From positions 1 to 60,332 of the IMG/VR virus record IMGVR_UViG_3300043772_002998: a stretch of 60,332 nucleotides of DNA. One strand, written 5' to 3'. Positions 1-60,332 of the stretch are shown here, in pieces (positions within the stretch are counted from its first letter, which is position 1; every line of letters starts with the position of its first letter). A model generated the notes under the pieces. That model did no database searches. It had not been told where the DNA came from and saw only the letters and a list, made by a program, of their open reading frames with translations. Both the position numbers and the translations under genes were made by a program. Source of the DNA: a virus.

Positions 1-376
1 GCCGCTCTAGTTGTACCATCTCCCTTGTATTACGGCCAGAGTTTACAAGGGCCAAGATGGCAACGATTGCTGCAACCCATGCGGCTGCTTGCGTGCTAAC
101 CCCTCCCAGTGCTCGATCCTTGCCGCGGCTTTCGGCTACGGCAGAAGTCAAGCGTCCTACCTCAGCCGACAGAGCCTGTAGATCATCCTTTGTCGCCAGG
201 CTGCCTTCAATGGTGTTCAATCGCCGTTCCAGCGTCTCCACCCTCTGATCCCGGGCCTGATTGCCCTGCTGCCATAGGTTGATGCTGGTGAGGATGCTCG
301 ACACCTGGCCGGCGAGCACCCCCACCTGATATTCCAAGCCTCCTTTGGCGGTTGGTAGCGTAGGATCTTCGCTCAT
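1..376 (-). CDS. Membrane-anchored coiled-coil protein, cut by the window edge
   Basis: The ATG at 376 opens a frame that is still open at base 1. About 75 hydrophilic residues with a heptad-like pattern (LERRLNTIEGSLATKDDLQ) are followed by one hydrophobic segment (AAAWVAAIVAILALV) and a charged tail. If the window is joined end to end, the frame continues at 60301 and stops at 60243, giving about 145 residues. It lies directly after the lysis genes in reading direction, so an accessory lysis or membrane role is possible, but no family is recognised. The start overlaps the stop side of the 373-744 gene. Confidence 0.7.
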   Translation of the reverse strand, partial: MSEDPTLPTAKGGLEYQVGVLAGQVSSILTSINLWQQGNQARDQRVETLERRLNTIEGSLATKDDLQALSAEVGRLTSAVAESRGKDRALGGVSTQAAAWVAAIVAILALVNSGRNTREMVQLER

Positions 377-744
377 GGTGTTGCGCTCGGCTGTAGCGCT
401 GTGATGAACTCAGCCGGCAGGCTGCATGCGGTAGCCTTCGCCACGATCGCCGCTAGATCAGCTGGCGCCATCTGAGACGCAAGCAGGAACTGTCCCCAGA
501 TCAGCGCAAAAACAGGATAATTTTCCCGCAATCGCGCTTCATCCATCGCCGTAGGCAACCCAGTGGTAGCCGGCTCACCCTGATGCGCAGCGCTTGCCCG
601 TGCCGTTGCCATTCCTGCCGCCATCGGCGGGAACTGATGCAGCCATGCCACAAACTGCGGCCAATCGGTCTGTGCAGGCACTGGCAACCCATCATCAATC
701 ACATTGATCGTGCCATCTGGTTCTTTGACGTAGGTGAGTCCCAT
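373..744 (-). CDS. Small protein behind the tail fibre
   Basis: A 123-residue protein translated right after the fibre-like gene, with a gap of only two bases. Its middle (DWPQFVAWLHQFPPMAAGMATAR) and C-terminal part are mildly hydrophobic and alanine-rich without a clear membrane span. Small genes in this place in siphophages are often tail accessory or fibre assembly proteins, but nothing in the sequence proves that here. Confidence 0.75.
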   Translation of the reverse strand: MGLTYVKEPDGTINVIDDGLPVPAQTDWPQFVAWLHQFPPMAAGMATARASAAHQGEPATTGLPTAMDEARLRENYPVFALIWGQFLLASQMAPADLAAIVAKATACSLPAEFITALQPSATP

Positions 745-746
745 GA

Positions 747-2366
747 TCAGAATAGGAGGAACGCAGCGGGAAAGCCGGTACCATTGGGCAGGCCATTGGC
801 AACCGCAGGTAGGGTAGCAGCAACTTCAAGTAGGCTGGACATTGACGCGCCCGCAGTCGTGAACTCAGCAAAATACGGGAAGCCAACGCCGTTGGTATTG
901 TTGCCGCCGCCGAGGAATGATGGCGTTGTGCCGACACTGGCAACGCAAAACGCCAGCCAATACCAGCCAGGCGTTAATGTAACACCCGTAACGCTAGCAG
1001 CGTAGTTTGCACTTGCTGTCGCAACAGGCACATCGATCGTAATATTACCGCTTGTGTAAAGCCTGTTTCCGGCCCTATTGTTCACATTAGCATAGATCCC
1101 AAGCTGCACAACCGACGTACCTACATAGGTTGTATTTGTGCGGCAAAGAATCTGGCTAGGCGTTGACGTGGAATCAACGCGGATTTTCATGTAATGGATC
1201 CGGTTTGATGTGGCTGTTATGCCTGTAAGCGTGGGGATGTTCGCCGCTGTGATCATCACCCCCGTAGGTGTTCCGACCGCTGGCGGGATGCCTAGCAGGG
1301 CTCGCTGTGCAGCAACATCGGCTGCTGTGGCCAGGGCTCGACCCGCCGCCGTGGAAACCGTCAGCCACCACGCTGCCGCCGCCTGCCGCCATCGTTCCGG
1401 CGTCCATTTGACCGGAACCGTGCTGACGCCAGCCTCTGCGTCGGGCTGTGTGACAACCGACGCGGTCCACTCCCGGGCATCGCTCAGCCTTGAGTCTGTC
1501 TTGAGTGTGTAGGCTGACAACGCGGCGGGCTGCACTGCGGTATCCGCCTTTGCGCCCTGGGCAGCCGTAGCAGCGCCAATATCACCCGGGCTGGATGGGA
1601 TTGCCGGCTTACCGCTCAGGTCCGCATAGGCTCCCGTGTACCCAACCGGCGCCAGCACCGGGCCGATCAACGGCACCACGGAACCGGTGCTGACGTGCGA
1701 TCGGCCTACAACCGCCACCATCTGCACATTGCCGGCTGGCATGGTTGCCGTCAGTCCCCCGCCAACCGCCACATAAAGCGTTGTGCCCGGCGCATAGGCT
1801 GACGTGTCTACGCCCGTGATGGGGCCAACAACGGCACCATGACCATCGGCATTATTTGCCAACCCTATCGGCAGGATGCCTGATGCTGGCATGGTCTGCG
1901 GATCACCTGCGTCAGCGGCGATGATCTGCACCCGATCCGTGTCACCTTGATTTCCGACGATGTGATACGGCACGAGGGCACCGATCGCCACCCCAATTGG
2001 CCTGACGTGTTCGTAGACGATGCCGGCGAGGTTCCCATGGATATGCGGCAGGATCGCCGCTTCAGCACCTGAGACCCACCCGGGTGGCACTAGGCCCGCC
2101 GCTACAGCTGACGCCAACGGCAGGGTCACATCACCGCCGGTGGAGCTGCTGAGCAGTCGAGTGGCTGGGTCATACGATAGATTGGTTCCCTCGGCCGTTA
2201 GCACGCCGCCAGTGATCGTCAGGCCGCTGCCCAAAGGGATGGCAACCGGAGCCCCTGAGGTGGCTTCTGCACGCCCCAACACCGCAGGGCCCGTCAGCGT
2301 GATGCCCCCGCCAGTAGGGCCGGGAGGCCCTGGCGTGATGACTTCAATAACAGCAGGGCAGGTCAC
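747..2366 (-). CDS. Tail fibre or receptor-binding protein
   Basis: A 539-residue protein with the composition of phage fibres: rich in Gly, Ala, Thr and Val, with few Cys. It opens with a collagen-like stretch (PGPPGPTGG, about residues 12-20). Its middle carries a fibre linker of the type AYADLSGKPAIPSSPGDIGAA, found in many phage tail fibres. The C-terminal third (from about residue 370) is beta-rich and probably the binding tip. It shares the ATGA overlap with the 2363-2722 gene upstream, so it belongs to the same tail operon. The receptor cannot be read from sequence. Confidence 0.8.
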   Translation of the reverse strand: MTCPAVIEVITPGPPGPTGGGITLTGPAVLGRAEATSGAPVAIPLGSGLTITGGVLTAEGTNLSYDPATRLLSSSTGGDVTLPLASAVAAGLVPPGWVSGAEAAILPHIHGNLAGIVYEHVRPIGVAIGALVPYHIVGNQGDTDRVQIIAADAGDPQTMPASGILPIGLANNADGHGAVVGPITGVDTSAYAPGTTLYVAVGGGLTATMPAGNVQMVAVVGRSHVSTGSVVPLIGPVLAPVGYTGAYADLSGKPAIPSSPGDIGAATAAQGAKADTAVQPAALSAYTLKTDSRLSDAREWTASVVTQPDAEAGVSTVPVKWTPERWRQAAAAWWLTVSTAAGRALATAADVAAQRALLGIPPAVGTPTGVMITAANIPTLTGITATSNRIHYMKIRVDSTSTPSQILCRTNTTYVGTSVVQLGIYANVNNRAGNRLYTSGNITIDVPVATASANYAASVTGVTLTPGWYWLAFCVASVGTTPSFLGGGNNTNGVGFPYFAEFTTAGASMSSLLEVAATLPAVANGLPNGTGFPAAFLLF

Positions 2367-2722
2367 GGATCCCTCCGAGTGGAACGAATGGCGACACCGG
2401 CGGGGCCTGTGGCGAGGAACGAATCGTCAGCGATGGCGGCACCGGGGGCGATCATTAGGCAGTCATACCTATAGACCTTGCCGGGCCGCAGCTTGGCTAC
2501 GGTGGCCTCCAATGCGATCAGCCGCACCGTGCCCATTGCGGGATCCGCCTCGACGGTGAGCGGGTAAACGGTCCGACCGCTCGTATCGCTGATCGTTGCA
2601 TTCACGTCGTAGCCGGTGAACTGCCATGGTTGGGTCTTGGCGGCATCCTCCCAAAGCCGGAACGAAAGGGGATTGTCAATCCCCTGTTCCAGCTCCCACG
2701 CCCGATCATTGACCCACGCCAC
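2363..2722 (-). CDS. Tail-associated beta-rich protein
   Basis: A 119-residue protein beginning with GTG at 2722, 31 bases downstream of a GGAAACCTA motif. The start is supported by AGGTAGGCGG just upstream. The sequence looks like a single small beta domain (FTGYDVNATISDTSGRTVYPL), similar in style to small baseplate or fibre-adaptor proteins. It is co-transcribed with the fibre gene that follows. Confidence 0.75.
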   Translation of the reverse strand: MAWVNDRAWELEQGIDNPLSFRLWEDAAKTQPWQFTGYDVNATISDTSGRTVYPLTVEADPAMGTVRLIALEATVAKLRPGKVYRYDCLMIAPGAAIADDSFLATGPAGVAIRSTRRDP

Positions 2723-2743
2723 CGCATTGCCGCCTACCTATCG

Positions 2744-2753
2744 GTAGGTTTCC
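2744..2753 (-). promoter_or_regulatory. GGAAACCTA late motif before 2722 gene
   Basis: GGAAACCTAC on the minus strand, 31 bases before the GTG at 2722. The motif runs into a small palindrome (CCTACC/GGTAGG, four-base loop) at 2733-2748. It is one of about 17 copies of the recurrent intergenic motif. Confidence 0.55.
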
Positions 2754-2770
2754 GTGCCGCTGGCCAATGG

Positions 2771-2995
2771 TCAAGCCCTCGGGGTGGGAATGGCGGGGGC
2801 GTGCCCGATGGCCGGCTCGTGCCGAACCTCCAGGCGTGCTAGCCGCCGCTCATGCTGATCGGAGATCTCTTCCAGCCGCTCCACTCGGTAGCTGTTGGCA
2901 TCCACCCGGAAAGGCTCCGCCACGATGCGCAGCAGGAATCCGGCGGCGATGATGCCCAGCACGCCGATGGCAATGTCACGCCAGGCGCGGGTCAT
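2771..2995 (-). CDS. Small membrane protein with coiled-coil tail
   Basis: A 74-residue protein with a short positive N-terminus, one transmembrane segment (IAIGVLGIIAAGFLLRIVA) and a charged helical tail (RVERLEEISDQHERRLARLEV). The architecture resembles the window-edge protein and the one at 52627-52962, with the membrane segment placed differently. It overlaps its upstream neighbour by four bases. It could be a holin-like or spanin-like accessory, but no family is recognised. Confidence 0.7.
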   Translation of the reverse strand: MTRAWRDIAIGVLGIIAAGFLLRIVAEPFRVDANSYRVERLEEISDQHERRLARLEVRHEPAIGHAPAIPTPRA

Positions 2996-3339
2996 GGTAT
3001 CGCCTCCGGCGGTGGCGGTGGGAGCAGCGCTTCAAACTCAGGCCATGGCACCACCAGCACGGAGGCGGCCAAGGTGCGATCCAGGCCACTGAAGATGTGC
3101 GCGAAAATCCCAAGCCCCTCGGCCTCGGTGAGCACATCGGCGCCAATGCCGTGATGGATGGCGCCATCCAAGACGACCGGCTCGACCCGGTGCTGCCAGC
3201 CGGCGGGCGTGTTCTGCGCTTGCTCTGCCATCACGGCTTGGTAGACGGCATCAGGAATGAGCAGAGCATGGGCGGAAGCGTCCCAGCCGGCGGGGAGATG
3301 GCCGCCACCAGCGGCGAGGATGTCAGCGAGTGTTGTCAT
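2992..3339 (-). CDS. Hypothetical tail-region protein
   Basis: A 115-residue acidic protein with a proline-rich end (PPPPPEAIP). It overlaps both neighbours by four bases (ATGA), so it is translated together with the putative receptor-binding protein upstream. Position suggests a fibre assembly helper, as inference only. Confidence 0.7.
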   Translation of the reverse strand: MTTLADILAAGGGHLPAGWDASAHALLIPDAVYQAVMAEQAQNTPAGWQHRVEPVVLDGAIHHGIGADVLTEAEGLGIFAHIFSGLDRTLAASVLVVPWPEFEALLPPPPPEAIP

Positions 3340-4190
3340 AGCGAGAGGGCGGCGAGGGTGCTCATTAAGGTAGCGATGCGAGACCGAAAAACAGGCATGT
3401 CTATGTTTTCCCCTTGGCTATACATCGATATTCGCGCAGGCGACCACTGCGTTCCAGGGTTTCCGTTGTTGCTAAGGTTAAAGACAAAGACAGGAAAGTT
3501 AACAACGCCTGTCGATGCAACGGCTACTGAGGTTGTTCCAGCTCCCGGCCGAAACACTGAATAGTTTGCGCTAGAGTTCCTGGATATTCCATAAAAACCT
3601 ACGCCGGTATCAATAAAATTGGCGCTTGTGGCTGTATTACAATAAACTCCCCTTTCTCCAATAGCATTTACAACCGAAGGACTTGTAGCCGCGGCGCCAA
3701 TTAGATATGGGTTGGTACTAGAAATGGTGTTAGTTCTCCATGCCGACAAATGGCAATTATTTTGGGGATCAGCGGAGCTATTTCTATTTGTGCTTAAATA
3801 CGTCGTAGCTCCATCGCCAAGCAAACCAAGCTTTCTGTCATATCTTGCTCCTGTAAAATTGAAATTCATCGGCGCAGGCCCTACTACGGGCACCAAGCAC
3901 CCGCTTATCGTACGGGCTCCGCACATAAACGGCATCGCCTTGATTGTGCTTGGCGCCTGCGCAATCACGTTGCCGCTTACTCCAAGGCTGGTGTCGGCAA
4001 CAAGAGACTGCAGCACCTGATTGAAGGCATCCGTGACGCCACGCTCCAGTCCTTGTGTGTTGCCGGCCGCAACGTCAGCCGCGGTCACCCGGTCCAGGTA
4101 GTCCTGCACGTAGGCGGGATACAGCAGCAGGCTCCCAGTGCTGCGACGCACCGGCTGGCCGATCATCCCCAGGGCTCCGATGCCAAACAT
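3336..4190 (-). CDS. Putative receptor-binding or tail tip protein
   Basis: A 284-residue protein between fibre-like genes. The N-terminal 90 residues (LLYPAYVQDYLDRVTAADVAAGNTQGLERGV region) look like an anchoring part. The rest is a beta-rich, Asn/Ser/Thr-rich jelly-roll or LamG-like body (LGLLGDGATTYLSTNRNSS). The DNA from about 3400 to 3880 is visibly richer in A and T than its neighbours, which is typical of exchanged host-range modules. Joined by overlaps to 4190-5023 and 2992-3339. Confidence 0.7.
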   Translation of the reverse strand: MFGIGALGMIGQPVRRSTGSLLLYPAYVQDYLDRVTAADVAAGNTQGLERGVTDAFNQVLQSLVADTSLGVSGNVIAQAPSTIKAMPFMCGARTISGCLVPVVGPAPMNFNFTGARYDRKLGLLGDGATTYLSTNRNSSADPQNNCHLSAWRTNTISSTNPYLIGAAATSPSVVNAIGERGVYCNTATSANFIDTGVGFYGISRNSSANYSVFRPGAGTTSVAVASTGVVNFPVFVFNLSNNGNPGTQWSPARISMYSQGENIDMPVFRSRIATLMSTLAALSL

Positions 4191-5023
4191 CAGACCACCG
4201 GGATAGCGCGGATAAAGCCATCCGCAGTGTCGCGAATCACCGTAAAGTGAGTCGCGGTCGCAGGGATGCGCAGGTGAAACATCGCATCAGCAGGGACAGC
4301 AAGAACATCTAAATCAGTTGCCACTGCTGCCGTCACAGCGGATGTTCCGAACTTTACAAAGCACCGTGACGATGTGATCAGCATTAGCTCCCTGGAGGTT
4401 CCCAGTGTGCCAATAGGAATCGCTGCGGAAGAAGTTGCCGTTACTGCCGTGCGCGTAGCCTGGGCAAAGTTATATTCTCTTGTGCCATTACCAAACCCAT
4501 CCGCAGCAATCCCGGTAACAGGCACTGCTCCGCTCTGCAGCGTCGGAATCCTGGCCAAGAGTGATGTCCAGTTCGTCAATCCACGCTTAATCAGCGGGAT
4601 CACTCCAAATGTACCTGCGTCAGTTGTTGCCGCCGCGTCAGCCGGGGCGCCTAGATCGGTGTTGATTGCGGTGAGCTGCGTGGTCTGCAGTACCTGGTTA
4701 GCTGCCGTCGCATCCCCAGTCCCGCCGCCGCCACCGCCGCCGCCACCTCCACTGCTGCCGTCGTCGTATTCAATGAACAGCAGATCAGTGTTTTGATGCG
4801 TTCTGGTATCAACCCCAGCCAACGTCAGCACTGGCGACGCATAAGTAGCAGTGCCTACATATCCGATTCCATCCTCTGCCGTGGGGTTGAAGTACACCAC
4901 CTCACGGGTCATATTCACCACCCGCAGCACATGGCTCAGGCTTGCCGGGATGACCGTGCTAAAAGTGATTGTCCCCGCCGCTGCGTCAAACGCAGCATTT
5001 GCGGGATCTAGCGCGAGTCTCAT
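4190..5023 (-). CDS. Tail fibre-like protein with polyglycine hinge
   Basis: A 277-residue protein. The first 90 residues form a compact beta domain. A run of ten glycines (about residues 93-103) makes a hinge, followed by a helical linker (TAANQVLQTTQLTAINTDL) and a beta-rich C-terminal part. This layout is common in adaptor fibres that attach to the tail tip. Start ATG 5023 has AAAGGT eight bases upstream and lies 28 bases after a GGAAAGCTC motif. Confidence 0.75.
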   Translation of the reverse strand: MRLALDPANAAFDAAAGTITFSTVIPASLSHVLRVVNMTREVVYFNPTAEDGIGYVGTATYASPVLTLAGVDTRTHQNTDLLFIEYDDGSSGGGGGGGGGGTGDATAANQVLQTTQLTAINTDLGAPADAAATTDAGTFGVIPLIKRGLTNWTSLLARIPTLQSGAVPVTGIAADGFGNGTREYNFAQATRTAVTATSSAAIPIGTLGTSRELMLITSSRCFVKFGTSAVTAAVATDLDVLAVPADAMFHLRIPATATHFTVIRDTADGFIRAIPVV

Positions 5024-5029
5024 CGTAAC

Positions 5030-5260
5030 TTACCTTTGAGTAGAGCTTTCCCGCGGCTTGGGTGCTTGCGCCGTCGGTTTGGTTTGGCTGTCGCTTGTCG
5101 CTGGTGCTACGGCTGGTGCAGGGGCAGTCCCATCCTTCGCGCCATCGGGCGGGGTGATAACAACCGGCATCGGCTGCGTCTCCCCTTCGTGCGAATGTCC
5201 CACCAGCTTGTAATCTGGGCTAGTGCCGAGGCCAAAGCTGAAGACTTGCAGTTCAGACAT
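5030..5260 (-). CDS. Small proline-rich structural-region protein
   Basis: The start at 5260 (MSELQVFSFGLG) gives 76 residues. A conserved-looking N-terminal part (GTSPDYKLVGHSHEGE) is followed by a disordered Pro/Ala/Thr tail. It sits between the capsid block and the fibre block. No family is recognised. Confidence 0.65.
   Translation of the reverse strand: MSELQVFSFGLGTSPDYKLVGHSHEGETQPMPVVITPPDGAKDGTAPAPAVAPATSDSQTKPTAQAPKPRESSTQR
5042..5051 (-). promoter_or_regulatory. GGAAAGCTC late motif before 5023 gene
   Basis: GGAAAGCTCT on the minus strand, 28 bases before ATG 5023. It lies inside the last codons of the preceding gene, so it could allow separate expression of the fibre block. Confidence 0.45.
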
Positions 5261-5360
5261 AATCGAAGACAGCAGGAAGAATGGCGACGGGTCAGGGGAT
5301 ACCCGACGGGCCGAGGGAGGGGCCAGCAATGCCGGCCGCCTCCCTGCGCCCTATCGGGGT

Positions 5361-5849
5361 TCAGAACGGCTGATAGTGGATGCTGGCTGCGCTGGTGTTC
5401 ACCGGAGCGGCAAGGCCGTTGGCGCCGACGCCAGTGCCCGCCACGAGTCGCAGGGCCACGATCCGCACGTCTCCGACGATCGCCGGGGATGCTGCAGCTC
5501 GTACCTGAGCGTCAATGGTGGCGCCACTGATCGCGAACTCCATCGGGGTGGTCCCGTTGAAGCTGATGCTCCCAATCCGCACATAGGCAGCAGGGTTGGC
5601 GGTACCGATGGCGGCACCTCGGGCCACGTGCGCCACCTCGATGAAGTAACCACCGGCGGCATTGGAAGCGCCGCCATTGGCCACCACCTTAAAGGTATCG
5701 GCGAGGTTGAGGCTATCGGACAGGATGCGGGCGGAACCATCACGGGTGCCGGCGACTTGGCCGTCGCCAACACGGACGGGGCCAAACAGAACAGCGTCAC
5801 GGTCCACCATGTAGCCCCGTACAGGGGCCAGGCCAGTTGCTTGAGGCAT
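5361..5849 (-). CDS. Probable head decoration protein
   Basis: A 162-residue, beta-rich, Gly/Ala/Val-rich protein directly downstream of the major capsid gene. Its size and composition (PVRVGDGQVAGTRDGSARI) and position match capsid decoration or cement proteins. The assignment is by position, and no diagnostic motif is visible. Confidence 0.6.
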   Translation of the reverse strand: MPQATGLAPVRGYMVDRDAVLFGPVRVGDGQVAGTRDGSARILSDSLNLADTFKVVANGGASNAAGGYFIEVAHVARGAAIGTANPAAYVRIGSISFNGTTPMEFAISGATIDAQVRAAASPAIVGDVRIVALRLVAGTGVGANGLAAPVNTSAASIHYQPF

Positions 5850-5888
5850 GATAAATCAGGGGATGAATGGAACGAAATAGCCTGACTA

Positions 5889-6851
5889 TCAGGCAATCGG
5901 GGCCGCTGCGGTGATCTTGTCCAAACGAGCCGCAGCACGCTTGTTCTCCATTACCAGGTTGATGTACCAGGCGATGCGGGTGAGGTAGTGCGGGGTTTGG
6001 TGCATTTCGCCTACGTCGTAGACGGCCAGCCCCTCTTGTCGCCCACCGTTGGGGACATTGACAAATCCTTGGATGCCAGTGACCAACCCTTCGCCAAGGG
6101 CTACACAGTAAATACTGGTAGTGCTACTGGCCTCGGTAAATCCTTGGATTGCCTCGTTGTTTTCGTCAACATCCGTACGGATGATCTCCACGTCGTTGTA
6201 GTATTGAGCCTGCCTTCCGAACTCATTGAGTCGGAAATCAACATTCCCGGCGAAGGCGGGATTGCTCGCGGCAGAACCAAGAAGCCGACCCATGGCTTTG
6301 CCGCAGATCAGGATCTTTTCGCTGGGAGGCATGTCCACAGCATCGATCAGCTCATCCAGCTTGCCGCGGGACAGGGGGCCAGCGGTGGCGTGGTTGCTGA
6401 TGTACTGGCTGGAGCCGGCGGTAATCAGGCTTTCCAAGCCGCGCATGTTCCGGCCGCCATTTTCGGTTGCGGACCCTTTAATCAGGTCGCGCTCCAAGCG
6501 AAGGCGAAGCGCCCGGATGTTCATGTCCAGCTGCCGCCGGTGAGCACGAATCCCGAGCTGGTCGATCAATGCACGGTCCGTTTTCACGTCCTTGCCGTAG
6601 ATCTTCAGTACCTCGGATTCCTGCGTGAGCTTGCCAAGGCCGTCGTCGTTTGCTTCGTTGATAGCACGAGGGGACATGCTCGGAAGCTCACGCTCCAGCG
6701 CGTAGGCGTAGGCGCCGCCTTCCACCCCGGTAAACGGGATGCGGGCGTTGAGAGGGGACAGGTTGATGCCAGCCCGCACGGCCAGCTCGTTTTCAGATGC
6801 GCCCTGATCGGCGCGGAGAGCGAATTGCTCCCAAAGGGTGAGGGTTGCCAC
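5889..6851 (-). CDS. Major capsid protein
   Basis: A 320-residue protein that fits a phage major head protein in size, charge and position (after scaffold, before a small beta protein). The N-terminus (LTLWEQFALRADQGASENELAV) is followed by a region like the E-loop and P-domain helix (GLGKLTQESEVLKIYGKDVKTDRALI, IRALRLRLERDLIKGSA), then A-domain-like beta segments (NNEAIQGFTEASSTTSIYCVALGEG). I infer the HK97 fold. A 155-base leader with a hairpin separates the gene from the nearest late motif. Confidence 0.85.
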   Translation of the reverse strand: MATLTLWEQFALRADQGASENELAVRAGINLSPLNARIPFTGVEGGAYAYALERELPSMSPRAINEANDDGLGKLTQESEVLKIYGKDVKTDRALIDQLGIRAHRRQLDMNIRALRLRLERDLIKGSATENGGRNMRGLESLITAGSSQYISNHATAGPLSRGKLDELIDAVDMPPSEKILICGKAMGRLLGSAASNPAFAGNVDFRLNEFGRQAQYYNDVEIIRTDVDENNEAIQGFTEASSTTSIYCVALGEGLVTGIQGFVNVPNGGRQEGLAVYDVGEMHQTPHYLTRIAWYINLVMENKRAAARLDKITAAAPIA

Positions 6852-6932
6852 TTGGCGAAGATGAATGAAGGAGGAATGGAGAAAGACCCACTACATGCGC
6901 CATGGATGGTGCATCGTGTGGTGGATTTGCCC

Positions 6933-6982
6933 CCGGCAGGCATCGCGCCAAACGAAAGGGCGGACCCGGCAGGCATCGCGCC
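6933..6982 (-). repeat. Direct repeat CCGGCAGGCATCGCGCC
   Basis: The same 17 bases occur at 6933-6949 and 6966-6982, 33 bases apart. A shorter form (CCGGGGCATCGCGCC) lies at 7837-7851 at the scaffold start. Read on the minus strand each copy contains GGCGCGATGCC, so each has an ATG. The copies at 6976 and 7845 fall 30 and 35 bases after a late motif. Confidence 0.6.
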
Positions 6983-7004
6983 TTGCAGGTCCGCCCTAAG
7001 CTTT
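6955..7004 (-). terminator. Large hairpin between scaffold and capsid
   Basis: AAAGGGCGGACC at 6955-6966 pairs with GGTCCGCCCT at 6988-6997 and the CTTT at 7001-7004. On the minus strand this is a stem of about ten pairs with a 21-base loop, followed by TTTCGTTT. It could act as a terminator or attenuator after the scaffold gene or as a stabilising 5' hairpin on capsid mRNA. Confidence 0.55.
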
Positions 7005-7006
7005 CC
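6997..7006 (-). promoter_or_regulatory. GGAAAGCTTA late motif before capsid
   Basis: GGAAAGCTTAG on the minus strand, 155 bases before the capsid start and 30 bases before an ATG (6976) that begins an unlikely frame. A copy of the recurrent motif in front of the most abundant virion protein fits a late promoter. Confidence 0.5.
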
Positions 7007-7035
7007 CGGTCCTTTCGGCGGGATGAGTTACCGAA

Positions 7036-7845
7036 TCAATCCGGGTACGCTTGATTCAGTAACTGCGTTGGCGTCATCTTCGCCACCTCCTTCGGATCGC
7101 GTCCCTGGCTGGCGCGGAATCCACGGGTTCCGACGAAACCACCGGAGCCCACCCCACCCTTGGGCAGGAAGTGCGCGCCGATCACATCGGAGCTGTCGGC
7201 CTGCAGTTCGAGCCAGTCATGCAGGGCGATGGGACCGCTCTTGTCGGCTGCCAGCACCGGATCGCCATCGTCGTCAACGACCACCACCTTGCCATTGCTG
7301 AGGCGCAGGTTGGCGGAAAGCTGATTGAAGACGGCTTCCCCGTGGGTGAGCTTGCCGTGGCCACCCGGGCGGCCCTCGGCGGCCTGGAAGGCCTGATTAA
7401 ACGCGGTCTTGATCTGCAGTTGCTCCGCTGCTAGCCGGGCTTCGTCGCGTTCCTTTTGCAAGGCGTCACGCTCCCGCTGGTGTTTCTGCTCCAGCCTGGT
7501 ACGGGTGTCCTCAACCTTTCGTGTTACGTCCTCCTCTGCCCGCCTGGCGCGCTCATCGGCCTCCTGCTGGCGCCTCCGAGCTTCCTCCACCTGCGCTGCA
7601 ATCTCGGGGCCCATGCCTTTCAGCTCGCCCAGCTGGCGCTCCAGGGCCCGCACACGCTCGCGCTCCTTCCGCAGGGCATCACGGCCCGCCGGTCCAAGGT
7701 CTTCATCCTCGATGGGATCGGTCTTGCCTTTTGCGGCCTCCTGCCCGCCGCCTTCCTCCTGTCCCTCGGGTGCAGGGTCAACATGCGGGAACAGCTCCGC
7801 CAGGAAGCGGGCTTGGTTTTTGATCTTCATGCGTTGCCGGGGCAT
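7036..7845 (-). CDS. Capsid scaffolding protein
   Basis: A 269-residue, highly charged protein with a long coiled coil (about residues 60-150, rich in Glu, Arg and Gln: REQERDALQ-type heptads), an acidic N-terminal part and a small C-terminal basic part. It lies immediately before the capsid gene. These are the features of phage scaffolding proteins that guide procapsid assembly and then leave. The start could be 7845 (MPRQRMK) or 7830 (MKIKNQ). The 35-base distance from the motif favours 7845. Confidence 0.8.
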   Translation of the reverse strand: MPRQRMKIKNQARFLAELFPHVDPAPEGQEEGGGQEAAKGKTDPIEDEDLGPAGRDALRKERERVRALERQLGELKGMGPEIAAQVEEARRRQQEADERARRAEEDVTRKVEDTRTRLEQKHQRERDALQKERDEARLAAEQLQIKTAFNQAFQAAEGRPGGHGKLTHGEAVFNQLSANLRLSNGKVVVVDDDGDPVLAADKSGPIALHDWLELQADSSDVIGAHFLPKGGVGSGGFVGTRGFRASQGRDPKEVAKMTPTQLLNQAYPD

Positions 7846-7870
7846 CGCGCCACCGGTGCAAGTTGCTCCC

Positions 7871-7880
7871 GTAGTTTTCC
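7871..7880 (-). promoter_or_regulatory. GGAAAACTA variant late motif before scaffold
   Basis: GGAAAACTAC on the minus strand, 35 bases before ATG 7845. It differs from the common motif at one base and keeps the usual spacing. Confidence 0.4.
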
Positions 7881-7890
7881 CGTTCGCCTG

Positions 7891-8049
7891 TCAGCCTTTC
7901 GCTACACGTCGCACTACGTTATCAATCATGCGGCGACGGTCCTCCGCTTGCTGCAGCCGGCGGCGGTTCGTCAGGGCCATCAAGGCTGCCACCTCCGTCA
8001 GGGAAGCCGACGCGGCGGGGATCGTTACGGGCTGGTCGGTGTTGTTCAT
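7891..8049 (-). CDS. Small basic helical protein
   Basis: A 52-residue protein (start ATG 8049, stop 7891) with a Ser/Ala-rich N-terminus and an Arg-rich helix (NRRRLQQAEDRRRMIDNVVRR). It fills the space between the scaffold and the 544-residue structural gene in the same direction. No family is recognised. Confidence 0.6.
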   Translation of the reverse strand: MNNTDQPVTIPAASASLTEVAALMALTNRRRLQQAEDRRRMIDNVVRRVAKG

Positions 8050-8061
8050 GGGTGCAGGGGA

Positions 8062-9696
8062 TCAGAACTTAAAGGCGGTTGTCGTCGGGTCCGCCTCGGT
8101 GAGAGCCTTGACCTCATCATCGGACAGCATCAGATCAGCGGCGGTGAAGCCAAGCCGGAGCAATTCAAGCCAACAGGCTAGCGGACGATTCCAGTCCCAT
8201 GCGGCAACAGGAATCTCGTACTCACTGACAAACCACAACCCGCCGGATTCAATGTGTTTTTGCGTTTCAGGCAAAGAAGACTGAAAAACCTCCCTCGTAT
8301 ATTCGCCGCGGTTGGGTCGAAGGGCAATCGGCACAATGGTATTATCTTCTGTCCTGAAGGTTAAAGGGTTGCTGTAGTCAAGTGGTATGTCGTAGGCCGG
8401 CGCCCGAAAGTAGTAATACGTTTTTGTCGTGTCCACGATTGCCTCTGGTATCGCTACATTAGTTGTGAGGAAGTACGGCGGGGCATCTTGCGGTATGTAG
8501 TTGTCGCGGGCATGCTGATAACTGTTGGCTTTAGTCAACATGCTGGTATCGCCGTCTTCCTTGTGAAACTCGCCAGTATAGTTCTTCAGAAAAGAGAAGA
8601 CCGCTGGAGTCCGCCCCCATCCCGGGGTCTGCCCAGCTGCGTCGCGGTTCACAAGGTATCCATAGCCGTAGGACCGCATTAGCGGATGCCAAACGTAAAT
8701 GCCAATAATATCGGGGCCGCCTGGCGTGCTGAATTGCAACAGGGTTGGCACTTGGTAGGCGTTTGGCGTAAGGTCTACCCTATAATCCTGATTGTATGCG
8801 CCAGTTGGCACCGCGGTTGTGCTGGTGTAGACCTCGCCGTAAGGCACAATATAGTCGTTGTAGTAAACGTCCCAATTCGCAAGCTCTACAATCTGCGTCG
8901 TCCGTATGACCGGGTTCGTATTGACCACCGTGATGCCGGTTGCGATCGTATATTTTTGCTTGATGATGCTGTCCAGTGCCCCCGGCCACGATGGCGCAAC
9001 CCGTATTGACTGGCTGGACACCACCACCGCATACCGAAAATCGGAAAAGCTGGTGCTGGTAACCGTTTGCCTTCCTTCTGAAATGGTGGTCTCTGTGTAG
9101 GTGTCGGGAAATGGTCTCAGTTCATATTTTGTTGGGTAAACAGGCGGCGGGCCTGGCAATGGCGGTTGCTCTTGAAATTGAGCGATAGCATTTGGCGCTC
9201 CTGCTACCTTGCTATAGCTACCGTTGTTTTCGTCTCCATATTCAGCCGATGCTGAATACCCATAAAACAACAGCACAACCCGATCGCCGCCGGCCGGCAA
9301 TGCCTCGTACCATCGCGGAGCGTATGGCAGGTTTATCACTACCGACTGCTCTTTGCTCGCTGTCCATATCAATAGCCTACCGGTTGATACTGGCGCAACA
9401 CCGTCGCGGCGCCACTGGAAATAGGCCCCTGCGACTTTGAATTGCTTGCCAGGGATCCTCGCCCGCACCTCCGACGGTGGGTCAAACTCCGGCACTGCCC
9501 CGCGCCATGGATCGTCTCTTGCTGCCCTGCTGGCTGGGTTGCCGACGAAAGACCGGGCACGTTCCGCCAGCCGTTCCGCCTCGCGCTCTGCCCATCCTTC
9601 CGCCTGTCGATCCGCTAGCCGCCGTTGGTTTGCCAGCTGCAACACCCGGGCGGTCTCACCAACTTCCGAAGGCGTCTGGATGTCAATCCGCGTCAT
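8062..9696 (-). CDS. Large hypothetical virion protein
   Basis: A 544-residue protein. The first 55 residues are a charged helix rich in Ala, Glu and Arg (WAEREAERLAERARSF). The rest is rich in Tyr, Thr, Pro and Val and is probably beta, with repeated aromatic patterns (YGYGYLVNRD, TYYYFRAPAYDIP). The helical anchor plus beta body and its place among tail and head genes suggest a tail or baseplate component. No family is recognised. It overlaps the next upstream gene by four bases. Confidence 0.7.
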   Translation of the reverse strand: MTRIDIQTPSEVGETARVLQLANQRRLADRQAEGWAEREAERLAERARSFVGNPASRAARDDPWRGAVPEFDPPSEVRARIPGKQFKVAGAYFQWRRDGVAPVSTGRLLIWTASKEQSVVINLPYAPRWYEALPAGGDRVVLLFYGYSASAEYGDENNGSYSKVAGAPNAIAQFQEQPPLPGPPPVYPTKYELRPFPDTYTETTISEGRQTVTSTSFSDFRYAVVVSSQSIRVAPSWPGALDSIIKQKYTIATGITVVNTNPVIRTTQIVELANWDVYYNDYIVPYGEVYTSTTAVPTGAYNQDYRVDLTPNAYQVPTLLQFSTPGGPDIIGIYVWHPLMRSYGYGYLVNRDAAGQTPGWGRTPAVFSFLKNYTGEFHKEDGDTSMLTKANSYQHARDNYIPQDAPPYFLTTNVAIPEAIVDTTKTYYYFRAPAYDIPLDYSNPLTFRTEDNTIVPIALRPNRGEYTREVFQSSLPETQKHIESGGLWFVSEYEIPVAAWDWNRPLACWLELLRLGFTAADLMLSDDEVKALTEADPTTTAFKF

Positions 9697-10151
9697 GCCA
9701 CGGTCGTGATGTCATCCACCATCGTAAAAACTTCAATGCTCAGCGGTTGGCCAGGCGATAGGGTTTGATCCTCTGGCAGCATCGGCAGGATGCCCGCCAC
9801 GATGGTGTCCCATGTGGTGGTCCCGCCGCTGACGGTGCCGAGCACAAGGTAAGCCGTATCAAACTGCAGCCCCAGCCCGCCGGAGCTGGCCTGGAAGGTT
9901 GAGAGATTGCCGGTGCCCACCACCATGCCTTGGGTGGAGCTGTAGGCCCCTGCAGGTAGCGTCCATTCCACCCGGGCGTAACCGTTGCTGGCTTGGCTGC
10001 TGATCTCCACCGCGTCCCATTGTGCGGTGGTCGAGTCTTTGGTGAGCGAGGCAGAATTGATCGCCAGGCATAGCCGCGCCTTACGGCCCTGATAGGCGAC
10101 GGCATGAACGCGAAGCAGCTCCGCGTTACTCCACTGCATTGCCAATGTCAC
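9693..10151 (-). CDS. Tail-region beta protein
   Basis: A 152-residue beta-rich protein. It could start at GTG 10151, overlapping the previous stop, or at ATG 10139 (MQWSNAELLRV). It lies between two tail genes in one operon and is probably a minor tail component by position. Confidence 0.65.
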   Translation of the reverse strand: MTLAMQWSNAELLRVHAVAYQGRKARLCLAINSASLTKDSTTAQWDAVEISSQASNGYARVEWTLPAGAYSSTQGMVVGTGNLSTFQASSGGLGLQFDTAYLVLGTVSGGTTTWDTIVAGILPMLPEDQTLSPGQPLSIEVFTMVDDITTVA

Positions 10152-10849
10152 AGGATCACCCCCTTCATGGTTGACGTAAAGGCGCCATTTGCCGGATCAA
10201 AGGCCACGTTATAGACCCCTCCCGGGCCAACAGTTACGGTCTCTGGCATGATGAGCTTTCCGGTCGTTACCGCTTGGCTGGTGACGGTGGTAGAATACGC
10301 TACTGTAATATCAAATGTGTTCGTGGTGACGTTGGCGATAGTGAAGGTGCCATTCATCCACCAGAACGGCAGCTGATCAATCACCACCACGCTGCCATTC
10401 GCCATCCCGTGGGCGGCCTTGGTGAGCGTAGCGGTAACGCTGGTTTGCGCTACATTCGTGATGGATACCTGCCCAGCACTGGAGCTGAATAGGCAGCCGA
10501 TCACGTTCTTACCAATGGCGGTACTGTTGTAAAACACCAGCGACTTGAAGGCAAACCCGCTACCGCTTGCCGATAGCGTCGGGATGAATGACGGATTGAA
10601 CCGGTACGTTCCGCCTTGCCATGTTGCAGGTTCCGTGACGCTGACGTTCACCCCCCCAAGCGTGTAGCCGTTCCCATTCGCCACCTGCGTAACGTCTGAC
10701 AGCACCGTATGGGACTGGATCAGCGGTACGTTAGTGGTTAGCGCCATCTTGACCACATGCACCCCGAGGGCATGGATTCCACGGGACATGGCCGCCGGGA
10801 CGAAGGCATGAAACGGGATGAACCCGCAGGTTCTGGTTACGGTGGTCAT
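10148..10849 (-). CDS. Tail protein with inserted Ig-like domain
   Basis: A 233-residue protein. Its N-terminal half (FVPAAMSRGIHALGVHVVKMALTT, then VLSDVTQVANGNGY) resembles a widespread phage tail family with the pattern GxHxLGxDxxKxAL. The middle (about residues 130-200) is a beta domain of the form SITNVAQTSVTATLTKAAHGMANGSVV. That domain recurs in the major tail protein. ATG 10849 is only 14 bases after a GGAAAGCTAAGGG motif, whose AAGGG may also serve as ribosome-binding site. Confidence 0.7.
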   Translation of the reverse strand: MTTVTRTCGFIPFHAFVPAAMSRGIHALGVHVVKMALTTNVPLIQSHTVLSDVTQVANGNGYTLGGVNVSVTEPATWQGGTYRFNPSFIPTLSASGSGFAFKSLVFYNSTAIGKNVIGCLFSSSAGQVSITNVAQTSVTATLTKAAHGMANGSVVVIDQLPFWWMNGTFTIANVTTNTFDITVAYSTTVTSQAVTTGKLIMPETVTVGPGGVYNVAFDPANGAFTSTMKGVIL

Positions 10850-10853
10850 GCCC

Positions 10854-10863
10854 TTAGCTTTCC
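10854..10863 (-). promoter_or_regulatory. GGAAAGCTAA motif overlapping ribosome-binding site
   Basis: GGAAAGCTAAGGG fills the 15-base gap between two tail genes on the minus strand. At 14 bases from ATG 10849 it is the closest copy to a start. Here it may act mainly as ribosome-binding site. Confidence 0.4.
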
Positions 10864-10864
10864 G

Positions 10865-13732
10865 TCAGGGGTTGGGATATGGCGCCGTCGGTGGCGTGAA
10901 GTTCGCATCCACCACCCGGCCGGGCTCTACCACTACATCGTCAATGTAGCCGGGGAAGATGGCTGCGTATTGATCAGCGCCGCCAACCTGTACGGTAGTG
11001 GTGGTGATGTTTGCAGTACTTGTCGGGCCGGTAATAACATAATCATCGGTGCTCTTGACGCCATTGACGAATACCCTGACGGTTTGCGCTTCCTTGCTCA
11101 CCAGAACATGGGTCCATGTCTCGGTTGGGATGGCATTGCTCAGGGCCTCGGGGGTAAAGTTGTCGTCAAACCAGCCGACGTTCCATTCGCTGTTGTAGTT
11201 GACGACGCCAAGCGCTGAGCTGTAGCCAACGCCAAACTGGGCAATCATGTGCTCGGTGTTGGTGTCGCCGCTGTTGATCCGGATCCATGCCTGCATGGTC
11301 CAGTTGCCGACACCCATTGCCAGCCCTGCACCGGTGGCGGTCACAAAGCCGTCAAAGGCATCAAACTCAGCCGCCGCCCCGCCGAACTTGGATTGCGCGG
11401 TGCTGATTGCAGCATTGCCGCTGGCAACGACCGGGTAGGCGTTGGCGCTGCTATCGACGAAACCGGGCCCGTCGAAGTGCAGGATCAGGGCGGCGGCATT
11501 GCCGAACCCGCCCACCTGGGTGAGGGTTGCCGGATTGGTGGTGATGGTCGCGCTGCTGCCGGTGCCGATCAGGTGGATCCGGCGACCCATGCCGCCCACG
11601 CGGACGCCACCGGCCACCTGGAGGGTCTTTGGCAGCCAGCGTTGCAGCCGCGCCCGAGCGCCAACCCTGGCCCCTCCACGGGCCTGCAGGATGGTGTTAT
11701 ACGGCGCCACAAACCGCGTGGGGGTGATGGTCGCCCGGGGGATCGGCGCCAGTCCCGAGGGGAGCGCCGCGAACAATGCCGACAGGTTGGGGGCCAACGG
11801 ATTAAACCCGGCCGGGATCGCCATGGCATTCGGCGGCCGTGGGTTGGGGTTGGTGGTCACGGCGGCGGCAGCCGGCAGGGTGGTCACCCCAGGCGGCAGG
11901 GGGAAGAATGCCTTGCTGGCGTCGCCATCGACTGCAGCCCAGAACATCGCATCGGTCGTACAGCGGATCCCATCGGCGGCCATTGACCACGTGCAGCCGT
12001 TGACGCGATAGGCCCCGGTGGCGCCATTGATTCGCAGATACAGCACGTCCATGGGCTTAGCGGGTAGGTCCATGGGGTGGAGCTGCAGCCCCTGCCCGTT
12101 GCGGTTGCCGAGTAGAAGGCGGTTCTCGCCCGTGGCGAAGGCTTGCGCCTCTCGATCTGCAAAGCTCTTGATAACCCGATACGCTGGCGGGTTACCTGTC
12201 TTTACCACAATGTCATCGCTGACGTAAGGAGGCGAAAGCTCCACGGCGGCTTCGCTTGCGGGTGAACCCATCGCAAAGACGACCGATGAAACGCTTTCTA
12301 CCGATGGTGAGTTGGCGGATGGATCTTTCGCCAGCGCAGTGGCATTCCGCTCCTGCTGCTTAGGCCGAACCTGCAACCCAAACTCTCGTTCGGTGCGGAT
12401 TCGGGTCTGGCTGCCGTAGCCCACGAGCCGGCCAGCGGCGGCCTCAATAGTTTTCAATGGCTCTCCGTTATCCCTCAGCTTAGCGATTGCGTCTGCGCCA
12501 AATGGCGTGTTGACATATTGAGTTGCATTGCGCGTTGCCGTTCTCGTGATGCCAGACGCCTTGTCTTTATCGTAATAGGTGACACGCCATCCAGTTGTTA
12601 TGGTGCCAACCTGCCTGAATGTCTTGGCATGTGGCCCATTGGCGCCACACGTGGCAAGCAGATCGCCTCTTGGCCCCCATTCCGTAACCCGCTCTTCCCT
12701 CACGTCTGCGGTATCGCCTTCGCCGTCGGCGTTGGCTGCATAGATAAATGTTGTCAGCGTCTCGCGGGTGCCGTTCAGCGTGCTTGACAGCTCACGTCGT
12801 TCGCTAACCCGGTCTTTTGCGTCATAGCTCGTGACCGTAAGGCTGTAATCGTTATATGTGATGTATTCCTTTATTGACTGTCCGGCTTCGTCCGTGTAGG
12901 TATGAATGGCCTGCACGGGGGCACCAAAGACGACTTCCTTTTCCCAGTTGCGCTTTTTGACCTTCTCTTCATCTTCAGTGCCTGGTGTCGGATTCCCGTT
13001 TTCATCTACTTGGTCTGGTTCACGTAGCTTTAGGCTTGAGTACCTAGCAAAGACCGCATCCCCTGGCAGGTCGCCCACGTTCACGGGTGTCATTTCCAGA
13101 AGCTGCCCGTTCGTCAGCAATGGGCCGGGACCTATTGGGTTGCCGCGCTTGCGGATGAACTCAACCTGCTCTGATTCGTTAACCCAGGCGAAGTACCCTT
13201 CGCTATGCGCGATCTTGCCTAGTTCTTCCACGTAGCCGCCGGACATATCCCATTCGTCTACAACCCGCTTGATCAGAAAAGGGAATCCATTTGCGGATGG
13301 GATTTGCAGTTTTGATAGGATTTTTGCCGCCACCCAAGCCGACGACATTGGCAACACAGCCACGCGACGATCAATTTCTGGCACGCTGCTATTCTCCTCC
13401 GTCTCTTTGAGCACCTCCACCGGCGGTTTGCGGTTGCTGTGATACGTCAGCAAACACCCCGCGCTGATCGTGGTGATGTTCTGCAACGGATCCACCTGAC
13501 TGGATAGCACCCGCAGCCGCCGCGGCACCCGGGCGATCCAGTTCGCGCCATCGGAATACGCCAGGCTGATCGGCGACCCTGCGGCGGGCCTATAGGTGCC
13601 GGTGAGCGTGATCGTAGCCTTCGTGAGGCACAGCCCCTGCCCCTGTACGTGGTCTTCCTGGATCGTGACCGGCGACCGGGGGTCAACCGGCCCAAGGCTG
13701 CAGAACACCCAATGGCGCAGGTCCAGGCTCAT
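10865..13732 (-). CDS. Tail tip hub protein fused to a LamG domain
   Basis: A 955-residue protein. The N-terminal 350 residues have the order of phage tail hub or gp27-like proteins: a beta domain, then KILSKLQIPSANGFPF and YVEELGKIAHSEGYFAWVNE, a common hub motif. A proline-rich linker near residue 640 leads to a C-terminal LamG/concanavalin-like domain (about residues 740-950: ALILHFDGPGFVDSS, GNWTMQAWIRI). The latter probably binds carbohydrate. It follows the distal tail protein gene with a four-base overlap. Confidence 0.8.
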   Translation of the reverse strand: MSLDLRHWVFCSLGPVDPRSPVTIQEDHVQGQGLCLTKATITLTGTYRPAAGSPISLAYSDGANWIARVPRRLRVLSSQVDPLQNITTISAGCLLTYHSNRKPPVEVLKETEENSSVPEIDRRVAVLPMSSAWVAAKILSKLQIPSANGFPFLIKRVVDEWDMSGGYVEELGKIAHSEGYFAWVNESEQVEFIRKRGNPIGPGPLLTNGQLLEMTPVNVGDLPGDAVFARYSSLKLREPDQVDENGNPTPGTEDEEKVKKRNWEKEVVFGAPVQAIHTYTDEAGQSIKEYITYNDYSLTVTSYDAKDRVSERRELSSTLNGTRETLTTFIYAANADGEGDTADVREERVTEWGPRGDLLATCGANGPHAKTFRQVGTITTGWRVTYYDKDKASGITRTATRNATQYVNTPFGADAIAKLRDNGEPLKTIEAAAGRLVGYGSQTRIRTEREFGLQVRPKQQERNATALAKDPSANSPSVESVSSVVFAMGSPASEAAVELSPPYVSDDIVVKTGNPPAYRVIKSFADREAQAFATGENRLLLGNRNGQGLQLHPMDLPAKPMDVLYLRINGATGAYRVNGCTWSMAADGIRCTTDAMFWAAVDGDASKAFFPLPPGVTTLPAAAAVTTNPNPRPPNAMAIPAGFNPLAPNLSALFAALPSGLAPIPRATITPTRFVAPYNTILQARGGARVGARARLQRWLPKTLQVAGGVRVGGMGRRIHLIGTGSSATITTNPATLTQVGGFGNAAALILHFDGPGFVDSSANAYPVVASGNAAISTAQSKFGGAAAEFDAFDGFVTATGAGLAMGVGNWTMQAWIRINSGDTNTEHMIAQFGVGYSSALGVVNYNSEWNVGWFDDNFTPEALSNAIPTETWTHVLVSKEAQTVRVFVNGVKSTDDYVITGPTSTANITTTTVQVGGADQYAAIFPGYIDDVVVEPGRVVDANFTPPTAPYPNP

Positions 13733-14505
13733 ACGGCGGCACGGATCTTCGTGAGGGTCAGCGACACGTCGTAGACGGTGCTCACTGCCCCGGCATTGCG
13801 CTTGAGACGTGCGGTGGGGATGCCCCAGCCGTTCGGGAACCAGCTATTAGCCGCCGGGGTGCTCGTGGCGACGGTGGTCTTCACCCACGTCTCCAGGGTC
13901 GGCAGGTGGGCAGCCGTGACCCAACCGCGGACTTCCTTCGTGTCAACGGTCGCAAGGTTGCCGGTGATCACGTGCGCGCCTGCGGCCGATAGCTCCAGCT
14001 GCGGTAGCCCCTCGATATTCTCGGGCCGGGCGGTCAGGTTGATCACAGCCCCGCCAAGCGTGAGGGTGCCGAGGTTGAGGGCCTCCTGTTCCTCCTCCCC
14101 CTCCTCCAGCTCGCGCAGCAGCACCGCAAGGGCCTGGTTGGCATCCACAAGGGTCAATCCTACCCGCGTGAACGGCCCCACCTGCGTCGGCTTCTCGATC
14201 GCACGGATCCAGGCTTGGCGATTGGTCCAGGCATGGGCACCGCTGTAGCCGGGCCCCCGGGCGGTCACCAGCACCACCTCTCCAACGGTTCCGGTGCGCT
14301 CCGGGGCCTCCTGCAGCAACCGGGCGGCAGTCCATGCCCGGAACATGCCGAGCAGGGCATCCGCCTGGGTCTTCTGCAGTAACCCCGAGGGCTGCAGCAT
14401 TTCCGGCGCCCGCCCGCGGTCTACATCCACCCCATCAAACGCCAAGGGATGCTGTTCCAGGTTCGGAAACGTGAATGAGCTGCCGCCGTAGGAGATGGTA
14501 AGCAT
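13729..14505 (-). CDS. Distal tail-like protein
   Basis: A 258-residue protein between tape measure and hub, the usual place of distal tail (Dit-like) proteins that link tail tube and tip. It begins with a compact beta part (MLTISYGGSSFTFPN) and has a second beta domain (LGTLTLGGAVINLTARPENIEGLPQ). It touches the tape measure stop and overlaps the hub start, so the three form one translational unit. Confidence 0.7.
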   Translation of the reverse strand: MLTISYGGSSFTFPNLEQHPLAFDGVDVDRGRAPEMLQPSGLLQKTQADALLGMFRAWTAARLLQEAPERTGTVGEVVLVTARGPGYSGAHAWTNRQAWIRAIEKPTQVGPFTRVGLTLVDANQALAVLLRELEEGEEEQEALNLGTLTLGGAVINLTARPENIEGLPQLELSAAGAHVITGNLATVDTKEVRGWVTAAHLPTLETWVKTTVATSTPAANSWFPNGWGIPTARLKRNAGAVSTVYDVSLTLTKIRAAV

Positions 14506-17500
14506 TAGTACCCCCCGACGCTGCGCAGGATGCCGGCATTAGACGGCAACACCACCCGCACAGAAAAGTCCTTGGCCACCAGGGCATCCATGCGGCCAGT
14601 GAGGCGATTGATCGCTGCATTGAGTTTTCCAAGCCCCGGGATATTGGCCGCCCGCGGCGAACCCATGACCGCCATCGACTGCCCACCACCACCGCGGCGG
14701 CCCATCGCGGCACCAGCGGCCCCGAAGGCCCCGCCAGCGGCGAGGGAAGCAGTGATGCCTGCCGGTAGCACCGTGCCCGCAGTAGGGGGGGTCCAGTAGC
14801 CATTGCGTGGGGCATTGATCAGCGACAGGTTGCCGGAATCACTCAGGAACGATTCCAGCCCCAGTTCGTTGATCTTGTACTTTGTACCAGGCTCAACCCC
14901 GCCGCCGGCCCATCGGGCCTGAGGGACGGTGGCAATCTGCTTGAGAGTTTCAAGCAGGGCCCCGGCGTTGGCGTTGGCGTTGGCATAGCCGGCAGCCAGG
15001 GCGCCAGCGGCATCAGCGGCGCTTGCGGTGGATGTTGCCGCCGCGTCTAGGTTGCCCTGGATCTGGATGGTCTGACCACCGGCGGAAATGAAGCCAGCGG
15101 AAACGGACTGGAGTTCGGTGGCGATCTGGGCTGCAGACCCCGCCGATGCGTCAAGTTTGGTCAGCGGTCCTGATAACGACTGCTCCCATCCCTTGGTGGC
15201 CGCCTGAGCCTTGAGGCCATTGGCCGCGGTCTGCTGTTGCATCCCGAGGGATTGGCGCTCCAAACCGAACACCAGCCCCAGGGTCTGCAACCGCCCACCT
15301 TCCGCCTGTTGCTGTTGTTGCGCCAGCCCGATGGCCTGCCGCTGCAACGCCAGCTGCTGCTCCAACGCCTGCCGTTGCTTGGCCCCCAGCGATGGATCCG
15401 CCATCTGCCCCTGCAGCTCTAACAACCGCTGCTGCTGCTGCAAAGTGTTCTGCGCCGCCGCACGCTGCGCCCCCTGGGCCTCTAGTACCTGCTGCGCTTG
15501 CTTCAACTCTAGCACCTGCCGCTCCAGCTCAAACCGCTGTTGTGCCGCCGCGATCGATGCCTCTAACGCCCGGTACTCAATCGTCTCTGCCCCACGCTTT
15601 AATGACTTGATGTACTCCTCCTGCTCGCTGATCTGATCCACGGCGGCCCCGCGATCACGCATCAGTTGTAGGTGCTGCTCTGCCCCGCTGATCTGTGCAT
15701 TTTGCCGAGCCGACTCCACCGCAAACAGGCTTTCGGATAGCCCCTGCTGCGCCTGTTGCAGCCCCATCAACGCATCCGCTACCTGCTGTTGCGCCCGCAA
15801 CCGGCTTACCGCAAGCTGCCCCGCGGTGTTCTCCAGCTCTACCTGTTGCTGTGTGATCTGCAGCCGGGTTTGCGCCAGCTGCAAGATCTCCTGCCGGCGT
15901 TGCACCTCCGCCCGGGAGCCCTCGGCTTCCAGCTTCGCCAGCTCCAGCACCTTCTGGGCTCGTGCTGATTGGGCGGCCATGATTGCCTTGTCGTTGCCGC
16001 TCTCGGCGCCCTGTGCCTTGGCTGCCTTCAACTTTTCAATCAGTGCATCCTGCCCCCTGATCTCCTCCTGCAGCGCCTGCTTGCGAGCACCGGCCATCAT
16101 CTTATCGGCATCGGCCTGCGTCAGCTTGCCGGCGGTGACCCGATTAATCATTTCCGCCTCAGCTTCAAGCGCGGACACTCCAATGCGCTGAGCATATACA
16201 GCATTAGATTGCTGTTGTGCCTTGACGCTATCGTCTAGCTTGGTTTGCAATGTTTGCAATGCCGAGGCATTGGCGTTAATCTCCCCCCTGGAGTCGCGCT
16301 GTCCTTCGCGGAACTTCTTGGCAAGCGGTTCGATATTGTTGAGCAGTCCTTCAACGGTGCGGGCGTCTTCTTTGATGGTGCCAAAAAGCGGGGTCCTCGT
16401 GTTGCCCGTTGCCGCCTCTGCTTGGCTGAAAATGTTGCGGGCTTCCTGAGCTGTGAGGTTAAACTTTTTCTGCACTCGATCCAGCTCAGTAGCAACCTGC
16501 ACGGCAGCCACTCCAACACCACCCAGTCCGTTCACCGCAAAGCCCAAGCCCCTGGCACTCTCTCCAATCTCAAGTCCCTGCTTTGCGGCAAGAAACTGTT
16601 TGATCTGGGCTGTGATCGCAGGCAGCAGGCTCTGACCCAATGAAGCCTGCAATTCTTCCCATTCATTCCTGAACTGCTGCAGCGTCTGCGCAGCGGTTGG
16701 CACGCCGGACGATGCCGACGTTAAGGTATTTAGACCTTTGGTAAATGCCGGAAAGAACTTATTGGCCGATAGCTGGCCAGTTTCAACCAGCTTAATCATC
16801 GCCGCCGTGCTAATCCCGAGACCCTTCGCCGTTGCTGCTATCGCAATCGGCAGGCGTTCTCCCAGTTGTTGCCGCAGCTCCTCCATGCTCACAGTGCCCT
16901 TGGATGCGATCTGCTGCAACGCCAGGAACGCGCCATTTACCTCATCGCTCGTAAGGCCCAGCGTCTGTCCTGCACGCGACACCGCCGTAAATAGCTCATT
17001 CTGCTGCTGCAATGGCACGTTCGCCGCCGTGGCTGCCGCTGTGAATCGGCCGTAGCTGCTTACAAGATCACGGAACGACAAGCCCAGCTGGTCGCTGATG
17101 CCTCGCAAAAAGCCAAGCGCCTGTCCTGCACCTTGCGGGCCTAGTGTATTTGACAGCCGCCGCGTGGCTGATTCAAGCTGGATCGCCTGATCGATTGAAC
17201 TCCGCAGAAACTGAGCCGCCGAGAACCCGCCCACAAGCGCCATCGCGCCACGCATCAGGCCGATGCCCTTTGCTGCTAAGCCACCCGCATCGCCCGCACG
17301 CCGTAGGTCATTTTCAACCCCTGCGATCTCTTGCTTTAGCTTCCGAAACGATCTAGACCCGATCGCTACTCGTTCCAACTGGCTGGTAAGATCGCTCAGC
17401 TTTGTCCGCAACGCCGAGATACTACCGGTCGCCGCCTGCTCCATCTCCTTCGCAAACTGCCCTAGTGACTTGTTCGCATCCTTCAGCCCCTTGTCCAACT

Positions 17501-17762
17501 TCGCTAGGCGGTTGAAAACTTCATCCGGCACAACCTTACCGCTGGCATCCTCAAACCTGAGCTTCGTCTTATTAAACGCCAACCCGACACGCTTCGCCGC
17601 TGCTTCCGCGTCCCTGACGATCCCATCCAGTCGCTTTTGCGATTCAGCCGATAGCGACTCACCAAATACCTGCCCGCCGGCCTTGCCCGCCTCTTGCAGC
17701 TGGCCCACAAGATCCTTGAGGCCATCCAGGATGATCTTGGCTGAAACCTCAAAATCGGACAC
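14505..17762 (-). CDS. Tail tape measure protein
   Basis: At 1085 residues it is the longest gene. It starts with GTG 17762, preceded by GAGGG. Residues about 170-370 hold the conserved tape measure domain (SRAGQTLGLTSDEVNGAFLALQ, GTVSMEELRQQLGERLP). Residues about 500-880 are a Gln/Ala-rich coiled coil, and the end carries hydrophobic and Gly/Ala-rich stretches. It sets tail length and is ejected with DNA. A late motif lies 33 bases before the start. Confidence 0.93.
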   Translation of the reverse strand: MSDFEVSAKIILDGLKDLVGQLQEAGKAGGQVFGESLSAESQKRLDGIVRDAEAAAKRVGLAFNKTKLRFEDASGKVVPDEVFNRLAKLDKGLKDANKSLGQFAKEMEQAATGSISALRTKLSDLTSQLERVAIGSRSFRKLKQEIAGVENDLRRAGDAGGLAAKGIGLMRGAMALVGGFSAAQFLRSSIDQAIQLESATRRLSNTLGPQGAGQALGFLRGISDQLGLSFRDLVSSYGRFTAAATAANVPLQQQNELFTAVSRAGQTLGLTSDEVNGAFLALQQIASKGTVSMEELRQQLGERLPIAIAATAKGLGISTAAMIKLVETGQLSANKFFPAFTKGLNTLTSASSGVPTAAQTLQQFRNEWEELQASLGQSLLPAITAQIKQFLAAKQGLEIGESARGLGFAVNGLGGVGVAAVQVATELDRVQKKFNLTAQEARNIFSQAEAATGNTRTPLFGTIKEDARTVEGLLNNIEPLAKKFREGQRDSRGEINANASALQTLQTKLDDSVKAQQQSNAVYAQRIGVSALEAEAEMINRVTAGKLTQADADKMMAGARKQALQEEIRGQDALIEKLKAAKAQGAESGNDKAIMAAQSARAQKVLELAKLEAEGSRAEVQRRQEILQLAQTRLQITQQQVELENTAGQLAVSRLRAQQQVADALMGLQQAQQGLSESLFAVESARQNAQISGAEQHLQLMRDRGAAVDQISEQEEYIKSLKRGAETIEYRALEASIAAAQQRFELERQVLELKQAQQVLEAQGAQRAAAQNTLQQQQRLLELQGQMADPSLGAKQRQALEQQLALQRQAIGLAQQQQQAEGGRLQTLGLVFGLERQSLGMQQQTAANGLKAQAATKGWEQSLSGPLTKLDASAGSAAQIATELQSVSAGFISAGGQTIQIQGNLDAAATSTASAADAAGALAAGYANANANAGALLETLKQIATVPQARWAGGGVEPGTKYKINELGLESFLSDSGNLSLINAPRNGYWTPPTAGTVLPAGITASLAAGGAFGAAGAAMGRRGGGGQSMAVMGSPRAANIPGLGKLNAAINRLTGRMDALVAKDFSVRVVLPSNAGILRSVGGY

Positions 17763-17785
17763 GGCAGCGCCTACCCTCGTTCCTT

Positions 17786-17795
17786 CTAGGTTTCC
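17786..17795 (-). promoter_or_regulatory. GGAAACCTAG late motif before tape measure
   Basis: GGAAACCTAG on the minus strand, 33 bases before GTG 17762. It is divergent from and 33 bases away from a plus-strand copy at 17828. The pair is the best evidence that the motif is read with direction. Confidence 0.6.
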
Positions 17796-17827
17796 GCGTT
17801 TGCGCTAGCCCGCTTGCCGTGGCGGGC

Positions 17828-17837
17828 GGAAAGCTAC
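17828..17837 (+). promoter_or_regulatory. GGAAAGCTAC late motif, plus strand
   Basis: GGAAAGCTAC on the plus strand, 36 bases before ATG 17864 of the only plus-strand gene in the structural half. The orientation follows the gene. Confidence 0.6.
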
Positions 17838-17863
17838 GGTTAGATCATCGCCTACCTTCTTCC

Positions 17864-18445
17864 ATGGCCCGCACGTATTCCCGCGACTCCAGCGGGCGGT
17901 TTAGTTCCACCGGCGGTGGTGGTAAATCAAGGGGGCGCGGCAGCAAGAGAGGCGATCAGCGGTCCAATGCACCGGCCAGCAAGGCAGCCGCCACCCGGGC
18001 CACCAACACCGCCCGCGCCGCGCAGCTTCGCGCCGGTGGTACGACCGCAATCGGCGGGCGGGTCAAGGCCAGGGGCTTTGCTGGCGGCGCCGGGGCTCAG
18101 CAACGCGCCGGGGGGCTCCGCAAGGCTGGTCAGACCACCCTCAAGCGCGCCAGCGGGGCTGCTGCCGGCACCCGATCCGGGCTGAAGGCTGGCGCCGCCG
18201 CTGCGGCCAAGGCTCGCATGGCTGCCGCGAAGAAGTCCGCAGGGCCCGCCAAACCCATCAAGAAGATGAGCAAAGCCCCGGTGAGCGCGGCGAAAGCCCG
18301 CTACAAAGAGCTGAGCGGCAAGGCGCGATCTAGCTCCGCCTATCGTTCCGCCAGCGAGAACCGCGCCGCCGCTGGGGCCCGTCGGAGCCTCAAGGCCATG
18401 GAACAGTCCCGCGGGGTCACCAAGAAGCGCAAGGGCAAGCGCTGA
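17864..18445 (+). CDS. Very basic Ala/Lys/Arg-rich DNA-binding-like protein
   Basis: A 193-residue protein read against all its neighbours. It is dominated by Ala, Arg, Lys, Gly and Ser, like histone H1 or packaged phage internal proteins. The N-terminus (YSRDSSGRFSSTGGGG) is nearly the same as that of the 22259-23146 protein. The C-terminal part has KKMSKAPVSAAKARYKELSG and ends in KKRKGKR. I infer non-specific DNA binding, perhaps inside the head. The start at 17864 is chosen because of this shared N-terminus. Confidence 0.75.
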   Translation: MARTYSRDSSGRFSSTGGGGKSRGRGSKRGDQRSNAPASKAAATRATNTARAAQLRAGGTTAIGGRVKARGFAGGAGAQQRAGGLRKAGQTTLKRASGAAAGTRSGLKAGAAAAAKARMAAAKKSAGPAKPIKKMSKAPVSAAKARYKELSGKARSSSAYRSASENRAAAGARRSLKAMEQSRGVTKKRKGKR

Positions 18446-18481
18446 TCCATCCCCAAGCCCCGGGGCCTTCCCCGGGGCGCC

Positions 18482-18916
18482 CTAGGGCTCGATCACCAAC
18501 GGCGCCTGCCACGTCAACGCCCGCTGCTCCAGCCCCGTAGTCAGGTCCGGCACGGTGGAATCTGCCGATCGGCACCCGGGCAGCAACAGCTGAATCCGTC
18601 GCACCGCCGCCTGTAGGTGATACGGGCCCCCTGGGGTCTCCGTTTCCCATTGCGTCGCCGCCATCCGCATCGTCGGGTTGACGATCACCTCACCCGTAGC
18701 GCACACCTGAGGATCATCGGACGTGAGGCGAAAAATGACGATCTCCACCCCCCGCACGACGGTGGTGGGCTCTTCCTGCGCCTGATTGATGAACTGCCGC
18801 GACAGCGCCGGCAGGGTGGTGCCATCCGAGTATAGGTACGTCCCGAGCATGCTCGCCAGGGTGGCATCAGCCGCCAGCAGGTCATAGACAGCTTCGGTGG
18901 TGGTGGGCAGCGTCAT
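18482..18916 (-). CDS. Minor tail or tail-terminator-like protein
   Basis: A 144-residue protein (TTTEAVYDLLAADATLASMLG opening). The pattern of a short helix that samples a time-series-like AVYDLLxxDxTLxxxLG is typical of tail completion and terminator proteins. It lies between the tail genes and overlaps the small basic gene by one start/stop (ATGA). Confidence 0.6.
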   Translation of the reverse strand: MTLPTTTEAVYDLLAADATLASMLGTYLYSDGTTLPALSRQFINQAQEEPTTVVRGVEIVIFRLTSDDPQVCATGEVIVNPTMRMAATQWETETPGGPYHLQAAVRRIQLLLPGCRSADSTVPDLTTGLEQRALTWQAPLVIEP

Positions 18917-19056
18917 CAGCCAAGGATGCGGCGGGGCTTGGCCTTAGGCTTGGGCTTTGCCATTGCGGTAGTCTTGAATGAAACCGCTCCCTTGCCGGCG
19001 GTCTTGGATGGCTTCTTGCCCTTGCTAGATGCTTTTGCCGTTGGGCTTGCCATCAT
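18916..19056 (-). CDS. Tiny Lys/Pro-rich basic protein
   Basis: A 46-residue protein (MMASPTAKASSKGKK opening, ending KPKPKAKPRRILG) with very high lysine content. It starts at 19056, or at 19053 with one Met less. A GGAAAGCTAG motif lies 32 bases upstream. It is one of four small basic proteins in this region that each follow a copy of the motif. Confidence 0.6.
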   Translation of the reverse strand: MMASPTAKASSKGKKPSKTAGKGAVSFKTTAMAKPKPKAKPRRILG

Positions 19057-19078
19057 CGAGTCCCGATAGGATCCGATC

Positions 19079-19088
19079 CTAGCTTTCC
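19079..19088 (-). promoter_or_regulatory. GGAAAGCTAG late motif before 19056 gene
   Basis: GGAAAGCTAG on the minus strand, 32 bases before ATG 19056 and downstream of the major tail protein gene. Confidence 0.55.
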
Positions 19089-19167
19089 TTCCCAGCAAAA
19101 AGGCGCCCCTCCCGAGGCGCCTGGTTCCCGACTAAAGATTGAGCCCAATCTCAATCCTCGCCCAAGA

Positions 19168-20019
19168 TCATAACCCGGTATTGTCCGGGATGGTGCGCAG
19201 GGGGCCGATCACGCCGAGCGTTCCGGTGAACTTCTGCAACGATCCGCTTTCGCCATCCTCCGAGATGTTGATCCGGCCAAAACCGATCTGTGCTTCGGTG
19301 GAACCGGCCGGACCTTGTCGCAGGAACTTAACCACCAGGCCAGGGCTCACGCTTCGCTCACTGCACATCAGCAGGATCTTCCACGTGTAGGACTTGCGGT
19401 CAACCAATCCGCTCAGGTTATACGAGAAGCTATTGCTACTCGCAATGGTGATCATGTTACCGGAATCCTCCGGGTCCAAGGTCATTGCCTGATCAGTTTG
19501 GGTGTCGCCGGACATTGGGATGCCGGTAAGACCCATGATGCGGATGGGCTTATCGGTGCCATCCAGTTTGAGGGCACCTTTGCCTACGGTGCCGGTATCA
19601 GCGCCGCTCGTGATGGTCGGGCCGGTGTTGGCGTAGGTGAAGGTTTTAGCTACCGCGTCGATGGACGCCACGACGAAAGTACCGTTGACGCTGACATTGG
19701 TGACGGCAGCAACCTGCACGACGTCACCAATCACCAGTCCATGGGTGACGGCCGTGGTGATGGTGACCACGTTCGCGGCACGGGCTACGTTTGAGATTGC
19801 GAGTTCAGTCTTGTTGACGAACGCCGCGAAAGGCTTGGTGAGGGTGCCAACGCCGCTCCAGTCCACCTTCCCGCGGCCCTGCAGGGCGTCGGCGGTGTTG
19901 ATGAATCCGGTCAGGTTGGTGCGGGCGGTTTCCAGTTGGTCGTAGTCGACAGCGCTCGCCAGCATGGGCACCATGTGGGTGAGCACGTCGACGGTCGCCC
20001 CATAAGCGGCGCTAGCCAT
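19168..20019 (-). CDS. Major tail tube protein with Ig-like insert
   Basis: A 283-residue protein in the standard place for the tail tube subunit, between the chaperones and the tape measure. The tube fold is suggested by the N-terminal part and the end (LLMCSERSVSPGLVVKFLR, SLQKFTGTLGVIGPL). Residues about 75-150 are an extra beta domain (ISNVARAANVVTITTAVTHGL, VNGTFVVASIDAVAKTFTY), related to one in the 10148-10849 tail protein. A late motif lies 39 bases before ATG 20019. Confidence 0.85.
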   Translation of the reverse strand: MASAAYGATVDVLTHMVPMLASAVDYDQLETARTNLTGFINTADALQGRGKVDWSGVGTLTKPFAAFVNKTELAISNVARAANVVTITTAVTHGLVIGDVVQVAAVTNVSVNGTFVVASIDAVAKTFTYANTGPTITSGADTGTVGKGALKLDGTDKPIRIMGLTGIPMSGDTQTDQAMTLDPEDSGNMITIASSNSFSYNLSGLVDRKSYTWKILLMCSERSVSPGLVVKFLRQGPAGSTEAQIGFGRINISEDGESGSLQKFTGTLGVIGPLRTIPDNTGL

Positions 20020-20048
20020 GATTCAGTCCCGTGGGGGTGATACTGTGC

Positions 20049-20058
20049 TTAGCTTTCC
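20049..20058 (-). promoter_or_regulatory. GGAAAGCTAA late motif before major tail protein
   Basis: GGAAAGCTAAG on the minus strand, 39 bases before ATG 20019 and just after the GT chaperone stop. Confidence 0.6.
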
Positions 20059-20065
20059 GCAGGTT

Positions 20066-21294
20066 CTACCGGACAATCGGTAGCGTTACGCCTTCGCGGG
20101 CGAACAAGAACGCTCCGGGGGCGGTGAGGGATGATGGGATCAGTAGATCGACTGATTCGCCTTCCTCGGACCATAGGGTGCGTCGCTGGCCGATGGCCTT
20201 CCGATCGGCGATCAGGAACCCGCACCAGTGCTCACCATCCGCCCGCCATGGGGCGAGGATGAGAACGTCATCAGCGGCCCAGCAGAGGCGCGCTGGCGCC
20301 TTGTGGCCCTCGCCGGCCTGTTCCAGGGCCTCACACCATGGCCCGATCGCCCAGCCGGGCATCAGATCGCGCGCTACCAATGCCAGCAGGGCGGCACCAG
20401 CGGCAGCCGGCGGCAGGGGAGCTTCGGTGCGATCGGCGAAGAAACAGAAGTCATTCAGCTCAAAGGGCTTGCTGCGTTGCTTGCGGTCGCGGTTGGCTTC
20501 CGCCTGCAGCCATGCCAGCTGGGCGGTACTCAGCTCCGCGGCGTGGAGCGCTTCGCGACGGCTGCGGTGGCCCCTCTCGATCGCCTGGATGATGTAGCTG
20601 GCAGGGAGCTTCCCGAATCGTTCCCGGCTGGCGTCGGGGTCGGCAGGGTAGAAGAATCGGAACTGCCAGTAGAGTTCTCCCCAGTCGGGTCGGGGAGCGG
20701 TAAGGGTTCCGGCTGCAGCTTTCCCAAGTCGGCCTCCAGCTGCGCCAGCTGTTCCTTCGGATCGGCGGGAGGATTCATCGCCATTTCTTCCAGCCAGGCA
20801 ACATCAGCAATGGCGCGTTGCAGGGTCGTCGGCAGCTCGCGGCTGTCGGCATCGGTCCATTCGCTGCAGCCCTCCAGCCGGCGCACCATAGCGGTCACGC
20901 GCCGTACGTTCTGATCTGCCGCTAGCCGCTTGTTCAGGTGGATCAGCGGGGTAGTGATCTGCCAATGGCGGATCTTCAGGTCCTGGTCTTCCTCGGAAAG
21001 GGGCTGGCCGATGCCAAACATACTGGCGACGATCCGCACCAGTGCATTTTGCGCTTCGACCGGTGAGATACCGGCGGCAGTAGCCAGGTCCACCGCTGCA
21101 GCACAGTTCTCTGTGTACTGGCGGTTTTCAGGATCGATCTCGCCGATGATCGCTGCCTCTTCGCCGGTGATCCATCCGTAGAGCGGGATCTGCAGGGTGC
21201 CGACGCGGTCATCCCCTACAGTGGCGAACGGCTCTTTGGGTTCCGCTGGCTTGACGATGAAGGGCAGCGGTTTGATCATTTGACGGTGCGCCAT
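20066..21294 (-). CDS. Tail assembly chaperone, frameshift product (GT-like)
   Basis: The second frame is open from 20803 to 20066 and has no credible start of its own. It encodes a plausible T domain (YWQFRFFYPADPDASRERFG, QLAWLQAEANRDRKQ, LFAREGVTLPIVR end). A slip of one base back at GGGAAAG (20719-20725) joins the first 192 residues of the G frame to 217 residues of this frame, about 409 in all. This is the classical GT fusion that binds the tape measure and recruits tail tube subunits. Confidence 0.8.
20530..21294 (-). CDS. Tail assembly chaperone, short form (G-like)
   Basis: A 254-residue protein made when ribosomes stay in frame. It has a helical N-terminal part (VDLATAAGISPVEAQNALVRIV) and a low-complexity Ser/Thr/Pro/Arg end after the slippery site. 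It lies between the head-tail connectors and the tail tube gene, as in lambda and most siphophages. It acts in the cytoplasm, coating the tape measure during tail assembly. Confidence 0.8.
   Translation of the reverse strand: MAHRQMIKPLPFIVKPAEPKEPFATVGDDRVGTLQIPLYGWITGEEAAIIGEIDPENRQYTENCAAAVDLATAAGISPVEAQNALVRIVASMFGIGQPLSEEDQDLKIRHWQITTPLIHLNKRLAADQNVRRVTAMVRRLEGCSEWTDADSRELPTTLQRAIADVAWLEEMAMNPPADPKEQLAQLEADLGKLQPEPLPLPDPTGENSTGSSDSSTLPTPTPAGNDSGSSLPATSSRRSRGATAAVAKRSTPRS
20719..20725 (-). promoter_or_regulatory. Programmed -1 frameshift site GGGAAAG
   Basis: Read on the minus strand in the G frame this is G GGA AAG, the same heptamer used in lambda G/GT. A hairpin CTCCCC/GGGGAG at 20677-20697, about 22 bases downstream, could stimulate slipping. 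The overlap of the two open frames is 20530-20803. Confidence 0.8.
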
Positions 21295-21782
21295 GCGTGC
21301 TGGAAGTTTACCCGAAACGTTTGTTGGATCGGGAAAACAGGGACTCCTGAGTATGGCACGAGACCAAGGGGAGCGGTGACAAACGGCCGGGCAGGCAGGT
21401 AGACCCGTTGCCGGGTCTTGTCACCCCATGGGTAGATGTAGGCGCCGTTGTGGACTGCGGTGCCGTAGTTGAGGGAGAACCGGAAGGTGGCGAGGGTGCC
21501 GGTAACGGTCATGCTGCCCGAGGCGCGCAACAGGCCCGTATCGACGATATTCCGGGGGCTGCCGACGGCCGTACCCTTGGTGCGGGAGCCGTCTTTGCGG
21601 TAGGTGCCGCCGCGGTAGGTGATGCGGCCCGGGGTCCACCGCCATACCGGGCTGCCCATCGTGTCGAGGATGTGTTCCCACGCCTGATCAAAGGTGATCC
21701 GGGCGGCCTGGTTGGCGGCAGCCTGCACACGCCGCGAGAATGCGGCATCCACGGTTACGCGGGTGCGGACAGTGGCTCTCAT
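21276..21782 (-). CDS. Head-tail joining protein (HK97 gp10-like)
   Basis: A 168-residue basic protein with an N-terminal helix (AAFSRRVQAAANQAARITFDQAWEHI) and a C-terminal beta part with YGTAVHNGAYIYPWG, a pattern of the gp10-like tail completion family (YAxxVHxG). It overlaps the chaperone gene start and the connector gene before it. Confidence 0.7.
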   Translation of the reverse strand: MRATVRTRVTVDAAFSRRVQAAANQAARITFDQAWEHILDTMGSPVWRWTPGRITYRGGTYRKDGSRTKGTAVGSPRNIVDTGLLRASGSMTVTGTLATFRFSLNYGTAVHNGAYIYPWGDKTRQRVYLPARPFVTAPLGLVPYSGVPVFPIQQTFRVNFQHAWRTVK

Positions 21783-22255
21783 CTGCCGTCCGCGAAGACG
21801 CCGGTGAACTCATCCCCAGCGGCAGCCCGCACGATGGCATCAATCCCGCCGGTGCCCGAGAGCGTGCCGATGGTGAACCACCCGCGGCGGCCATTGGTGA
21901 CAACCGGCAGCTCGCTCAGGGGCCCCTCCCATGCTTCCATGCGGATGCCGGCGACAAGGCCCGGGGGGCGCAGGCCGGTATCGGTCCAGGTCCAGGAGCT
22001 GCCGGCATCCAGCCAGGATGCGCCCGCAGGCAGCACCGCCCATCGGGTGATGTTGCCTTCCATGTTCTGCGACCCGATGTCAATACCGCCGGCATCGGCG
22101 CCAGCAGGGCCCGATGGTGTGGCGTCGATGTAGCACTCAACCACCACAAGGCGCGTACTGGCGGGCACCGGGCCATCGCGTAGGTTGACCGGCTTGGCGG
22201 TCGGGTCACGCCATAACAGGCGCAGGCTGGCGAACGGGGCGAAGGGGGTGGGCAT
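21779..22255 (-). CDS. Head-tail connector or minor structural protein
   Basis: A 158-residue beta-rich protein (RLVVVECYIDATPSGPAGAD; IRMEAWEGPLSELP). Position between the basic protein gene and the gp10-like gene suggests a head closure or connector role. No firm family motif is visible. Confidence 0.6.
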   Translation of the reverse strand: MPTPFAPFASLRLLWRDPTAKPVNLRDGPVPASTRLVVVECYIDATPSGPAGADAGGIDIGSQNMEGNITRWAVLPAGASWLDAGSSWTWTDTGLRPPGLVAGIRMEAWEGPLSELPVVTNGRRGWFTIGTLSGTGGIDAIVRAAAGDEFTGVFADGR

Positions 22256-22258
22256 GGG

Positions 22259-23146
22259 TCAGCGGTATCTATTCCTAGTATTGATTTCCATTCTCTTATT
22301 GGCATTCCCGACAACATCAAGCGCTTTGCGCCTTACGCTAAGGCTTTTCTCGGCTTTGGCGATTTGGCGCCTAATGGATTGAAAATTAGCCTCCATGGTT
22401 TTGGTTATCGCCTTTCCTTGCGCCTTGCGCTCTTTCGCTTGATTCTGCATCTTTATCGCTTTTGCTGTTAGCGCATTTTTGCTCCTTTCAATGCTTGTCC
22501 CCTCTCTGAAATTGGCATCGGCCCTCTTGGCCCTGCGAGTCATCGCATTCTCTGCTGCGTAGTATTTTGGTGAATACCTTGTTACAGAAAGGGGCTCGGT
22601 TCTGTCGGATGTCATCTGACGCGCTGCTTTGCGCTCCGCTCGCAAGGCCCCGGCCCTCTGCACGTCAGCCAGTGCCGTGTTCTTCTCTCTGGCTCGATCC
22701 TTGCCCCGCATTCTCAACCGTTCCTGCGGTGTCGCAATTTGTCCGGCTTTGTTGTATTTGTAGTAATCAGACGTTGCTGCCGGAGTTTTGGATGCCGGAG
22801 CCCTGCCCTTTCCGGTAAGTCCAGCGCGACCGCCAGCTTTCGCTTTTACCCTTGCCTCCATCGCTCCGGGCTTCAATCCCTTCGGCTTGGCAATCGTCCC
22901 TGCCCGCTGGCCCTTAATCTTCGCCGTCTGCGTCGCCCGCAGCTTACCGCTCGCCGTCCGCAACCTGCCGCCCCGGGCCGTCGCACCATCACCCGTGCCA
23001 GTGATCCGCCCCGCATTGTTTCGCGTCAGCCGATTCGTTCCCCTCTTGACCCGTTGCGCCGGTGGTCGCGCTGCCCTCGTGGTACCGCTTGACGAAAACC
23101 GCCCGCTGGCATCCCTGCTGTACTGCCTGCGACCACCTCGCGCCAT
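22259..23146 (-). CDS. Large basic protein related to 17864-18445
   Basis: A 295-residue, Arg/Lys/Ala-rich protein that begins with QYSRDASGRFSSSGTTRA, matching the N-terminus of the 17864-18445 product. Residues 30-130 are disordered and basic. Residues 130-295 are mostly helical with tyrosines (DYYKYNKAGQIATPQERLR). I infer DNA binding or packaging with the genome. A late motif lies 31 bases before ATG 23146. Confidence 0.75.
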   Translation of the reverse strand: MARGGRRQYSRDASGRFSSSGTTRAARPPAQRVKRGTNRLTRNNAGRITGTGDGATARGGRLRTASGKLRATQTAKIKGQRAGTIAKPKGLKPGAMEARVKAKAGGRAGLTGKGRAPASKTPAATSDYYKYNKAGQIATPQERLRMRGKDRAREKNTALADVQRAGALRAERKAARQMTSDRTEPLSVTRYSPKYYAAENAMTRRAKRADANFREGTSIERSKNALTAKAIKMQNQAKERKAQGKAITKTMEANFQSIRRQIAKAEKSLSVRRKALDVVGNANKRMEINTRNRYR

Positions 23147-23167
23147 GAGTTGCTACCTATCTGTGCT

Positions 23168-23177
23168 CTAAGGTTTC
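23168..23177 (-). promoter_or_regulatory. GGAAACCTTA late motif overlapping a stop codon
   Basis: CGGAAACCTTAG forms the last codons and stop of the 23168-23368 gene (Arg-Lys-Pro-stop). It lies 31 bases before ATG 23146. Confidence 0.55.
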
Positions 23178-23368
23178 CGCGCCTTCTTCTTCCCCTTCTT
23201 CGCCACCATCGCCGCTTCCGACAACGCGATAGCCACCGCCTGCTTACGGCTCTTGACCTTCCCGCCCTTCCCCGGGCCCGGCTTGCCGGTGTGCAGCGTG
23301 CCCATCTTGAACTCGTGCATCACGGCCGCCACCTTCTTTTGCGCAGCGGTCGGCTTCTTGGCGGCCAT
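23168..23368 (-). CDS. DUF6496-like small basic protein
   Basis: A 66-residue protein from ATG 23368 (a start at 23380 would add four residues). The core VMHEFKMGTLHTGKPGPGKG then KVKSRKQAVAIALSEA is the signature of a small phage and bacterial family, DUF6496. That family is rich in Lys and ends in a Lys-Arg tail. Its function is unknown. A late motif lies 31 bases before 23368. Confidence 0.8.
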   Translation of the reverse strand: MAAKKPTAAQKKVAAVMHEFKMGTLHTGKPGPGKGGKVKSRKQAVAIALSEAAMVAKKGKKKARKP

Positions 23369-23389
23369 GGAACAAGGCATCAGTTACTC

Positions 23390-23399
23390 CGAGGTTTCC
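23390..23399 (-). promoter_or_regulatory. GGAAACCTCG late motif before DUF6496 gene
   Basis: GGAAACCTCG on the minus strand, 31 bases before ATG 23368. Confidence 0.55.
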
Positions 23400-23407
23400 G
23401 CTCGCCC

Positions 23408-23950
23408 TCAGCTCCTCACCAGCCCCGAGTAGCCGAAACCGCCATTGGTGGTGGCCTGCGCATCCAACGCCAACGCATCCAGGATCCGCCATCGCAGCAT
23501 CGAAATCTCCGATCGCCGCTGCCCGTCCGCTGTGCTCGCCACCCCGCTGCCATTGCCGCCGACCCCGAACTTATACCGGACCTTGAGAACGCTGGTATCC
23601 CACGTGAGCTTGCCCGCCTGGCTCAGCTGCTGATCCCGCGTCGGGCTCGTGCCAGGGATCGGGCCCTCGTACTCCTCTGCATTCCCCAGGTGCGCCGTAC
23701 CCGCCTCCACCGCGCTCGTATGGTCCTGCTCCAACACGTCAATCTGATCCAGCCACCCCTGGATGGAAGCCACCGTAGGCGGGTAGCCCTCGGCGATCTC
23801 ATTCATCCGGCACGTCAAGATGTGCATGGCCTCGTAGTGGCCGCCCCAGCTGCAGTGCATCCTGATCAGCTCGCGATCGTCCACCGCCGCCGGTGGAGTG
23901 GCCAGCACGCTCCGCCAGAGGGCATTCAGCTCAGGCAATGGCAGGGGCAT
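23408..23950 (-). CDS. Probable head-tail connector
   Basis: A 180-residue protein starting at ATG 23950 (MPLPLPELN). It is helical with RELIRMHCSWGGHYEAMHILTC and DQQLSQAGKLTWDTSVLKVRY. It is the first gene after the head morphogenesis block and a double terminator, and has its own late motif 35 bases upstream. Position suggests an adaptor protein at the portal. No family is recognised with confidence. Confidence 0.65.
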   Translation of the reverse strand: MPLPLPELNALWRSVLATPPAAVDDRELIRMHCSWGGHYEAMHILTCRMNEIAEGYPPTVASIQGWLDQIDVLEQDHTSAVEAGTAHLGNAEEYEGPIPGTSPTRDQQLSQAGKLTWDTSVLKVRYKFGVGGNGSGVASTADGQRRSEISMLRWRILDALALDAQATTNGGFGYSGLVRS

Positions 23951-23975
23951 GGATCGATCGCACGGCCGGCTAGGT

Positions 23976-23985
23976 TGAGGTTTCC
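23976..23985 (-). promoter_or_regulatory. GGAAACCTCA late motif before 23950 gene
   Basis: GGAAACCTCA on the minus strand, 35 bases before ATG 23950 and immediately after the terminator at 24003-24034. This restarts transcription. Confidence 0.6.
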
Positions 23986-24002
23986 GGGAACACGAGCGGC
24001 CA

Positions 24003-24034
24003 TCAAAAAGGGCCCCCTGCACAGGAGCCCCTTT
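24003..24034 (-). terminator. Terminator after head morphogenesis genes
   Basis: On the minus strand AAAGGGGCTCC...GGGGGCCC forms a stem followed by TTTTTG. It ends the portal-to-24302 transcript. The stretch 24035-24173 shows no gene. Confidence 0.7.
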
Positions 24035-24173
24035 CGGTCAGTCACTACCCTAGCCGCTGCGCTCGTTTCCTAGGCCAGAGCAGCGACCGGGGCCCACCAG
24101 GGAAGGATCCTGCGTGCCCGACCCGCAAACCATATCACGGATTCCCGGGAGCGCCACCGGCTGATCCGCATGC

Positions 24174-24203
24174 AAGAAAGGGCCCCCAGAGAGCCCGTTT
24201 CTT
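24174..24203 (-). terminator. First of two hairpins after 24302 gene
   Basis: AAGAAAGGGC at 24174-24183 pairs with GCCC(G)TTTCTT at 24193-24203. The near-symmetric stem is flanked by A and T runs on both strands and may terminate in either direction. The 24204-24301 stretch holds no gene that I can support. Confidence 0.5.
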
Positions 24204-24301
24204 CAAGAACGCAGGGGGCAGGCCACGTGATCAGCACGGGCCCAGCCTTTCATGTGGAAGCTTCCCTGCCCCACTGCTTGCCCACAATATCACGCCAGCC
24301 A

Positions 24302-24664
24302 TCACCAGAACGCTTTCCCCGCCCGGCGCCGCGGACCATCCAGCCGCGACAGCCAGAACCGACTCACAGGGTCGCTCAGGTTCACCAGCATTTCCGCTAG
24401 CCCTTGCGTTTCTTCATCCCCCAGGGTGGTAGCAGCCAGCCGGAGCCCCTGCCGCACCCCCTCCTCTGATCGGGTCAGCACGCCCGCGTACAGCGACAGC
24501 AGGAGCTGCAGCCGTGGGCATAGGTTCTCGGTGGTGGACTGGGGATCCGGTTTGTCCGCCCCGGTCAGGTCCGGCTCGTACCACGTGAACTTCCAGCCAT
24601 CGCCAGTCGCGTTATCAGTCGCATCCACTGGGGCATCTTGATCGGCGACGGCTGCAGGAACCAC
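24302..24664 (-). CDS. Hypothetical head-region protein, start uncertain
   Basis: GTG 24664 gives 120 residues (GDGWKFTWYEPDLTGADKPDP, LCPRLQLLLSLYAGVLTRSEEG) that look like a real soluble protein. Upstream, a second frame starts with GTG 24732, coupled to the preceding stop. It also reads plausibly (INKSLEDQEAVSRRLAWFLQ, to 24565) before turning into nonsense. Either two overlapping genes exist or a one-base indel splits one gene of about 140 residues. Confidence 0.6.
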   Translation of the reverse strand: MVPAAVADQDAPVDATDNATGDGWKFTWYEPDLTGADKPDPQSTTENLCPRLQLLLSLYAGVLTRSEEGVRQGLRLAATTLGDEETQGLAEMLVNLSDPVSRFWLSRLDGPRRRAGKAFW

Positions 24665-24728
24665 GCAAGGCGACGGCTGACGGCTTCCTGATCTTCTAAC
24701 GATTTGTTGATTTGCGCAACCCCTTGTA

Positions 24729-25799
24729 TCACACCACCGGCAACGCCGCCGTCTTGATGCCCGGGAACTGCCGCTTTTCCGATGGCGACGGCTTGCGCAT
24801 GTGTTCTTCCAGCACCTTTGACGCCTTGTCAAAGGGCCAGCTGTTTCCCTTGGCGAATGCCTTGACGACCTCTTCCTTTGACTTTTCCCAATATGCCGTG
24901 CGCAGCAACTGATCCCTAACTTCTGGATCCTTTTCTTCCACCGCTTCGGTTGATACTGGGGCGATACTGCACACGCAACGAGGATGCTGAGTTCCAACCA
25001 ATTCACTTAGCCTGTAGATGTTGCCGTGACGACTGGCGCAATACCTACAAACGTTTTCTTTCTTCGTCGCAATCCATCGTGCATACTGATACCCATTCTG
25101 CTCCGCCCGTGTCTTCTGCGCATTGACGTAGGCATTGCTCAGCTCACTCCTGGCGATCAGTTCCGCCCGCTGCAATAGGCCCATGGACTGGGTGAGCCCC
25201 TGCGGATCCCTTGCACCCTGCAGTGCCACCCGCACATCCTTTTCGATCGCCCGGAACCCCTGGCCACGGCCCACGCCGCTGGTGACGATCTGCGTCAACC
25301 GATCACGGAAGCTCTCCACCTCCGCCCTGATGTATGCGCTGGTGGTGTTGGCGGCAGCCCTGATCGCCTCACGGTTGGGGCCCACGAACGGCGACGCCGC
25401 TACGGTGCCCGGATCAGTCAACGCCTGCAGCTGCTGCCCCAGGTCGCCGCCAGCGTTGACGGCACGCTCTAGGTCCGCCTGGTATTGCCGCGTCAGTGCC
25501 TGCAATTCCGCCGGGGCTAGGAAGCTCTGCGCGATCCTTTGCAGCTCCGTCAGCTTCCGGCTCGACTCGGCGATGCTGTAGGACCGTGGCCGCCTCACGA
25601 CACCATCGGCTGATCGTTCCGCCGGCAGCTGTGGATCCACCGCCGCCGAATACCACCGCCGCAGATCCCGCAACGTCAACCGCATCGCCCGCAGCAATGC
25701 CCGGCGCGTGTTATCGGTCGCACGATCGCCGATTGCATCCAATGCCGCCGCGTAGTCATCCGCTAGCTGCAGCTGCTGATCGCCGATCGTGATGGTCAT
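24729..25799 (-). CDS. Minor head protein (head morphogenesis, Mu F-like)
   Basis: A 356-residue protein. The C-terminal half has the family signature RAELIARSELSNAYVNAQ followed by a zinc-binding-like stretch with VCRYCASRHG and HPRCVCS (about residues 255-285). It follows the portal gene by three bases, the normal order portal then head morphogenesis protein. It is probably a few copies per virion near the portal. Confidence 0.85.
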   Translation of the reverse strand: MTITIGDQQLQLADDYAAALDAIGDRATDNTRRALLRAMRLTLRDLRRWYSAAVDPQLPAERSADGVVRRPRSYSIAESSRKLTELQRIAQSFLAPAELQALTRQYQADLERAVNAGGDLGQQLQALTDPGTVAASPFVGPNREAIRAAANTTSAYIRAEVESFRDRLTQIVTSGVGRGQGFRAIEKDVRVALQGARDPQGLTQSMGLLQRAELIARSELSNAYVNAQKTRAEQNGYQYARWIATKKENVCRYCASRHGNIYRLSELVGTQHPRCVCSIAPVSTEAVEEKDPEVRDQLLRTAYWEKSKEEVVKAFAKGNSWPFDKASKVLEEHMRKPSPSEKRQFPGIKTAALPVV

Positions 25800-25802
25800 G
25801 GG

Positions 25803-27323
25803 TTAGGGCTGCGCTCCCCCTCCACTACCCGGCACATCCCAGGTGCTCTCATCATTCAGGTCAGGCAACGGCGCCTCCTCCTCTTCCATCGCCTTCTGCT
25901 CCCTATCCAGGGTCTCGACTTCATCGTCTGCCGTCCTGCCCTGCGGCAACAGGCCAGCGCGTGCCATAAGGCTTACCGCTGTCTTCCGCGTCGCCAGCGT
26001 AGCGTTATACCATTCCCGCACTTCACGTAGCGTATCAATATCAATCGGTTTCTCGACTAGACCCTTCTCCATTTCCAGCCCAGCATCCGGCGGCAGCTCC
26101 TCCCCGCTCATCTCCGCCCACAACGCCATCACGCTCTGCATTGCGGAAGCCTTGGCTTCCGCCACACCCGCCAGGGATGCGGTCAACTGAGCCGACGCCA
26201 GCACCGCTTCGGTGGCCGTGCGATCGGTCGTCGCGTTGCTCAGTAGAAATGCCAGCGTCTGGCGATCCATGAGCCCTTCCAGGTGCTCCAGGCTCTGCTG
26301 CCTGAGGCTAAGACTGCTGCCGCTGATCTCCTTCCAGTCAAAGTCCCCGTCAGCGTTGGGAATATCCACGATGGAATTGGGCCCGATCTCAAGCGGCATC
26401 GATCGCATCTGCCCATCCGGGCCGGTAACCGCTGGCACCCCCTTTCGCACACCGACCGGAAGCGCGCACTTATGAAGCAGCTCCTCCTGGTCTGAGTCCT
26501 TCCGGTACCAGGCCAGCGATAGCTCCGCCAGGTTCTGAAGCATCAGCAGACCACGGCCAAAGCCCTGCCCGATCGCCCCGGGATACCAGATCACCGGGGG
26601 AGCTTTTAGGGGCTCGCCGCCAGCACCCAAGAACTCCCCTTCTTTAACCACCTCCTCACGCCAGCTGCCCCGTCCTTTGCCCTCCACAAGCCGCAACAGC
26701 TGCCACGTGCCGCCAGTCATGACCCGATACAACGGCTCCAGCTTCACGCCGTACCGGCCGTCCTTCACCTCGTGGAACTCGCGCACCGTGACCGCAACCG
26801 GTACTTCCCTCCCGGCGATCGTCTCGGTTTGCCAGTTCAGCACCGCCGACCGTTCTGCCATCGTCAGCAACGGCCGCCGGCCCATCAGCCGCTCATCCCC
26901 CCGGTTGTCCACCTTGCCGGCAGGCATATCCACCAGAAGCAGACAGCCCTGATCACGTAGCACCAGCGCGTCCGCCTGCAGCGTGAACGCCTTTAGGCTT
27001 GTGCCCTGCCCGTCGATGTTATCTTGCGCCTCCTCAAAGCTCGGCGGCGCCGATCGCAACGACCACCGACTTAGCGCACCGGCAAAGCCAATGATCCCAT
27101 CACGGTAGAAGCTCGGGTACTTGGACCGCATGACGCGGCCCTTATATGCCCGCTGCGGTTCCTTCTGTTCCTGCGGCAAATACTTCGCCTTGACGCCACG
27201 CAACAGATCCCAGCAATCGCGCACCATTTCCAAGTCCGCGGCAACCTCCTCTAGGCCAGGATGCACAAAGCTTGGCAAACTGGGGTCGTCGGTTGGATGT
27301 GAGATTTTACCGGCCTGCGCCAC
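25803..27323 (-). CDS. Portal protein (DUF4055-like)
   Basis: A 506-residue protein starting at GTG 27323 (SD GGGGCGG). Patterns such as YLPQEQKEPQRAYKGRVMRS, YPGAIGQGFGRGLLMLQNLA and MDRQTLAFLLSNATTDRTATE fit the DUF4055 family of portal proteins in cyanobacterial and proteobacterial phages. It forms the dodecameric DNA gate at the capsid vertex. A late motif lies 38 bases before the start, between it and the sigma factor gene. Confidence 0.85.
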   Translation of the reverse strand: MAQAGKISHPTDDPSLPSFVHPGLEEVAADLEMVRDCWDLLRGVKAKYLPQEQKEPQRAYKGRVMRSKYPSFYRDGIIGFAGALSRWSLRSAPPSFEEAQDNIDGQGTSLKAFTLQADALVLRDQGCLLLVDMPAGKVDNRGDERLMGRRPLLTMAERSAVLNWQTETIAGREVPVAVTVREFHEVKDGRYGVKLEPLYRVMTGGTWQLLRLVEGKGRGSWREEVVKEGEFLGAGGEPLKAPPVIWYPGAIGQGFGRGLLMLQNLAELSLAWYRKDSDQEELLHKCALPVGVRKGVPAVTGPDGQMRSMPLEIGPNSIVDIPNADGDFDWKEISGSSLSLRQQSLEHLEGLMDRQTLAFLLSNATTDRTATEAVLASAQLTASLAGVAEAKASAMQSVMALWAEMSGEELPPDAGLEMEKGLVEKPIDIDTLREVREWYNATLATRKTAVSLMARAGLLPQGRTADDEVETLDREQKAMEEEEAPLPDLNDESTWDVPGSGGGAQP

Positions 27324-27351
27324 CAGCCGCCCCGCAATCTTTCTACTACCC

Positions 27352-27361
27352 TGAGCTTTCC
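27352..27361 (-). promoter_or_regulatory. GGAAAGCTCA late motif before portal
   Basis: GGAAAGCTCAGGG on the minus strand, 38 bases before GTG 27323 and just behind the sigma factor stop. If the sigma factor uses this motif, this is the first promoter it would activate. Confidence 0.6.
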
Positions 27362-27372
27362 CGAGCTAAACC

Positions 27373-28365
27373 CTAGACACCTAACCCCAGTTGCTCCACC
27401 ACTTCCGCCAGCTTCTCACCATCGACACCAGCGGCAGCCGCCATCCGCCGGGGCCGCTTGCTGCCGCCGATGCCGCGCTCTACCGAAAAGCCAAGCGGCG
27501 CCAGCTCTGCCTCTCCCCGCACCTGATGCCGACCGATGGCACCCTTGACGTGAACCGCGAATTGCCCGAGCGGTAGGCCCGGCACATGCCGCCGCTTGCC
27601 ATTCCAGCCGGCGACAATGGCATCCCGATCGCCGGGCTCCATCCGGTGCCATGCCCGCGTCGCAAGGTCATACAGGCCATTCAGCTCTGCGGCATCCTCG
27701 AACTCCTGATCTTCCAATACCTGGCCATTGCGCACCCGCGGTTCAGAGTCCAACCCAAGCACTTCATCCCAGTGCTTGAATTGCCGGCTGACGTGGAGCA
27801 TCTCGCGCACGTCCGCTTCCGTCAGAATCGCGCTACTGCTGCCAGCCCTTGCGCCAACCTCCTCCACGATCTCAGCCGCGCTCTTGCCGCTTTGCGCCAG
27901 CTTCCGCACCTTCGGCATGTACTCCCGCCAGCTGTGCGGGAACTTCACGGCATAGCCATAGTCCCGGATCCATTGCTTAATGGTGCCGACGATCTTCGGC
28001 ACCGCATGGGTTGAGAACTTATTGCCCCGGGATGGATCGAAGGTACGGGCAGCTTTGATCAGGCCCCACACGGCGGCATCGTGTAGGTCTTCCGCGGAAA
28101 ACTTGGTCTTGAAGCCCATCTGACGGGCAAATGACCGCGCCAGGTCCAGGTTGTTGACGATCAGTGCGTCGGACTCCGGCGTGCGTTTCGGCAGCCCATA
28201 GGCGTCTGTGGCGTCCGCATCCTCGGGGCTGGCATCATCCGCCAACTCAACCGGCGGCAGGTCTTCCGCGCCCTCCTGGGCCTCCACCGGGGGCGCCTCC
28301 ACCGCAGCCAATGCCGCCCGCCCGCTACGGCGCCCCCTGCCCCTCGGCGTTGCCGTTGCCGTCAC
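27373..28365 (-). CDS. Phage sigma factor, group 3 SigF/SigB-like
   Basis: A 330-residue protein. After an Ala/Pro/Glu-rich N-terminus (1-60), residues about 65-135 are sigma-70 region 2: EDLHDAAVWGLIKAARTFDP, then FSTHAVPKIVGTIKQWIRD. The AVPxIVGxIKxWxRD and following FPHSWREYMPKVRK pattern is that of SigB/SigF-type group 3 sigma factors, not the housekeeping type. Region 4 (LPLGQFAVHVKGAIGRHQVRGEAEL) is recognisable but degenerate. It overlaps terL by four bases and precedes portal. I infer it redirects host RNA polymerase to phage late promoters. Confidence 0.85.
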   Translation of the reverse strand: MTATATPRGRGRRSGRAALAAVEAPPVEAQEGAEDLPPVELADDASPEDADATDAYGLPKRTPESDALIVNNLDLARSFARQMGFKTKFSAEDLHDAAVWGLIKAARTFDPSRGNKFSTHAVPKIVGTIKQWIRDYGYAVKFPHSWREYMPKVRKLAQSGKSAAEIVEEVGARAGSSSAILTEADVREMLHVSRQFKHWDEVLGLDSEPRVRNGQVLEDQEFEDAAELNGLYDLATRAWHRMEPGDRDAIVAGWNGKRRHVPGLPLGQFAVHVKGAIGRHQVRGEAELAPLGFSVERGIGGSKRPRRMAAAAGVDGEKLAEVVEQLGLGV

Positions 28366-30014
28366 ACATCCTCCGAGTGAGCCTGCAGCTGTTGCCGCAG
28401 CTCATCCAATGCCCTGATCTGATCCGCCGTCATCCCAGGCATAACCTCAAGATCCCCCAACATACTACCCGAACCGTGGCCATAATGCACAGTTGAAACA
28501 GTCATCGGCCCTGTTCCCATCGCGAAGTTCACCGCCTGGGTCGTAGCGTCCACAAGGTCGTCGTAGGTGCCGCCGGGGAACTCCAACAGCTGCGCTACCA
28601 GCGTGGCCGTCAGCGGATGGAACCGCGGGAAGAACACCCGACCCTGTGTGAACTGTGGCGTGCTGGCGTTGGCGCGGGCGGTCTTGCCGCCGTCAGGGGT
28701 GACAGCATGAACGATGAAGCCGGCCGCGGACTGAATCAGGCTATCCACCACCGCCGGGCCATTGGCCTTATCCTCAATCACCAGCTCACCGAACTGCCAG
28801 ACCGGATACAGGGCCTTGATGGTCTCAAGCGTCAGGCTAAAGCCCATCCGCTGGTTCTTCATATCCAGCAACCACAACCCGGCATTCGTCTGCCCCCATA
28901 ATGTCATCGCCACCATATCATTGCCTGGGTTATCCTTAAATGCACAGTCAACAGAGTTAAACTTACGGATGAATCGCCGCGGAACCACCACGTCACCCGG
29001 TTCGCCCGCCACGCCTTCCGGCACCCAGAACCTGAACATCGGCGCCGAAAAGATCGTGCCGCCATCTGGTGTAGGCCGCTGCTGATATAGGGCTGCCCAG
29101 TCGCGCTCCGGGGTATTCAGTTTCTTCTTGCGGGCCCATTCTTCATCATACCGCTCAGGATCCAACGCCTCCCCAGGCTGCCGGTGGTCCGGTTCCTTCG
29201 TCAGCGTCGCCGGCACCGCCGTTTGGATCGGCTCTGCGATCATCGGCATTTCGATCACGTGCCACGGTTCTGCCGCGTCGCCGTCGCCGGTGCGTTCCAG
29301 CTCCTCCACCTGTTTGATCAGCCAGCCGATCAGGTCTGCCGTTGCCCATCGCGTGTGGGTGATGAGCTTGAGGCAGTCCGGCTCCTCCCGGGTATTGAGC
29401 ACCGACGACCACCAGTTGTAGAGCCGCCGCCGGTAGGCTGCGCTCTCCGCTTCATCCCGGTTCTTGATCGGGTCATCTACGTTCAGGAAGTGCGCGGGCA
29501 AGCCGGTACCAAGGCCCACGCCAGCACCCCAGAAGCCCCCGAGGGCATTGGCCACCGACCACCGACCCTTGCCGGAGCTACTGGGGTCCAATAGGCCGCC
29601 AGATGCCACGAAATAATCGCGGGCATCCTGCCCGAACTCTTGCGCCAGGGTCTGGGTGTGCGCGCCTTGGCCCCAGGTGCGGTCCGGGTACTTGCGCAGG
29701 AAGTAGGCTGGCCCGAAACGGCTAAAGACGGTGCTCTTATAATGCCGTGGCGGCATCATCAGCAGCACCCGAGATAGCTCACCAATAAACACCCGCTGGC
29801 CAATCTCAATCAGCCGTGTTGTATGCCTTGTGAATGGAAACTTGGGGTAGACCTCGGCGATCATGTCGCCAAAGCTCTTGCTGTAGGGCTCCGGTGCCGC
29901 TACGACCGGGTTCTTTCGCCGTTCCTCCACCTCCCGCATCTTTGCGTCGATGGCAGCTAGTGGCAGCGTGCGGGCGCTGGCGTGTTGCAGGATCCTGGCG
30001 GAAAGGTTGCGCAT
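28362..30014 (-). CDS. terL: Terminase large subunit
   Basis: A 550-residue DNA packaging ATPase and nuclease. Walker A is PPRHYKST at residues 88-95. The usual Gly of PPRHGKS is Tyr here. A DDP motif (FLNVDDPIKN) follows, with the coupling motif region at LKLITHTRWA. The C-terminal nuclease part has VDCAFKDNPGNDMVAM, LVIEDKANG and GTYDDLVDA, which carry the acidic metal-binding residues. It docks on the portal. The terminase small subunit candidate is 10 kb away at 39971. Confidence 0.92.
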   Translation of the reverse strand: MRNLSARILQHASARTLPLAAIDAKMREVEERRKNPVVAAPEPYSKSFGDMIAEVYPKFPFTRHTTRLIEIGQRVFIGELSRVLLMMPPRHYKSTVFSRFGPAYFLRKYPDRTWGQGAHTQTLAQEFGQDARDYFVASGGLLDPSSSGKGRWSVANALGGFWGAGVGLGTGLPAHFLNVDDPIKNRDEAESAAYRRRLYNWWSSVLNTREEPDCLKLITHTRWATADLIGWLIKQVEELERTGDGDAAEPWHVIEMPMIAEPIQTAVPATLTKEPDHRQPGEALDPERYDEEWARKKKLNTPERDWAALYQQRPTPDGGTIFSAPMFRFWVPEGVAGEPGDVVVPRRFIRKFNSVDCAFKDNPGNDMVAMTLWGQTNAGLWLLDMKNQRMGFSLTLETIKALYPVWQFGELVIEDKANGPAVVDSLIQSAAGFIVHAVTPDGGKTARANASTPQFTQGRVFFPRFHPLTATLVAQLLEFPGGTYDDLVDATTQAVNFAMGTGPMTVSTVHYGHGSGSMLGDLEVMPGMTADQIRALDELRQQLQAHSEDV

Positions 30015-30194
30015 CTAGCCCGGCGGATTGGCCCGCACTATCTTACACCGCCAAGCCTCTTCTCGTATCCTGATGTCTTCCTCGCTCAGTCGGTCGTATA
30101 CATCGCGATCAACCACCAGGATTCGCATCACCGGCACCGATTCGGCGATCTCGCAAAAGGCTTGGAGTGACTCTAGGGAAAAGTGCTTGCTCAT
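30015..30194 (-). CDS. Small protein directly upstream of terL
   Basis: A 59-residue protein (ATG 30194, TAG at 30015) with no gap before terL. An N-terminal helix (SLESLQAFCEIAESVPVMR) leads to a beta-strand and a charged helix (VYDRLSEEDIRIREEAWRCK). Tight coupling suggests co-expression with terL. Function unknown. Confidence 0.65.
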   Translation of the reverse strand: MSKHFSLESLQAFCEIAESVPVMRILVVDRDVYDRLSEEDIRIREEAWRCKIVRANPPG

Positions 30195-30619
30195 AATTTT
30201 GCCGGTGGCGCCTTCGGCACCGAATCCGCCTCACTGGTGGCGGCCATGATTGCGTGAACGCGGTTAAAAATCTCTCGGCACTTCCACATATCGTGCTGTT
30301 CGTAATGGCCACATTTGACCCCGCCAACAAGGGAGCCAATCACGTCTAGTAGCTCTTGACACAACGCCCGCCAGTCGGGAGAGGCGGCGCCATGCGGCTT
30401 CCTGCTGTTAACGTAATCCCGTATGTCGCGCATCTTCACGCCAACCCGTTCCTCAAGCCTTGCGCAGGCATGTTGCTGCTCGGGGGTCATGTCCTCAAAC
30501 GGCACCTGCAGCGGAATCAATCCGTCAGAAGTTAGCAGCCGCGTAGGGTTTTCTACTGCGTCAATTAGCTCAATCAGCTTTTCGATGGTTAGGCGGTTGT
30601 TGGTGTCAGGTATTGGCAT
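30191..30619 (-). CDS. Hypothetical protein with DWRALCQEL module
   Basis: A 142-residue protein starting at ATG 30619 (MPIPDTNNRLTIEKL). The second half contains SPDWRALCQELLDVIG, a module shared with the N-terminus of the 33055-33948 protein. It then has CGHYEQHDMWKCREIFNRV, which may bind metal. Overlaps its downstream neighbour by four bases. Function unknown. Confidence 0.7.
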   Translation of the reverse strand: MPIPDTNNRLTIEKLIELIDAVENPTRLLTSDGLIPLQVPFEDMTPEQQHACARLEERVGVKMRDIRDYVNSRKPHGAASPDWRALCQELLDVIGSLVGGVKCGHYEQHDMWKCREIFNRVHAIMAATSEADSVPKAPPAKL

Positions 30620-30659
30620 GGGTCGGGGGAAAGGCTTTTGGGCTTGGGGGATTGATCTC

Positions 30660-30926
30660 TTAGGTGCTTGCCGCTGGCGGATCCGCCCGGCGGGCGGCAA
30701 CGGCATAACCGGCAATGTCGCGCCAGTGCTCTGGATCGTGGGGGTTAGCGCCGGAGAGGACGCGCGCGAGCTTGTGACAGATCATGTCCAACGCCTCACG
30801 CTCGCCAGCATCCAGCTTGCTCCAGCCGTTGCTGCGGCGGATGCAACCCTTGAGGTTCTGGCTGAGCGCGCCGACGGTTTCCATGCCGCCGTGCTGCTCG
30901 TCACGGTTCGGGATGTCAGCGGTCAT
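30660..30926 (-). CDS. DUF6378-like small protein
   Basis: An 88-residue protein from ATG 30926. The helix REALDMICHKLARVLSGANP followed by HDPEHWRDIAGYAVAA has the look of a common phage family (DUF6378/DUF5664 style, HWxDIAGYA) thought to be related to MazG-like folds. The catalytic residues of MazG enzymes are not evident. Function unknown. Confidence 0.65.
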   Translation of the reverse strand: MTADIPNRDEQHGGMETVGALSQNLKGCIRRSNGWSKLDAGEREALDMICHKLARVLSGANPHDPEHWRDIAGYAVAARRADPPAAST

Positions 30927-31216
30927 CGCTTCGCCTCCTCCACGGGCCGGCTGAGCACCATAACGCGACTTACAGTGCATGGCTCGCCGGGAGCTGATGC
31001 GCACTCCTGCCGGGCTACAACTCCAATCAATGCGCCATCTTGAGCCTGAGCGAGCTGATTGATCACGGCAGGGCTTGTGGCCTTAAGACGCACATCCGCA
31101 AGGCCTGTCCTGGTTGGCTGCCGCAGCTTCCACTTTGCTATCCCACCATCAATGGCGAGGCTATGCAAATGGCCAACGTAGGTGCAGGCTTGGCCAGGGG
31201 TTGGGGGAAAGGTCAT
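30923..31216 (-). CDS. Small beta-rich hypothetical protein
   Basis: A 97-residue protein (WKLRQPTRTGLADVRLKATSP) overlapping the next gene by four bases. Likely a single beta domain. No family is recognised. Confidence 0.6.
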   Translation of the reverse strand: MTFPPTPGQACTYVGHLHSLAIDGGIAKWKLRQPTRTGLADVRLKATSPAVINQLAQAQDGALIGVVARQECASAPGEPCTVSRVMVLSRPVEEAKR

Positions 31217-31241
31217 TGGATTGGGTTGTGGGTGGTGGGGG

Positions 31242-31541
31242 TCATGGCTGCGGATCCTCTTTGCCCTGTGGCGGCTTCATGCCCCGCACGTTGCCGGCGA
31301 AGCCCTGGGCTAGCTGCAGCTGGCGGCGTGCAGCGTTCAAATGGGCATCAGCTCGGCGGGTCAGCTCGGCGTGCGCTTCCTCCCATGTGTCGAACACTTT
31401 ACCCGCCTTTTTCTGTTTGGTAATGTGGTCGGCGAAGTATTCGTGAAATCCCCTAAACCATACAAACACAGCGGTTTCTTTTGTGCATTCGCAGGCTTTG
31501 ATTTCTGCCCGGTAGTCGTGAACAACGTACTTCGTGCTCAT
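31242..31541 (-). CDS. Small aromatic-rich hypothetical protein
   Basis: A 99-residue protein (KETAVFVWFRGFHEYFADHI) with a helical, positively charged second half (EAHAELTRRADAHLNAARRQ). Overlaps its upstream neighbour by four bases. Function unknown. Confidence 0.6.
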   Translation of the reverse strand: MSTKYVVHDYRAEIKACECTKETAVFVWFRGFHEYFADHITKQKKAGKVFDTWEEAHAELTRRADAHLNAARRQLQLAQGFAGNVRGMKPPQGKEDPQP

Positions 31542-31963
31542 GGCTGCCCCTCCCCAGCTGCGGCCTGCACCGCATCAACACCAGCGGCGGCAATCTCAGC
31601 GGCCGTGCCGTTGTTCCAGTAGATCGGCAGCAGGCCACCGGCGGCGGCCATTTCGTCGCGGAATCGTTGGATAATCCCCTGTTGCTGCGGCGTGTATGCC
31701 ATGGATGTTTCTGGCTTGGATTTTGCCGCCTCCCGGATCGCTTCCTCCATCGCAACCCGCGCAATGCCGGCCGCTGCCAGGAATGCAGCATTGTCGGGGG
31801 TGACGTTGTAGTAATACCGGGTTGACCCATCGCCAACGCAATGGGTTAGGCGAAACTCGCCGGCTTGCATGCGGTCGCCGTCACGGTGCCAATCAGAGAC
31901 ATTGCCGTAGGGGACGTAACGGCGGCCCTTCTTGACGTACAGCGTAGTGGTGGGCTGATCCAT
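31538..31963 (-). CDS. Hypothetical accessory protein
   Basis: A 141-residue protein from ATG 31963 (MDQPTTTLYVKKGRRYVPYG). The N-terminal half is a small beta domain (GEFRLTHCVGDGSTRYYYNV), and the second half is Ala-rich and helical. The start was chosen because the longer frame upstream has no coding character. A GAGG-loop hairpin lies in the leader. Confidence 0.65.
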   Translation of the reverse strand: MDQPTTTLYVKKGRRYVPYGNVSDWHRDGDRMQAGEFRLTHCVGDGSTRYYYNVTPDNAAFLAAAGIARVAMEEAIREAAKSKPETSMAYTPQQQGIIQRFRDEMAAAGGLLPIYWNNGTAAEIAAAGVDAVQAAAGEGQP

Positions 31964-31982
31964 AACTGTTCTGGTTTGCAAG

Positions 31983-31999
31983 GCGGGACCTCCCCGCCG
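31983..31999 (-). promoter_or_regulatory. Leader hairpin with GAGG loop
   Basis: On the minus strand GGCGGG-gaggt-CCCGCC, 20 bases before ATG 31963. A possible -10 (TATGAT at 32004-32009) lies just upstream. It is one of five similar leader hairpins. Confidence 0.45.
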
Positions 32000-32108
32000 A
32001 TTGATCATAGCGCAAAAGGGGTGTCCCGGCTTCGGTTCCCTTGCGATCCCCAGTAGATGGCAAAGACGCTCCGCCTTACGGTTTGGAGCTGACCGGGACT
32101 GCAACAGT

Positions 32109-32354
32109 CTACACGGTTTCGGCAGCATGCCGGCGCCTTTCGCGTTGCCGGCGGTTCTGCCGTTGCGCCCATTCTGCCGCCCGTTCACGGCCCTCGGGGG
32201 TGTGCTTAAGCCAGCACCGGGAGCACAGGGGCCCATGGTTGCCGCGGCTGTGGCGTGGGCATCCTGGTGTCGCGCATGGGCCCGGGACAGGCGGTAGCTC
32301 ACCTGCCTTTCGGAGGCGATAGCGGCGGGTGCGTTCGGCAGGCGTCAACGCCAT
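32109..32354 (-). CDS. Small zinc-ribbon-like protein
   Basis: An 81-residue basic protein beginning LTPAERTRRYRLRKAGELPP, with CATPGCPRHSRG and CSRCW suggesting a zinc ribbon or truncated HNH fold. Proteins of this type are common in cyanophages. Probably nucleic-acid binding. It overlaps the next upstream gene by ten bases. Confidence 0.7.
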   Translation of the reverse strand: MALTPAERTRRYRLRKAGELPPVPGPCATPGCPRHSRGNHGPLCSRCWLKHTPEGRERAAEWAQRQNRRQRERRRHAAETV

Positions 32355-32647
32355 GTCTGGCGGCGCCTGGGGCGCGGTCGAGGAGGGGCGGGGAGGACGG
32401 GCAGCACGGGGGCCGGGCCGCCTTGGCGCGCCAGCTCCTCCCGCAGCTCTCGCACGCAGTCAGGGCAGCCCCAGGCGTTTTCCGGCTGCTGGCCATGGGT
32501 GGGGCAATGGCGGAGGCGGGCCGGCATGGATCGACGGCGGCGGGGCTGGTAGCGGCTGAACCGGGGATGCCAGGGCCAGCCGCACAGCACCAGACAGAAC
32601 AGGGCGCCCAGGTTAAAGCCAATCAGGAAGGTTTTCAGCGTGGTCAT
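32345..32647 (-). CDS. Membrane-anchored protein with Cys/His motif
   Basis: A 100-residue protein: N-terminal transmembrane helix (TFLIGFNLGALFCLVLCGW), then a basic region, then CPTHGQQPENAWGCPDCV, a probable zinc knuckle, and a Pro/Arg-rich tail. The combination suggests an inner-membrane small protein with a metal-binding cytoplasmic part. Function unknown. Confidence 0.65.
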   Translation of the reverse strand: MTTLKTFLIGFNLGALFCLVLCGWPWHPRFSRYQPRRRRSMPARLRHCPTHGQQPENAWGCPDCVRELREELARQGGPAPVLPVLPAPPRPRPRRRQTWR

Positions 32648-32814
32648 CCCATCACCTCCAGCGCATTGATCACGGCCACCAGGTCAGCCCCCGGCGGCAG
32701 GGCACGCAGGGCAGCGGCGAGGCTTACAGGCTCCGGGAACTCCAGCGGGCCGGTGCGGTCGTAGCGGTCAAGGTAGGCGTCCACCATGGCGGTGGCGATC
32801 TCCTTGGGGGTCAT
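32644..32814 (-). CDS. Small helical hypothetical protein
   Basis: 56 residues from ATG 32814 (MTPKEIATAMVDAYLDRYD), with an amphipathic helix and a hydrophobic C-terminal helix (LVAVINALEVMG). Overlaps both neighbours by four bases. Function unknown. Confidence 0.6.
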   Translation of the reverse strand: MTPKEIATAMVDAYLDRYDRTGPLEFPEPVSLAAALRALPPGADLVAVINALEVMG

Positions 32815-33062
32815 GGCTGCACCTCCCCCGCGGCGGCAATGGGGCTGATGTGCTTGCCGATCTCTTTGATCAGCCGCCATCTGGCGCGGTCCGCTTCGGC
32901 TTCGGTGAGGACACGGCGGAATCGCAGGCGGAATATCTCGTCAGCGTCCCGCTGTAGGTTTTGTCGGGCTAGCTCAAGGTTAATCATTAGTCCCTGATTC
33001 TTTAGTTGCTCCTCAATACATGGCGACAGGGCGCCGAACTCCAGGTAGAGCTTGTCAGCCAT
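32811..33062 (-). CDS. Small helical hypothetical protein
   Basis: 83 residues, almost entirely helical and charged (RQNLQRDADEIFRLRFRRVL, then EADRARWRLIKEIGKHIS). It overlaps the downstream start by four bases and the upstream stop by eight. Function unknown. Confidence 0.6.
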   Translation of the reverse strand: MADKLYLEFGALSPCIEEQLKNQGLMINLELARQNLQRDADEIFRLRFRRVLTEAEADRARWRLIKEIGKHISPIAAAGEVQP

Positions 33063-33948
33063 CGTCCCGGCCCTCCCCAGCGGCGGCGGCGGGCACCGGC
33101 AGCGCCCAGTGGGGCAACCAGTGGGAAAAGCAATACTTCAGGTGCGGCACTCCGGGGTTGACGACGCTCATCAACCTCCAATCACCCTCAACCTTTCCGC
33201 ACAGCCAGCACCGATCCTCTGAATCGCAATCCTCCGGCCCCGGCAGCCGCTCACTCACCGGCACCGGCTGCGGCACCGCAGCGCCGCCCCAGCGGGCCAG
33301 GGCGATATGAGTCCATTCGATGCACGCCACAAGCGGGATGGCGCCGAAATAGGCGGATCCAAACCGGTCGCTCCACCACGCACGGAAGCCCGATTCGATC
33401 TCATCGCTCGTCGGTTGCGCCCCCACCTGCGGCAGCTGCACCGCAGCGCCGCCCCAGCGGGCAAGCACGGCGCGGGCGAAGTGCTCCACGAATTCTGCGA
33501 ACGTCTGGCGGTCATGGGCCGCCATCACCTCGCTGCAGAGCCTCGTAGCCTGAGCTCTCGTGATCTCCGCCCCCGCCTGCGGCGGCGGCCCCGCCTCGCG
33601 GGTGGCGGCCGGCGGGGTGGAGGCCACTTCTGCTAGCACCATGGGCGCCATCTCTGCTGCTACCTCATCGGGGTCCCCGTAGTGACCTTCAACTGTTGCT
33701 TCGTGCCCGGCGATATACCCGGAGCAGACACCGGCGGTCACCAGGCGCAGCCGTTCATCTTCACCCATGGCCGGCGGGGTGGCCAGGGCGGCGCGGACGC
33801 GGGCCAGAAGAGGGGATGGCCCGTGATCAGAGCCAACCCAGGGGCCGTGCTGAATCGCTTGGGACTCGGCGTAGGCATCCCGTAGCTCCTGGCACAACGC
33901 CCTCCAGTCGGGCGCGGCCGGCAACGGCGTGGGGGTGGGGTCAGGCAT
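33055..33948 (-). CDS. Multi-module protein ending in DUF551
   Basis: A 297-residue mosaic. It starts with PDWRALCQELRDAYAE, the module also seen at 30191-30619. The middle has two copies of LARWGGAAV followed by different tails, evidence of internal duplication. The end (VPVSERLPGPEDCDSEDRCW ... HWLPHWALP) is DUF551-like, with Cys pairs that may bind zinc. Such modular proteins are typical of phage accessory regions. Function unknown. Confidence 0.7.
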   Translation of the reverse strand: MPDPTPTPLPAAPDWRALCQELRDAYAESQAIQHGPWVGSDHGPSPLLARVRAALATPPAMGEDERLRLVTAGVCSGYIAGHEATVEGHYGDPDEVAAEMAPMVLAEVASTPPAATREAGPPPQAGAEITRAQATRLCSEVMAAHDRQTFAEFVEHFARAVLARWGGAAVQLPQVGAQPTSDEIESGFRAWWSDRFGSAYFGAIPLVACIEWTHIALARWGGAAVPQPVPVSERLPGPEDCDSEDRCWLCGKVEGDWRLMSVVNPGVPHLKYCFSHWLPHWALPVPAAAAGEGRDDG

Positions 33949-34117
33949 CGGGGGTCTCCTTGGGTTGGGTGGTGTCTAGTTCGTCAGCGACGCCCCGGAA
34001 GGCATCGGCCAGTAGTTTCTGTTCGGCTTTGTCGAGTAGCGAAGTTGTGATCGTGCTTTTATTACCAGAGACACAAACCTCGGCGTATTCGCCGATGTGC
34101 CTAACGCTCAGAATCAC
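33941..34117 (-). CDS. Small hypothetical protein overlapping both neighbours
   Basis: A 58-residue protein from GTG 34117 to TGA at 33941, overlapping the gene upstream by 17 bases and downstream by eight. It reads VRHIGEYAEVCVSGNKST then LLDKAEQKLLADAFRGVADE, a natural beta-then-helix pattern. Function unknown. Confidence 0.55.
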   Translation of the reverse strand: MILSVRHIGEYAEVCVSGNKSTITTSLLDKAEQKLLADAFRGVADELDTTQPKETPDA

Positions 34118-34409
34118 TAGCTGTCTCCGTGGGTTGGGTGGTGTGCTGGCCCGCCCCGCCGGCCAGCTCGGCGGCGATGGCGAGCTGCTGGGCGCGGATG
34201 ATCATGCGCGATAACAGTCCATCAACGTCGGCATCGTCCCCTGATCCGTCCCATGTCGGGCAGACTTCTTCGGGCAGCGTCTGATCCACCAGGGCGCGGA
34301 TGGCGGCGGCGGCAACGTCGCGGCGCGTAAGCAGAAAGGTAGTTACGCAGACTTTGTCTACGGCATCAAGCACCGCCTGAGCGGCGGGGGAAAGGGGCGG
34401 AGTGGTCAT
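34101..34409 (-). CDS. Small hypothetical protein
   Basis: 102 residues. It opens with LSPAAQAVLDAVDKVCVTTF, a helical start common in cyanophage accessory proteins, followed by an acidic loop (GSGDDADVDGLLSRM) and an Ala-rich helix. Overlaps the upstream sulfotransferase-like gene by four bases. Function unknown. Confidence 0.65.
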   Translation of the reverse strand: MTTPPLSPAAQAVLDAVDKVCVTTFLLTRRDVAAAAIRALVDQTLPEEVCPTWDGSGDDADVDGLLSRMIIRAQQLAIAAELAGGAGQHTTQPTETASDSER

Positions 34410-34990
34410 CGTGGGCTCCGATAAAGGTTCTTCTCAAGGCTGGTCCAATACGTACAGGATTCGTAAATCCTGCTCACGTTCTCCCGGATCACGGCCGCCG
34501 CTTCATCATCCGGCTCGCTCTTGTTGGTGCGGGTGGACAGGTCACCCTGCCAACCCTCGGGTAGGTGCTCACCGAAGGCCGCCATGAAGTCGGCCGCGAA
34601 ATGTTCTTGCCGGATGAACAAGACCCGGTGATTGTTCACCAGCCATTCGCTGGCCCAGTTCCGGGCATAGAAATCGGCGAAGCCTTCCTGCCCGTCCTCC
34701 TCCAGGAACCAGCCTTCAGCAAGCCGCTGGGGATCGTGGGGCAGGTGCGGCGACCGCTGCCGCTCAAAAGAATAGCGGCTGTGCAGCCAGCTGGGCAGCC
34801 GGCGGAAGCCGACGACCACCGTTCGATCGCCAACCCTGAAACTCGGGTCCCGTTCAATGCGGGCTTCGATGCTGTCGTGATGGTTGTTGGCGACCCTTTC
34901 GGCGCCGGGGATGGTAAGGAGTAGTTCAAGCATCTTCATCCCGCCGGTCTTGGGGAAATGGACGTAGATGAAAGAAGGATGAATGATCAT
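34406..34990 (-). CDS. Sulfotransferase-like P-loop protein
   Basis: A 194-residue protein from ATG 34990. It begins IYVHFPKTGGMKMLELLL, which matches the PAPS-binding loop of sulfotransferases (FPKTGGTS type). It continues with VVGFRRLPSWLHSRYSF, in the place of the 3'-phosphate-binding Arg/Ser motif, and ends with VLFIRQEHFAADF. At 194 residues it is short. It could transfer sulfate to a host glycan or lipid, but the acceptor cannot be inferred. It sits in a run of overlapping accessory genes. Confidence 0.65.
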   Translation of the reverse strand: MIIHPSFIYVHFPKTGGMKMLELLLTIPGAERVANNHHDSIEARIERDPSFRVGDRTVVVGFRRLPSWLHSRYSFERQRSPHLPHDPQRLAEGWFLEEDGQEGFADFYARNWASEWLVNNHRVLFIRQEHFAADFMAAFGEHLPEGWQGDLSTRTNKSEPDDEAAAVIRENVSRIYESCTYWTSLEKNLYRSPR

Positions 34991-35427
34991 CGGTTGGCCT
35001 CCTGCTCCAGCAGCTCGGCGGCGATGGGGTAGCCCTTGCTGCGCAGCCATTCGGCTATCGCGTGATGGCTGGAGAAGTATTGGGGATGCGTGGGCTCGGG
35101 CTCTGCGGCTGCCTGCTGCTCCGCCATCGGCTCACGGATCGCCCGCTCGATGGTGTCGCAGATATGACCGGTTACTCCGATCCTGTGGCGCAAGGTATCC
35201 ATCATGCCCAGTGCAACGGTGTGCAGGGTCTGGGGCGCGTCAGGGTCGGGATCGGGCGTTGAGTCGTCAAGGATTCCTTGACTGCTGCTTCCCTGCTCGG
35301 CGCGGCCGGCCGCCTCCAGCTTCTCCACGCGGTCGCGGAGTTCGCATATCGTGCTGGGGATGGGGTGGATGATTGCTTCCGCCTCAACTCGCTGCCAGTC
35401 TTCTTCTTCAGCCTTGAACTGTTCCAT
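34987..35427 (-). CDS. Hypothetical protein with coiled coil
   Basis: 146 residues from ATG 35427. An acidic helical start (MEQFKAEEEDWQRVEAEAI) and short coiled coil (CELRDRVEKLEAAGRAEQ) come first, then a helix-rich end (SHHAIAEWLRSKGYPIAAELLEQ) that resembles small nucleic-acid-binding domains. It is the first gene after promoter-like element A. Function unknown. Confidence 0.65.
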   Translation of the reverse strand: MEQFKAEEEDWQRVEAEAIIHPIPSTICELRDRVEKLEAAGRAEQGSSSQGILDDSTPDPDPDAPQTLHTVALGMMDTLRHRIGVTGHICDTIERAIREPMAEQQAAAEPEPTHPQYFSSHHAIAEWLRSKGYPIAAELLEQEANR

Positions 35428-35457
35428 GGTGTCGTTGGGGATTGGGGAACCGCTGCC

Positions 35458-35477
35458 AGCATAGAGCATTCGTCACG
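35458..35477 (-). promoter_or_regulatory. Accessory promoter-like element A
   Basis: On the plus strand AGCATAGAGCATTCGTCACG, identical over 20 bases to element B. On the minus strand it reads CGTGACGAATGCTCTATGCT with a possible -10 (TATGCT) 31 bases before ATG 35427. A second half-site, ATTCGTTACG, lies 40 bases away at 35508-35517, which suggests an operator. Confidence 0.55.
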
Positions 35478-35528
35478 GCTTGGCTAGCGGGGTGGGGGGT
35501 GGTTGTGATTCGTTACGGATCGGTCGGG

Positions 35529-35993
35529 TCAGTCGGCATACCGCCAGTGCAGACCCGCTACAGTTCCGTTATTCTTTAATGCGTGGCCGATTGTGGTCCT
35601 ATCAAGGTAGACACTACGGGCAGCTTCGCGGATGCTTTCGTACCGCTTGCCGGTCTCGACACACACCACCGGCCGAAACCGTCGGTAGCGTTGCATCCCC
35701 ATCGCGGCCAGCTCGGCGGCCATGGCTTTGCTGTCCAAAAGTTGAATTAGCTCCGGTTCGGTCAAGCCTGCGAACACCTTAGGCCGGCGACTGGCCAACG
35801 TCCGCAGCATGGGCCGTGAAATCCAGTGGGTGCCCGTGATGATGTGCGGGGTGATGCCCTCCTCCCGCATGGCCCGTGTCAACCGCCTGGGGTCGGTGTG
35901 GACTGTCCGCGCCACCTGCGTCAGGCTCATCCACACCCACTGGCCTGATCTATCAATCGGGCTATCGACCGCGGGCAGCGCGTCACCAGGCAT
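35529..35993 (-). CDS. NUMOD-domain DNA-binding protein
   Basis: 154 residues from ATG 35993 (a GTG at 36011 is possible). The first part has LTQVARTVHTDPRRLTRAMR, a helix-turn-helix-like segment. The end (VCVETGKRYESIREAARSVY, then DRTTIGHALKNNG) is a NUMOD1-type helix-turn-helix that usually rides on homing endonucleases. No nuclease catalytic domain is present. I infer a stand-alone DNA-binding regulator or a degraded endonuclease. Confidence 0.7.
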   Translation of the reverse strand: MPGDALPAVDSPIDRSGQWVWMSLTQVARTVHTDPRRLTRAMREEGITPHIITGTHWISRPMLRTLASRRPKVFAGLTEPELIQLLDSKAMAAELAAMGMQRYRRFRPVVCVETGKRYESIREAARSVYLDRTTIGHALKNNGTVAGLHWRYAD

Positions 35994-36090
35994 CGGGGTC
36001 CTCGTCGTCAACCATCGGCGGCAGCAACCGCCTCAGCAGCAAGCCCACAGCGCTTGACAACAGCAGCGCCAGCAACCATGAAGCGATCAT
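35983..36090 (-). CDS. Tiny membrane protein
   Basis: 35 residues (ATG 36090, TGA at 35983): a single transmembrane helix (ASWLLALLLSSAVGLLLRR) and an acidic tail. It overlaps the NUMOD gene start by eleven bases and lies two bases after the dCTP deaminase stop. Function unknown. Confidence 0.55.
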   Translation of the reverse strand: MIASWLLALLLSSAVGLLLRRLLPPMVDDEDPDAW

Positions 36091-36092
36091 GC

Positions 36093-36602
36093 TCAGCCCC
36101 TTGATTGCTGGACGGTGGCGTCGCCTTGGTACCGCCCAGTCTCCGCATAGCTGCGTCGCGGGTCGGCATCCATCGGGTGGAACACCAGCTGGCCAATCAA
36201 CAGCCCCGGCCAGATCGGCACCGGCCGCGACTGCCGGACGTTCTTCAGCTCCAGGGTCAACACCCCCTCGAAGCCGGGATCAATCCAGCCCGCCAGAAGG
36301 TGCTGTAGGCCCTCCCGTGCGCGGCTGGACTTGAGCGCGAACTGGGCCGATAGGGTCGGCGGGATCGCCAGCCGGGCCGCTGTGTGGGCCAGCACGAACT
36401 GACCAGGCGACAGCAGGTAGGGACGGGTGGGGCTGTGATTTGACAGCGGGTAGGGGACCATCGCGTCACTTACCACCGACTCAATCAGGATCGAATCCCC
36501 CAGCCGCACATCCAGCGACGCGGGGTTGACTAGCTCAGGCTCAAAGGGTTCCACCATGCCGGCGAGGGCAAGGTTGGTGATTTGGAAGTCAGCGAGAGGC
36601 AT
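36093..36602 (-). CDS. dcd: dCTP deaminase
   Basis: A 169-residue protein of the dCTP deaminase/dUTPase fold. Visible family motifs are NPASLDVRLGDSI, LKSSRAREGL, AGWIDPGFEGVLTLEL (catalytic Glu in the last part) and GLLIGQLVFHPMD followed by GRYQGD. It converts dCTP to dUTP, feeding dTTP synthesis and keeping dUTP in balance during phage replication. Some family members also hydrolyse dUTP to dUMP. Length fits a slightly short member. Confidence 0.9.
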   Translation of the reverse strand: MPLADFQITNLALAGMVEPFEPELVNPASLDVRLGDSILIESVVSDAMVPYPLSNHSPTRPYLLSPGQFVLAHTAARLAIPPTLSAQFALKSSRAREGLQHLLAGWIDPGFEGVLTLELKNVRQSRPVPIWPGLLIGQLVFHPMDADPRRSYAETGRYQGDATVQQSRG

Positions 36603-36779
36603 CAGGAAACGTCTCCAAGGGCTACATGTTGGTCGAAGTCAATCAGCTCTGCTATGCGCAGCTGCAACAGGCCGGTATACAAACCATGGGCAGGATGGCG
36701 GGGGTCATCACGGCCCGCCTGGCGGTAGAGCCATTCCAGGTACGCCTGCCGCCGCGTCTGGTGAATTACGGGGTGCATT
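36602..36779 (-). pseudogene. Frameshifted small gene, paralogue of 53172-53360
   Basis: ATG 36779 reads MHPVIHQTRRQAYLEWLYRQ and then hits a stop after three more codons. Removing one A at about 36720-36721 continues with AGRDDPRHPAHGLYTGLLQ and runs to TGA at 36602, about 58 residues. The LYxxxxRDDPxHxxxGLYTGL pattern matches the intact 53172-53360 product. It is either a real one-base frameshift, a +1 programmed slip or a sequencing error. Confidence 0.6.
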
Positions 36780-37185
36780 GAAGTGCTGCGATGAGTTGGG
36801 CCTTGGTGGCTTGGCTGACCGGAATGCAGCCCTTCAGATCTCCTCTATCAATAAGGCTTATTCCTTTGGCTTTTGCAATGTTGCGCAATTTATTAACTGA
36901 TAGCGAATTGGCATTCAAGAAGTAATGATTGAACCCGTCAGCAATCAGCACAGGCTTGCCTGTACCTGTGGCCACGGACCGGGGCGCCGCTACAGCTCCC
37001 CCTGCAACCGGCCACGGCCGGCGATCACCTGACAGCCAGTCGTTTGCCCAGTGGATTACCACGCCAACCGCCAGACCAGCGACATAGAGCGCAGCCGCAA
37101 CGACGGCGGCACGTTGGGCGAGGCGGTGGAGATCACCGCCCAGATCATGCGCCACGTAGGCGCGGGTGAAGGAGGAAGGGGTCAT
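36766..37185 (-). CDS. Membrane protein with SAP/LEM-like C-terminus
   Basis: 139 residues: one transmembrane helix (VVAAALYVAGLAVGVVIHWA, about residues 28-47), a linker, and a C-terminal helical motif (SVNKLRNIAKAKGI, then SQATKAQLIAALQ) like the HeH/SAP folds that bind nucleic acid. The plus-strand gene at 45795-46196 has the same order and a matching membrane segment. It might tether DNA or RNA to the membrane. Confidence 0.65.
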   Translation of the reverse strand: MTPSSFTRAYVAHDLGGDLHRLAQRAAVVAAALYVAGLAVGVVIHWANDWLSGDRRPWPVAGGAVAAPRSVATGTGKPVLIADGFNHYFLNANSLSVNKLRNIAKAKGISLIDRGDLKGCIPVSQATKAQLIAALQCTP

Positions 37186-37189
37186 GGTT

Positions 37190-37450
37190 CTATCCTGCGT
37201 TGAGTTCTTTGATGCGCTGCATTTTAGCCCTGCGGTGTTGATCGGCCTGAATTGCGCTGGTGATCCAGTCCACGGTCTCCCTTACGTGCAAATCGCCTCC
37301 CGCGTACTGAATATAAGAGCCCCTGTAACTGGGAGAAGACCATTTGGGGGAGTCGTCTTGACTGTGACAATAAATCGCATTGATTGCATCTATGCGAACC
37401 CAAACCGTTTTGCCGTTAGAGCAATCGCGAAGCCCAAGAAAACCGTTCAT
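37190..37450 (-). CDS. Small hypothetical protein
   Basis: 86 residues, with a beta-rich start (FLGLRDCSNGKTVWVRIDAI) and a helical end (DWITSAIQADQHRRAKMQRI). Function unknown. Confidence 0.6.
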   Translation of the reverse strand: MNGFLGLRDCSNGKTVWVRIDAINAIYCHSQDDSPKWSSPSYRGSYIQYAGGDLHVRETVDWITSAIQADQHRRAKMQRIKELNAG

Positions 37451-37453
37451 GGC

Positions 37454-37606
37454 TCAGAACCTCCGGCAAGCGGCGGCGCTGGCGTAGCTGGTGCAGCTGC
37501 AATCAAGGCGGGTCTCGTCACGACCCAGCCAGCTGAAGACGCAGAGGATCAGGAACAGCACCGCTAGGGTAGGTTGGACTCTGAAGGGGATGTAATGGTG
37601 GATCAT
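37454..37606 (-). CDS. Tiny membrane or secreted protein
   Basis: 50 residues (ATG 37606, TGA at 37454). A signal-anchor-like stretch (TLAVLFLILCVFSWLG) is followed by a Cys-containing tail (RLDCSCTSYASAAACRRF). Function unknown. Confidence 0.5.
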   Translation of the reverse strand: MIHHYIPFRVQPTLAVLFLILCVFSWLGRDETRLDCSCTSYASAAACRRF

Positions 37607-37642
37607 TGGAAGGGGTGGGGGGGGGAGGGATGCAAGTAGTGG

Positions 37643-37825
37643 TCAAGATTTAGCCAGGCGCCGCTCAATCACTCTTTGGCGCTCAATTTCAACTTCACTA
37701 GGCTCCTGATCATTAAGACTTGGCTTGCTCCAGTCTGCGTTGAAGTAGCAGCAGTCATAACAGAAATCGGTGCCGTGCTTGTCTTGCTGGGTGCAGCCGT
37801 GGCAGCCGCCGTGGAAAAGGATCAT
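37643..37825 (-). CDS. Small Cys/His-rich protein
   Basis: 60 residues beginning MILFHGGCHGCTQQDKHGTD, then FCYDCCYFN. Five cysteines and several histidines in 27 residues suggest a zinc or iron-sulfur binding knuckle, followed by a charged helix. Function unknown. Confidence 0.6.
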   Translation of the reverse strand: MILFHGGCHGCTQQDKHGTDFCYDCCYFNADWSKPSLNDQEPSEVEIERQRVIERRLAKS

Positions 37826-37886
37826 TGGAAGGGGTGGGGATTGAGGGGATGGGTGTTACCGGGATCGGCTCCCGGCGGGCCGGGGA

Positions 37887-38069
37887 TCAGCGGATGAGTC
37901 TGTAGATCAGTCGAGATCCGATCAACAGGGGCCACGTCAGACCAAGCAGGAAGAGTCCGACTCGCTCGTTTGCGTCGCTGGGCGGCGTTTTAATAGCTGC
38001 CGCGATCATCGTGCATACAGCCACGTATCCGTAGATCGGACCGGTGAGCGTAATCAGCATGTCGGCCAT
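37887..38069 (-). CDS. Two-helix membrane protein
   Basis: 60 residues from ATG 38069, with two hydrophobic segments (YGYVAVCTMIAAAI; LFLLGLTWPLLIGSRLIY) separated by a short charged loop. It is the first gene after element B and its GAGG-loop hairpin. It could be an additional holin-like protein, as inference only. Confidence 0.6.
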   Translation of the reverse strand: MADMLITLTGPIYGYVAVCTMIAAAIKTPPSDANERVGLFLLGLTWPLLIGSRLIYRLIR

Positions 38070-38091
38070 TGCTTGTGCTGGGGAAAGGACC

Positions 38092-38107
38092 GCGGGGCCT
38101 CCCCCGC
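38092..38107 (-). promoter_or_regulatory. Leader hairpin with GAGG loop
   Basis: Minus strand GCGGGG-gagg-CCCCGC, 23 bases before ATG 38069, between element B and the start codon. Confidence 0.5.
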
Positions 38108-38115
38108 TGAACAGC

Positions 38116-38135
38116 AGCATAGAGCATTCGTCACG
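38116..38135 (-). promoter_or_regulatory. Accessory promoter-like element B
   Basis: Identical over 20 bases to element A (35458-35477). A second half-site (AATCCGTTACC) lies 32 bases away at 38158-38167. The possible -10 is TATGCT. It drives the small membrane gene at 37887-38069. Confidence 0.55.
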
Positions 38136-38162
38136 CTGTTGCGAGGGGGCTGTTGTAATCCG

Positions 38163-38600
38163 TTACCAAAGCCACCAATGCGGCCGGATCGGTGCCAGTC
38201 GCTCCAATTTCTTTCGTGCCGCCCACTGCAGGGCATCCCTCTGGAGCCCCATACGTTCGGAGAACAGCGGACGATTCGCCGCGGCTTCCCTCCGGGCGCG
38301 CAGGGCTTCTATTTCCGCTAGTTCGGACTCGATGCGCTTCTCAAAGGCCGCTCGCCGCGCCCTCTCAGCCTTCTCCTTCTCCTCCTGTTCCGCCCGCTCC
38401 AGGGCATCCACCTCCTCCGCCGTCGGCTCCGGGATCGCCGGCAGCCGGCGCCAAGGCACCGTGGTGTTACCCGTGTCGAGCCAGATCGAGCCGTCGTTGC
38501 ACCTCACGTAGGCCATGCCAGCGCCGTCTTCGTCGCGGCTGCCAGTAATCCCCATCGGGAACCTTGCCGGCAGATCGGGATCCTGTAGTTGTCGGGTCAT
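38163..38600 (-). CDS. Hypothetical protein with coiled coil
   Basis: 145 residues. A beta-type N-terminal half (AYVRCNDGSIWLDTGNTTVP) is followed by a long charged coiled coil (residues 60-115, rich in Ala, Glu, Arg) and an aromatic basic end (RPHWWLW). Function unknown. Confidence 0.65.
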   Translation of the reverse strand: MTRQLQDPDLPARFPMGITGSRDEDGAGMAYVRCNDGSIWLDTGNTTVPWRRLPAIPEPTAEEVDALERAEQEEKEKAERARRAAFEKRIESELAEIEALRARREAAANRPLFSERMGLQRDALQWAARKKLERLAPIRPHWWLW

Positions 38601-39016
38601 CAGTTCACCCCCTGCCGCAGTTGGGCATTCTTGGCGAACACCCGATTAAGCTCCCCCTGCTGGCTGGGCGTCATGGATGCCCACAACCGATCCAGCTCCT
38701 CCAGAATGCTGGTTTCTTGGTCTTCGTTGCCGATGTCCCGGGCGCAGAGCATCCGGGCGATGGCGCATAGGTAGCTCACCTGCGGTAGCTGGCAGCCGGC
38801 CAGCAGCTGCGCCAATGCGGCGGGCACCTGGTCAACCTGATCCGCCTCGCAGAACATGTGCAATGTGTGGTCGGCATCGATCTCAACCATCATCTTGACC
38901 ATCGGGTCGTAGAAGGTGTGAACATCACCGGCGGCGGATGTCCACTCGCCCATGGCGGTAACGATCGGCTGGGGGCGGTTGCTGCCGGCTACTTGGATTT
39001 TGTGAATGGTGGTCAT
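38600..39016 (-). CDS. Hypothetical protein
   Basis: 138 residues. It begins with a small beta domain (HKIQVAGSNRPQPIVTAMGE; MVEIDADHTLHMFCEADQV) and ends in helices (TSILEELDRLWASMTPSQQG). Start and stop overlap neighbours by one and four bases. Function unknown. Confidence 0.65.
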   Translation of the reverse strand: MTTIHKIQVAGSNRPQPIVTAMGEWTSAAGDVHTFYDPMVKMMVEIDADHTLHMFCEADQVDQVPAALAQLLAGCQLPQVSYLCAIARMLCARDIGNEDQETSILEELDRLWASMTPSQQGELNRVFAKNAQLRQGVN

Positions 39017-39978
39017 TGGATTGGGGTTTGGGGGATTGTGGGTTCTGCGTCATTGGCATCAATGAAGTCGCCGCACCATCCGTCAACGAACACTGGCGGG
39101 AATCCATTATGAGCCGGGGCATGCTTTCGGCAATGGCCGGCATCACCAGCCCTGAGCACGAACCAAGAGCATCCGCCGCAGGAGAATCCATCGGCGGTGC
39201 GCAAGGCCGGCTCCGGTGCTGGCGTGGGCTCGGACTCGGGCTCTAACTTGACCTCGCCGCCGCGGCGCTCCAGTTCGCGCTCAAGCTCTTTGATGCGGCA
39301 ATAAGCCCCATTCAAGTGCCGCTTATAGTATTCAAGATCTCTAGCGGCATTATTAAGCCCACGGCCAAGGCCATGGGTTTCGTCCTTGAGCCGCTCTGCC
39401 TCGCTCTTAAGCTGAGCATTCTCCTCCTGCAGGGCAGTCAGGTCAATGTGAAGACCCTTGTTCAGCTCCCAGAAGGCCTTCGCTTCCTTCATACCTTGGT
39501 CGTAGCCGTAGTCGTATAGGGCGCGGTGGGCGGCGATCAGAGGTTCGGATTCTGGAGACCACACCTGCCAGCCAATGTGCGGCCTTGATTGACTCTTTGC
39601 CTTCAGTTGCACCTCCCAAAGCTCCTGATCCGACGGCACCCCCGCCACGGCTGGCGATGGCTCGGCGGCTGGTTCGGGGGTCGGCTCAGGGGTTGGGCCT
39701 GGGTTGGCGGCGGCAGCAGCGGCCCGCTCGGCGGCGGCGGCTGTCTGCTGGGCTTGGGCAGTCATTGCAGCAAGTTTATTCGCTGGCCACCACCGCTGAC
39801 CGAGAACGATCCCAGTAAACATTGCGTGCGTATATGCTTCGCCTGGAATAACGCAACCAAGCCATTCAACAACATTTTCACGCTCACAGGGAATCAATAC
39901 ATTCCCATTCGCGTCCGCATCCTCCGCTGTCGGCAGCCGATGCGTAATCCATTCACTCACCGTAATCCATTCACTCAC
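39013..39978 (-). CDS. DUF551-type protein with coiled coil and Cys motif
   Basis: 321 residues from GTG 39978, preceded by AGGAGG. The N-terminus (SEWITHRLPTAEDADANGNV, HAMFTGIVLGQRWWPA) is a DUF551 domain. An Ala/Pro-rich linker, a coiled coil (LTALQEENAQLKSEAERLKD) and a C-terminal CGGCSW ... HCRKH ... WCGDF motif follow, probably binding metal. The 18 bases coding for VSEWIT are duplicated in tandem at the start. Function unknown. Confidence 0.7.
   Translation of the reverse strand: MSEWITVSEWITHRLPTAEDADANGNVLIPCERENVVEWLGCVIPGEAYTHAMFTGIVLGQRWWPANKLAAMTAQAQQTAAAAERAAAAAANPGPTPEPTPEPAAEPSPAVAGVPSDQELWEVQLKAKSQSRPHIGWQVWSPESEPLIAAHRALYDYGYDQGMKEAKAFWELNKGLHIDLTALQEENAQLKSEAERLKDETHGLGRGLNNAARDLEYYKRHLNGAYCRIKELERELERRGGEVKLEPESEPTPAPEPALRTADGFSCGGCSWFVLRAGDAGHCRKHAPAHNGFPPVFVDGWCGDFIDANDAEPTIPQTPIQ
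39943..39978 (-). repeat. Tandem 18-base duplication at gene start
   Basis: GTGAGTGAATGGATTACG occurs twice in a row on the minus strand and supplies two possible GTG starts (39978 and 39960) for the DUF551 gene. Only the first has the AGGAGG site at the right distance. Confidence 0.75.
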
Positions 39979-40741
39979 TTTGATCCTCCTCGGGTGGTTG
40001 CTGGGGGTCCGTGGCGCATGCAATCGCCGCCGGTTGCATTTCAGCATATCCCATACCCTCCCCCTGCGCCAACAGCGCCTCAAAACGCTCCAGCATCGCC
40101 GCCACGCCAACCGCCTGACCCCAGTTCTCGCGGCCTAGCGTCCCCATCTGGGTCGCGGCTGCCGACAGCCTCTGCAGGGTCTGCGCAGCGATCGTCAGCT
40201 GTTGGCTCAAGAACTGCTCCGATGCCCGCGTGTCCCTGGTCTCCTCAGCCTCCTGATGCGCCGCCGCCATCGACACTGTTCGTTCAATGATCTGCAGGGT
40301 GTGGGACGACAAGCGCACAAAGCCCTCCGTCAGGTGCTCGCATGCCTGCAGCTGCCGCTTCCCCAGTGACAGGATCGCCAGTCGGTACTCCTCCTGCGCT
40401 CGCATTGACCGGGCAGGAGACGACAGGAACGGCAGGGGCCGCGGCGGCGGCTCTTCATCCATCACCTGCAGCCGTTCCACCACGAGGGGATTCTTCAACG
40501 GCTCCGGCAGACCTTGAGTTTCGCGGTAGCGGTCAAACGCATCCGCACGCTCCCTCCAGTTGCGGGACTTGGCAAGGTTGGCGATGTAGCCGACCGTTAC
40601 CTTCTCGATTGCCGCGATGGTGGTGTAGCGCCTGGGGGGCGGCAGGGCGAGGTAGGACTTGAAACGGTTGTACTGGAGCTTGGTCTCTTCATCCCCAAAC
40701 CGTATGCCACGATTGCGATCCCAGAGGTTGCCGGGCTCCAA
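39971..40741 (-). CDS. Putative terminase small subunit
   Basis: 256 residues from TTG 40741 (SD-like TATACCCC weak, start uncertain). The sequence YTTIAAIEKVTVGYIANLAK then RNWRERADAFDRYRE is the helix-turn-helix plus WxERAxAFD pattern of phage terminase small subunits. A central helical oligomerisation region (HTLQIIERTVSMAAAHQEAE) follows. It would bind pac DNA and recruit TerL. It is 10 kb from terL and heads the minus-strand accessory operon. It may instead be a regulator with the same fold. Confidence 0.6.
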   Translation of the reverse strand: MEPGNLWDRNRGIRFGDEETKLQYNRFKSYLALPPPRRYTTIAAIEKVTVGYIANLAKSRNWRERADAFDRYRETQGLPEPLKNPLVVERLQVMDEEPPPRPLPFLSSPARSMRAQEEYRLAILSLGKRQLQACEHLTEGFVRLSSHTLQIIERTVSMAAAHQEAEETRDTRASEQFLSQQLTIAAQTLQRLSAAATQMGTLGRENWGQAVGVAAMLERFEALLAQGEGMGYAEMQPAAIACATDPQQPPEEDQSE

Positions 40742-40768
40742 GGGGTATAGATTTTGAGGGTGGGCGAA

Positions 40769-40909
40769 GGAAGTATACCACGGAAGTATAGAAGGCTGAG
40801 GGAAAACGGCGAAAAGTGAACCCGCGGGGCCGAAAAGCGAAGAATTGCGGCGGCTGAGATCCGTTGCGCTGGAAGGGATTATACCTGGGTTATACCGGAA
40901 TGTATACCA
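40769..40909 (-). promoter_or_regulatory. Cluster of five GGTATA-type boxes
   Basis: GGAAGTATACC, GGAAGTATAG, GGGATTATACC, GGGTTATACC and GGAATGTATACC lie between 40769 and 40909. On the minus strand GGTATAATCCC contains a perfect -10 (TATAAT), with TATACA 17 bases upstream as -35. The repeated boxes may be both promoters and operator sites for the 39971 gene and the divergent initiator gene. Confidence 0.55.
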
Positions 40910-41007
40910 GGGATGCGGAAGGGGGTCTGAGGAGTCGCTAGGATGTTGGCTGCGGGGGCGATGCCCCGGCAAACTGGGTCTATGGCGCCTGGCGCCGTGA
41001 GGCCAAG

Positions 41008-41042
41008 AAAAAGCCCAGAGGGGACGTTAACCCCCCTGGGCC
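41008..41042 (-). terminator. Terminator in the divergent region
   Basis: On the minus strand GCCCAGGGGGG/CCCCTCTGGGC is followed by TTTTTC. It would block minus-strand transcripts that enter from the replication region and so insulates the promoter cluster. The 41043-41078 stretch holds only the initiator leader. Confidence 0.65.
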
Positions 41043-41078
41043 GGTCAAGGTCTGTTCAGTTCACTACGCGGATTCTAC

Positions 41079-42236
41079 ATGTTCACAGACGACAACGCAA
41101 GCGCCGACGCAATGCCGACCGCGCAACGGCCGCCATTTACGGCGCTGCCGAACTGGATGCGGGGGCGGTTTACGGCAGAGGAGATCGGGCTTCTCTGGTG
41201 CCTGCAGTCCTACTTCCCGGATATTCGGCCGTCGGTCGGGACGCTGGAGAGGGTCACGGGGATCAGCCGGCGGCAGCTGCATCGAATGCTGACGGTGCTG
41301 GATCGCGACGGGGTGACGGTGCGCCGGTCAAGGCGCCGGTCAGACGGGGGGAAGACCGCGAACGGATACGGGCTGCGGCTGTGGGATGAGGACGCGAGCC
41401 GGACGATCCGAGCGGGTGAGGGCGGGGGGGTATGTGCCACACAGTCACATGCCCATGTGCCACACAGTCACATCCCATGTGCCACGGTGACACCCCCCCC
41501 ATGTGCCACACAGTCACATGCCCATGTGCCACACAGTCACATCCCATGTGCCACGGTGGCACATCAGGAAGAAGAACAAGGGGAACAAGAACAAGGCTTG
41601 AAGAAAGAAATCCAACAGCCGTACCCCCCTAAAAGCCCCCCCCAGGGGGGGAGCACCCCGCAAGCGGGGCCCGTTTTGGGGTTCCAAACGGAAGAGGTCC
41701 CCAGAAGGCCCCAGAATGCCCCTGAAATCGACGCCAGCCCCATCGGTACGCAACAGCCCCCGGAAAGGCCTTCTAGCGCCACGCAACAGCCACTGGCGGT
41801 TGTTGCTGATCCCAGTTCAACCCCAGTCGTTGAAGGTGCCGACAAGCCCAAGGCGAAGCGTTCCGCGGCGGCGCGGGATCCGTTCGCGAGCAAAACCCTT
41901 CCAGCGACTGCGGTCCCAGATGATCTGCTGGACTGTCAGCAGCTGCTAGCCGAGTGGTGGCAGGTGAAGGGCCGTGGCCGCACCCGGGTGGCATTCAATC
42001 GAGCATGCGGGTTGCTGCGGCAGCAGTCGCCAGAGGATCGGCGGCAGATGCTCACCAATGCCGTGATTGGCGGTTGGCAGGGGCTGCATGAGATACAGAA
42101 AGGCCGTGGTGTTTCCAACGGGCAGGGGATGGGTTATGGTGAGCGCCGGCTGACCCAGAACGAGCGGAGCACGCTGGAGGCGATGGCTATCGTTCGTGGT
42201 GAGCGGCCTGGTTTTTCGATCTTTCGTGCCCCATGA
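41079..42236 (+). CDS. Replication initiator-like protein (lambda O-like layout)
   Basis: 385 residues. The N-terminal 110 residues form a winged helix-turn-helix (FTAEEIGLLWCLQSYFPDIR, VGTLERVTGISRRQLHRMLT, VLDRDGVTVRRSRRR). The middle (120-165) is coded by the iteron array and reads as repeated CATQSHAHVPHSHIP. After a Pro-rich linker, the C-terminal domain (LLAEWWQVKGRGRTRVAFNR) may contact helicase or loader. Origin repeats inside the initiator gene recall lambda O. No polymerase or helicase signature is present. Confidence 0.7.
   Translation: MFTDDNASADAMPTAQRPPFTALPNWMRGRFTAEEIGLLWCLQSYFPDIRPSVGTLERVTGISRRQLHRMLTVLDRDGVTVRRSRRRSDGGKTANGYGLRLWDEDASRTIRAGEGGGVCATQSHAHVPHSHIPCATVTPPPCATQSHAHVPHSHIPCATVAHQEEEQGEQEQGLKKEIQQPYPPKSPPQGGSTPQAGPVLGFQTEEVPRRPQNAPEIDASPIGTQQPPERPSSATQQPLAVVADPSSTPVVEGADKPKAKRSAAARDPFASKTLPATAVPDDLLDCQQLLAEWWQVKGRGRTRVAFNRACGLLRQQSPEDRRQMLTNAVIGGWQGLHEIQKGRGVSNGQGMGYGERRLTQNERSTLEAMAIVRGERPGFSIFRAP
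41432..41564 (+). repeat. Iteron array, candidate replication origin
   Basis: Six copies: ATGTGCCACACAGTCACAT at 41432, 41455, 41501 and 41524, and variants ATGTGCCACGGTGACAC at 41477 and ATGTGCCACGGTGGCACAT at 41546. The last is a perfect 19-base palindrome. Copies are 22-24 bases apart, about two helix turns, and the set of three repeats with a 69-base period. A purine-rich, A-rich stretch (41566-41612) follows and could unwind. Confidence 0.8.
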
Positions 42237-42655
42237 TCACAGAATCACAATTTTTTCAGGCTTTGCATACATTATGCGAAGTGCTGCCATTCAGTAAGCA
42301 GCTGAGCCCTGAGAGCAAGGCAGCGTTGTGGGATATGTTCCCGGAGCGTGCGAAGCGGGACTTAAATCCGGGTGATTTGAGGTGGGCGATGGAACAGCGA
42401 TTACTGGATCCAGACCCGCCGCGTGAAATGGCGATGTCTACTGTATTCCTGCATTATTGCTATCCGAAACGTGATGGATGGCCGGCGTTGGATGCGGGGC
42501 CGCGGCGGCGGGATCCACGGGATCTGGCTACGTGGGTGCCTGGGCAGGCGTTGCCGATGCAACAGGAGGCGAAGCAGCTGCCGGGATCGGCCCCGGTCTT
42601 TGACTGTGACGCGAACTGGGCTGGTGGTTTTATCGGGCATGGTGATCGCCGATGA
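42233..42655 (+). CDS. Hypothetical protein after the initiator
   Basis: 140 residues (FQALHTLCEVLPFSKQLSPE, AALWDMFPERAKRDLNPGDL, MAMSTVFLHYCYP). The first 80 residues are helical. It overlaps the initiator stop by four bases. In lambdoid phages the helicase loader P follows O, and this small protein occupies that place. No ATPase motif is seen, so the loader role is only positional. Confidence 0.65.
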   Translation: MITESQFFQALHTLCEVLPFSKQLSPESKAALWDMFPERAKRDLNPGDLRWAMEQRLLDPDPPREMAMSTVFLHYCYPKRDGWPALDAGPRRRDPRDLATWVPGQALPMQQEAKQLPGSAPVFDCDANWAGGFIGHGDRR

Positions 42656-43029
42656 AAAGGACCGTGATTGGCGTGGGCCCTTTGCTGGCCGGGATGGTGG
42701 CGAAAGGGCTGGTGACGCTGGAACAACTAGACACGCCGACCCCGAGGTGGCAGGCAGAACTACCGCTGATGACTGAGTATCGGGCAATGGACGGTCAGCC
42801 GGCGCCTGAATGGCGCAATTCAGCGCGGGAATGGATCGAGGCGCACCCGGGCGATTGGGTGGCGTTGCAGAAACTGCATGCGGAAGCACGGCAGAACCGT
42901 GAGGAGTTCCGGCGGTCCCGGTCGGGCCTTGGTTGGCCGGCGGCAGCGGGAGAACGGCTGGCGGAAGTGCCGGCGACGCCTGCCAGGGGGTGGGCGGATT
43001 CGGATGACCTTGTGGATTTTGAGCCATGA
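42652..43029 (+). CDS. Hypothetical protein of the replication operon
   Basis: 125 residues (MKRTVIGVGPLLAGMVAKGL opening, then WRNSAREWIEAHPGDWVALQ). Overlaps both neighbours by four bases, so it is made with the initiator and the methyltransferase. Function unknown. Confidence 0.65.
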   Translation: MKRTVIGVGPLLAGMVAKGLVTLEQLDTPTPRWQAELPLMTEYRAMDGQPAPEWRNSAREWIEAHPGDWVALQKLHAEARQNREEFRRSRSGLGWPAAAGERLAEVPATPARGWADSDDLVDFEP

Positions 43030-44219
43030 TCGCTCCTTTCGTACTTCACCTCGGCGATTGCCTCGACGTGTTGCGCACGATGGAGGCGGAGAGTGTTCAC
43101 GCGATCGTGACGGATCCGCCCTATGGGTTGGCGTTCATGGGCAAGCGGTGGGATTACGACGTGCCCAGCGTGGAAATCTGGGCCGAGTGTCTGCGCGTGC
43201 TGAAGCCCGGCGGGCACCTGCTGGCGTTCGCCGGGACAAGGACACAGCATCGGATGGCGTGCAGGATTGAGGATGCGGGCTTTGAGATTCGGGACATGAT
43301 TGCCTGGGTCTACGGGTCGGGGTTCCCGAAATCGATGGACGTGAGCAAGGCGATTGATCGGGTGGCAGGGGCGGAGCGGGAGGTGGTGGGCTCAAAGCTT
43401 GGCCAGCCAGGCTATCGCAGCGGTCCAACAGGTGAAAACGACGTGTACGGCGCCGGTTTGGCGAATGGTGACGCGAAGTGCGAAGTAACCGCCCCCGCCA
43501 CCCCCGAAGCCCAGCAGTGGGCCGGCTGGGGCACAGCGCTAAAGCCCGCCCTGGAGCCCATCACCATGGCCCGCAAGCCACTGGCCGGCACCGTGGCAGC
43601 GAACGTGTTGGAGCACGGCACCGGTGCGCTGAATGTTGATGGTTGCAGGGTGGCGGCTGAAGACGGCTACACAGAGAATGCCGTAACTCAAGGAGTCAAC
43701 ACGGCTCAAACGTCCTACGCGCCTGCCGTGGTTCGTAGAACGTTTGAGCCGTGTCAATCCGGCCGCTGGCCCGCCAATTTGGTCCACGACGGCAGCGAAG
43801 ATGTCATGGAGTTGTTTCCAGAGACGTCCAGTGGAGCGCTAAACCAAGCAAGCGTCAAGGCAACCAACCGGATCTACAACAACTTTCCCAATACCTACGC
43901 CAACCCTAAGCAGTTTGAGCCAAGTACCGGCAGCGCCGCCCGGTTCTTCTACACCGCCAAGGCCAGCGCCGCCGAACGGCAAGGCGTCACCCATCCGACG
44001 GTGAAGCCCCTCGACTTGATGGCCTACCTCTGCCGGCTGGTGACCCCACCCGGCGGGATCGTGCTGGATCCATTCGCCGGCAGCGGCACCACCCTGAAGG
44101 CTGCGATCTCCGAAGGCTTTCAGGCCATCGGCATTGAACGCGACCCCGCTTACCACGCCATGGCTGAACGGCGCCTCAACGGGGCCCAGCTGGGCTTGTC
44201 GCTAGGGGGGTTGCCATGA
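43026..44219 (+). CDS. Site-specific DNA methyltransferase
   Basis: A 397-residue amino-methyltransferase with the order of the beta class. The catalytic motif DPPYG is at residues 30-34, and GGHLLAFAGTRTQHRM follows. The AdoMet-binding motif LDPFAGSGTTLKAA is near residue 350. It modifies adenine or cytosine in phage DNA, probably to evade host restriction. No partner endonuclease is seen. The region between (about residues 215-260), where target recognition varies, contains a 21-base inverted repeat. Confidence 0.88.
   Translation: MIAPFVLHLGDCLDVLRTMEAESVHAIVTDPPYGLAFMGKRWDYDVPSVEIWAECLRVLKPGGHLLAFAGTRTQHRMACRIEDAGFEIRDMIAWVYGSGFPKSMDVSKAIDRVAGAEREVVGSKLGQPGYRSGPTGENDVYGAGLANGDAKCEVTAPATPEAQQWAGWGTALKPALEPITMARKPLAGTVAANVLEHGTGALNVDGCRVAAEDGYTENAVTQGVNTAQTSYAPAVVRRTFEPCQSGRWPANLVHDGSEDVMELFPETSSGALNQASVKATNRIYNNFPNTYANPKQFEPSTGSAARFFYTAKASAAERQGVTHPTVKPLDLMAYLCRLVTPPGGIVLDPFAGSGTTLKAAISEGFQAIGIERDPAYHAMAERRLNGAQLGLSLGGLP
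43699..43754 (+). repeat. Large inverted repeat inside the methyltransferase gene
   Basis: Arm 1 (43699-43719) and arm 2 (43734-43754) match over 21 bases with one mismatch. ACACGGCTCAAACGT begins arm 1 and ACGTTTGAGCCGTGT ends arm 2. The loop is 14 bases. The frame stays open through it. Such a stem is far beyond chance in coding DNA. Confidence 0.85.
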
Positions 44220-44869
44220 TCACCGAATGGCAAGACACCCATCCGGTCAAGCCGGATCCTGGCAGCGGGTTGTATGTGAGGCCCGATGGCAGCACGGCGG
44301 TACCGGCGAAGAAGCTGATCGATTGGGCATACCCGCCGCCGCCGGGGCAGCCGGAACGCAATCGAGCGGTGAGGGCTGCGTGCGCGACCCATGCAAGGTT
44401 TGTGGCGGGGAAGGGCCCGGCGGTGGATCTGGCGAAGGTGCCGGATGCTGAACGTCCCACGGTTGGGACACTCGTTGGCCATCGGTTTTGGGAGCGGCTG
44501 GATGTGCTGGGCGCGCCGGTGCATACGGCGTTCCCTGGCGATCCGTTCGGGACCACCATCGATCTGCTGGTGAGATTCAAGGAGGGCGGTCTGAACGCGG
44601 TGGCGTCGCTGCAGACTGCCCCGAAGGATGGGGTGCGGCGGGATGCGGTGATGGCAGAGCTTGGGGTAGCGTTACATATCCTGTCCGATCTTCATAGTAC
44701 GTTAATCCCGAAAGCGTTTGTGATTTGGGCGCAACCACAAAAGGTAGAAATTGAGTTGCTGGATGCGGACGTCTGTACGATTGAATGGTTCCATGCGTGG
44801 AAGTTATGCCGATGGCAGGAGAAAAGGGATGAGATTATGACCCATTACGGAATCGAGCCGAAGCAATGA
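44216..44869 (+). CDS. Putative degenerate PD-(D/E)XK nuclease-like protein
   Basis: 217 residues. The region HTAFPGDPFGTTIDLLVRFK, then NAVASLQTAPKDGV and AVMAELGVALHI, has the outline of phage PD-(D/E)XK nucleases (ID ... DxKT ... AELxAY). But the expected D-x-K is S-L-Q, so activity is doubtful. The end (ELLDADVCTIEWFHAWKLCR) is intact-looking. It overlaps the methyltransferase gene by four bases. Confidence 0.55.
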   Translation: MITEWQDTHPVKPDPGSGLYVRPDGSTAVPAKKLIDWAYPPPPGQPERNRAVRAACATHARFVAGKGPAVDLAKVPDAERPTVGTLVGHRFWERLDVLGAPVHTAFPGDPFGTTIDLLVRFKEGGLNAVASLQTAPKDGVRRDAVMAELGVALHILSDLHSTLIPKAFVIWAQPQKVEIELLDADVCTIEWFHAWKLCRWQEKRDEIMTHYGIEPKQ

Positions 44870-45006
44870 CTGACGACATGCTGACGACGGATCAGGGGAC
44901 GGTAGATGTCGGTGGCCCTGCGCCGCCGTTGTGGCCGGAGGAGATGCCGGCGACGATCGAAACCCTTAACGCCATCGCCCACGAACTTCAACACGAAACA
45001 CCATGA
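44866..45006 (+). CDS. Tiny hypothetical protein
   Basis: 46 residues, overlapping both neighbours by four bases (ATGA). Acidic and Pro-rich (VGGPAPPLWPEEMPATIETL). Function unknown. Confidence 0.55.
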   Translation: MTDDMLTTDQGTVDVGGPAPPLWPEEMPATIETLNAIAHELQHETP

Positions 45007-45206
45007 CCACCTACACAGCATCACAACCCCTGATTCCGAGCGTGGGGGAGCACTGGGAATCCCCGAGGGGGAACCGGTATGAATGCACCAGAACGCAGGC
45101 TGATGGGCTGGTGTACTTCACGCCGCTACCCGGGTCCGGCGGGGTGTTGCATTGCTGGAACACCCGCTTTCGGCTGAAAGGCTGGCAGCGGCTGGCAGTG
45201 GGGTAA
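45003..45206 (+). CDS. Small beta-rich protein
   Basis: 67 residues. PSVGEHWESPRGNRYECTRT and HCWNTRFRLKGWQRL suggest a single SH3-like beta domain. It is the last gene of this operon before a terminator. Function unknown. Confidence 0.65.
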   Translation: MTTYTASQPLIPSVGEHWESPRGNRYECTRTQADGLVYFTPLPGSGGVLHCWNTRFRLKGWQRLAVG

Positions 45207-45212
45207 GGGCAC

Positions 45213-45248
45213 AAAAAAGCGGCTGCCGGCATGATGGCTGGCAGCCGC
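45213..45248 (-). terminator. Terminator for the 45267-45632 gene
   Basis: On the minus strand GCGGCTGCCAGC/GCCGGCAGCCGC is followed by TTTTTT. It ends the convergent minus-strand gene, and its stem may also slow plus-strand transcription. Confidence 0.8.
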
Positions 45249-45266
45249 GGGGCGGTGGGGGAGGGA

Positions 45267-45632
45267 TCAGCCTTCCCCGTCGTCGTCTTCATCTGCCAGG
45301 TCTTCGCTGACCACGGCAGCACCGGCGAGATCAGAGAGGCTTTCAAGCGCGACCATGAGCCGCTCGCTGTCGGAAGCCCAGGCGAGGAAGCAGGCGGCTT
45401 GAGATTCGCGCTCTTCCTGGCTGATGGCGGCATCGGTGCTGGTGATGCCGCTGATCAGGTCGCTCAGTTCTTCCTCGTGATGCTGTCGGTAGTTTTTCAG
45501 CAGCTCATAGCCCACTAGGAAGGCGTGATCAGGCGAGAGGGAGAGCGTTTCGAGGTGCAGGAGGGCATTAGAGACGGGTGCCGGCAGCTCCATTTCCATT
45601 TCGTCTTCATTGAAGGGGGTGAAGGGTTCCAC
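45267..45632 (-). CDS. Acidic protein in opposite orientation
   Basis: 121 residues with many Glu and Asp (ends AAVVSEDLADEDDDGEG) and a helical middle (LSPDHAFLVGYELLKNYRQH). It is read against the replication genes and has its own promoter (TATAGT at about 45656) and terminator. Small, acidic, singly transcribed early proteins can be DNA mimics or host take-over factors, which is an inference. Confidence 0.65.
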   Translation of the reverse strand: MEPFTPFNEDEMEMELPAPVSNALLHLETLSLSPDHAFLVGYELLKNYRQHHEEELSDLISGITSTDAAISQEERESQAACFLAWASDSERLMVALESLSDLAGAAVVSEDLADEDDDGEG

Positions 45633-45794
45633 GGGTGTGGGTCAGTGCGGAAGCACTATAGACCATGCCGAACGTTGCGGAATATGACTAGGGGTGTTGC
45701 CTGGGGTTTGCATGGGTGGTAATGTATGGAAGTCAGCAGGCCGAGCGCGCCGCTGACGCATCCACACCACGTCCGGCGGGAGCCGGCAACACCA

Positions 45795-46196
45795 ATGAAA
45801 ACGACCACGATTCAAGGGATCACCCGGGCCAACTGGGGCGCATGGCTGGAGGCGACCGCGCGGCGGGTTGTGCCGATCATCGCCCTGGCCTATGTGGCGG
45901 GCATAGCGGTTGGCGCCTTCGTGCATGGGCTGAATGAAGGGCTGGCGGCACTGGTGCGCGAACCGCGGCGGGAGGCTGTGCAGGATGCCCCGGTGGCGGT
46001 TGCGGAGGCCCTGCCGGCGATGGCAGCACCGATCGCCGGGGCGATCGCCCCTGCGGCTCCTGCGGTGCGCCCTGTGCGGGCTGCGGAAGCAGTCACCCTG
46101 GCGCAGCTGACGAATCGGGAGCTTATGCAGCTGGTGGGCACCCGGCGGCGGCTGCCGAAGACACAGCTCATTGCGATGGCGGTGCAGATGGCATAG
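45795..46196 (+). CDS. Membrane protein, paralogue of 36766-37185
   Basis: 133 residues from ATG 45795. The transmembrane segment PIIALAYVAGIAVGAFVHGL matches the 36766-37185 product (YVAGxAVGxxxH). After an Ala/Pro-rich linker the C-terminus (LAQLTNRELMQLVGTRRRLP, KTQLIAMAV) is a SAP-like helical motif. The longer frame from 45726 has no coding look. Function unknown. Confidence 0.65.
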   Translation: MKTTTIQGITRANWGAWLEATARRVVPIIALAYVAGIAVGAFVHGLNEGLAALVREPRREAVQDAPVAVAEALPAMAAPIAGAIAPAAPAVRPVRAAEAVTLAQLTNRELMQLVGTRRRLPKTQLIAMAVQMA

Positions 46197-46225
46197 GATG
46201 CCGCTGCAAATGACCCTCTGATTTT

Positions 46226-46489
46226 ATGGCTGGCGTCATGCTTTCCGTTCATGACTCTGAGTTTGAGCAGCGGTATCCCAACTTCTGCAAAACATATGAC
46301 GCCATGGGCCGACGCATCCGCATGATTGAATCATGCAACCCAGAGACTGGAGAGGTTGTGCGGCTTGACCTTGATGCCTACAACCTTCTCCGGCGGTTGC
46401 CTTTTGCGTGGCGATTCCACTCCAAGCTCGGGATTGCGCGCCGGCATGGGTTCTTCCCCGCTCCGCTGACGATCGTGCCCATCCCCTGA
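46226..46489 (+). CDS. Small hypothetical protein
   Basis: 87 residues, or 83 from ATG 46238 (MLSVHDSEFEQRYPNFCKTY). Mixed alpha and beta, with a basic C-terminal part (AWRFHSKLGIARRHGFFPAP). Function unknown. Confidence 0.6.
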   Translation: MAGVMLSVHDSEFEQRYPNFCKTYDAMGRRIRMIESCNPETGEVVRLDLDAYNLLRRLPFAWRFHSKLGIARRHGFFPAPLTIVPIP

Positions 46490-46503
46490 TCACACCACCA
46501 CCC

Positions 46504-46836
46504 ATGGCCAACGCAAACAAGCGCAAAGGCGACGCCTTCGAGCTGAGCATCCAGCGGTACCTTGCGGAGCGGTTGGACTGCGAGCGGATCCCGGCCGGTG
46601 CGACCGTTGACCGGGGGGACCTCTGGACCCGGACGTGCCTGGTGCAATGCAAAAACCAGAAGGCGATCCGCCTCGGGGAGTGGTTGCGGGAGACGATCCA
46701 GCAGCAGCAGGACGCGAAGAAGCCCTTGCATGCTCTGGTGATCAAGCGCTACCGCACCACCGACCCAGCAGATCAGTTTGTCGTGATGACGCTGGAGCAG
46801 TTGCGGGAGCTGCTGGCGGGGCAGGCGCAACCATGA
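46504..46836 (+). CDS. Holliday junction resolvase-like nuclease
   Basis: 110 residues from ATG 46504. The pattern KRKGDAFELSIQRYL, then RIPAGATVDRGDLW and VQCKNQKAIRLGEWL, is that of archaeal Hjc-like and phage PD-(D/E)XK resolvases: Glu in the first helix, D-x-x-D, then Q/E-C-K. Here the residue before Cys-Lys is Gln, as V-Q-C-K. It would cut four-way junctions left by RecE/RecT recombination or replication before packaging. Confidence 0.75.
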   Translation: MANANKRKGDAFELSIQRYLAERLDCERIPAGATVDRGDLWTRTCLVQCKNQKAIRLGEWLRETIQQQQDAKKPLHALVIKRYRTTDPADQFVVMTLEQLRELLAGQAQP

Positions 46837-47258
46837 AAGAAACCATAACCGGGACAGTCCAGGGCGAGTACGCACGGCGATACCCGTCGTACACGTACCG
46901 CAAGCCAGTGCAAAGCCCGCTCACACCGCATGAACTGTATGCCGACCGGGTGTACTGGGACCGTGAATACCCAAGGTGGAGCAAAGCTATTCCACTAGCT
47001 GCAATCCAGTGTGTTGAGCTGGCGGATTATTCAATCACCACCGACGATCACCCGTTGTATCCCAAGGCGATCCTTCGGGTAGAGGTATGGTTGCAACCCA
47101 ACCAGTACACAGCGGCAAAAAATGCGGTGCTTTTGCGTGAATTCATGATCAGCCTTGAATTGTTCCTGACCAAGTGGGAGGATGTGCGAGATGAGCTGAT
47201 CCGGGAGGCCTTCGGGCCTCCTAGAGCCAGAGTAAACAACTGCAACAATCCCCCGTGA
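46833..47258 (+). CDS. Hypothetical protein
   Basis: 141 residues from ATG 46833, overlapping the resolvase gene by four bases. Tyr-rich N-terminal part (YARRYPSYTYRKPVQSPLTP) and a helical end (LLREFMISLELFLTKWEDVR). Function unknown. Confidence 0.65.
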   Translation: MKETITGTVQGEYARRYPSYTYRKPVQSPLTPHELYADRVYWDREYPRWSKAIPLAAIQCVELADYSITTDDHPLYPKAILRVEVWLQPNQYTAAKNAVLLREFMISLELFLTKWEDVRDELIREAFGPPRARVNNCNNPP

Positions 47259-47319
47259 CGAACGATCCGCAGACCTAGGCTTGCTTTGTCACCCGACAAC
47301 CTCTCTCAATCCCAGTCCA

Positions 47320-47634
47320 ATGACCACACCCGAAGACCTCCTGCGGCATCTACAGGAACTCCCAACCTTCACTCTGCCGACTATTCACCTAAACGGCACC
47401 GGCGCGCAGTCGTTAAAGGATGAATACCGCGCATTGCGGAAGGCGGTTGAAACCGCCGAAGATGCGCTTGTCGCCGCCACCTGCAACGGCCGCGACTTCT
47501 ACCCCCAAGAACCCGGAGCATTTGAGGCAGCTCGGCGGGAGCGGGAGGAGATGCAAGGCCATCTCGCCCGGGTCCGCCAGTATGCGGAACGGTGGGAGCT
47601 GCACGCCATGGATCACGTCCGCGGCAAAGACTGA
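47320..47634 (+). CDS. Small coiled-coil protein
   Basis: 104 residues from ATG 47320 (MTTPEDLLRHLQELPTFTLP). After residue 25 it is mostly a charged coiled coil (KDEYRALRKAVETAEDALVA; RREREEMQGHLARVRQYAER). Function unknown. Confidence 0.65.
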   Translation: MTTPEDLLRHLQELPTFTLPTIHLNGTGAQSLKDEYRALRKAVETAEDALVAATCNGRDFYPQEPGAFEAARREREEMQGHLARVRQYAERWELHAMDHVRGKD

Positions 47635-47683
47635 TCCTGACCCGTTTCCATCCATCCATCCATCCCCCACCCCATCCCCAGCT

Positions 47684-47998
47684 ATGAACCTGACCCCCAC
47701 CGAAGCCCTGCGCCGCCTTCGCCTGCTCTACCGCAACGCTCACCACATCTCCACCGGTCCCGTCGATGATCTGACGGTACTGTGGTGGGCGTCGCCGCTG
47801 CTGCTGTCCAATTGGGCAACCCATAAGATCCGTTCCGGCGGGTGGTCGTTTGATGCCACCCAAACGGTGGTGCGGGACGCGAAGCAGCTGCAGCGGCGGG
47901 CGATCTTGGCACCCCCTGAGGATGCCGTGATGCCTGAGCCGCCAACTACGGGCGCCGACCCTTTCGATGCCCTGTTGCCGATTGAGGGGAACCGGTGA
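47684..47998 (+). CDS. Small helical protein
   Basis: 104 residues from ATG 47684 (TPTEALRRLRLLYRNAHHIS, WWASPLLLSNWATHKIR). The upstream frame is not coding. Function unknown. Confidence 0.6.
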   Translation: MNLTPTEALRRLRLLYRNAHHISTGPVDDLTVLWWASPLLLSNWATHKIRSGGWSFDATQTVVRDAKQLQRRAILAPPEDAVMPEPPTTGADPFDALLPIEGNR

Positions 47999-48174
47999 GC
48001 CGCGGCTATGTGTTCCCGTTCCGCGTCGTAGCCCGTCGGCATGGCGCGGAACCCGCCCGGATTGATTGCCTGGCATCGACGCCCGCGGCTGCGGTGCTGA
48101 TCGGCCGGCGGTGCTTTCCGGGCTGGCTGATCAGCGCCACACCACGTCCCATTCGCGTTCTGTACCTCGCATGA
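47995..48174 (+). CDS. Tiny basic protein
   Basis: 59 residues from GTG 47995, overlapping both neighbours by four bases. A small alpha/beta pattern (YVFPFRVVARRHGAEPARID, STPAAAVLIGRRCFPGWLIS) is common among cyanophage small proteins. Function unknown. Confidence 0.55.
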   Translation: MSRGYVFPFRVVARRHGAEPARIDCLASTPAAAVLIGRRCFPGWLISATPRPIRVLYLA

Positions 48175-48419
48175 GCACCTCCACCCCCACCCTTGACCAG
48201 GCCCGCGAGGCCCTCGCCATCGCTGGCAAAGCTGGCAGGGAGCTGCAGCGCGACTACATCGTGGCTGCCCTGCGAAAGCGGCACGCGGGACTGAAGGCAT
48301 CCTACGAAGTCTCGCCAACGCCAGCCCATCGCGCCCTCGTGGCGGAGCTGGCCATGCTGGTGTGCTGGGTGGAGTCGCTTCCCTGCGACCCGCCGCCGCT
48401 GCCAGATGACGGATTGTGA
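48171..48419 (+). CDS. Small helical protein
   Basis: 82 residues (TLDQAREALAIAGKAGRELQ then AALRKRHAGLKASYEVSPTP). Overlaps the previous gene by four bases and ends the run. Function unknown. Confidence 0.6.
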   Translation: MSTSTPTLDQAREALAIAGKAGRELQRDYIVAALRKRHAGLKASYEVSPTPAHRALVAELAMLVCWVESLPCDPPPLPDDGL

Positions 48420-48436
48420 CGCGGGCATGACCAGGG

Positions 48437-48457
48437 GTGTCACGAGTGATCTACGAT
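48437..48457 (+). promoter_or_regulatory. Accessory promoter-like element D, plus strand
   Basis: GTGTCACGAGTGATCTACGAT aligned with elements A to C differs at a few bases and keeps the ACGARTG and CTAYGAT blocks. It points toward the 48518 gene, so the element follows gene orientation. Confidence 0.45.
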
Positions 48458-48466
48458 ATGGGAACC

Positions 48467-48482
48467 GGAGGGGAGGCCCTCC
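48467..48482 (+). promoter_or_regulatory. Leader hairpin with GAGG loop
   Basis: GGAGGG-gagg-CCCTCC, extended by a bulged GGAA/TTCC stem (48461-48487). It lies 36 bases before ATG 48518. Confidence 0.5.
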
Positions 48483-48517
48483 GTTCCTTTCGTCCGGCCC
48501 CGCAGCCGGCCCCCAGC

Positions 48518-48691
48518 ATGGCCAACAACCAAGTTGTTGAGTTGATTGCTCAGTTCACGGCAGAAGCCGAATCCGTGGCATCTGAGCTTCGGCACCTGCT
48601 CCCACATAGCGACCCCGGCCGCTACTTGGATCTGATCCGGCGATATTCAGAGCTGAAAGGGTGGATCACAACCTGTCAAGCTCGCGCCTGA
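48518..48691 (+). CDS. Small helical protein
   Basis: 57 residues from ATG 48518 (NNQVVELIAQFTAEAESVAS, YLDLIRRYSELKGWITTC), an all-helical small domain. A longer frame from 48437 overlaps the promoter-like element and hairpin, so it is unlikely. Terminator follows at 48700. Function unknown. Confidence 0.6.
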   Translation: MANNQVVELIAQFTAEAESVASELRHLLPHSDPGRYLDLIRRYSELKGWITTCQARA

Positions 48692-48699
48692 CCCCCCCC

Positions 48700-48725
48700 G
48701 CCCCGGCACCCCCCGGGGCTTTTTC
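48700..48725 (+). terminator. Terminator after 48518 gene
   Basis: GCCCCGG/CCGGGGC stem followed by TTTTTC. Confidence 0.75.
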
Positions 48726-48738
48726 ATGCCCGCTCGTG

Positions 48739-48767
48739 TTGACGGCAGCCCGCTGCGGGGGTATTGT
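48739..48767 (+). promoter_or_regulatory. Sigma-70-like promoter
   Basis: TTGACG (48739-48744), spacer of 17 bases, TATTGT (48762-48767). Predicted transcription starts near 48774 and would reach the terminator at 48790-48826 after about 50 bases. Confidence 0.6.
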
Positions 48768-48773
48768 GCCATC

Positions 48774-48826
48774 GGTTCATAGGCTCTCTGAGCCCCCTGC
48801 CGACTGCAATCGGTGGGGGGCTTTTT
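48774..48826 (+). ncRNA. Candidate small RNA 1
   Basis: A transcript from the promoter at 48739-48767 to the strong terminator at 48790-48826 (AGCCCCC/GGGGGCT plus TTTT, inner stem CCGA/TCGG) would be about 50 bases without an open frame. Promoter and terminator are visible, but the RNA itself is inferred. Confidence 0.4.
48790..48826 (+). terminator. Second tandem terminator
   Basis: AGCCCCC ... GGGGGGCT followed by TTTTC. Confidence 0.75.
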
Positions 48827-48858
48827 CATGCCGCCCAATGCGCCCGTCCCCTGCGGGC

Positions 48859-48938
48859 ATGGTATGATTTGCAAGTACACCGAACCGGCAACCTCGGTTA
48901 CACCGAGAAGCCCCCCAGTCGTCAGGCCGGGGGGCTTC
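48859..48938 (+). ncRNA. Candidate small RNA 2 with its own promoter
   Basis: An extended -10 (TGGTATGAT, 48860-48868) with no clear -35 precedes a short stretch with the hairpin CTCGGT/ACCGAG (48891-48906) and the palindrome GAAGCCCCCC/GGGGGGCTTC (48907-48938). This could give an RNA of about 60 bases. No open frame is credible. Confidence 0.35.
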
Positions 48939-49354
48939 CTATTGGCTGGTGTCAACAGGCTGCTAGGCTGCATGGGCAATGGATGGTTCTGGGGTCCACC
49001 GTTGGGTGGGGTGCCCTTCCCGTCTCTTGTAAATCCTGCGCTTGCAGGTCGGGGATCTAATCACTCCCCGCTCGCCTGATCCACGATTGCGCCGGGGACC
49101 GATTCGGCAAGCGCGACGGATCCGTAGCCAACCACGGACGGTAGGGGTTGCGTTCAGTGGCCTCACTGCTGAGCCCGGCGGGGATGGGACCCGCACACAA
49201 GGCCCCTGGTACGCCGGGGGCTTTGTGCTGCATGCTGTGTGGTCAATGCCTACGACAAAGCCCCGGCGGGGCCAGGGCGAGGGCTTTGCGTGTCACTGCT
49301 AGCCGGTCTTCCGTCCCTAGGAACGGGGGGCATCGAACCCCAACAGCCGGGCCC
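48939..49354. other. Non-coding stretch with further hairpins
   Basis: No gene is supported here. Hairpins are at 49196-49226 (CACAAGGCCCC/GGGGGCTTTGTG) and 49256-49288 (CAAAGCCC/GGGCTTTG). They act as convergent terminators between plus-strand and minus-strand genes or as processed RNAs. A stretch around 49025-49080 has tRNA-like pieces (CTTGTAAATCC, a GGGGA/TCCCC arm) but no full cloverleaf. Confidence 0.5.
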
Positions 49355-49756
49355 TCACTGGACCCGCCGGGAATCCCACCCGGAACCATCGGATGGTAGC
49401 ACCGGCGCCACGGCTTCCAACCTGACTACTTCCGAGCTGTCTCCTTGGCTCTTCGGCCACGTTGCAAGGAAGGCAACCAGCTGCCCGGCATTGAGTTGAC
49501 TGAGCTGTTCAATGATCTCGGGTCTTTCCGCTTGGAGCCGAATAAACCTCGGTTCTTCTAGTTGGTTTCGAGTCAATACCGCAAAGTATTCTCCGCCTCC
49601 CTTGTAAAGGAATCCGGCACCAGACCAAAAAGAAGGAACCTCGGCGATTTCATTTAGCGGGATTGAGGCTCTACCGTTAATCAAGTCCGGTGATAGCAGC
49701 TTCATGGTCATAAGCTCTTTGTACGGGGGCAGTGATGCCGGCGGTGGGATTTGCAT
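49355..49756 (-). CDS. Hypothetical protein
   Basis: 133 residues. After a Pro-rich start, a compact alpha/beta part (LLSPDLINGRASIPLNEIAE, FLYKGGGEYFAVLTRNQLEE) and a helix (IIEQLSQLNAGQLVAFLATW). Function unknown. It may start at ATG 49705 (MKLLSPDL). Confidence 0.6.
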   Translation of the reverse strand: MQIPPPASLPPYKELMTMKLLSPDLINGRASIPLNEIAEVPSFWSGAGFLYKGGGEYFAVLTRNQLEEPRFIRLQAERPEIIEQLSQLNAGQLVAFLATWPKSQGDSSEVVRLEAVAPVLPSDGSGWDSRRVQ

Positions 49757-49786
49757 GGGAGAGGGTTGCAGTGGGGAATGGCAGGG

Positions 49787-49960
49787 TCAGTCGTCGGAAC
49801 TGATGCGCTGCGTATTTATCAAGAGAAGCCCAACGCCTGAAAGTGTAAGGTTTCTAACAAGTTTGTCGATTTCAGGGGAAGAATCAAAAGTTGCAAAGAC
49901 GGCGGTTGTGACAAGGAGACAGCCCATGGAATAAGTCAAGAAGCTGTTAAGGGTTTTCAT
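49787..49960 (-). CDS. Small membrane protein
   Basis: 57 residues (ATG 49960, TGA at 49787): MKTL then a hydrophobic stretch (TYSMGCLLVTTAVFATF) and a second one (LTLSGVGLLLIN). Possibly two short membrane segments. Its A/T content is higher than that of its neighbours. Function unknown. Confidence 0.6.
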   Translation of the reverse strand: MKTLNSFLTYSMGCLLVTTAVFATFDSSPEIDKLVRNLTLSGVGLLLINTQRISSDD

Positions 49961-50031
49961 TATGATCAGGGGATAGGGTGGATGCCGCCGGGATGCGCTC
50001 CCGGCTGGCGGGGGTCAGCTATTGTTTTTGG

Positions 50032-50385
50032 TTAGCCTCTCCATGTCAGGCGATCGTCAAAAATTGCTTCCCAGTCGGGATTGGCGGGATCGTAGACCTC
50101 TTCCAGCAGGGGGCGGATCTCTTCTGTGGTGAGATTGATGGAGCCGCCTTCAACGGCCCAACGATGGAAACCGCCGCCGATTGCAGTACGAGCCAGCACA
50201 TCGTCAACGGTCGGGACAGCATCAGGTTCCGGCCCCCACATCTCTACTAGCCACGCCACCCGAACGGCATGATCCATCGCGTTGAACGCATCTTGCAAGA
50301 CGCGTTCGGTGGTGGTGGCGTTGGGGTCGATGTACTCTTGCCAGAGATCAAAGGAGCTGGCGATCTCGGAGTAGGAGGGCTTCAT
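50032..50385 (-). CDS. Hypothetical acidic protein
   Basis: 117 residues (MKPSYSEIASSFDLWQEYID, VRVAWLVEMWGPEPDAVPTV, TTEEIRPLLEEVYDP), mostly helical. Overlaps the gene upstream by four bases. Function unknown. Confidence 0.65.
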   Translation of the reverse strand: MKPSYSEIASSFDLWQEYIDPNATTTERVLQDAFNAMDHAVRVAWLVEMWGPEPDAVPTVDDVLARTAIGGGFHRWAVEGGSINLTTEEIRPLLEEVYDPANPDWEAIFDDRLTWRG

Positions 50386-50648
50386 GGATTGTTCTCGGCG
50401 AGCCAGGAAAGGGCGTTGCGGGCGCGGGCATCTTCTTTGAGGGCGTCATGCGCGTCCACGTCAAAGAAGACTTCCACTACGTGATCTCGGCCTAAGGCGA
50501 CAGAGGCGTACAGGGAGCTGGATTGAGTTGCGGTGAATGCGGACGTGCGCAGCTCCACTGTGGACGGCCCTTCCCACTTTTGGGACAGCAGCCAGTCGCA
50601 GACCTCTGGGGGTGGTAGGTGTGGATCTCGTTTGTATTTGCGCGGCAT
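50382..50648 (-). CDS. Hypothetical protein
   Basis: 88 residues with a basic start (MPRKYKRDPHLPPPEVCDWL) and a beta-type middle (SLYASVALGRDHVVEVFFDV). Function unknown. A GGCCGGG/CCCGGCC hairpin lies upstream at about 50681-50700. Confidence 0.6.
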   Translation of the reverse strand: MPRKYKRDPHLPPPEVCDWLLSQKWEGPSTVELRTSAFTATQSSSLYASVALGRDHVVEVFFDVDAHDALKEDARARNALSWLAENNP

Positions 50649-50708
50649 GGTCGTGCTTGGGATTGGGGTGGGATGGGAGGCCGGGAGGGGACCCGGCCGG
50701 GGAGATGG

Positions 50709-50948
50709 TCAGTCTTCGTCGGCCGTGATGGACACGAGCAGAGGGTTGCACCAGATGCCGTGGTAGGGGCGGAAGTAGAACCCGGGCCATACTTCCAGCC
50801 CGTTTTCTGCGAGGTAGATGTGGAAATCAGCGGTATGGCCATCTGCGGTGGTGCCCGTAGCGAAGATTGCCGCATTGGGATCAGTGTCGGCGCCAGGGGT
50901 AAGGTCAAACTCCTTGGCGATGTCGGCGAGTTGGGAAAGAATAGACAT
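50709..50948 (-). CDS. Small acidic beta-rich protein
   Basis: 79 residues from ATG 50948 (MSILSQLADIAKEFDLTPGA). The second half (ADFHIYLAENGLEVWPGFYF) is beta-rich and aromatic. It follows element C and its GAGG-loop hairpin. Function unknown. Confidence 0.65.
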   Translation of the reverse strand: MSILSQLADIAKEFDLTPGADTDPNAAIFATGTTADGHTADFHIYLAENGLEVWPGFYFRPYHGIWCNPLLVSITADED

Positions 50949-50974
50949 TGCTGTGTCTGGGAATGGAGTGAGAA

Positions 50975-50990
50975 GCGAGGCCTCCCCCGC
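50975..50990 (-). promoter_or_regulatory. Leader hairpin with GAGG loop
   Basis: Minus strand GCGGGG-gagg-CCTCGC (one G-U pair), 27 bases before ATG 50948. Confidence 0.45.
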
Positions 50991-50999
50991 TGTCCTTTC

Positions 51000-51018
51000 A
51001 TCATAGGTCATTCGTCAC
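51000..51018 (-). promoter_or_regulatory. Accessory promoter-like element C
   Basis: Minus strand GTGACGAATGACCTATGAT, matching elements A and B at 16 of 19 bases, with a better -10 (TATGAT). It drives the 50948 gene. Confidence 0.5.
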
Positions 51019-51114
51019 ACCCCCGGAGGGGGTCGCGTAACACGCTGTCACAATCCCCCAGGGCGCCCCGGACTGCCGCTGCCCTAGCCTGTTCCCGTCG
51101 CCAACACTTCCCCA

Positions 51115-51321
51115 ATGCCCGAAAACATGAACATCGGTAACAGCATCAATGATACGAACGATGACGGTTTTCCTATGGTATGGTTCCCACCGCGTCCCGT
51201 CTTGGATGCCTTAGGAATCGCCGCTGAATACCAGCCGGCGTGTGGAACCGGCAGCTTACTCACCCATGCGGCTGGTTTCATCCTGTCCAACCCACCATTC
51301 GCCCCAGATCGTCGCCCATGA
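51115..51321 (+). CDS. Small protein upstream of the haloperoxidase
   Basis: 68 residues (MNIGNSINDTNDDGFPMVWF, HAAGFILSNPPFAPDRRP). Its stop overlaps the haloperoxidase start (ATGA), so the two are translated together. The end NPPF is reminiscent of a methyltransferase motif IV, but no AdoMet domain is present. Function unknown. Confidence 0.6.
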   Translation: MPENMNIGNSINDTNDDGFPMVWFPPRPVLDALGIAAEYQPACGTGSLLTHAAGFILSNPPFAPDRRP

Positions 51322-52589
51322 CCGCCACCCCAGCCCCGGAGGGCTTCAAGTTCAGTAAGGGGCATGACCCCACCAGTCTCAACGCCGCCTTGGCAATCAA
51401 GGATCGGAACCAGCGGCAAGCGGCCGTCAACAAGCTCACCCTAAAGGGTGGTCGCAAGCTGGTGTCGCCGCAGGCTGGCGTCATGGTAACCGGCGACTCG
51501 CCGGTGCCGGGCAGCCCGGAAAACATGAGCCCCCGGACGGCAGCTGAGCTTGCGGAGCTGGGCTTGCGGTTCCTGCTCGCCGACGTGCCCCTCTCTGAGC
51601 TGGCAAACCATCCAATCGCCATCCGTGGCGCCCAGATGCTCAAGGAGTTCGGCATCCCCCGGATGCTCTACGGCGAGGGCCCAGACGGCCTGTTCCGCAT
51701 GAATGCTGAGCGGGTGGGCGCCGATCGCGTGGGGCGCATCTCGGGGGCCTGGATCCCAACCGGATGGGGTGAACCGTTCTCGTTCCACGCCTACCGCCGA
51801 CTGGGGGCGTACGGGACCACGGAAGCCGAGTGGAAGGCCCTGCAGGACGGCAACATCCCGCGGCGGCAGGAAATGTCGCCCTGCACCATGCCGATTACTA
51901 CGGGCCGGGATATTGCCAGCCTCGCGCACCAAGACCCCCCGATCTCGATTGGGGATTGCGTCACGCGGATCCTGTTGGCGCACAATGCCAAGTTCTCCAC
52001 CCGTGCGCCGCTGACGCCAAACGAACAGGCGTTTGTGTCGCCCGGTGGGGTTTGGGAAATGCAATGCGCCAACGGCATTGCAGCGCTGCCCGCAGGCCAG
52101 ATCGGCTGGCGCCTCAAGGCTCGGGACTATCGCCGCGCCCGGCCGGAGGAACTGTGGCCGATGGCGGTCCGCGGCGAGCTGCACGAGTCATTCCTGCGGC
52201 TTGCCGGCTGGCTGGTGGACCTCGTGGGCCCCTACCTGCCCCTCGGCTATGCGGAGGGCTGCCCGCTCCATTCGGATGACCCCTCGGGCCATGCCATTTC
52301 CGCTGGCGTGTGGATCACCCTGTGCAAAGCCTGGTTCGCCGATGGTCCGGTGCCGTCGCTGAGCATCCAGAACCTGCACGCAGAAATTGATCTGATGGGC
52401 TGGCATCAGGCCGATGGTCGAGCATGGGCACGAATCCACACCCGCCGGAGCCTTACCGCTGGACTGCGGATCGGTGAGCAGCATGCCTTGGCATACCTGC
52501 GGCAGCAGAATGCCACGAGCCCGCAACCGCTGGGCGCGACCTCGTTTATCGGGGTGGATGGCAAGCTCATTGAACTGGAAGGAACCTGA
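51318..52589 (+). CDS. Vanadium-dependent haloperoxidase (bromoperoxidase type)
   Basis: 423 residues from ATG 51318. All vanadate-binding positions of the family can be placed: Lys267 and Arg275 (KARDYRRARPEE, the eight-residue step seen in bromoperoxidases), His318, Ser323-Gly324-His325 (HSDDPSGH), Arg368 and His374 (RAWARIH). His318 is the position that is Phe in fungal chloroperoxidase. Regions before (GGRKLVSPQAG, GRDIASLAHQD) and after (LRIGEQHALAYL, VDGKLIEL) also follow algal and cyanobacterial enzymes. The Asp four residues after the last His is Ser here. It would oxidise bromide or iodide with hydrogen peroxide to hypohalous acid. No signal peptide is visible. Confidence 0.88.
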   Translation: MTATPAPEGFKFSKGHDPTSLNAALAIKDRNQRQAAVNKLTLKGGRKLVSPQAGVMVTGDSPVPGSPENMSPRTAAELAELGLRFLLADVPLSELANHPIAIRGAQMLKEFGIPRMLYGEGPDGLFRMNAERVGADRVGRISGAWIPTGWGEPFSFHAYRRLGAYGTTEAEWKALQDGNIPRRQEMSPCTMPITTGRDIASLAHQDPPISIGDCVTRILLAHNAKFSTRAPLTPNEQAFVSPGGVWEMQCANGIAALPAGQIGWRLKARDYRRARPEELWPMAVRGELHESFLRLAGWLVDLVGPYLPLGYAEGCPLHSDDPSGHAISAGVWITLCKAWFADGPVPSLSIQNLHAEIDLMGWHQADGRAWARIHTRRSLTAGLRIGEQHALAYLRQQNATSPQPLGATSFIGVDGKLIELEGT

Positions 52590-52598
52590 ACCGGGACC

Positions 52599-52619
52599 GG
52601 GGGGCTGCGGCCCCCCTTT
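52599..52619 (+). terminator. Terminator after haloperoxidase
   Basis: GGGGGGC-tgcg-GCCCCCC followed by TTTC. Confidence 0.75.
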
Positions 52620-52626
52620 CCTGCGG

Positions 52627-52962
52627 TCAGTTGCTCATGCCGAGCTTCTGCATGACGCGTGCATTGAACGCCTCAAGGCTATTCAGCCGGGCATCCTGCT
52701 CCTTGTTGATCCTGTTGGTGTCTATGTGCTGCTGACACAGGACCTCAACTTTTTCGGTGAGCTTCGTGGTTTCCTTGGTGGATTCCGCGATCTTTTCCGC
52801 CAGCTTGGCGTTCTGATCCGCTAGCTTGCTGGATCCGGTCTGGTGGGTTTGCACCAGGATCGACAGCACGAGGCCAGCAAGGCCCACCACGGCCGGCGCC
52901 CACGTCTTCCAGGGGCTCTCCGGTGCGGCGTGAACGGTGGTGATGTTGCTGGTTTCGGGCAT
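52627..52962 (-). CDS. Membrane protein with long coiled coil
   Basis: 111 residues. One transmembrane helix (WAPAVVGLAGLVLSILVQT) is followed by a coiled coil (KLADQNAKLAEKIAESTKET, QDARLNSLEAFNARVMQ). It is convergent with the haloperoxidase gene and carries a late motif 51 bases upstream. Layout resembles small lysis accessories or tail-anchored proteins. Function unknown. Confidence 0.7.
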   Translation of the reverse strand: MPETSNITTVHAAPESPWKTWAPAVVGLAGLVLSILVQTHQTGSSKLADQNAKLAEKIAESTKETTKLTEKVEVLCQQHIDTNRINKEQDARLNSLEAFNARVMQKLGMSN

Positions 52963-53003
52963 TGGGGGTTACGGCCCCACCGCAGGGGCTACTTCACATG
53001 CCG

Positions 53004-53013
53004 TTAGGTTTCC
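53004..53013 (-). promoter_or_regulatory. GGAAACCTAA late motif before 52962 gene
   Basis: GGAAACCTAA on the minus strand, 51 bases before ATG 52962. Confidence 0.5.
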
Positions 53014-53040
53014 TGCGGCTGGCGGCTGAGGAAGATTTGA

Positions 53041-53050
53041 GGAAACCTCA
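53041..53050 (+). promoter_or_regulatory. GGAAACCTCA motif, plus strand
   Basis: GGAAACCTCA within the palindrome TGAGGAAACCTCA (53038-53050). It lies 30 bases before the CTG at 53071 that could start a small plus-strand gene, the normal spacing for this motif. Confidence 0.45.
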
Positions 53051-53070
53051 GCGGGAGCGGCCCGGGGACC

Positions 53071-53205
53071 CTGGAAATCGAGATTGACCTATGGGAGGAA
53101 GTGCGCCGGCTGCTGCCGTTGTTGGAAACCTGCGAGCAGATTGAGGGGACTACCCCGGGCCTGCCGGCGGATCAAAACGGCGACGGCTGCCCCAGCCCGG
53201 AGTAG
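53071..53205 (+). CDS. Possible small protein with CTG start
   Basis: A frame of 44 residues (LEIEIDLWEEVRRLLPLLE, then ETCEQIEGTTPGLPAD) that looks like a real amphipathic helix. The only in-frame starts are CTG 53071 or GTG 53101. The late motif 30 bases before CTG supports it. It overlaps the convergent 53172-53360 gene by 34 bases. Uncertain. Confidence 0.35.
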   Translation: MEIEIDLWEEVRRLLPLLETCEQIEGTTPGLPADQNGDGCPSPE

Positions 53206-53360
53206 AGCCCTCGCATGGTGTTATGCGGATCATCCCGCCTGGCGCCGTGATAAAGCAATTCAAGCCGCCGCACCCGGTTTTCCATCGCCTCAATATCCTC
53301 TGCCCCGGGTCGGTTTGCCGTAATCCGCAGCGCCGCGGCCCGCTGCTCCTTGGTGGCCAT
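53172..53360 (-). CDS. Small protein with RDDP-GLYTGL-type motif
   Basis: 62 residues (KEQRAAALRITANRPGAEDI, then ENRVRRLELLYHGARRDDPH, GLYSGL). The second half pairs with the frameshifted gene at 36602-36779. A short family of this kind seems cyanobacterial. Function unknown. A late motif lies 42 bases before the start. Confidence 0.65.
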   Translation of the reverse strand: MATKEQRAAALRITANRPGAEDIEAMENRVRRLELLYHGARRDDPHNTMRGLYSGLGQPSPF

Positions 53361-53392
53361 GGTTGACGCAACCTATCAACCCTTAGCTTTCC

Positions 53393-53402
53393 GGTTGCGG
53401 TT
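53393..53402 (-). promoter_or_regulatory. GGAAAGCTAA late motif before 53360 gene
   Basis: GGAAAGCTAAGGG on the minus strand, 42 bases before ATG 53360. Confidence 0.55.
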
Positions 53403-53447
53403 TACGGCTTGACGTGGAACAATGAGCGATGAACCATCCACGTTTCA

Positions 53448-53936
53448 ATGGAACGACTCACGGGAAAAGCCCTGCTGGCGCATTACAAGGCAGGGGTTGA
53501 AGCCTGCAAGCTGAAGGGCCACATCATTGCGGAAGCCGGGTACGTCAAGACCTTGCCGGACGGTAAGGAACGGATTGAGTATGCGAAGTTCAATGCCGCC
53601 CTGCTGGCCAGTAAGGGGCTGTCAATTGGCCGGAAGCCGGCAGGTCGCCGCGGCCGGGATCTGAGCTACCGGGCAACCGTGCTCAAGCCGGGCCATGCCG
53701 TGATCGGCCGCGGGTATCTGCGGCAGATCGGCGCTGAACCTGACAGCGTGTTGGCCATTGAGGTGCGCGGGCACAGGCTGATCATCCAGGTGGCTGACCC
53801 GGTGGACAACACGGCGCCCACGCCCTGCGAAACCGGTAACTGCCCGATGCCGGCCCCTGCCGCTGCCCCCGCGCCTGCGGTGGCTCCTGAAACCGCCGCC
53901 TGCGGTATCGCCGCGCCTGTCGCTACGGTCGCCTGA
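53448..53936 (+). CDS. Cyanobacterial AbrB-like transcription regulator (cyAbrB)
   Basis: 162 residues. Residues 1-115 follow cyAbrB proteins along their length: LTGKALLAHYKAG, then KLKGHIIAEAGYV, EYAKFNAALLASKGLSIG, and the C-terminal DNA-binding part RGRDLSYRATVLKPGHAVIG, GYLRQIGAEPDSVLAIEVRG. An Ala/Pro-rich tail is added after residue 120. cyAbrB regulates carbon and nitrogen genes and coats DNA in cyanobacteria. A phage copy could retune host transcription or bind phage DNA. A TTGACG lies at 53412 as possible -35. Confidence 0.88.
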   Translation: MERLTGKALLAHYKAGVEACKLKGHIIAEAGYVKTLPDGKERIEYAKFNAALLASKGLSIGRKPAGRRGRDLSYRATVLKPGHAVIGRGYLRQIGAEPDSVLAIEVRGHRLIIQVADPVDNTAPTPCETGNCPMPAPAAAPAPAVAPETAACGIAAPVATVA

Positions 53937-54952
53937 TGAGTAAGCTCCCTGCAATCCTTCAGGACAACCGCCGCGAGCCTGTTGAGGGCGAGACGTTCAG
54001 CTCTAACCCTGCCCACCCGTTCTGGCGGGTAAAGGTGCGGTTCACGACCGGCATACAGCCGTCGCTGGAGCGCATCAGGGCCGCGACCGCTGCGCAGGCC
54101 TTGGACTTCGTGTGCGCCCGTTACTCGTACGCCAGCCGATCGGGTAGCGAGGTGCTGGGCCGTTGGGATCCAGACACGGCGCCGATCGATCACAGCCACG
54201 CCAGCCGATCGGCAGCTGAGGATCAGCCGACAGCGGCCAAGCCCAAACCGGTCGCCTGCCATGCCCCTGCGCGCCATGCGCCGAAGGCAAAGGAGAAGCC
54301 ATCCCTGCCTAAGTTCGCTCGCCTGCCACGGGATTGCCAAGGCCGGGCCATCATGGACCTCACCTTGGTTCCCAGCATTGCGGCGGCACATGATGGCGGG
54401 ATGAGCTGGCCTGCCATCGCGAAAGCCCTCGGCTGCGGCGAATCGACGCTGCGGCACAAGGTGCTCGACTGGCGGCGGGCACAGGCTGGGGATCAGTCCC
54501 CGGGCGGTGAGGTGGCGAAGGCCGAGGCCCCGGCCACGGCGGCCCCTGCAGCCCCTGCCCCGGAGCCCCCTGCTCCCGCGGTTGAGGCTCCGGCCCCGGC
54601 CCCCGAGGTGGAAGCACCAGCCCCGTCGGTGGAGCCCCCTGCTACGGCCCCAACCGCCGCGCCAAAGACCACCGATGCCCCCGAGCCCCCCAGCCGGGAG
54701 GCAATCGAGCGCCTCCACTCCATCCGCGAATGGGATGTGCTCGCCGATGGCAAGGTCGTCGCCCAACGGCAGCCGACAGCGCTTGCCGATTCCCTCACCC
54801 GGCTACTTGAAGCCGCCGGCCATCGCGCTGTCGCATGGCCAAGCCCCACCCCACCAACCCCGGAGCCCACCCCAGCCCCACCCGCCACGGTGGTCACCAC
54901 CCCTGACGGTGGCTTCCTGGTTCAGGTGATCGTCAAGCCCATCCAAGCCTGA
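53936..54952 (+). CDS. Helix-turn-helix protein with Ala/Pro-rich linker
   Basis: 338 residues. An N-terminal domain (HPFWRVKVRFTTGIQPSLER, AAQALDFVCARYSYASRSGS) resembles a small phage domain. A helix-turn-helix (IAAAHDGGMSWPAIAKALGC then GESTLRHKVLDWRRA) lies around residues 140-185. A long Ala/Pro linker and a final beta part (VVTTPDGGFLVQVIVKP) follow. Overlaps the cyAbrB stop by one base, so the two regulators are co-expressed. Confidence 0.7.
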   Translation: MSKLPAILQDNRREPVEGETFSSNPAHPFWRVKVRFTTGIQPSLERIRAATAAQALDFVCARYSYASRSGSEVLGRWDPDTAPIDHSHASRSAAEDQPTAAKPKPVACHAPARHAPKAKEKPSLPKFARLPRDCQGRAIMDLTLVPSIAAAHDGGMSWPAIAKALGCGESTLRHKVLDWRRAQAGDQSPGGEVAKAEAPATAAPAAPAPEPPAPAVEAPAPAPEVEAPAPSVEPPATAPTAAPKTTDAPEPPSREAIERLHSIREWDVLADGKVVAQRQPTALADSLTRLLEAAGHRAVAWPSPTPPTPEPTPAPPATVVTTPDGGFLVQVIVKPIQA

Positions 54953-54966
54953 CCATCACCCGAAAG

Positions 54967-55006
54967 GCCCTCCACCGCTGCCATCCGGCCAGCAGGAGGG
55001 CTTTTT
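54967..55006 (+). terminator. Terminator before recT
   Basis: GCCCTCC/GGAGGGC followed by TTTTTG. The stretch 55007-55157 holds a TTGACA (55108-55113) that could be the -35 of the recT promoter. No gene lies there. Confidence 0.75.
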
Positions 55007-55157
55007 GCTGCCCGCCGCCCAGCCAGTAGCCAGGTTGCAAACCGTTACGGGATCCCCCTCGCCAACCCCCGCCCGCTGGCAGCCCGGCAGGCTTTGAGCT
55101 AATGTATTGACAAGCGCATCTGACGCGCCATCTTTTGTCCCCAATCGCAAAACACCT

Positions 55158-56270
55158 ATGACCGTTTCAAGGTATCGCGGCGGCAATGCTGCGCCTGCAC
55201 GTACTGGCATCGCCCCGCCTCCTGGTGCGCCTGACGCCAAAGAAGATACGTCAATCGAAGCTCTATTCAAAAAGCACGCCCCAGAGATCGCGCTGGCGTT
55301 GCCGAAGCACGTCACGGTAGAGCGCCTGATGCGGATTGTCCTTTCGGAAGTGCGGAAGAATCCGCGGCTTGGGCAATGCACCCCGGCGTCGCTGCTGGTG
55401 TCGGCATTCAACTGCGCCGCGTTGGGACTGGAACCCGGCGGCATCCTCGGGCACGCCTATCTGATTCCCTACTGGAACGGCCGTGAAAAGCGGAATGAAT
55501 GCCAAGTCCAGATCGGTTACCGCGGCATGCTGGATCTTGCCCGCCGGTCCGGGCAGATTCAGTCAATCTCAGCTCATGTCGTCTACTCAAACGATGAGTT
55601 TGAGTATTTCTATGGCCTGAATGAAGACTTGATCCACCGCCCGGGGAAGGGTCAGCGTGGCGAGGTGGTCGCTGCCTATGCGGTGGCAAAGCTGAAGGAT
55701 GGTGGCAGTCAGTTTGAGGTGATGACCATTGATGATTTACTTGATGTTCGGGACAGCTCGCAGGGCTACCGGCAGGCAGTGGAAAAGGGCTGGGATAACC
55801 CGTGGATCAGCAACTTCGATGAGATGTGCCGAAAAAGCCCCGTCCGGCGTCTGTTCAAGTATCTGCCCGTTTCGATTGAAATGATGAAGGCCGCCAGCCT
55901 GGATGAATACGGCGAGCGTGGTCAGCATCAGGAATCGGAGCTGGATAGCATCCTCGGCCGACTGGCACCGGAAGCGCCGCCGGCAATGCCGACCCTGCGC
56001 GGTGCGCCTGAGCCCGCGGGTGAGCCCGAAGCTGTTCAGGCTGTCACGGTGGCCGCAGTCCCGCAGGCTGCCCCCGAGCCCATCCAGGCAGCCCCTACGG
56101 CAGCCCCTGCAGCCGCACCAGAGGCCGAACCGCAACGCCGCCAGCGCGCGCCCCGCCCGGTGCCGGTCGCCCAAGCAGAGGCCCCCGCGACAGCACCTGC
56201 CGAGGCCCCGAAACCGCCCGCCGATGAACCGCCCGCTGGTGAGATGGTGGAGCAAGAGCAGTTCCTGTGA
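55158..56270 (+). CDS. recT: RecT single-strand annealing protein
   Basis: 370 residues from ATG 55158. Family signatures run in order: LPKHVTVERLMRIVLSEVRK, NPRLGQCTPASLLVSAFNCA, ALGLEPGGILGHAYLIPY, CQVQIGYRGMLDLARRSGQI, and KSPVRRLFKYLPVSIEM. A disordered Ala/Pro tail follows residue 275. It anneals complementary single strands and works with the RecE exonuclease at 57588. Together they repair, circularise or recombine phage DNA. Confidence 0.93.
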   Translation: MTVSRYRGGNAAPARTGIAPPPGAPDAKEDTSIEALFKKHAPEIALALPKHVTVERLMRIVLSEVRKNPRLGQCTPASLLVSAFNCAALGLEPGGILGHAYLIPYWNGREKRNECQVQIGYRGMLDLARRSGQIQSISAHVVYSNDEFEYFYGLNEDLIHRPGKGQRGEVVAAYAVAKLKDGGSQFEVMTIDDLLDVRDSSQGYRQAVEKGWDNPWISNFDEMCRKSPVRRLFKYLPVSIEMMKAASLDEYGERGQHQESELDSILGRLAPEAPPAMPTLRGAPEPAGEPEAVQAVTVAAVPQAAPEPIQAAPTAAPAAAPEAEPQRRQRAPRPVPVAQAEAPATAPAEAPKPPADEPPAGEMVEQEQFL

Positions 56271-56371
56271 CCGCCCTCGCCATCGTCTACAGGGTAAAGG
56301 CTCTTGCCTTTGCCCTGCTGTTGGCATCCGTCCTCCTAATCCTCCGCCTTGACGCAAAACGCAATGACTGA
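56267..56371 (+). CDS. Tiny membrane protein between recT and 56364
   Basis: 34 residues from GTG 56267, overlapping recT by four bases and the next gene by eight. A single transmembrane helix (VKALAFALLLASVLLILRL) and a short basic tail. Function unknown. Confidence 0.5.
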   Translation: MTALAIVYRVKALAFALLLASVLLILRLDAKRND

Positions 56372-56957
56372 TTCTGTTCCTGTTGCCAGCCTGGTAGGCC
56401 CCTATCCCGATGACGTGCTGACGCTGGCAGTCATCATCCGAGAGGCTGAAGTCAACCAAGGCATGGGCTATACCAGCCTTGCAGAGGCCATCCTGAGCCA
56501 TCCGGCATGGCCCGCGCTGGTTCAGCGATTCCACCCCCAGGAGCCAGCCCAACCCGTACCCGCCAACGACCCCGCCCCCGATCCCATCGCCGAAGTCCTC
56601 CCGGCATCCGGCGAGGATTGGGCCGCGGTGGTCCGCAAAGCCGCCCAGCCCGATGGCCACGAGGCCCGGGTCATGCTGGAAATCCAGCAACGGCTTGTCA
56701 CAGTGGAAGGGCCGGTCGTTAAGGCGGAGCCGGTGCGGGAGCCGGTGAAACAGCCGGCGCCCCCTTGGGGGCTGTGGCGGCCGATGGATGAAGCGCCCAC
56801 GGATGGGACTCGAATCCTTGCGCATGACCGTCGTTACTACGTGAACATTGCTTACTGGAGTCGCGGGGGCCGGTCATGGCAAAACCCCATGGGCAAACTT
56901 CCACGTCACTGGCTCTGCGCCTGGATGCCCCTCCCAGAGGCACCCAAGAAGTCATGA
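56364..56957 (+). CDS. DUF551-like protein in the recombination operon
   Basis: 197 residues from ATG 56364 (MTDSVPVASLVGPYPDDVLT). The end (WRPMDEAPTDGTRILAHDRR, then HWLCAWMPLPEAP) is DUF551-like. It is the third such module in this genome. The middle is a Pro/Glu-rich linker. Function unknown. Confidence 0.65.
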   Translation: MTDSVPVASLVGPYPDDVLTLAVIIREAEVNQGMGYTSLAEAILSHPAWPALVQRFHPQEPAQPVPANDPAPDPIAEVLPASGEDWAAVVRKAAQPDGHEARVMLEIQQRLVTVEGPVVKAEPVREPVKQPAPPWGLWRPMDEAPTDGTRILAHDRRYYVNIAYWSRGGRSWQNPMGKLPRHWLCAWMPLPEAPKKS

Positions 56958-57289
56958 CCTCCACCCCCGACTGGCCCCGCTTTGCCAAGATGACGGCAAC
57001 ACCTGAGCTACTGGAGGCCATGGAGGCCTTTGGTATCCCCGACCCGCCGCCAGAAGGCCGGCCTATGGTGTTCAGGGCGCATCGGAACGATGATAAGTGC
57101 GTTGGGATCAATGCGGCCAAGTATAAAGACCTTGGTACGCATGGCACAACCGCCTTCATCACCTACGCCGATGGCGGCACTCGCCTTGCGTTCACAGCTG
57201 CCGAAGTCCGTAAAACCCTCAAGCTTACCGCTGGCACGTCAAGCCGTAAGGCATTGGATCGCTGGCTAGCATGGTGGGGGTTGACATAA
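56954..57289 (+). CDS. Small hypothetical protein
   Basis: 111 residues (PRFAKMTATPELLEAMEAFG, HRNDDKCVGINAAKYKDLGT, VRKTLKLTAGTSSRKALDRW). Probably an alpha/beta single domain with a basic end. Overlaps its neighbour by four bases. Function unknown. Confidence 0.6.
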   Translation: MTSTPDWPRFAKMTATPELLEAMEAFGIPDPPPEGRPMVFRAHRNDDKCVGINAAKYKDLGTHGTTAFITYADGGTRLAFTAAEVRKTLKLTAGTSSRKALDRWLAWWGLT

Positions 57290-57298
57290 TCCGCAATC

Positions 57299-57439
57299 AT
57301 GAAAACCATCATCAACCTATCGCGTCTTCCGGTTTCCGCGTTTCGCATCCTGCGGTGGCGGTCGCCATCACTCGGTCTTTCGCTACGGCTCGAATTGATC
57401 CGCCTGTTATTTGTTGATGCGATCAACCCCGAAAGCTAA
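57299..57439 (+). CDS. Tiny basic amphipathic protein
   Basis: 46 residues (MKTIINLSRLPVSAFRILRW, LSLRLELIRLLFVDAI). It has a strongly amphipathic Arg/Leu pattern that may associate with membranes. Function unknown. Confidence 0.45.
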   Translation: MKTIINLSRLPVSAFRILRWRSPSLGLSLRLELIRLLFVDAINPES

Positions 57440-57444
57440 CACCA

Positions 57445-57591
57445 ATGCCCAAGCCTTCTAGCCCGCCTAAATATGGCATCCGTCGGGTCCTTTGTAACGA
57501 TACCCCGTTTCTGATCATCAACGGTCGTAGGGTATGGTTGCAGGATCCGCCGCCTGATGTGCGCCCATCCCTTTCCCCTGATCTGAGATGA
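57445..57591 (+). CDS. Tiny basic protein before recE
   Basis: 48 residues from ATG 57445 to TGA at 57591, overlapping recE by four bases (KYGIRRVLCNDTPFLIINGR, RVWLQDPPP). A small beta domain is likely. Function unknown. Confidence 0.5.
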   Translation: MPKPSSPPKYGIRRVLCNDTPFLIINGRRVWLQDPPPDVRPSLSPDLR

Positions 57592-58613
57592 CAACCGCCA
57601 TCACAGCGCCGATCATCACCGGCCCTGCCGTCTACGCCAACCTGCCCCGCGAGTCCTATGACGCCATGCGGGGGTGGAATGCAAGCCTGCTAAAAAAGGT
57701 TCTTGAAAAGACCTTGGGCCATGCCTGGTTTGAGTTTATCCGTCCCGACCGCGAACCCCAGGCCGACAAGGAGGAGTTCATCAAGGGCAACCAGCTGCAC
57801 ACCTTGACCCTGGAGCCGGAGATGTATGACAGCCGCTACGTGGTCGCGCCTGAATCGTTGCCTAGCCGACCGACGAAAAAGCAGCTTGAGGAACCCACGG
57901 CAAAGCCTGGCACCAAGACCCACGAAAGCTGGCTGGATGCCAAGGCCCGGGAGGCGGCATGGGTCGAGTGGGAGCGGACTTTGCCCGCCGATGTCAAGGT
58001 GGTTCCCGCCAGCTGGCACGATGAAGCCAGCGCATGGAACGCCGCCATCGCCCGCCATCGCCTCCTGGGCCCGCGGTTCACGCCTGAGTTTCGGCACCTG
58101 AACGAGCTGACGCTGACATACCTGGACCCGATCACGAAAGCACCCTGCAAGGCCCGACTAGACGCCCTGAGGATCTTTGATGACCACATCTGGATCGGCG
58201 ACCTCAAGACCGCCATGGCCGCCGGCAGCGTCTTCGAGCGGTCTGCCGCAAACCTCTGGTATCCCGTCGCCGCCACCTTCTACACCGATGCGGTGTTCCA
58301 CTGCCGCCCCCAACTGGAAAGCTACCTAGGGATGCCTGATGGCGCCCTGATCGGCCGTGAAGTCCAGTTTGAGTGGATCGCTATTGAGAAGACCGCGCCG
58401 CACTTCATTGAGCGGTTGCTGTTGGATAAAGAAGCGCTTGAAACCAGCCGGAAGCTTATCCGCCGGGCATTGGATGCTGTGGTCGCCGCTGATGCCGCAA
58501 ATTGGTGGCCTGCCTATTCCGATGAAGCCCGTCCGCTCCAGCTGCCCGGCTACTGGTTCCAGAATGCCGAACGGATCGCCGATCGGCTTGAATCCCTCCT
58601 TGTCGCCGGCTGA
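57588..58613 (+). CDS. recE: RecE-like 5'-3' exonuclease
   Basis: 341 residues. The family elements are YDAMRGWNASLLKKVLEKTL (N-terminal helices that open the nuclease), FIKGNQLHTLTLEPE, and the PD-(D/E)XK core KARLDALRIFDDHIWIGDLK (Asp, then Asp-x-Lys). ATFYTDAVF follows. It digests one strand of double-stranded ends so that RecT can anneal. It is in the same operon as recT, separated by four small genes. Confidence 0.9.
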   Translation: MTTAITAPIITGPAVYANLPRESYDAMRGWNASLLKKVLEKTLGHAWFEFIRPDREPQADKEEFIKGNQLHTLTLEPEMYDSRYVVAPESLPSRPTKKQLEEPTAKPGTKTHESWLDAKAREAAWVEWERTLPADVKVVPASWHDEASAWNAAIARHRLLGPRFTPEFRHLNELTLTYLDPITKAPCKARLDALRIFDDHIWIGDLKTAMAAGSVFERSAANLWYPVAATFYTDAVFHCRPQLESYLGMPDGALIGREVQFEWIAIEKTAPHFIERLLLDKEALETSRKLIRRALDAVVAADAANWWPAYSDEARPLQLPGYWFQNAERIADRLESLLVAG

Positions 58614-58616
58614 TGG

Positions 58617-58805
58617 ATGACGGACGAATGGCACGTGTTGCTGCATCGGGATACCGGGCTGCGACGCTATCGGGTGCGGGCCACGGCGCAGGAAGCGTGC
58701 CAAGCAAACCGACGACTGGCGGATTCTGGCAGCCAGCTACGGTTTGTGGCGGAACGGCTCACGGGGCATGGGGTGGAGCGGGAGGCCCCTGCTGACGATC
58801 GGTAA
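58617..58805 (+). CDS. Small beta-alpha protein
   Basis: 62 residues from ATG 58617 (MTDEWHVLLHRDTGLRRYRV, RATAQEACQANRRLADSG). Likely a small alpha/beta domain. A second frame from ATG 58613 is Gly/Ala-rich and unlikely. Function unknown. Confidence 0.6.
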   Translation: MTDEWHVLLHRDTGLRRYRVRATAQEACQANRRLADSGSQLRFVAERLTGHGVEREAPADDR

Positions 58806-58823
58806 CCACCCCCGCCCCATGTT

Positions 58824-58852
58824 GCCCCGCTGTTACATCGGCGGGGCTTTTT
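58824..58852 (+). terminator. Terminator after the recombination operon
   Basis: GCCCCGC/GCGGGGC with a ten-base loop followed by TTTTT. Confidence 0.8.
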
Positions 58853-58892
58853 GCTGGCCATTGCCTGGCGGCTGGGTAGGGTGAGAGTGACC

Positions 58893-58908
58893 GCAGGGGA
58901 GGCCCTGC
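58893..58908 (+). promoter_or_regulatory. Leader hairpin with GAGG loop
   Basis: GCAGGG-gagg-CCCTGC, 16 bases before ATG 58924. TAGGGT at 58877-58882 is a possible -10. Confidence 0.5.
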
Positions 58909-58923
58909 GCAGCATCCCAGACC

Positions 58924-59097
58924 ATGACCGCTACCACCCCCCAGCAACGCCGCCGGCCCCTATGGCGCGTGGTCACGAGCACCGGCCAGCTTGACCTCTA
59001 CGCCCCGGACCGGCGGGAGGCGATCCTATGCGGGCTGGAACTGCTGGGGCCCGGTGCGGCGCTTGTGCGATGCTCGCTGCTGGAGGAATGGAGCTAG
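58924..59097 (+). CDS. Small hypothetical protein
   Basis: 57 residues (QQRRRPLWRVVTSTGQLDLY, REAILCGLELLGPGAALVRC). A beta hairpin followed by a helix, similar in style to the 58617 and 47995 products. Convergent with the lysin gene, three bases away. Function unknown. Confidence 0.6.
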   Translation: MTATTPQQRRRPLWRVVTSTGQLDLYAPDRREAILCGLELLGPGAALVRCSLLEEWS

Positions 59098-59100
59098 CCC

Positions 59101-59826
59101 CTACTGGGGCCGCACATCCAGCGCCCACCCGGTGGCGGGGCCGTCAGCTTCCCAGCGGCGGCCCCAGTTTTTCCGGCTGTAGTGGATGCCGGCGCCGTTG
59201 CTGTGGTTGACGTAGCCGCCGCCGATCAGATCGGCTTCGCCGTTGGGGTCGTTGTGGATCCAGTCGGTGGGGGTGCAGCCGATCACCACGGTCCAATGGC
59301 CGCCGATCTTCTTGATACTCGTGATGGGCCCCTGGTGGAACCAGCCGACGGGCACGGGCCGGCCCGCGGCCAGGGCGCCCTCAAGGAATGCCGGGGTGCA
59401 GTTCGTCACCAGCCTGGCGGAGAGGCCCAGATGGCGCAGGGTGGCAATCTGCGCGTTGGCGTCGGTGGTATCGCCGAACTTGGCGCGGATCTTGTTGTAG
59501 GCATCGTCTGAGCCGATCTTCCCGTAGAACGCCGCGACCATGGCGCAGCTGCTGCTGAAGCACTCGCGATAGCCGGTGCCGCTGGCGTTGTCGTTCTGGC
59601 TGAAGTAGGGCACCCGCAGGACCGTGGGTGTCGGCTGCTTGCCGCCCGTGCTCCAGGTGGCGAACCACGACTCAGAGCGGCGCATCACATCGACGTAGGG
59701 CCTGCCCTTCATCAGTTCCGCCTCAAGCTCCACGATGGCGGCATCCTGCCGGGCGGCGGCCTCGGTGCCTGCGGCGGCCTTGTATCGCCAGAGCTGCTGG
59801 AAGGTGATCGGTGCTGGATTCGTCAT
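59101..59826 (-). CDS. Putative endolysin, C39-like cysteine peptidase
   Basis: 241 residues. A helical N-terminal part of 70 residues comes first. Next is VPYFSQNDNASGTGYRECFS then SSCAMVAAFYGKI, where the catalytic Cys lies in the CxxxxCAM segment as in C39-like peptidases of phage lysins. GGHWTVVIGCTPTDWIHNDP supplies the His and Asp of the triad. It probably cuts peptidoglycan peptides at the end of infection. It overlaps the holin-like gene upstream by four bases. Confidence 0.75.
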   Translation of the reverse strand: MTNPAPITFQQLWRYKAAAGTEAAARQDAAIVELEAELMKGRPYVDVMRRSESWFATWSTGGKQPTPTVLRVPYFSQNDNASGTGYRECFSSSCAMVAAFYGKIGSDDAYNKIRAKFGDTTDANAQIATLRHLGLSARLVTNCTPAFLEGALAAGRPVPVGWFHQGPITSIKKIGGHWTVVIGCTPTDWIHNDPNGEADLIGGGYVNHSNGAGIHYSRKNWGRRWEADGPATGWALDVRPQ

Positions 59827-60158
59827 GGTGTGGTGTAGTTGGGGTCAGGTTCGCCGGCTCGCGGGTCGCGCAGCGCCGGATTGAGGGTGTTGTAGCCATC
59901 GCGCCACGAGGCCCGGGCATGTTGGCCCGAGAGGCCCGCCACCAGCGCCAGGGGCCCGGTTGCCCCTAGGCCAGACAGCGAAATGCCTTTCTCCCAGCAT
60001 TGCTGCACCTCCCCACCGGCACGCCGACAATCCCAGATGTAGCCCGCGCCAATGGCGATATTGATACTGACAACCCCCACCGCAACGATTGCACCAAGCA
60101 CGGCAAACGTCGTGATGGATGCCGGCTCGGCAGATGGCGTTGTCACGCGATCACTCAT
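59823..60158 (-). CDS. Holin-like membrane protein
   Basis: 111 residues from ATG 60158, with GGAG in front. Hydrophobic segments are TTFAVLGAIVAVGVVSINIA, extending into IGAGYIW, and a second LSGLGATGPLALVAGLSG. Two Cys (CRRAGGEVQQC) sit between them and could form a disulfide. Placement right before the endolysin supports a holin role. A late motif lies 57 bases upstream of the start. Confidence 0.65.
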   Translation of the reverse strand: MSDRVTTPSAEPASITTFAVLGAIVAVGVVSINIAIGAGYIWDCRRAGGEVQQCWEKGISLSGLGATGPLALVAGLSGQHARASWRDGYNTLNPALRDPRAGEPDPNYTTP

Positions 60159-60205
60159 CACCAGCTCCGGCAGGTTTTGGCACAATCCTTGTGTGAGCCT
60201 TGCCC

Positions 60206-60215
60206 TTAGCTTTCC
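60206..60215 (-). promoter_or_regulatory. GGAAAGCTAA late motif before lysis genes
   Basis: GGAAAGCTAAGGG on the minus strand, 57 bases before ATG 60158. This is the motif copy for the lysis cassette. Confidence 0.55.
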
Positions 60216-60242
60216 AGCAAAAGCCCAGATGCAACCTCGTGT

Positions 60243-60301
60243 CTATGGCGGATGAGAAGGATTAGACGGCCCAAGCATTTGCGGGGGGGGGGGGGCAGAA
60301 C
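60243..60301 (-). CDS. Probable C-terminal end of the window-edge protein
   Basis: If base 1 is joined to base 60302, the frame from 376 continues here as RRSAPPPP and stops with TAG at 60243. The proline run is coded by a tract of 13 G at 60283-60295 on the plus strand, whose length is easily misread. So this end is uncertain. Confidence 0.4.
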
Positions 60302-60332
60302 GCCGCTCTAGTTGTAACAAATCCCTTTTATT
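60302..60332. repeat. Terminal 31-base near-repeat of window start
   Basis: 27 of 31 bases match bases 1-31. The four differences are at relative positions 16, 19, 20 and 27. On the minus strand both copies code for similar peptides (NTREMVQLER and NKRDLLQLER). Confidence 0.8.

Follow-up and report, generated by a model that had tools for sequence, protein, structure and literature searches.

The DNA analysed here, referred to as the window, is a viral record of 60,332 nucleotides from IMG/VR (IMGVR_UViG_3300043772_002998). It encodes TerL, portal, minor head, tape measure and tail genes, together with RecT, a DUF3799 nuclease, a dCTP deaminase-like protein, cyAbrB and a C39-type endolysin, and is the genome of a genuine tailed phage. 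Among portals, those of cyanophages S-CBS2, S-CRES and PSS2 come closest to the one encoded here (38%), and among 14 control genomes cyAbrB occurs in Synechococcus elongatus only. Owing to this portal affinity and the presence of cyAbrB, the host is probably a cyanobacterium. In PHROGs, a gene between terminase and portal (27373-28365, minus strand) matches RNA polymerase sigma factors at E = 4e-24. The genes discussed below are:

36093-36602, minus strand: dCTP deaminase-like gene, common to all four haloperoxidase-carrying phage types
51115-51321, plus strand: upstream ORF of 68 amino acids, overlapping the haloperoxidase start by ATGA
51318-52589, plus strand: vanadium haloperoxidase (VHPO) gene of vanadium bromoperoxidase (VBPO) type, 423 amino acids, ATG start, TGA stop
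52627-52962, minus strand: convergent gene with a transmembrane segment and a coiled coil, weakly Rz-spanin-like
53448-53936, plus strand: cyAbrB-type regulator (PF14250), a marker of a cyanobacterial host
59101-59826, minus strand: C39-like endolysin, with homologues near the haloperoxidase in contigs G020 and L084

In L084, the haloperoxidase also lies close upstream of the dCTP deaminase-like gene.

The haloperoxidase ORF is intact, and its coordinates and each residue named in an earlier sequence-only reading of the window (K267, R275, H318, S323-G324-H325, R368, H374 and S378) were as that reading gave them. The open frame extends further 5′, opening at 51240. Homologues from other phages start with MPLKPFAKGHD, MNLVFSKGYD and MTSKPFSKGHD, which line up with the first residues of the window protein (MTATPAPEGFKFSKGHD); given this common landmark, 51318 is the likely start. 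The window protein lacks an N-terminal extension of the type found in cellular relatives as well as their conserved N-terminal positions, and no secretion signal or targeting sequence was recognised in it.

The surroundings of the gene differ in part from those first described. Of the proposed two-gene unit, the ATGA overlap stands, but the upstream ORF carries methyltransferase-like motifs, PACGTGS (motif I-like) and NPPF, nearly fused, and looks like a deleted methyltransferase remnant or a mini-gene; phage G002 has a similarly compact stretch (56% over 51 amino acids). The proposed terminator is weak: a terminator scan found no such site behind the haloperoxidase gene, and only three T come after the GC-rich hairpin at about 52597-52619. 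The supposed adjacency to cyAbrB is equally loose, as that gene starts 0.86 kb downstream, past at least one opposite-strand ORF, and stands elsewhere in the relative G020. A chimeric assembly was considered and rejected, since the gene has comparable neighbours in related phages and resembles the contig in GC content.

Family membership was assessed by sequence, profile and structure. Searched alone against PDB sequences with phmmer, the window protein gave meaningful scores for VBPOs only (best E = 2.8e-8); a profile built from the four phage proteins brought VBPOs to E = 3.1e-30, with no other family scoring appreciably. No Pfam family, PAP2 included, and no NCBIfam or PHROG family matched the window protein, even at E = 10. 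An AlphaFold2 model built on a 54-row alignment had a fairly confident overall fold (pLDDT 76, pTM 0.84). The 12 best PDB matches of this model in Foldseek were all VBPOs (E = 1e-11 to 1e-14, TMq 0.66-0.80), among them the helical VHPO fold of 1QI9 (TMq 0.78, E = 1.4e-14). Next came bacterial iodo- and chloroperoxidases at E = 0.03 and then acid phosphatases, the first of them at E = 0.13. The three approaches agree and confirm the predicted product as a member of the VBPO family, bearing out, together with the first-shell residues below, the proposal of a bromoperoxidase-type haloperoxidase in a phage. A chance resemblance is ruled out by the two E values from sequence and profile and by the selective retention of ligand residues.

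The phage protein shares its fold with the VBPOs of Ascophyllum nodosum (1QI9, 5AA6), Corallina (1QHB, 1UP8) and Acaryochloris marina (5LPC), as well as the order and local spacing of the vanadate site, with SGH or a variant of it, Arg at K+8 and the equivalent of His318. It is shorter (423 amino acids compared with PDB chains of 556-666), is 17-22% identical overall, and differs in lacking the conserved N-terminal elements and in having Ser rather than Asp after the ligand His. Alignment with these enzymes places the following residues, all on the plus strand:

52107-52109: Trp264 codon, at K minus 3, the position tied to halide specificity; every phage and viral homologue has Trp here
52116-52118: Lys267, predicted vanadate-binding Lys
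52140-52142: Arg275, at K+8 as in VBPO
52269-52271: His318, second-shell His (Corallina His478)
52284-52292: Ser323-Gly324-His325, predicted vanadate-binding SGH
52419-52421: Arg368, predicted vanadate-binding Arg
52437-52439: His374, axial vanadium ligand by homology (Corallina His551)
52449-52451: Ser378, replacing the Asp of cellular VHPOs, Ser in four of four phage-clade proteins

All eight vanadate-site residues stand at VBPO spacing (R275 at K267+8, SGH starting at H318+5, H374 at R368+6) and are common to three independent phage homologues that are 53, 43 and 37% identical to the window protein. The equivalents of K267, R275, H318, G324, R368 and H374 are invariant in 73 bacterial relatives; the exceptions are the S323 position, which is often Ala, and H325, kept in 70 of the 73. 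Overall, the phage proteins have their ligand residues in common with almost every one of about 80 cellular proteins. The four phage proteins keep 35 of 80 family-conserved columns and all seven testable, broadly conserved ligand positions (P of about 0.002), so that constraint is, by this alignment, concentrated on the predicted catalytic site, while other family-conserved positions have drifted, the second shell included. Superposition of the predicted fold implies that the ligands would converge on one pocket.

The second shell is where the phage proteins depart from their relatives. At H374+4, 80 of 81 aligned cellular relatives have Asp, the single exception being a misaligned row, and all four phage-clade proteins have Ser. 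The window protein thus lacks a trait of its cellular relatives, which we treat as variant and not as defining because this Asp makes no vanadate contact itself. In PAP2 enzymes, Asp at this position hydrogen-bonds the active His. Since the Ser is common to all four phage proteins, Ser378 is an inherited feature of the clade. The sequence-only reading, which had already noticed the Ser, had called the vanadate site complete; this holds for the ligands, all of which are present, but not for the second shell. Vanadate binding may be weakened by the substitution, and Ser378 could partly stand in for Asp. A clade-wide change from Asp to Ser amounts to a natural experiment on the role of that residue in vanadium enzymes.

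His318 had also been taken to favour bromo- over chloroperoxidase activity. This does not follow: the equivalent residue is His in 73 of 73 aligned bacterial relatives and, being universal, does not discriminate halide type within that set. According to a recent study (PMC11871015), the residue at K minus 3 is Arg in the Corallina and A. marina bromoperoxidases, and the A. nodosum and Curvularia enzymes, which chlorinate, have Trp. The phage Trp264 resembles the latter. Substitution in C. pilulifera (R397W/F) raised chlorination, whereas R425W in A. marina hardly altered it (PMC11871015). The halide preference of the window enzyme therefore cannot be called from its sequence.

The 54-row alignment search of viral contigs recovered the clade; a single-protein search and a search with the A1 query matched nothing in these contigs. 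Besides the window, the clade is carried by five contigs of 2.9 million. Contig G020 (60,277 bases, terminase 69% identical) encodes a haloperoxidase at 53% identity, directly followed by the counterpart of the convergent membrane/coiled-coil gene, as in the window, and then by an endolysin. Three other contigs carry a 43% homologue, nearly identical in all, and one a 37% homologue; the longer contigs with these homologues have tail and RecT genes, and L081 a lysozyme. The gene is open in all carriers. In-frame TGA recoding in G021-G023 was considered and rejected, as the TGA is a normal stop at the end of the match. Between the window and G020 genes, pN/pS is 0.51, with synonymous sites near saturation. 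No haloperoxidase copy was seen in G002 and G005, incomplete contigs that are closer terminase relatives of the window, and the gene may therefore be accessory. Between L081 and L083 (about 10000-11630), the haloperoxidase differs by 1 nucleotide, while other shared parts are mostly 83-97% identical, which suggests recent exchange or a sweep at the locus.

Cellular VHPOs of bacteria, archaea and cyanobacteria (L002-L080, L137-L148) belong to the same family (full-length tblastn matches, E down to 3e-24) and share the ligands. They differ from the phage protein in having Asp at the position of S378, are 24-30% identical to it, and generally extend further at the N-terminus, in some cases with Tat-like signals. 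We built an unrooted tree of 98 proteins (18 viral and 80 cellular rows), in which the phage branches are long. The four phage proteins form one distinct clade (support 100), within which no cellular protein is nested, and join ten other viral proteins (support 97, starred). A branch with a support of 93 (not starred) separates all 18 viral rows from the 80 cellular rows, suggesting that the viral proteins may represent a single ancient VHPO lineage of viruses. Of 390 cyanobacterial genomes, 92 encode VHPOs. Recent acquisition of the phage gene from a cyanobacterial host was rejected, as the cyanobacterial VHPOs included in the tree all lie away from the phage clade.

The ten other viral proteins (IMG/VR contigs L085-L093 and L098) have 512-532 amino acids and Asp or Glu at the S378 position, and their contigs are T4-like, podo-like or from large phages. 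Hallmarks include a terminase in L087, a phage DNA polymerase in L085 and a head maturation protease in L090; L094-L097, with no phage hallmark in the few genes tried, were not counted as phages. In L091 and its kin, the haloperoxidase is preceded by genes for a portal and a major head protein, both T4-like. In L091 (9326-10924), and also in L098 and L093, this different VHPO lies just downstream of the portal, protease, scaffold and major head genes, a position that suggests late expression or virion association in these T4-like contigs.

We consider it moderately probable that the window gene encodes a compact vanadium-dependent haloperoxidase of a cyanobacterial tailed phage that performs peroxide and halide chemistry during infection. 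By homology, vanadate would be held among Lys267, Arg275, Ser323, Gly324 and Arg368, with His374 as the axial ligand. Hydrogen peroxide would bind to give a peroxovanadate, activated by Lys267 and His325, which would yield hypohalous acid by oxidising bromide or iodide and perhaps also chloride. The hypohalite would react with organic compounds or, where no organic acceptor is present, with a second hydrogen peroxide, so that the enzyme could also work as a halide-assisted catalase. As no secretion signal is apparent, the protein would most likely act in the cytoplasm of the infected cell, or be released at lysis. The benefit we favour is peroxide handling: such chemistry would serve a phage infecting an oxygen-evolving, light-driven host.

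The same fold could instead belong to a protein without efficient haloperoxidase activity, an apo-VHPO-like phosphatase or phosphotransferase whose site is kept for phosphate. VHPOs and PAP2 enzymes do share an oxyanion site, and Ser378 departs from the cellular VHPOs. Yet PAP2 phosphatases require the very same Asp (motif HxxxD), so its loss counts at least as strongly against a phosphatase. The PAP2 motif reads KX6RP - PSGH - SRX5HX3D, and its K-to-R spacing, like that of fungal VCPO, is +7; the window protein has +8, keeps the VBPO-type His318, has Ser for the final Asp, and matches neither Pfam PAP2 nor, at E below 0.1, any phosphatase fold. These differences from class A acid phosphatases and PAP2 make a phosphatase unlikely. 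We give similarly little credence to a biosynthetic, NapH-like haloperoxidase that acts on one specific organic substrate without free hypohalite, whether to produce a halogenated signal or to alter some molecule of the host or the phage. Substrate-specific VHPOs of this kind are known (PMC8407142), and the second-shell drift of the phage clade could mean a new substrate pocket; however, no biosynthetic neighbour genes were recognised, and the nearest structures are free-hypohalite VBPOs and not NapH-type enzymes.

Gene position bears on whether the protein is an oxidant generator associated with lysis or the virion, made late or packaged, that, once released, would damage competitors, nearby cells or the host envelope. 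The L091 gene sits in a structural module, flanked by the T4-like major head protein on one side and a large protein of unknown function on the other, and the G020 gene adjoins the membrane/coiled-coil gene and endolysin. The window gene, by contrast, lies on the strand opposite to the structural genes, beside recombination genes, and its product has no recognised targeting sequence; we regard this role as improbable. Long branches, the loss of many family-conserved residues and the rarity of the clade might also indicate a decaying or passenger gene, functionless in the window phage. Against this stand the open frame in every carrier, the preferential retention of catalytic residues (P = 0.002), the pN/pS value and a Ser378 common across lineages, and decay is very unlikely. 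Tentatively, and as a possibility we rate well below the haloperoxidase assignment itself, phages may own an old VHPO lineage apart from all cellular ones. One of its sub-clades would then have rebuilt the second shell, with Ser for Asp, to serve infection in a dedicated way, for instance by removing peroxide with the help of halide or by releasing a burst of oxidant at lysis.

The earlier reading, which knew of no characterised phage enzyme of this kind, agrees with our searches: tblastn of three viral haloperoxidases against 50,697 catalogued phage records gave no match, PHROGs contained no match to the phage haloperoxidases, and no phage haloperoxidase was found in the literature searched. 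Within these collections and this literature, the window protein would be without precedent as a vanadium haloperoxidase of a phage. It would offer viruses of photosynthetic bacteria a direct way to act on hydrogen peroxide and halogen chemistry, and its compactness makes it a candidate minimal haloperoxidase. VirX1 of cyanophage Syn10 is likewise a halogenating enzyme of a cyanophage, but a flavin-dependent halogenase (PMC8407142) of an unrelated family that does not use vanadate and hydrogen peroxide. Among viral structure predictions (BFVD), full-length matches came from giant viruses of eukaryotes only (E of about 4e-16). These proteins, from Hokovirus (A0A1V0SGK0), Yasminevirus (A0A5K0U6L7) and Sylvanvirus (A0A3G5AI90), are annotated as PAP2 or uncharacterised and, judging by their predicted folds, may be VHPOs.
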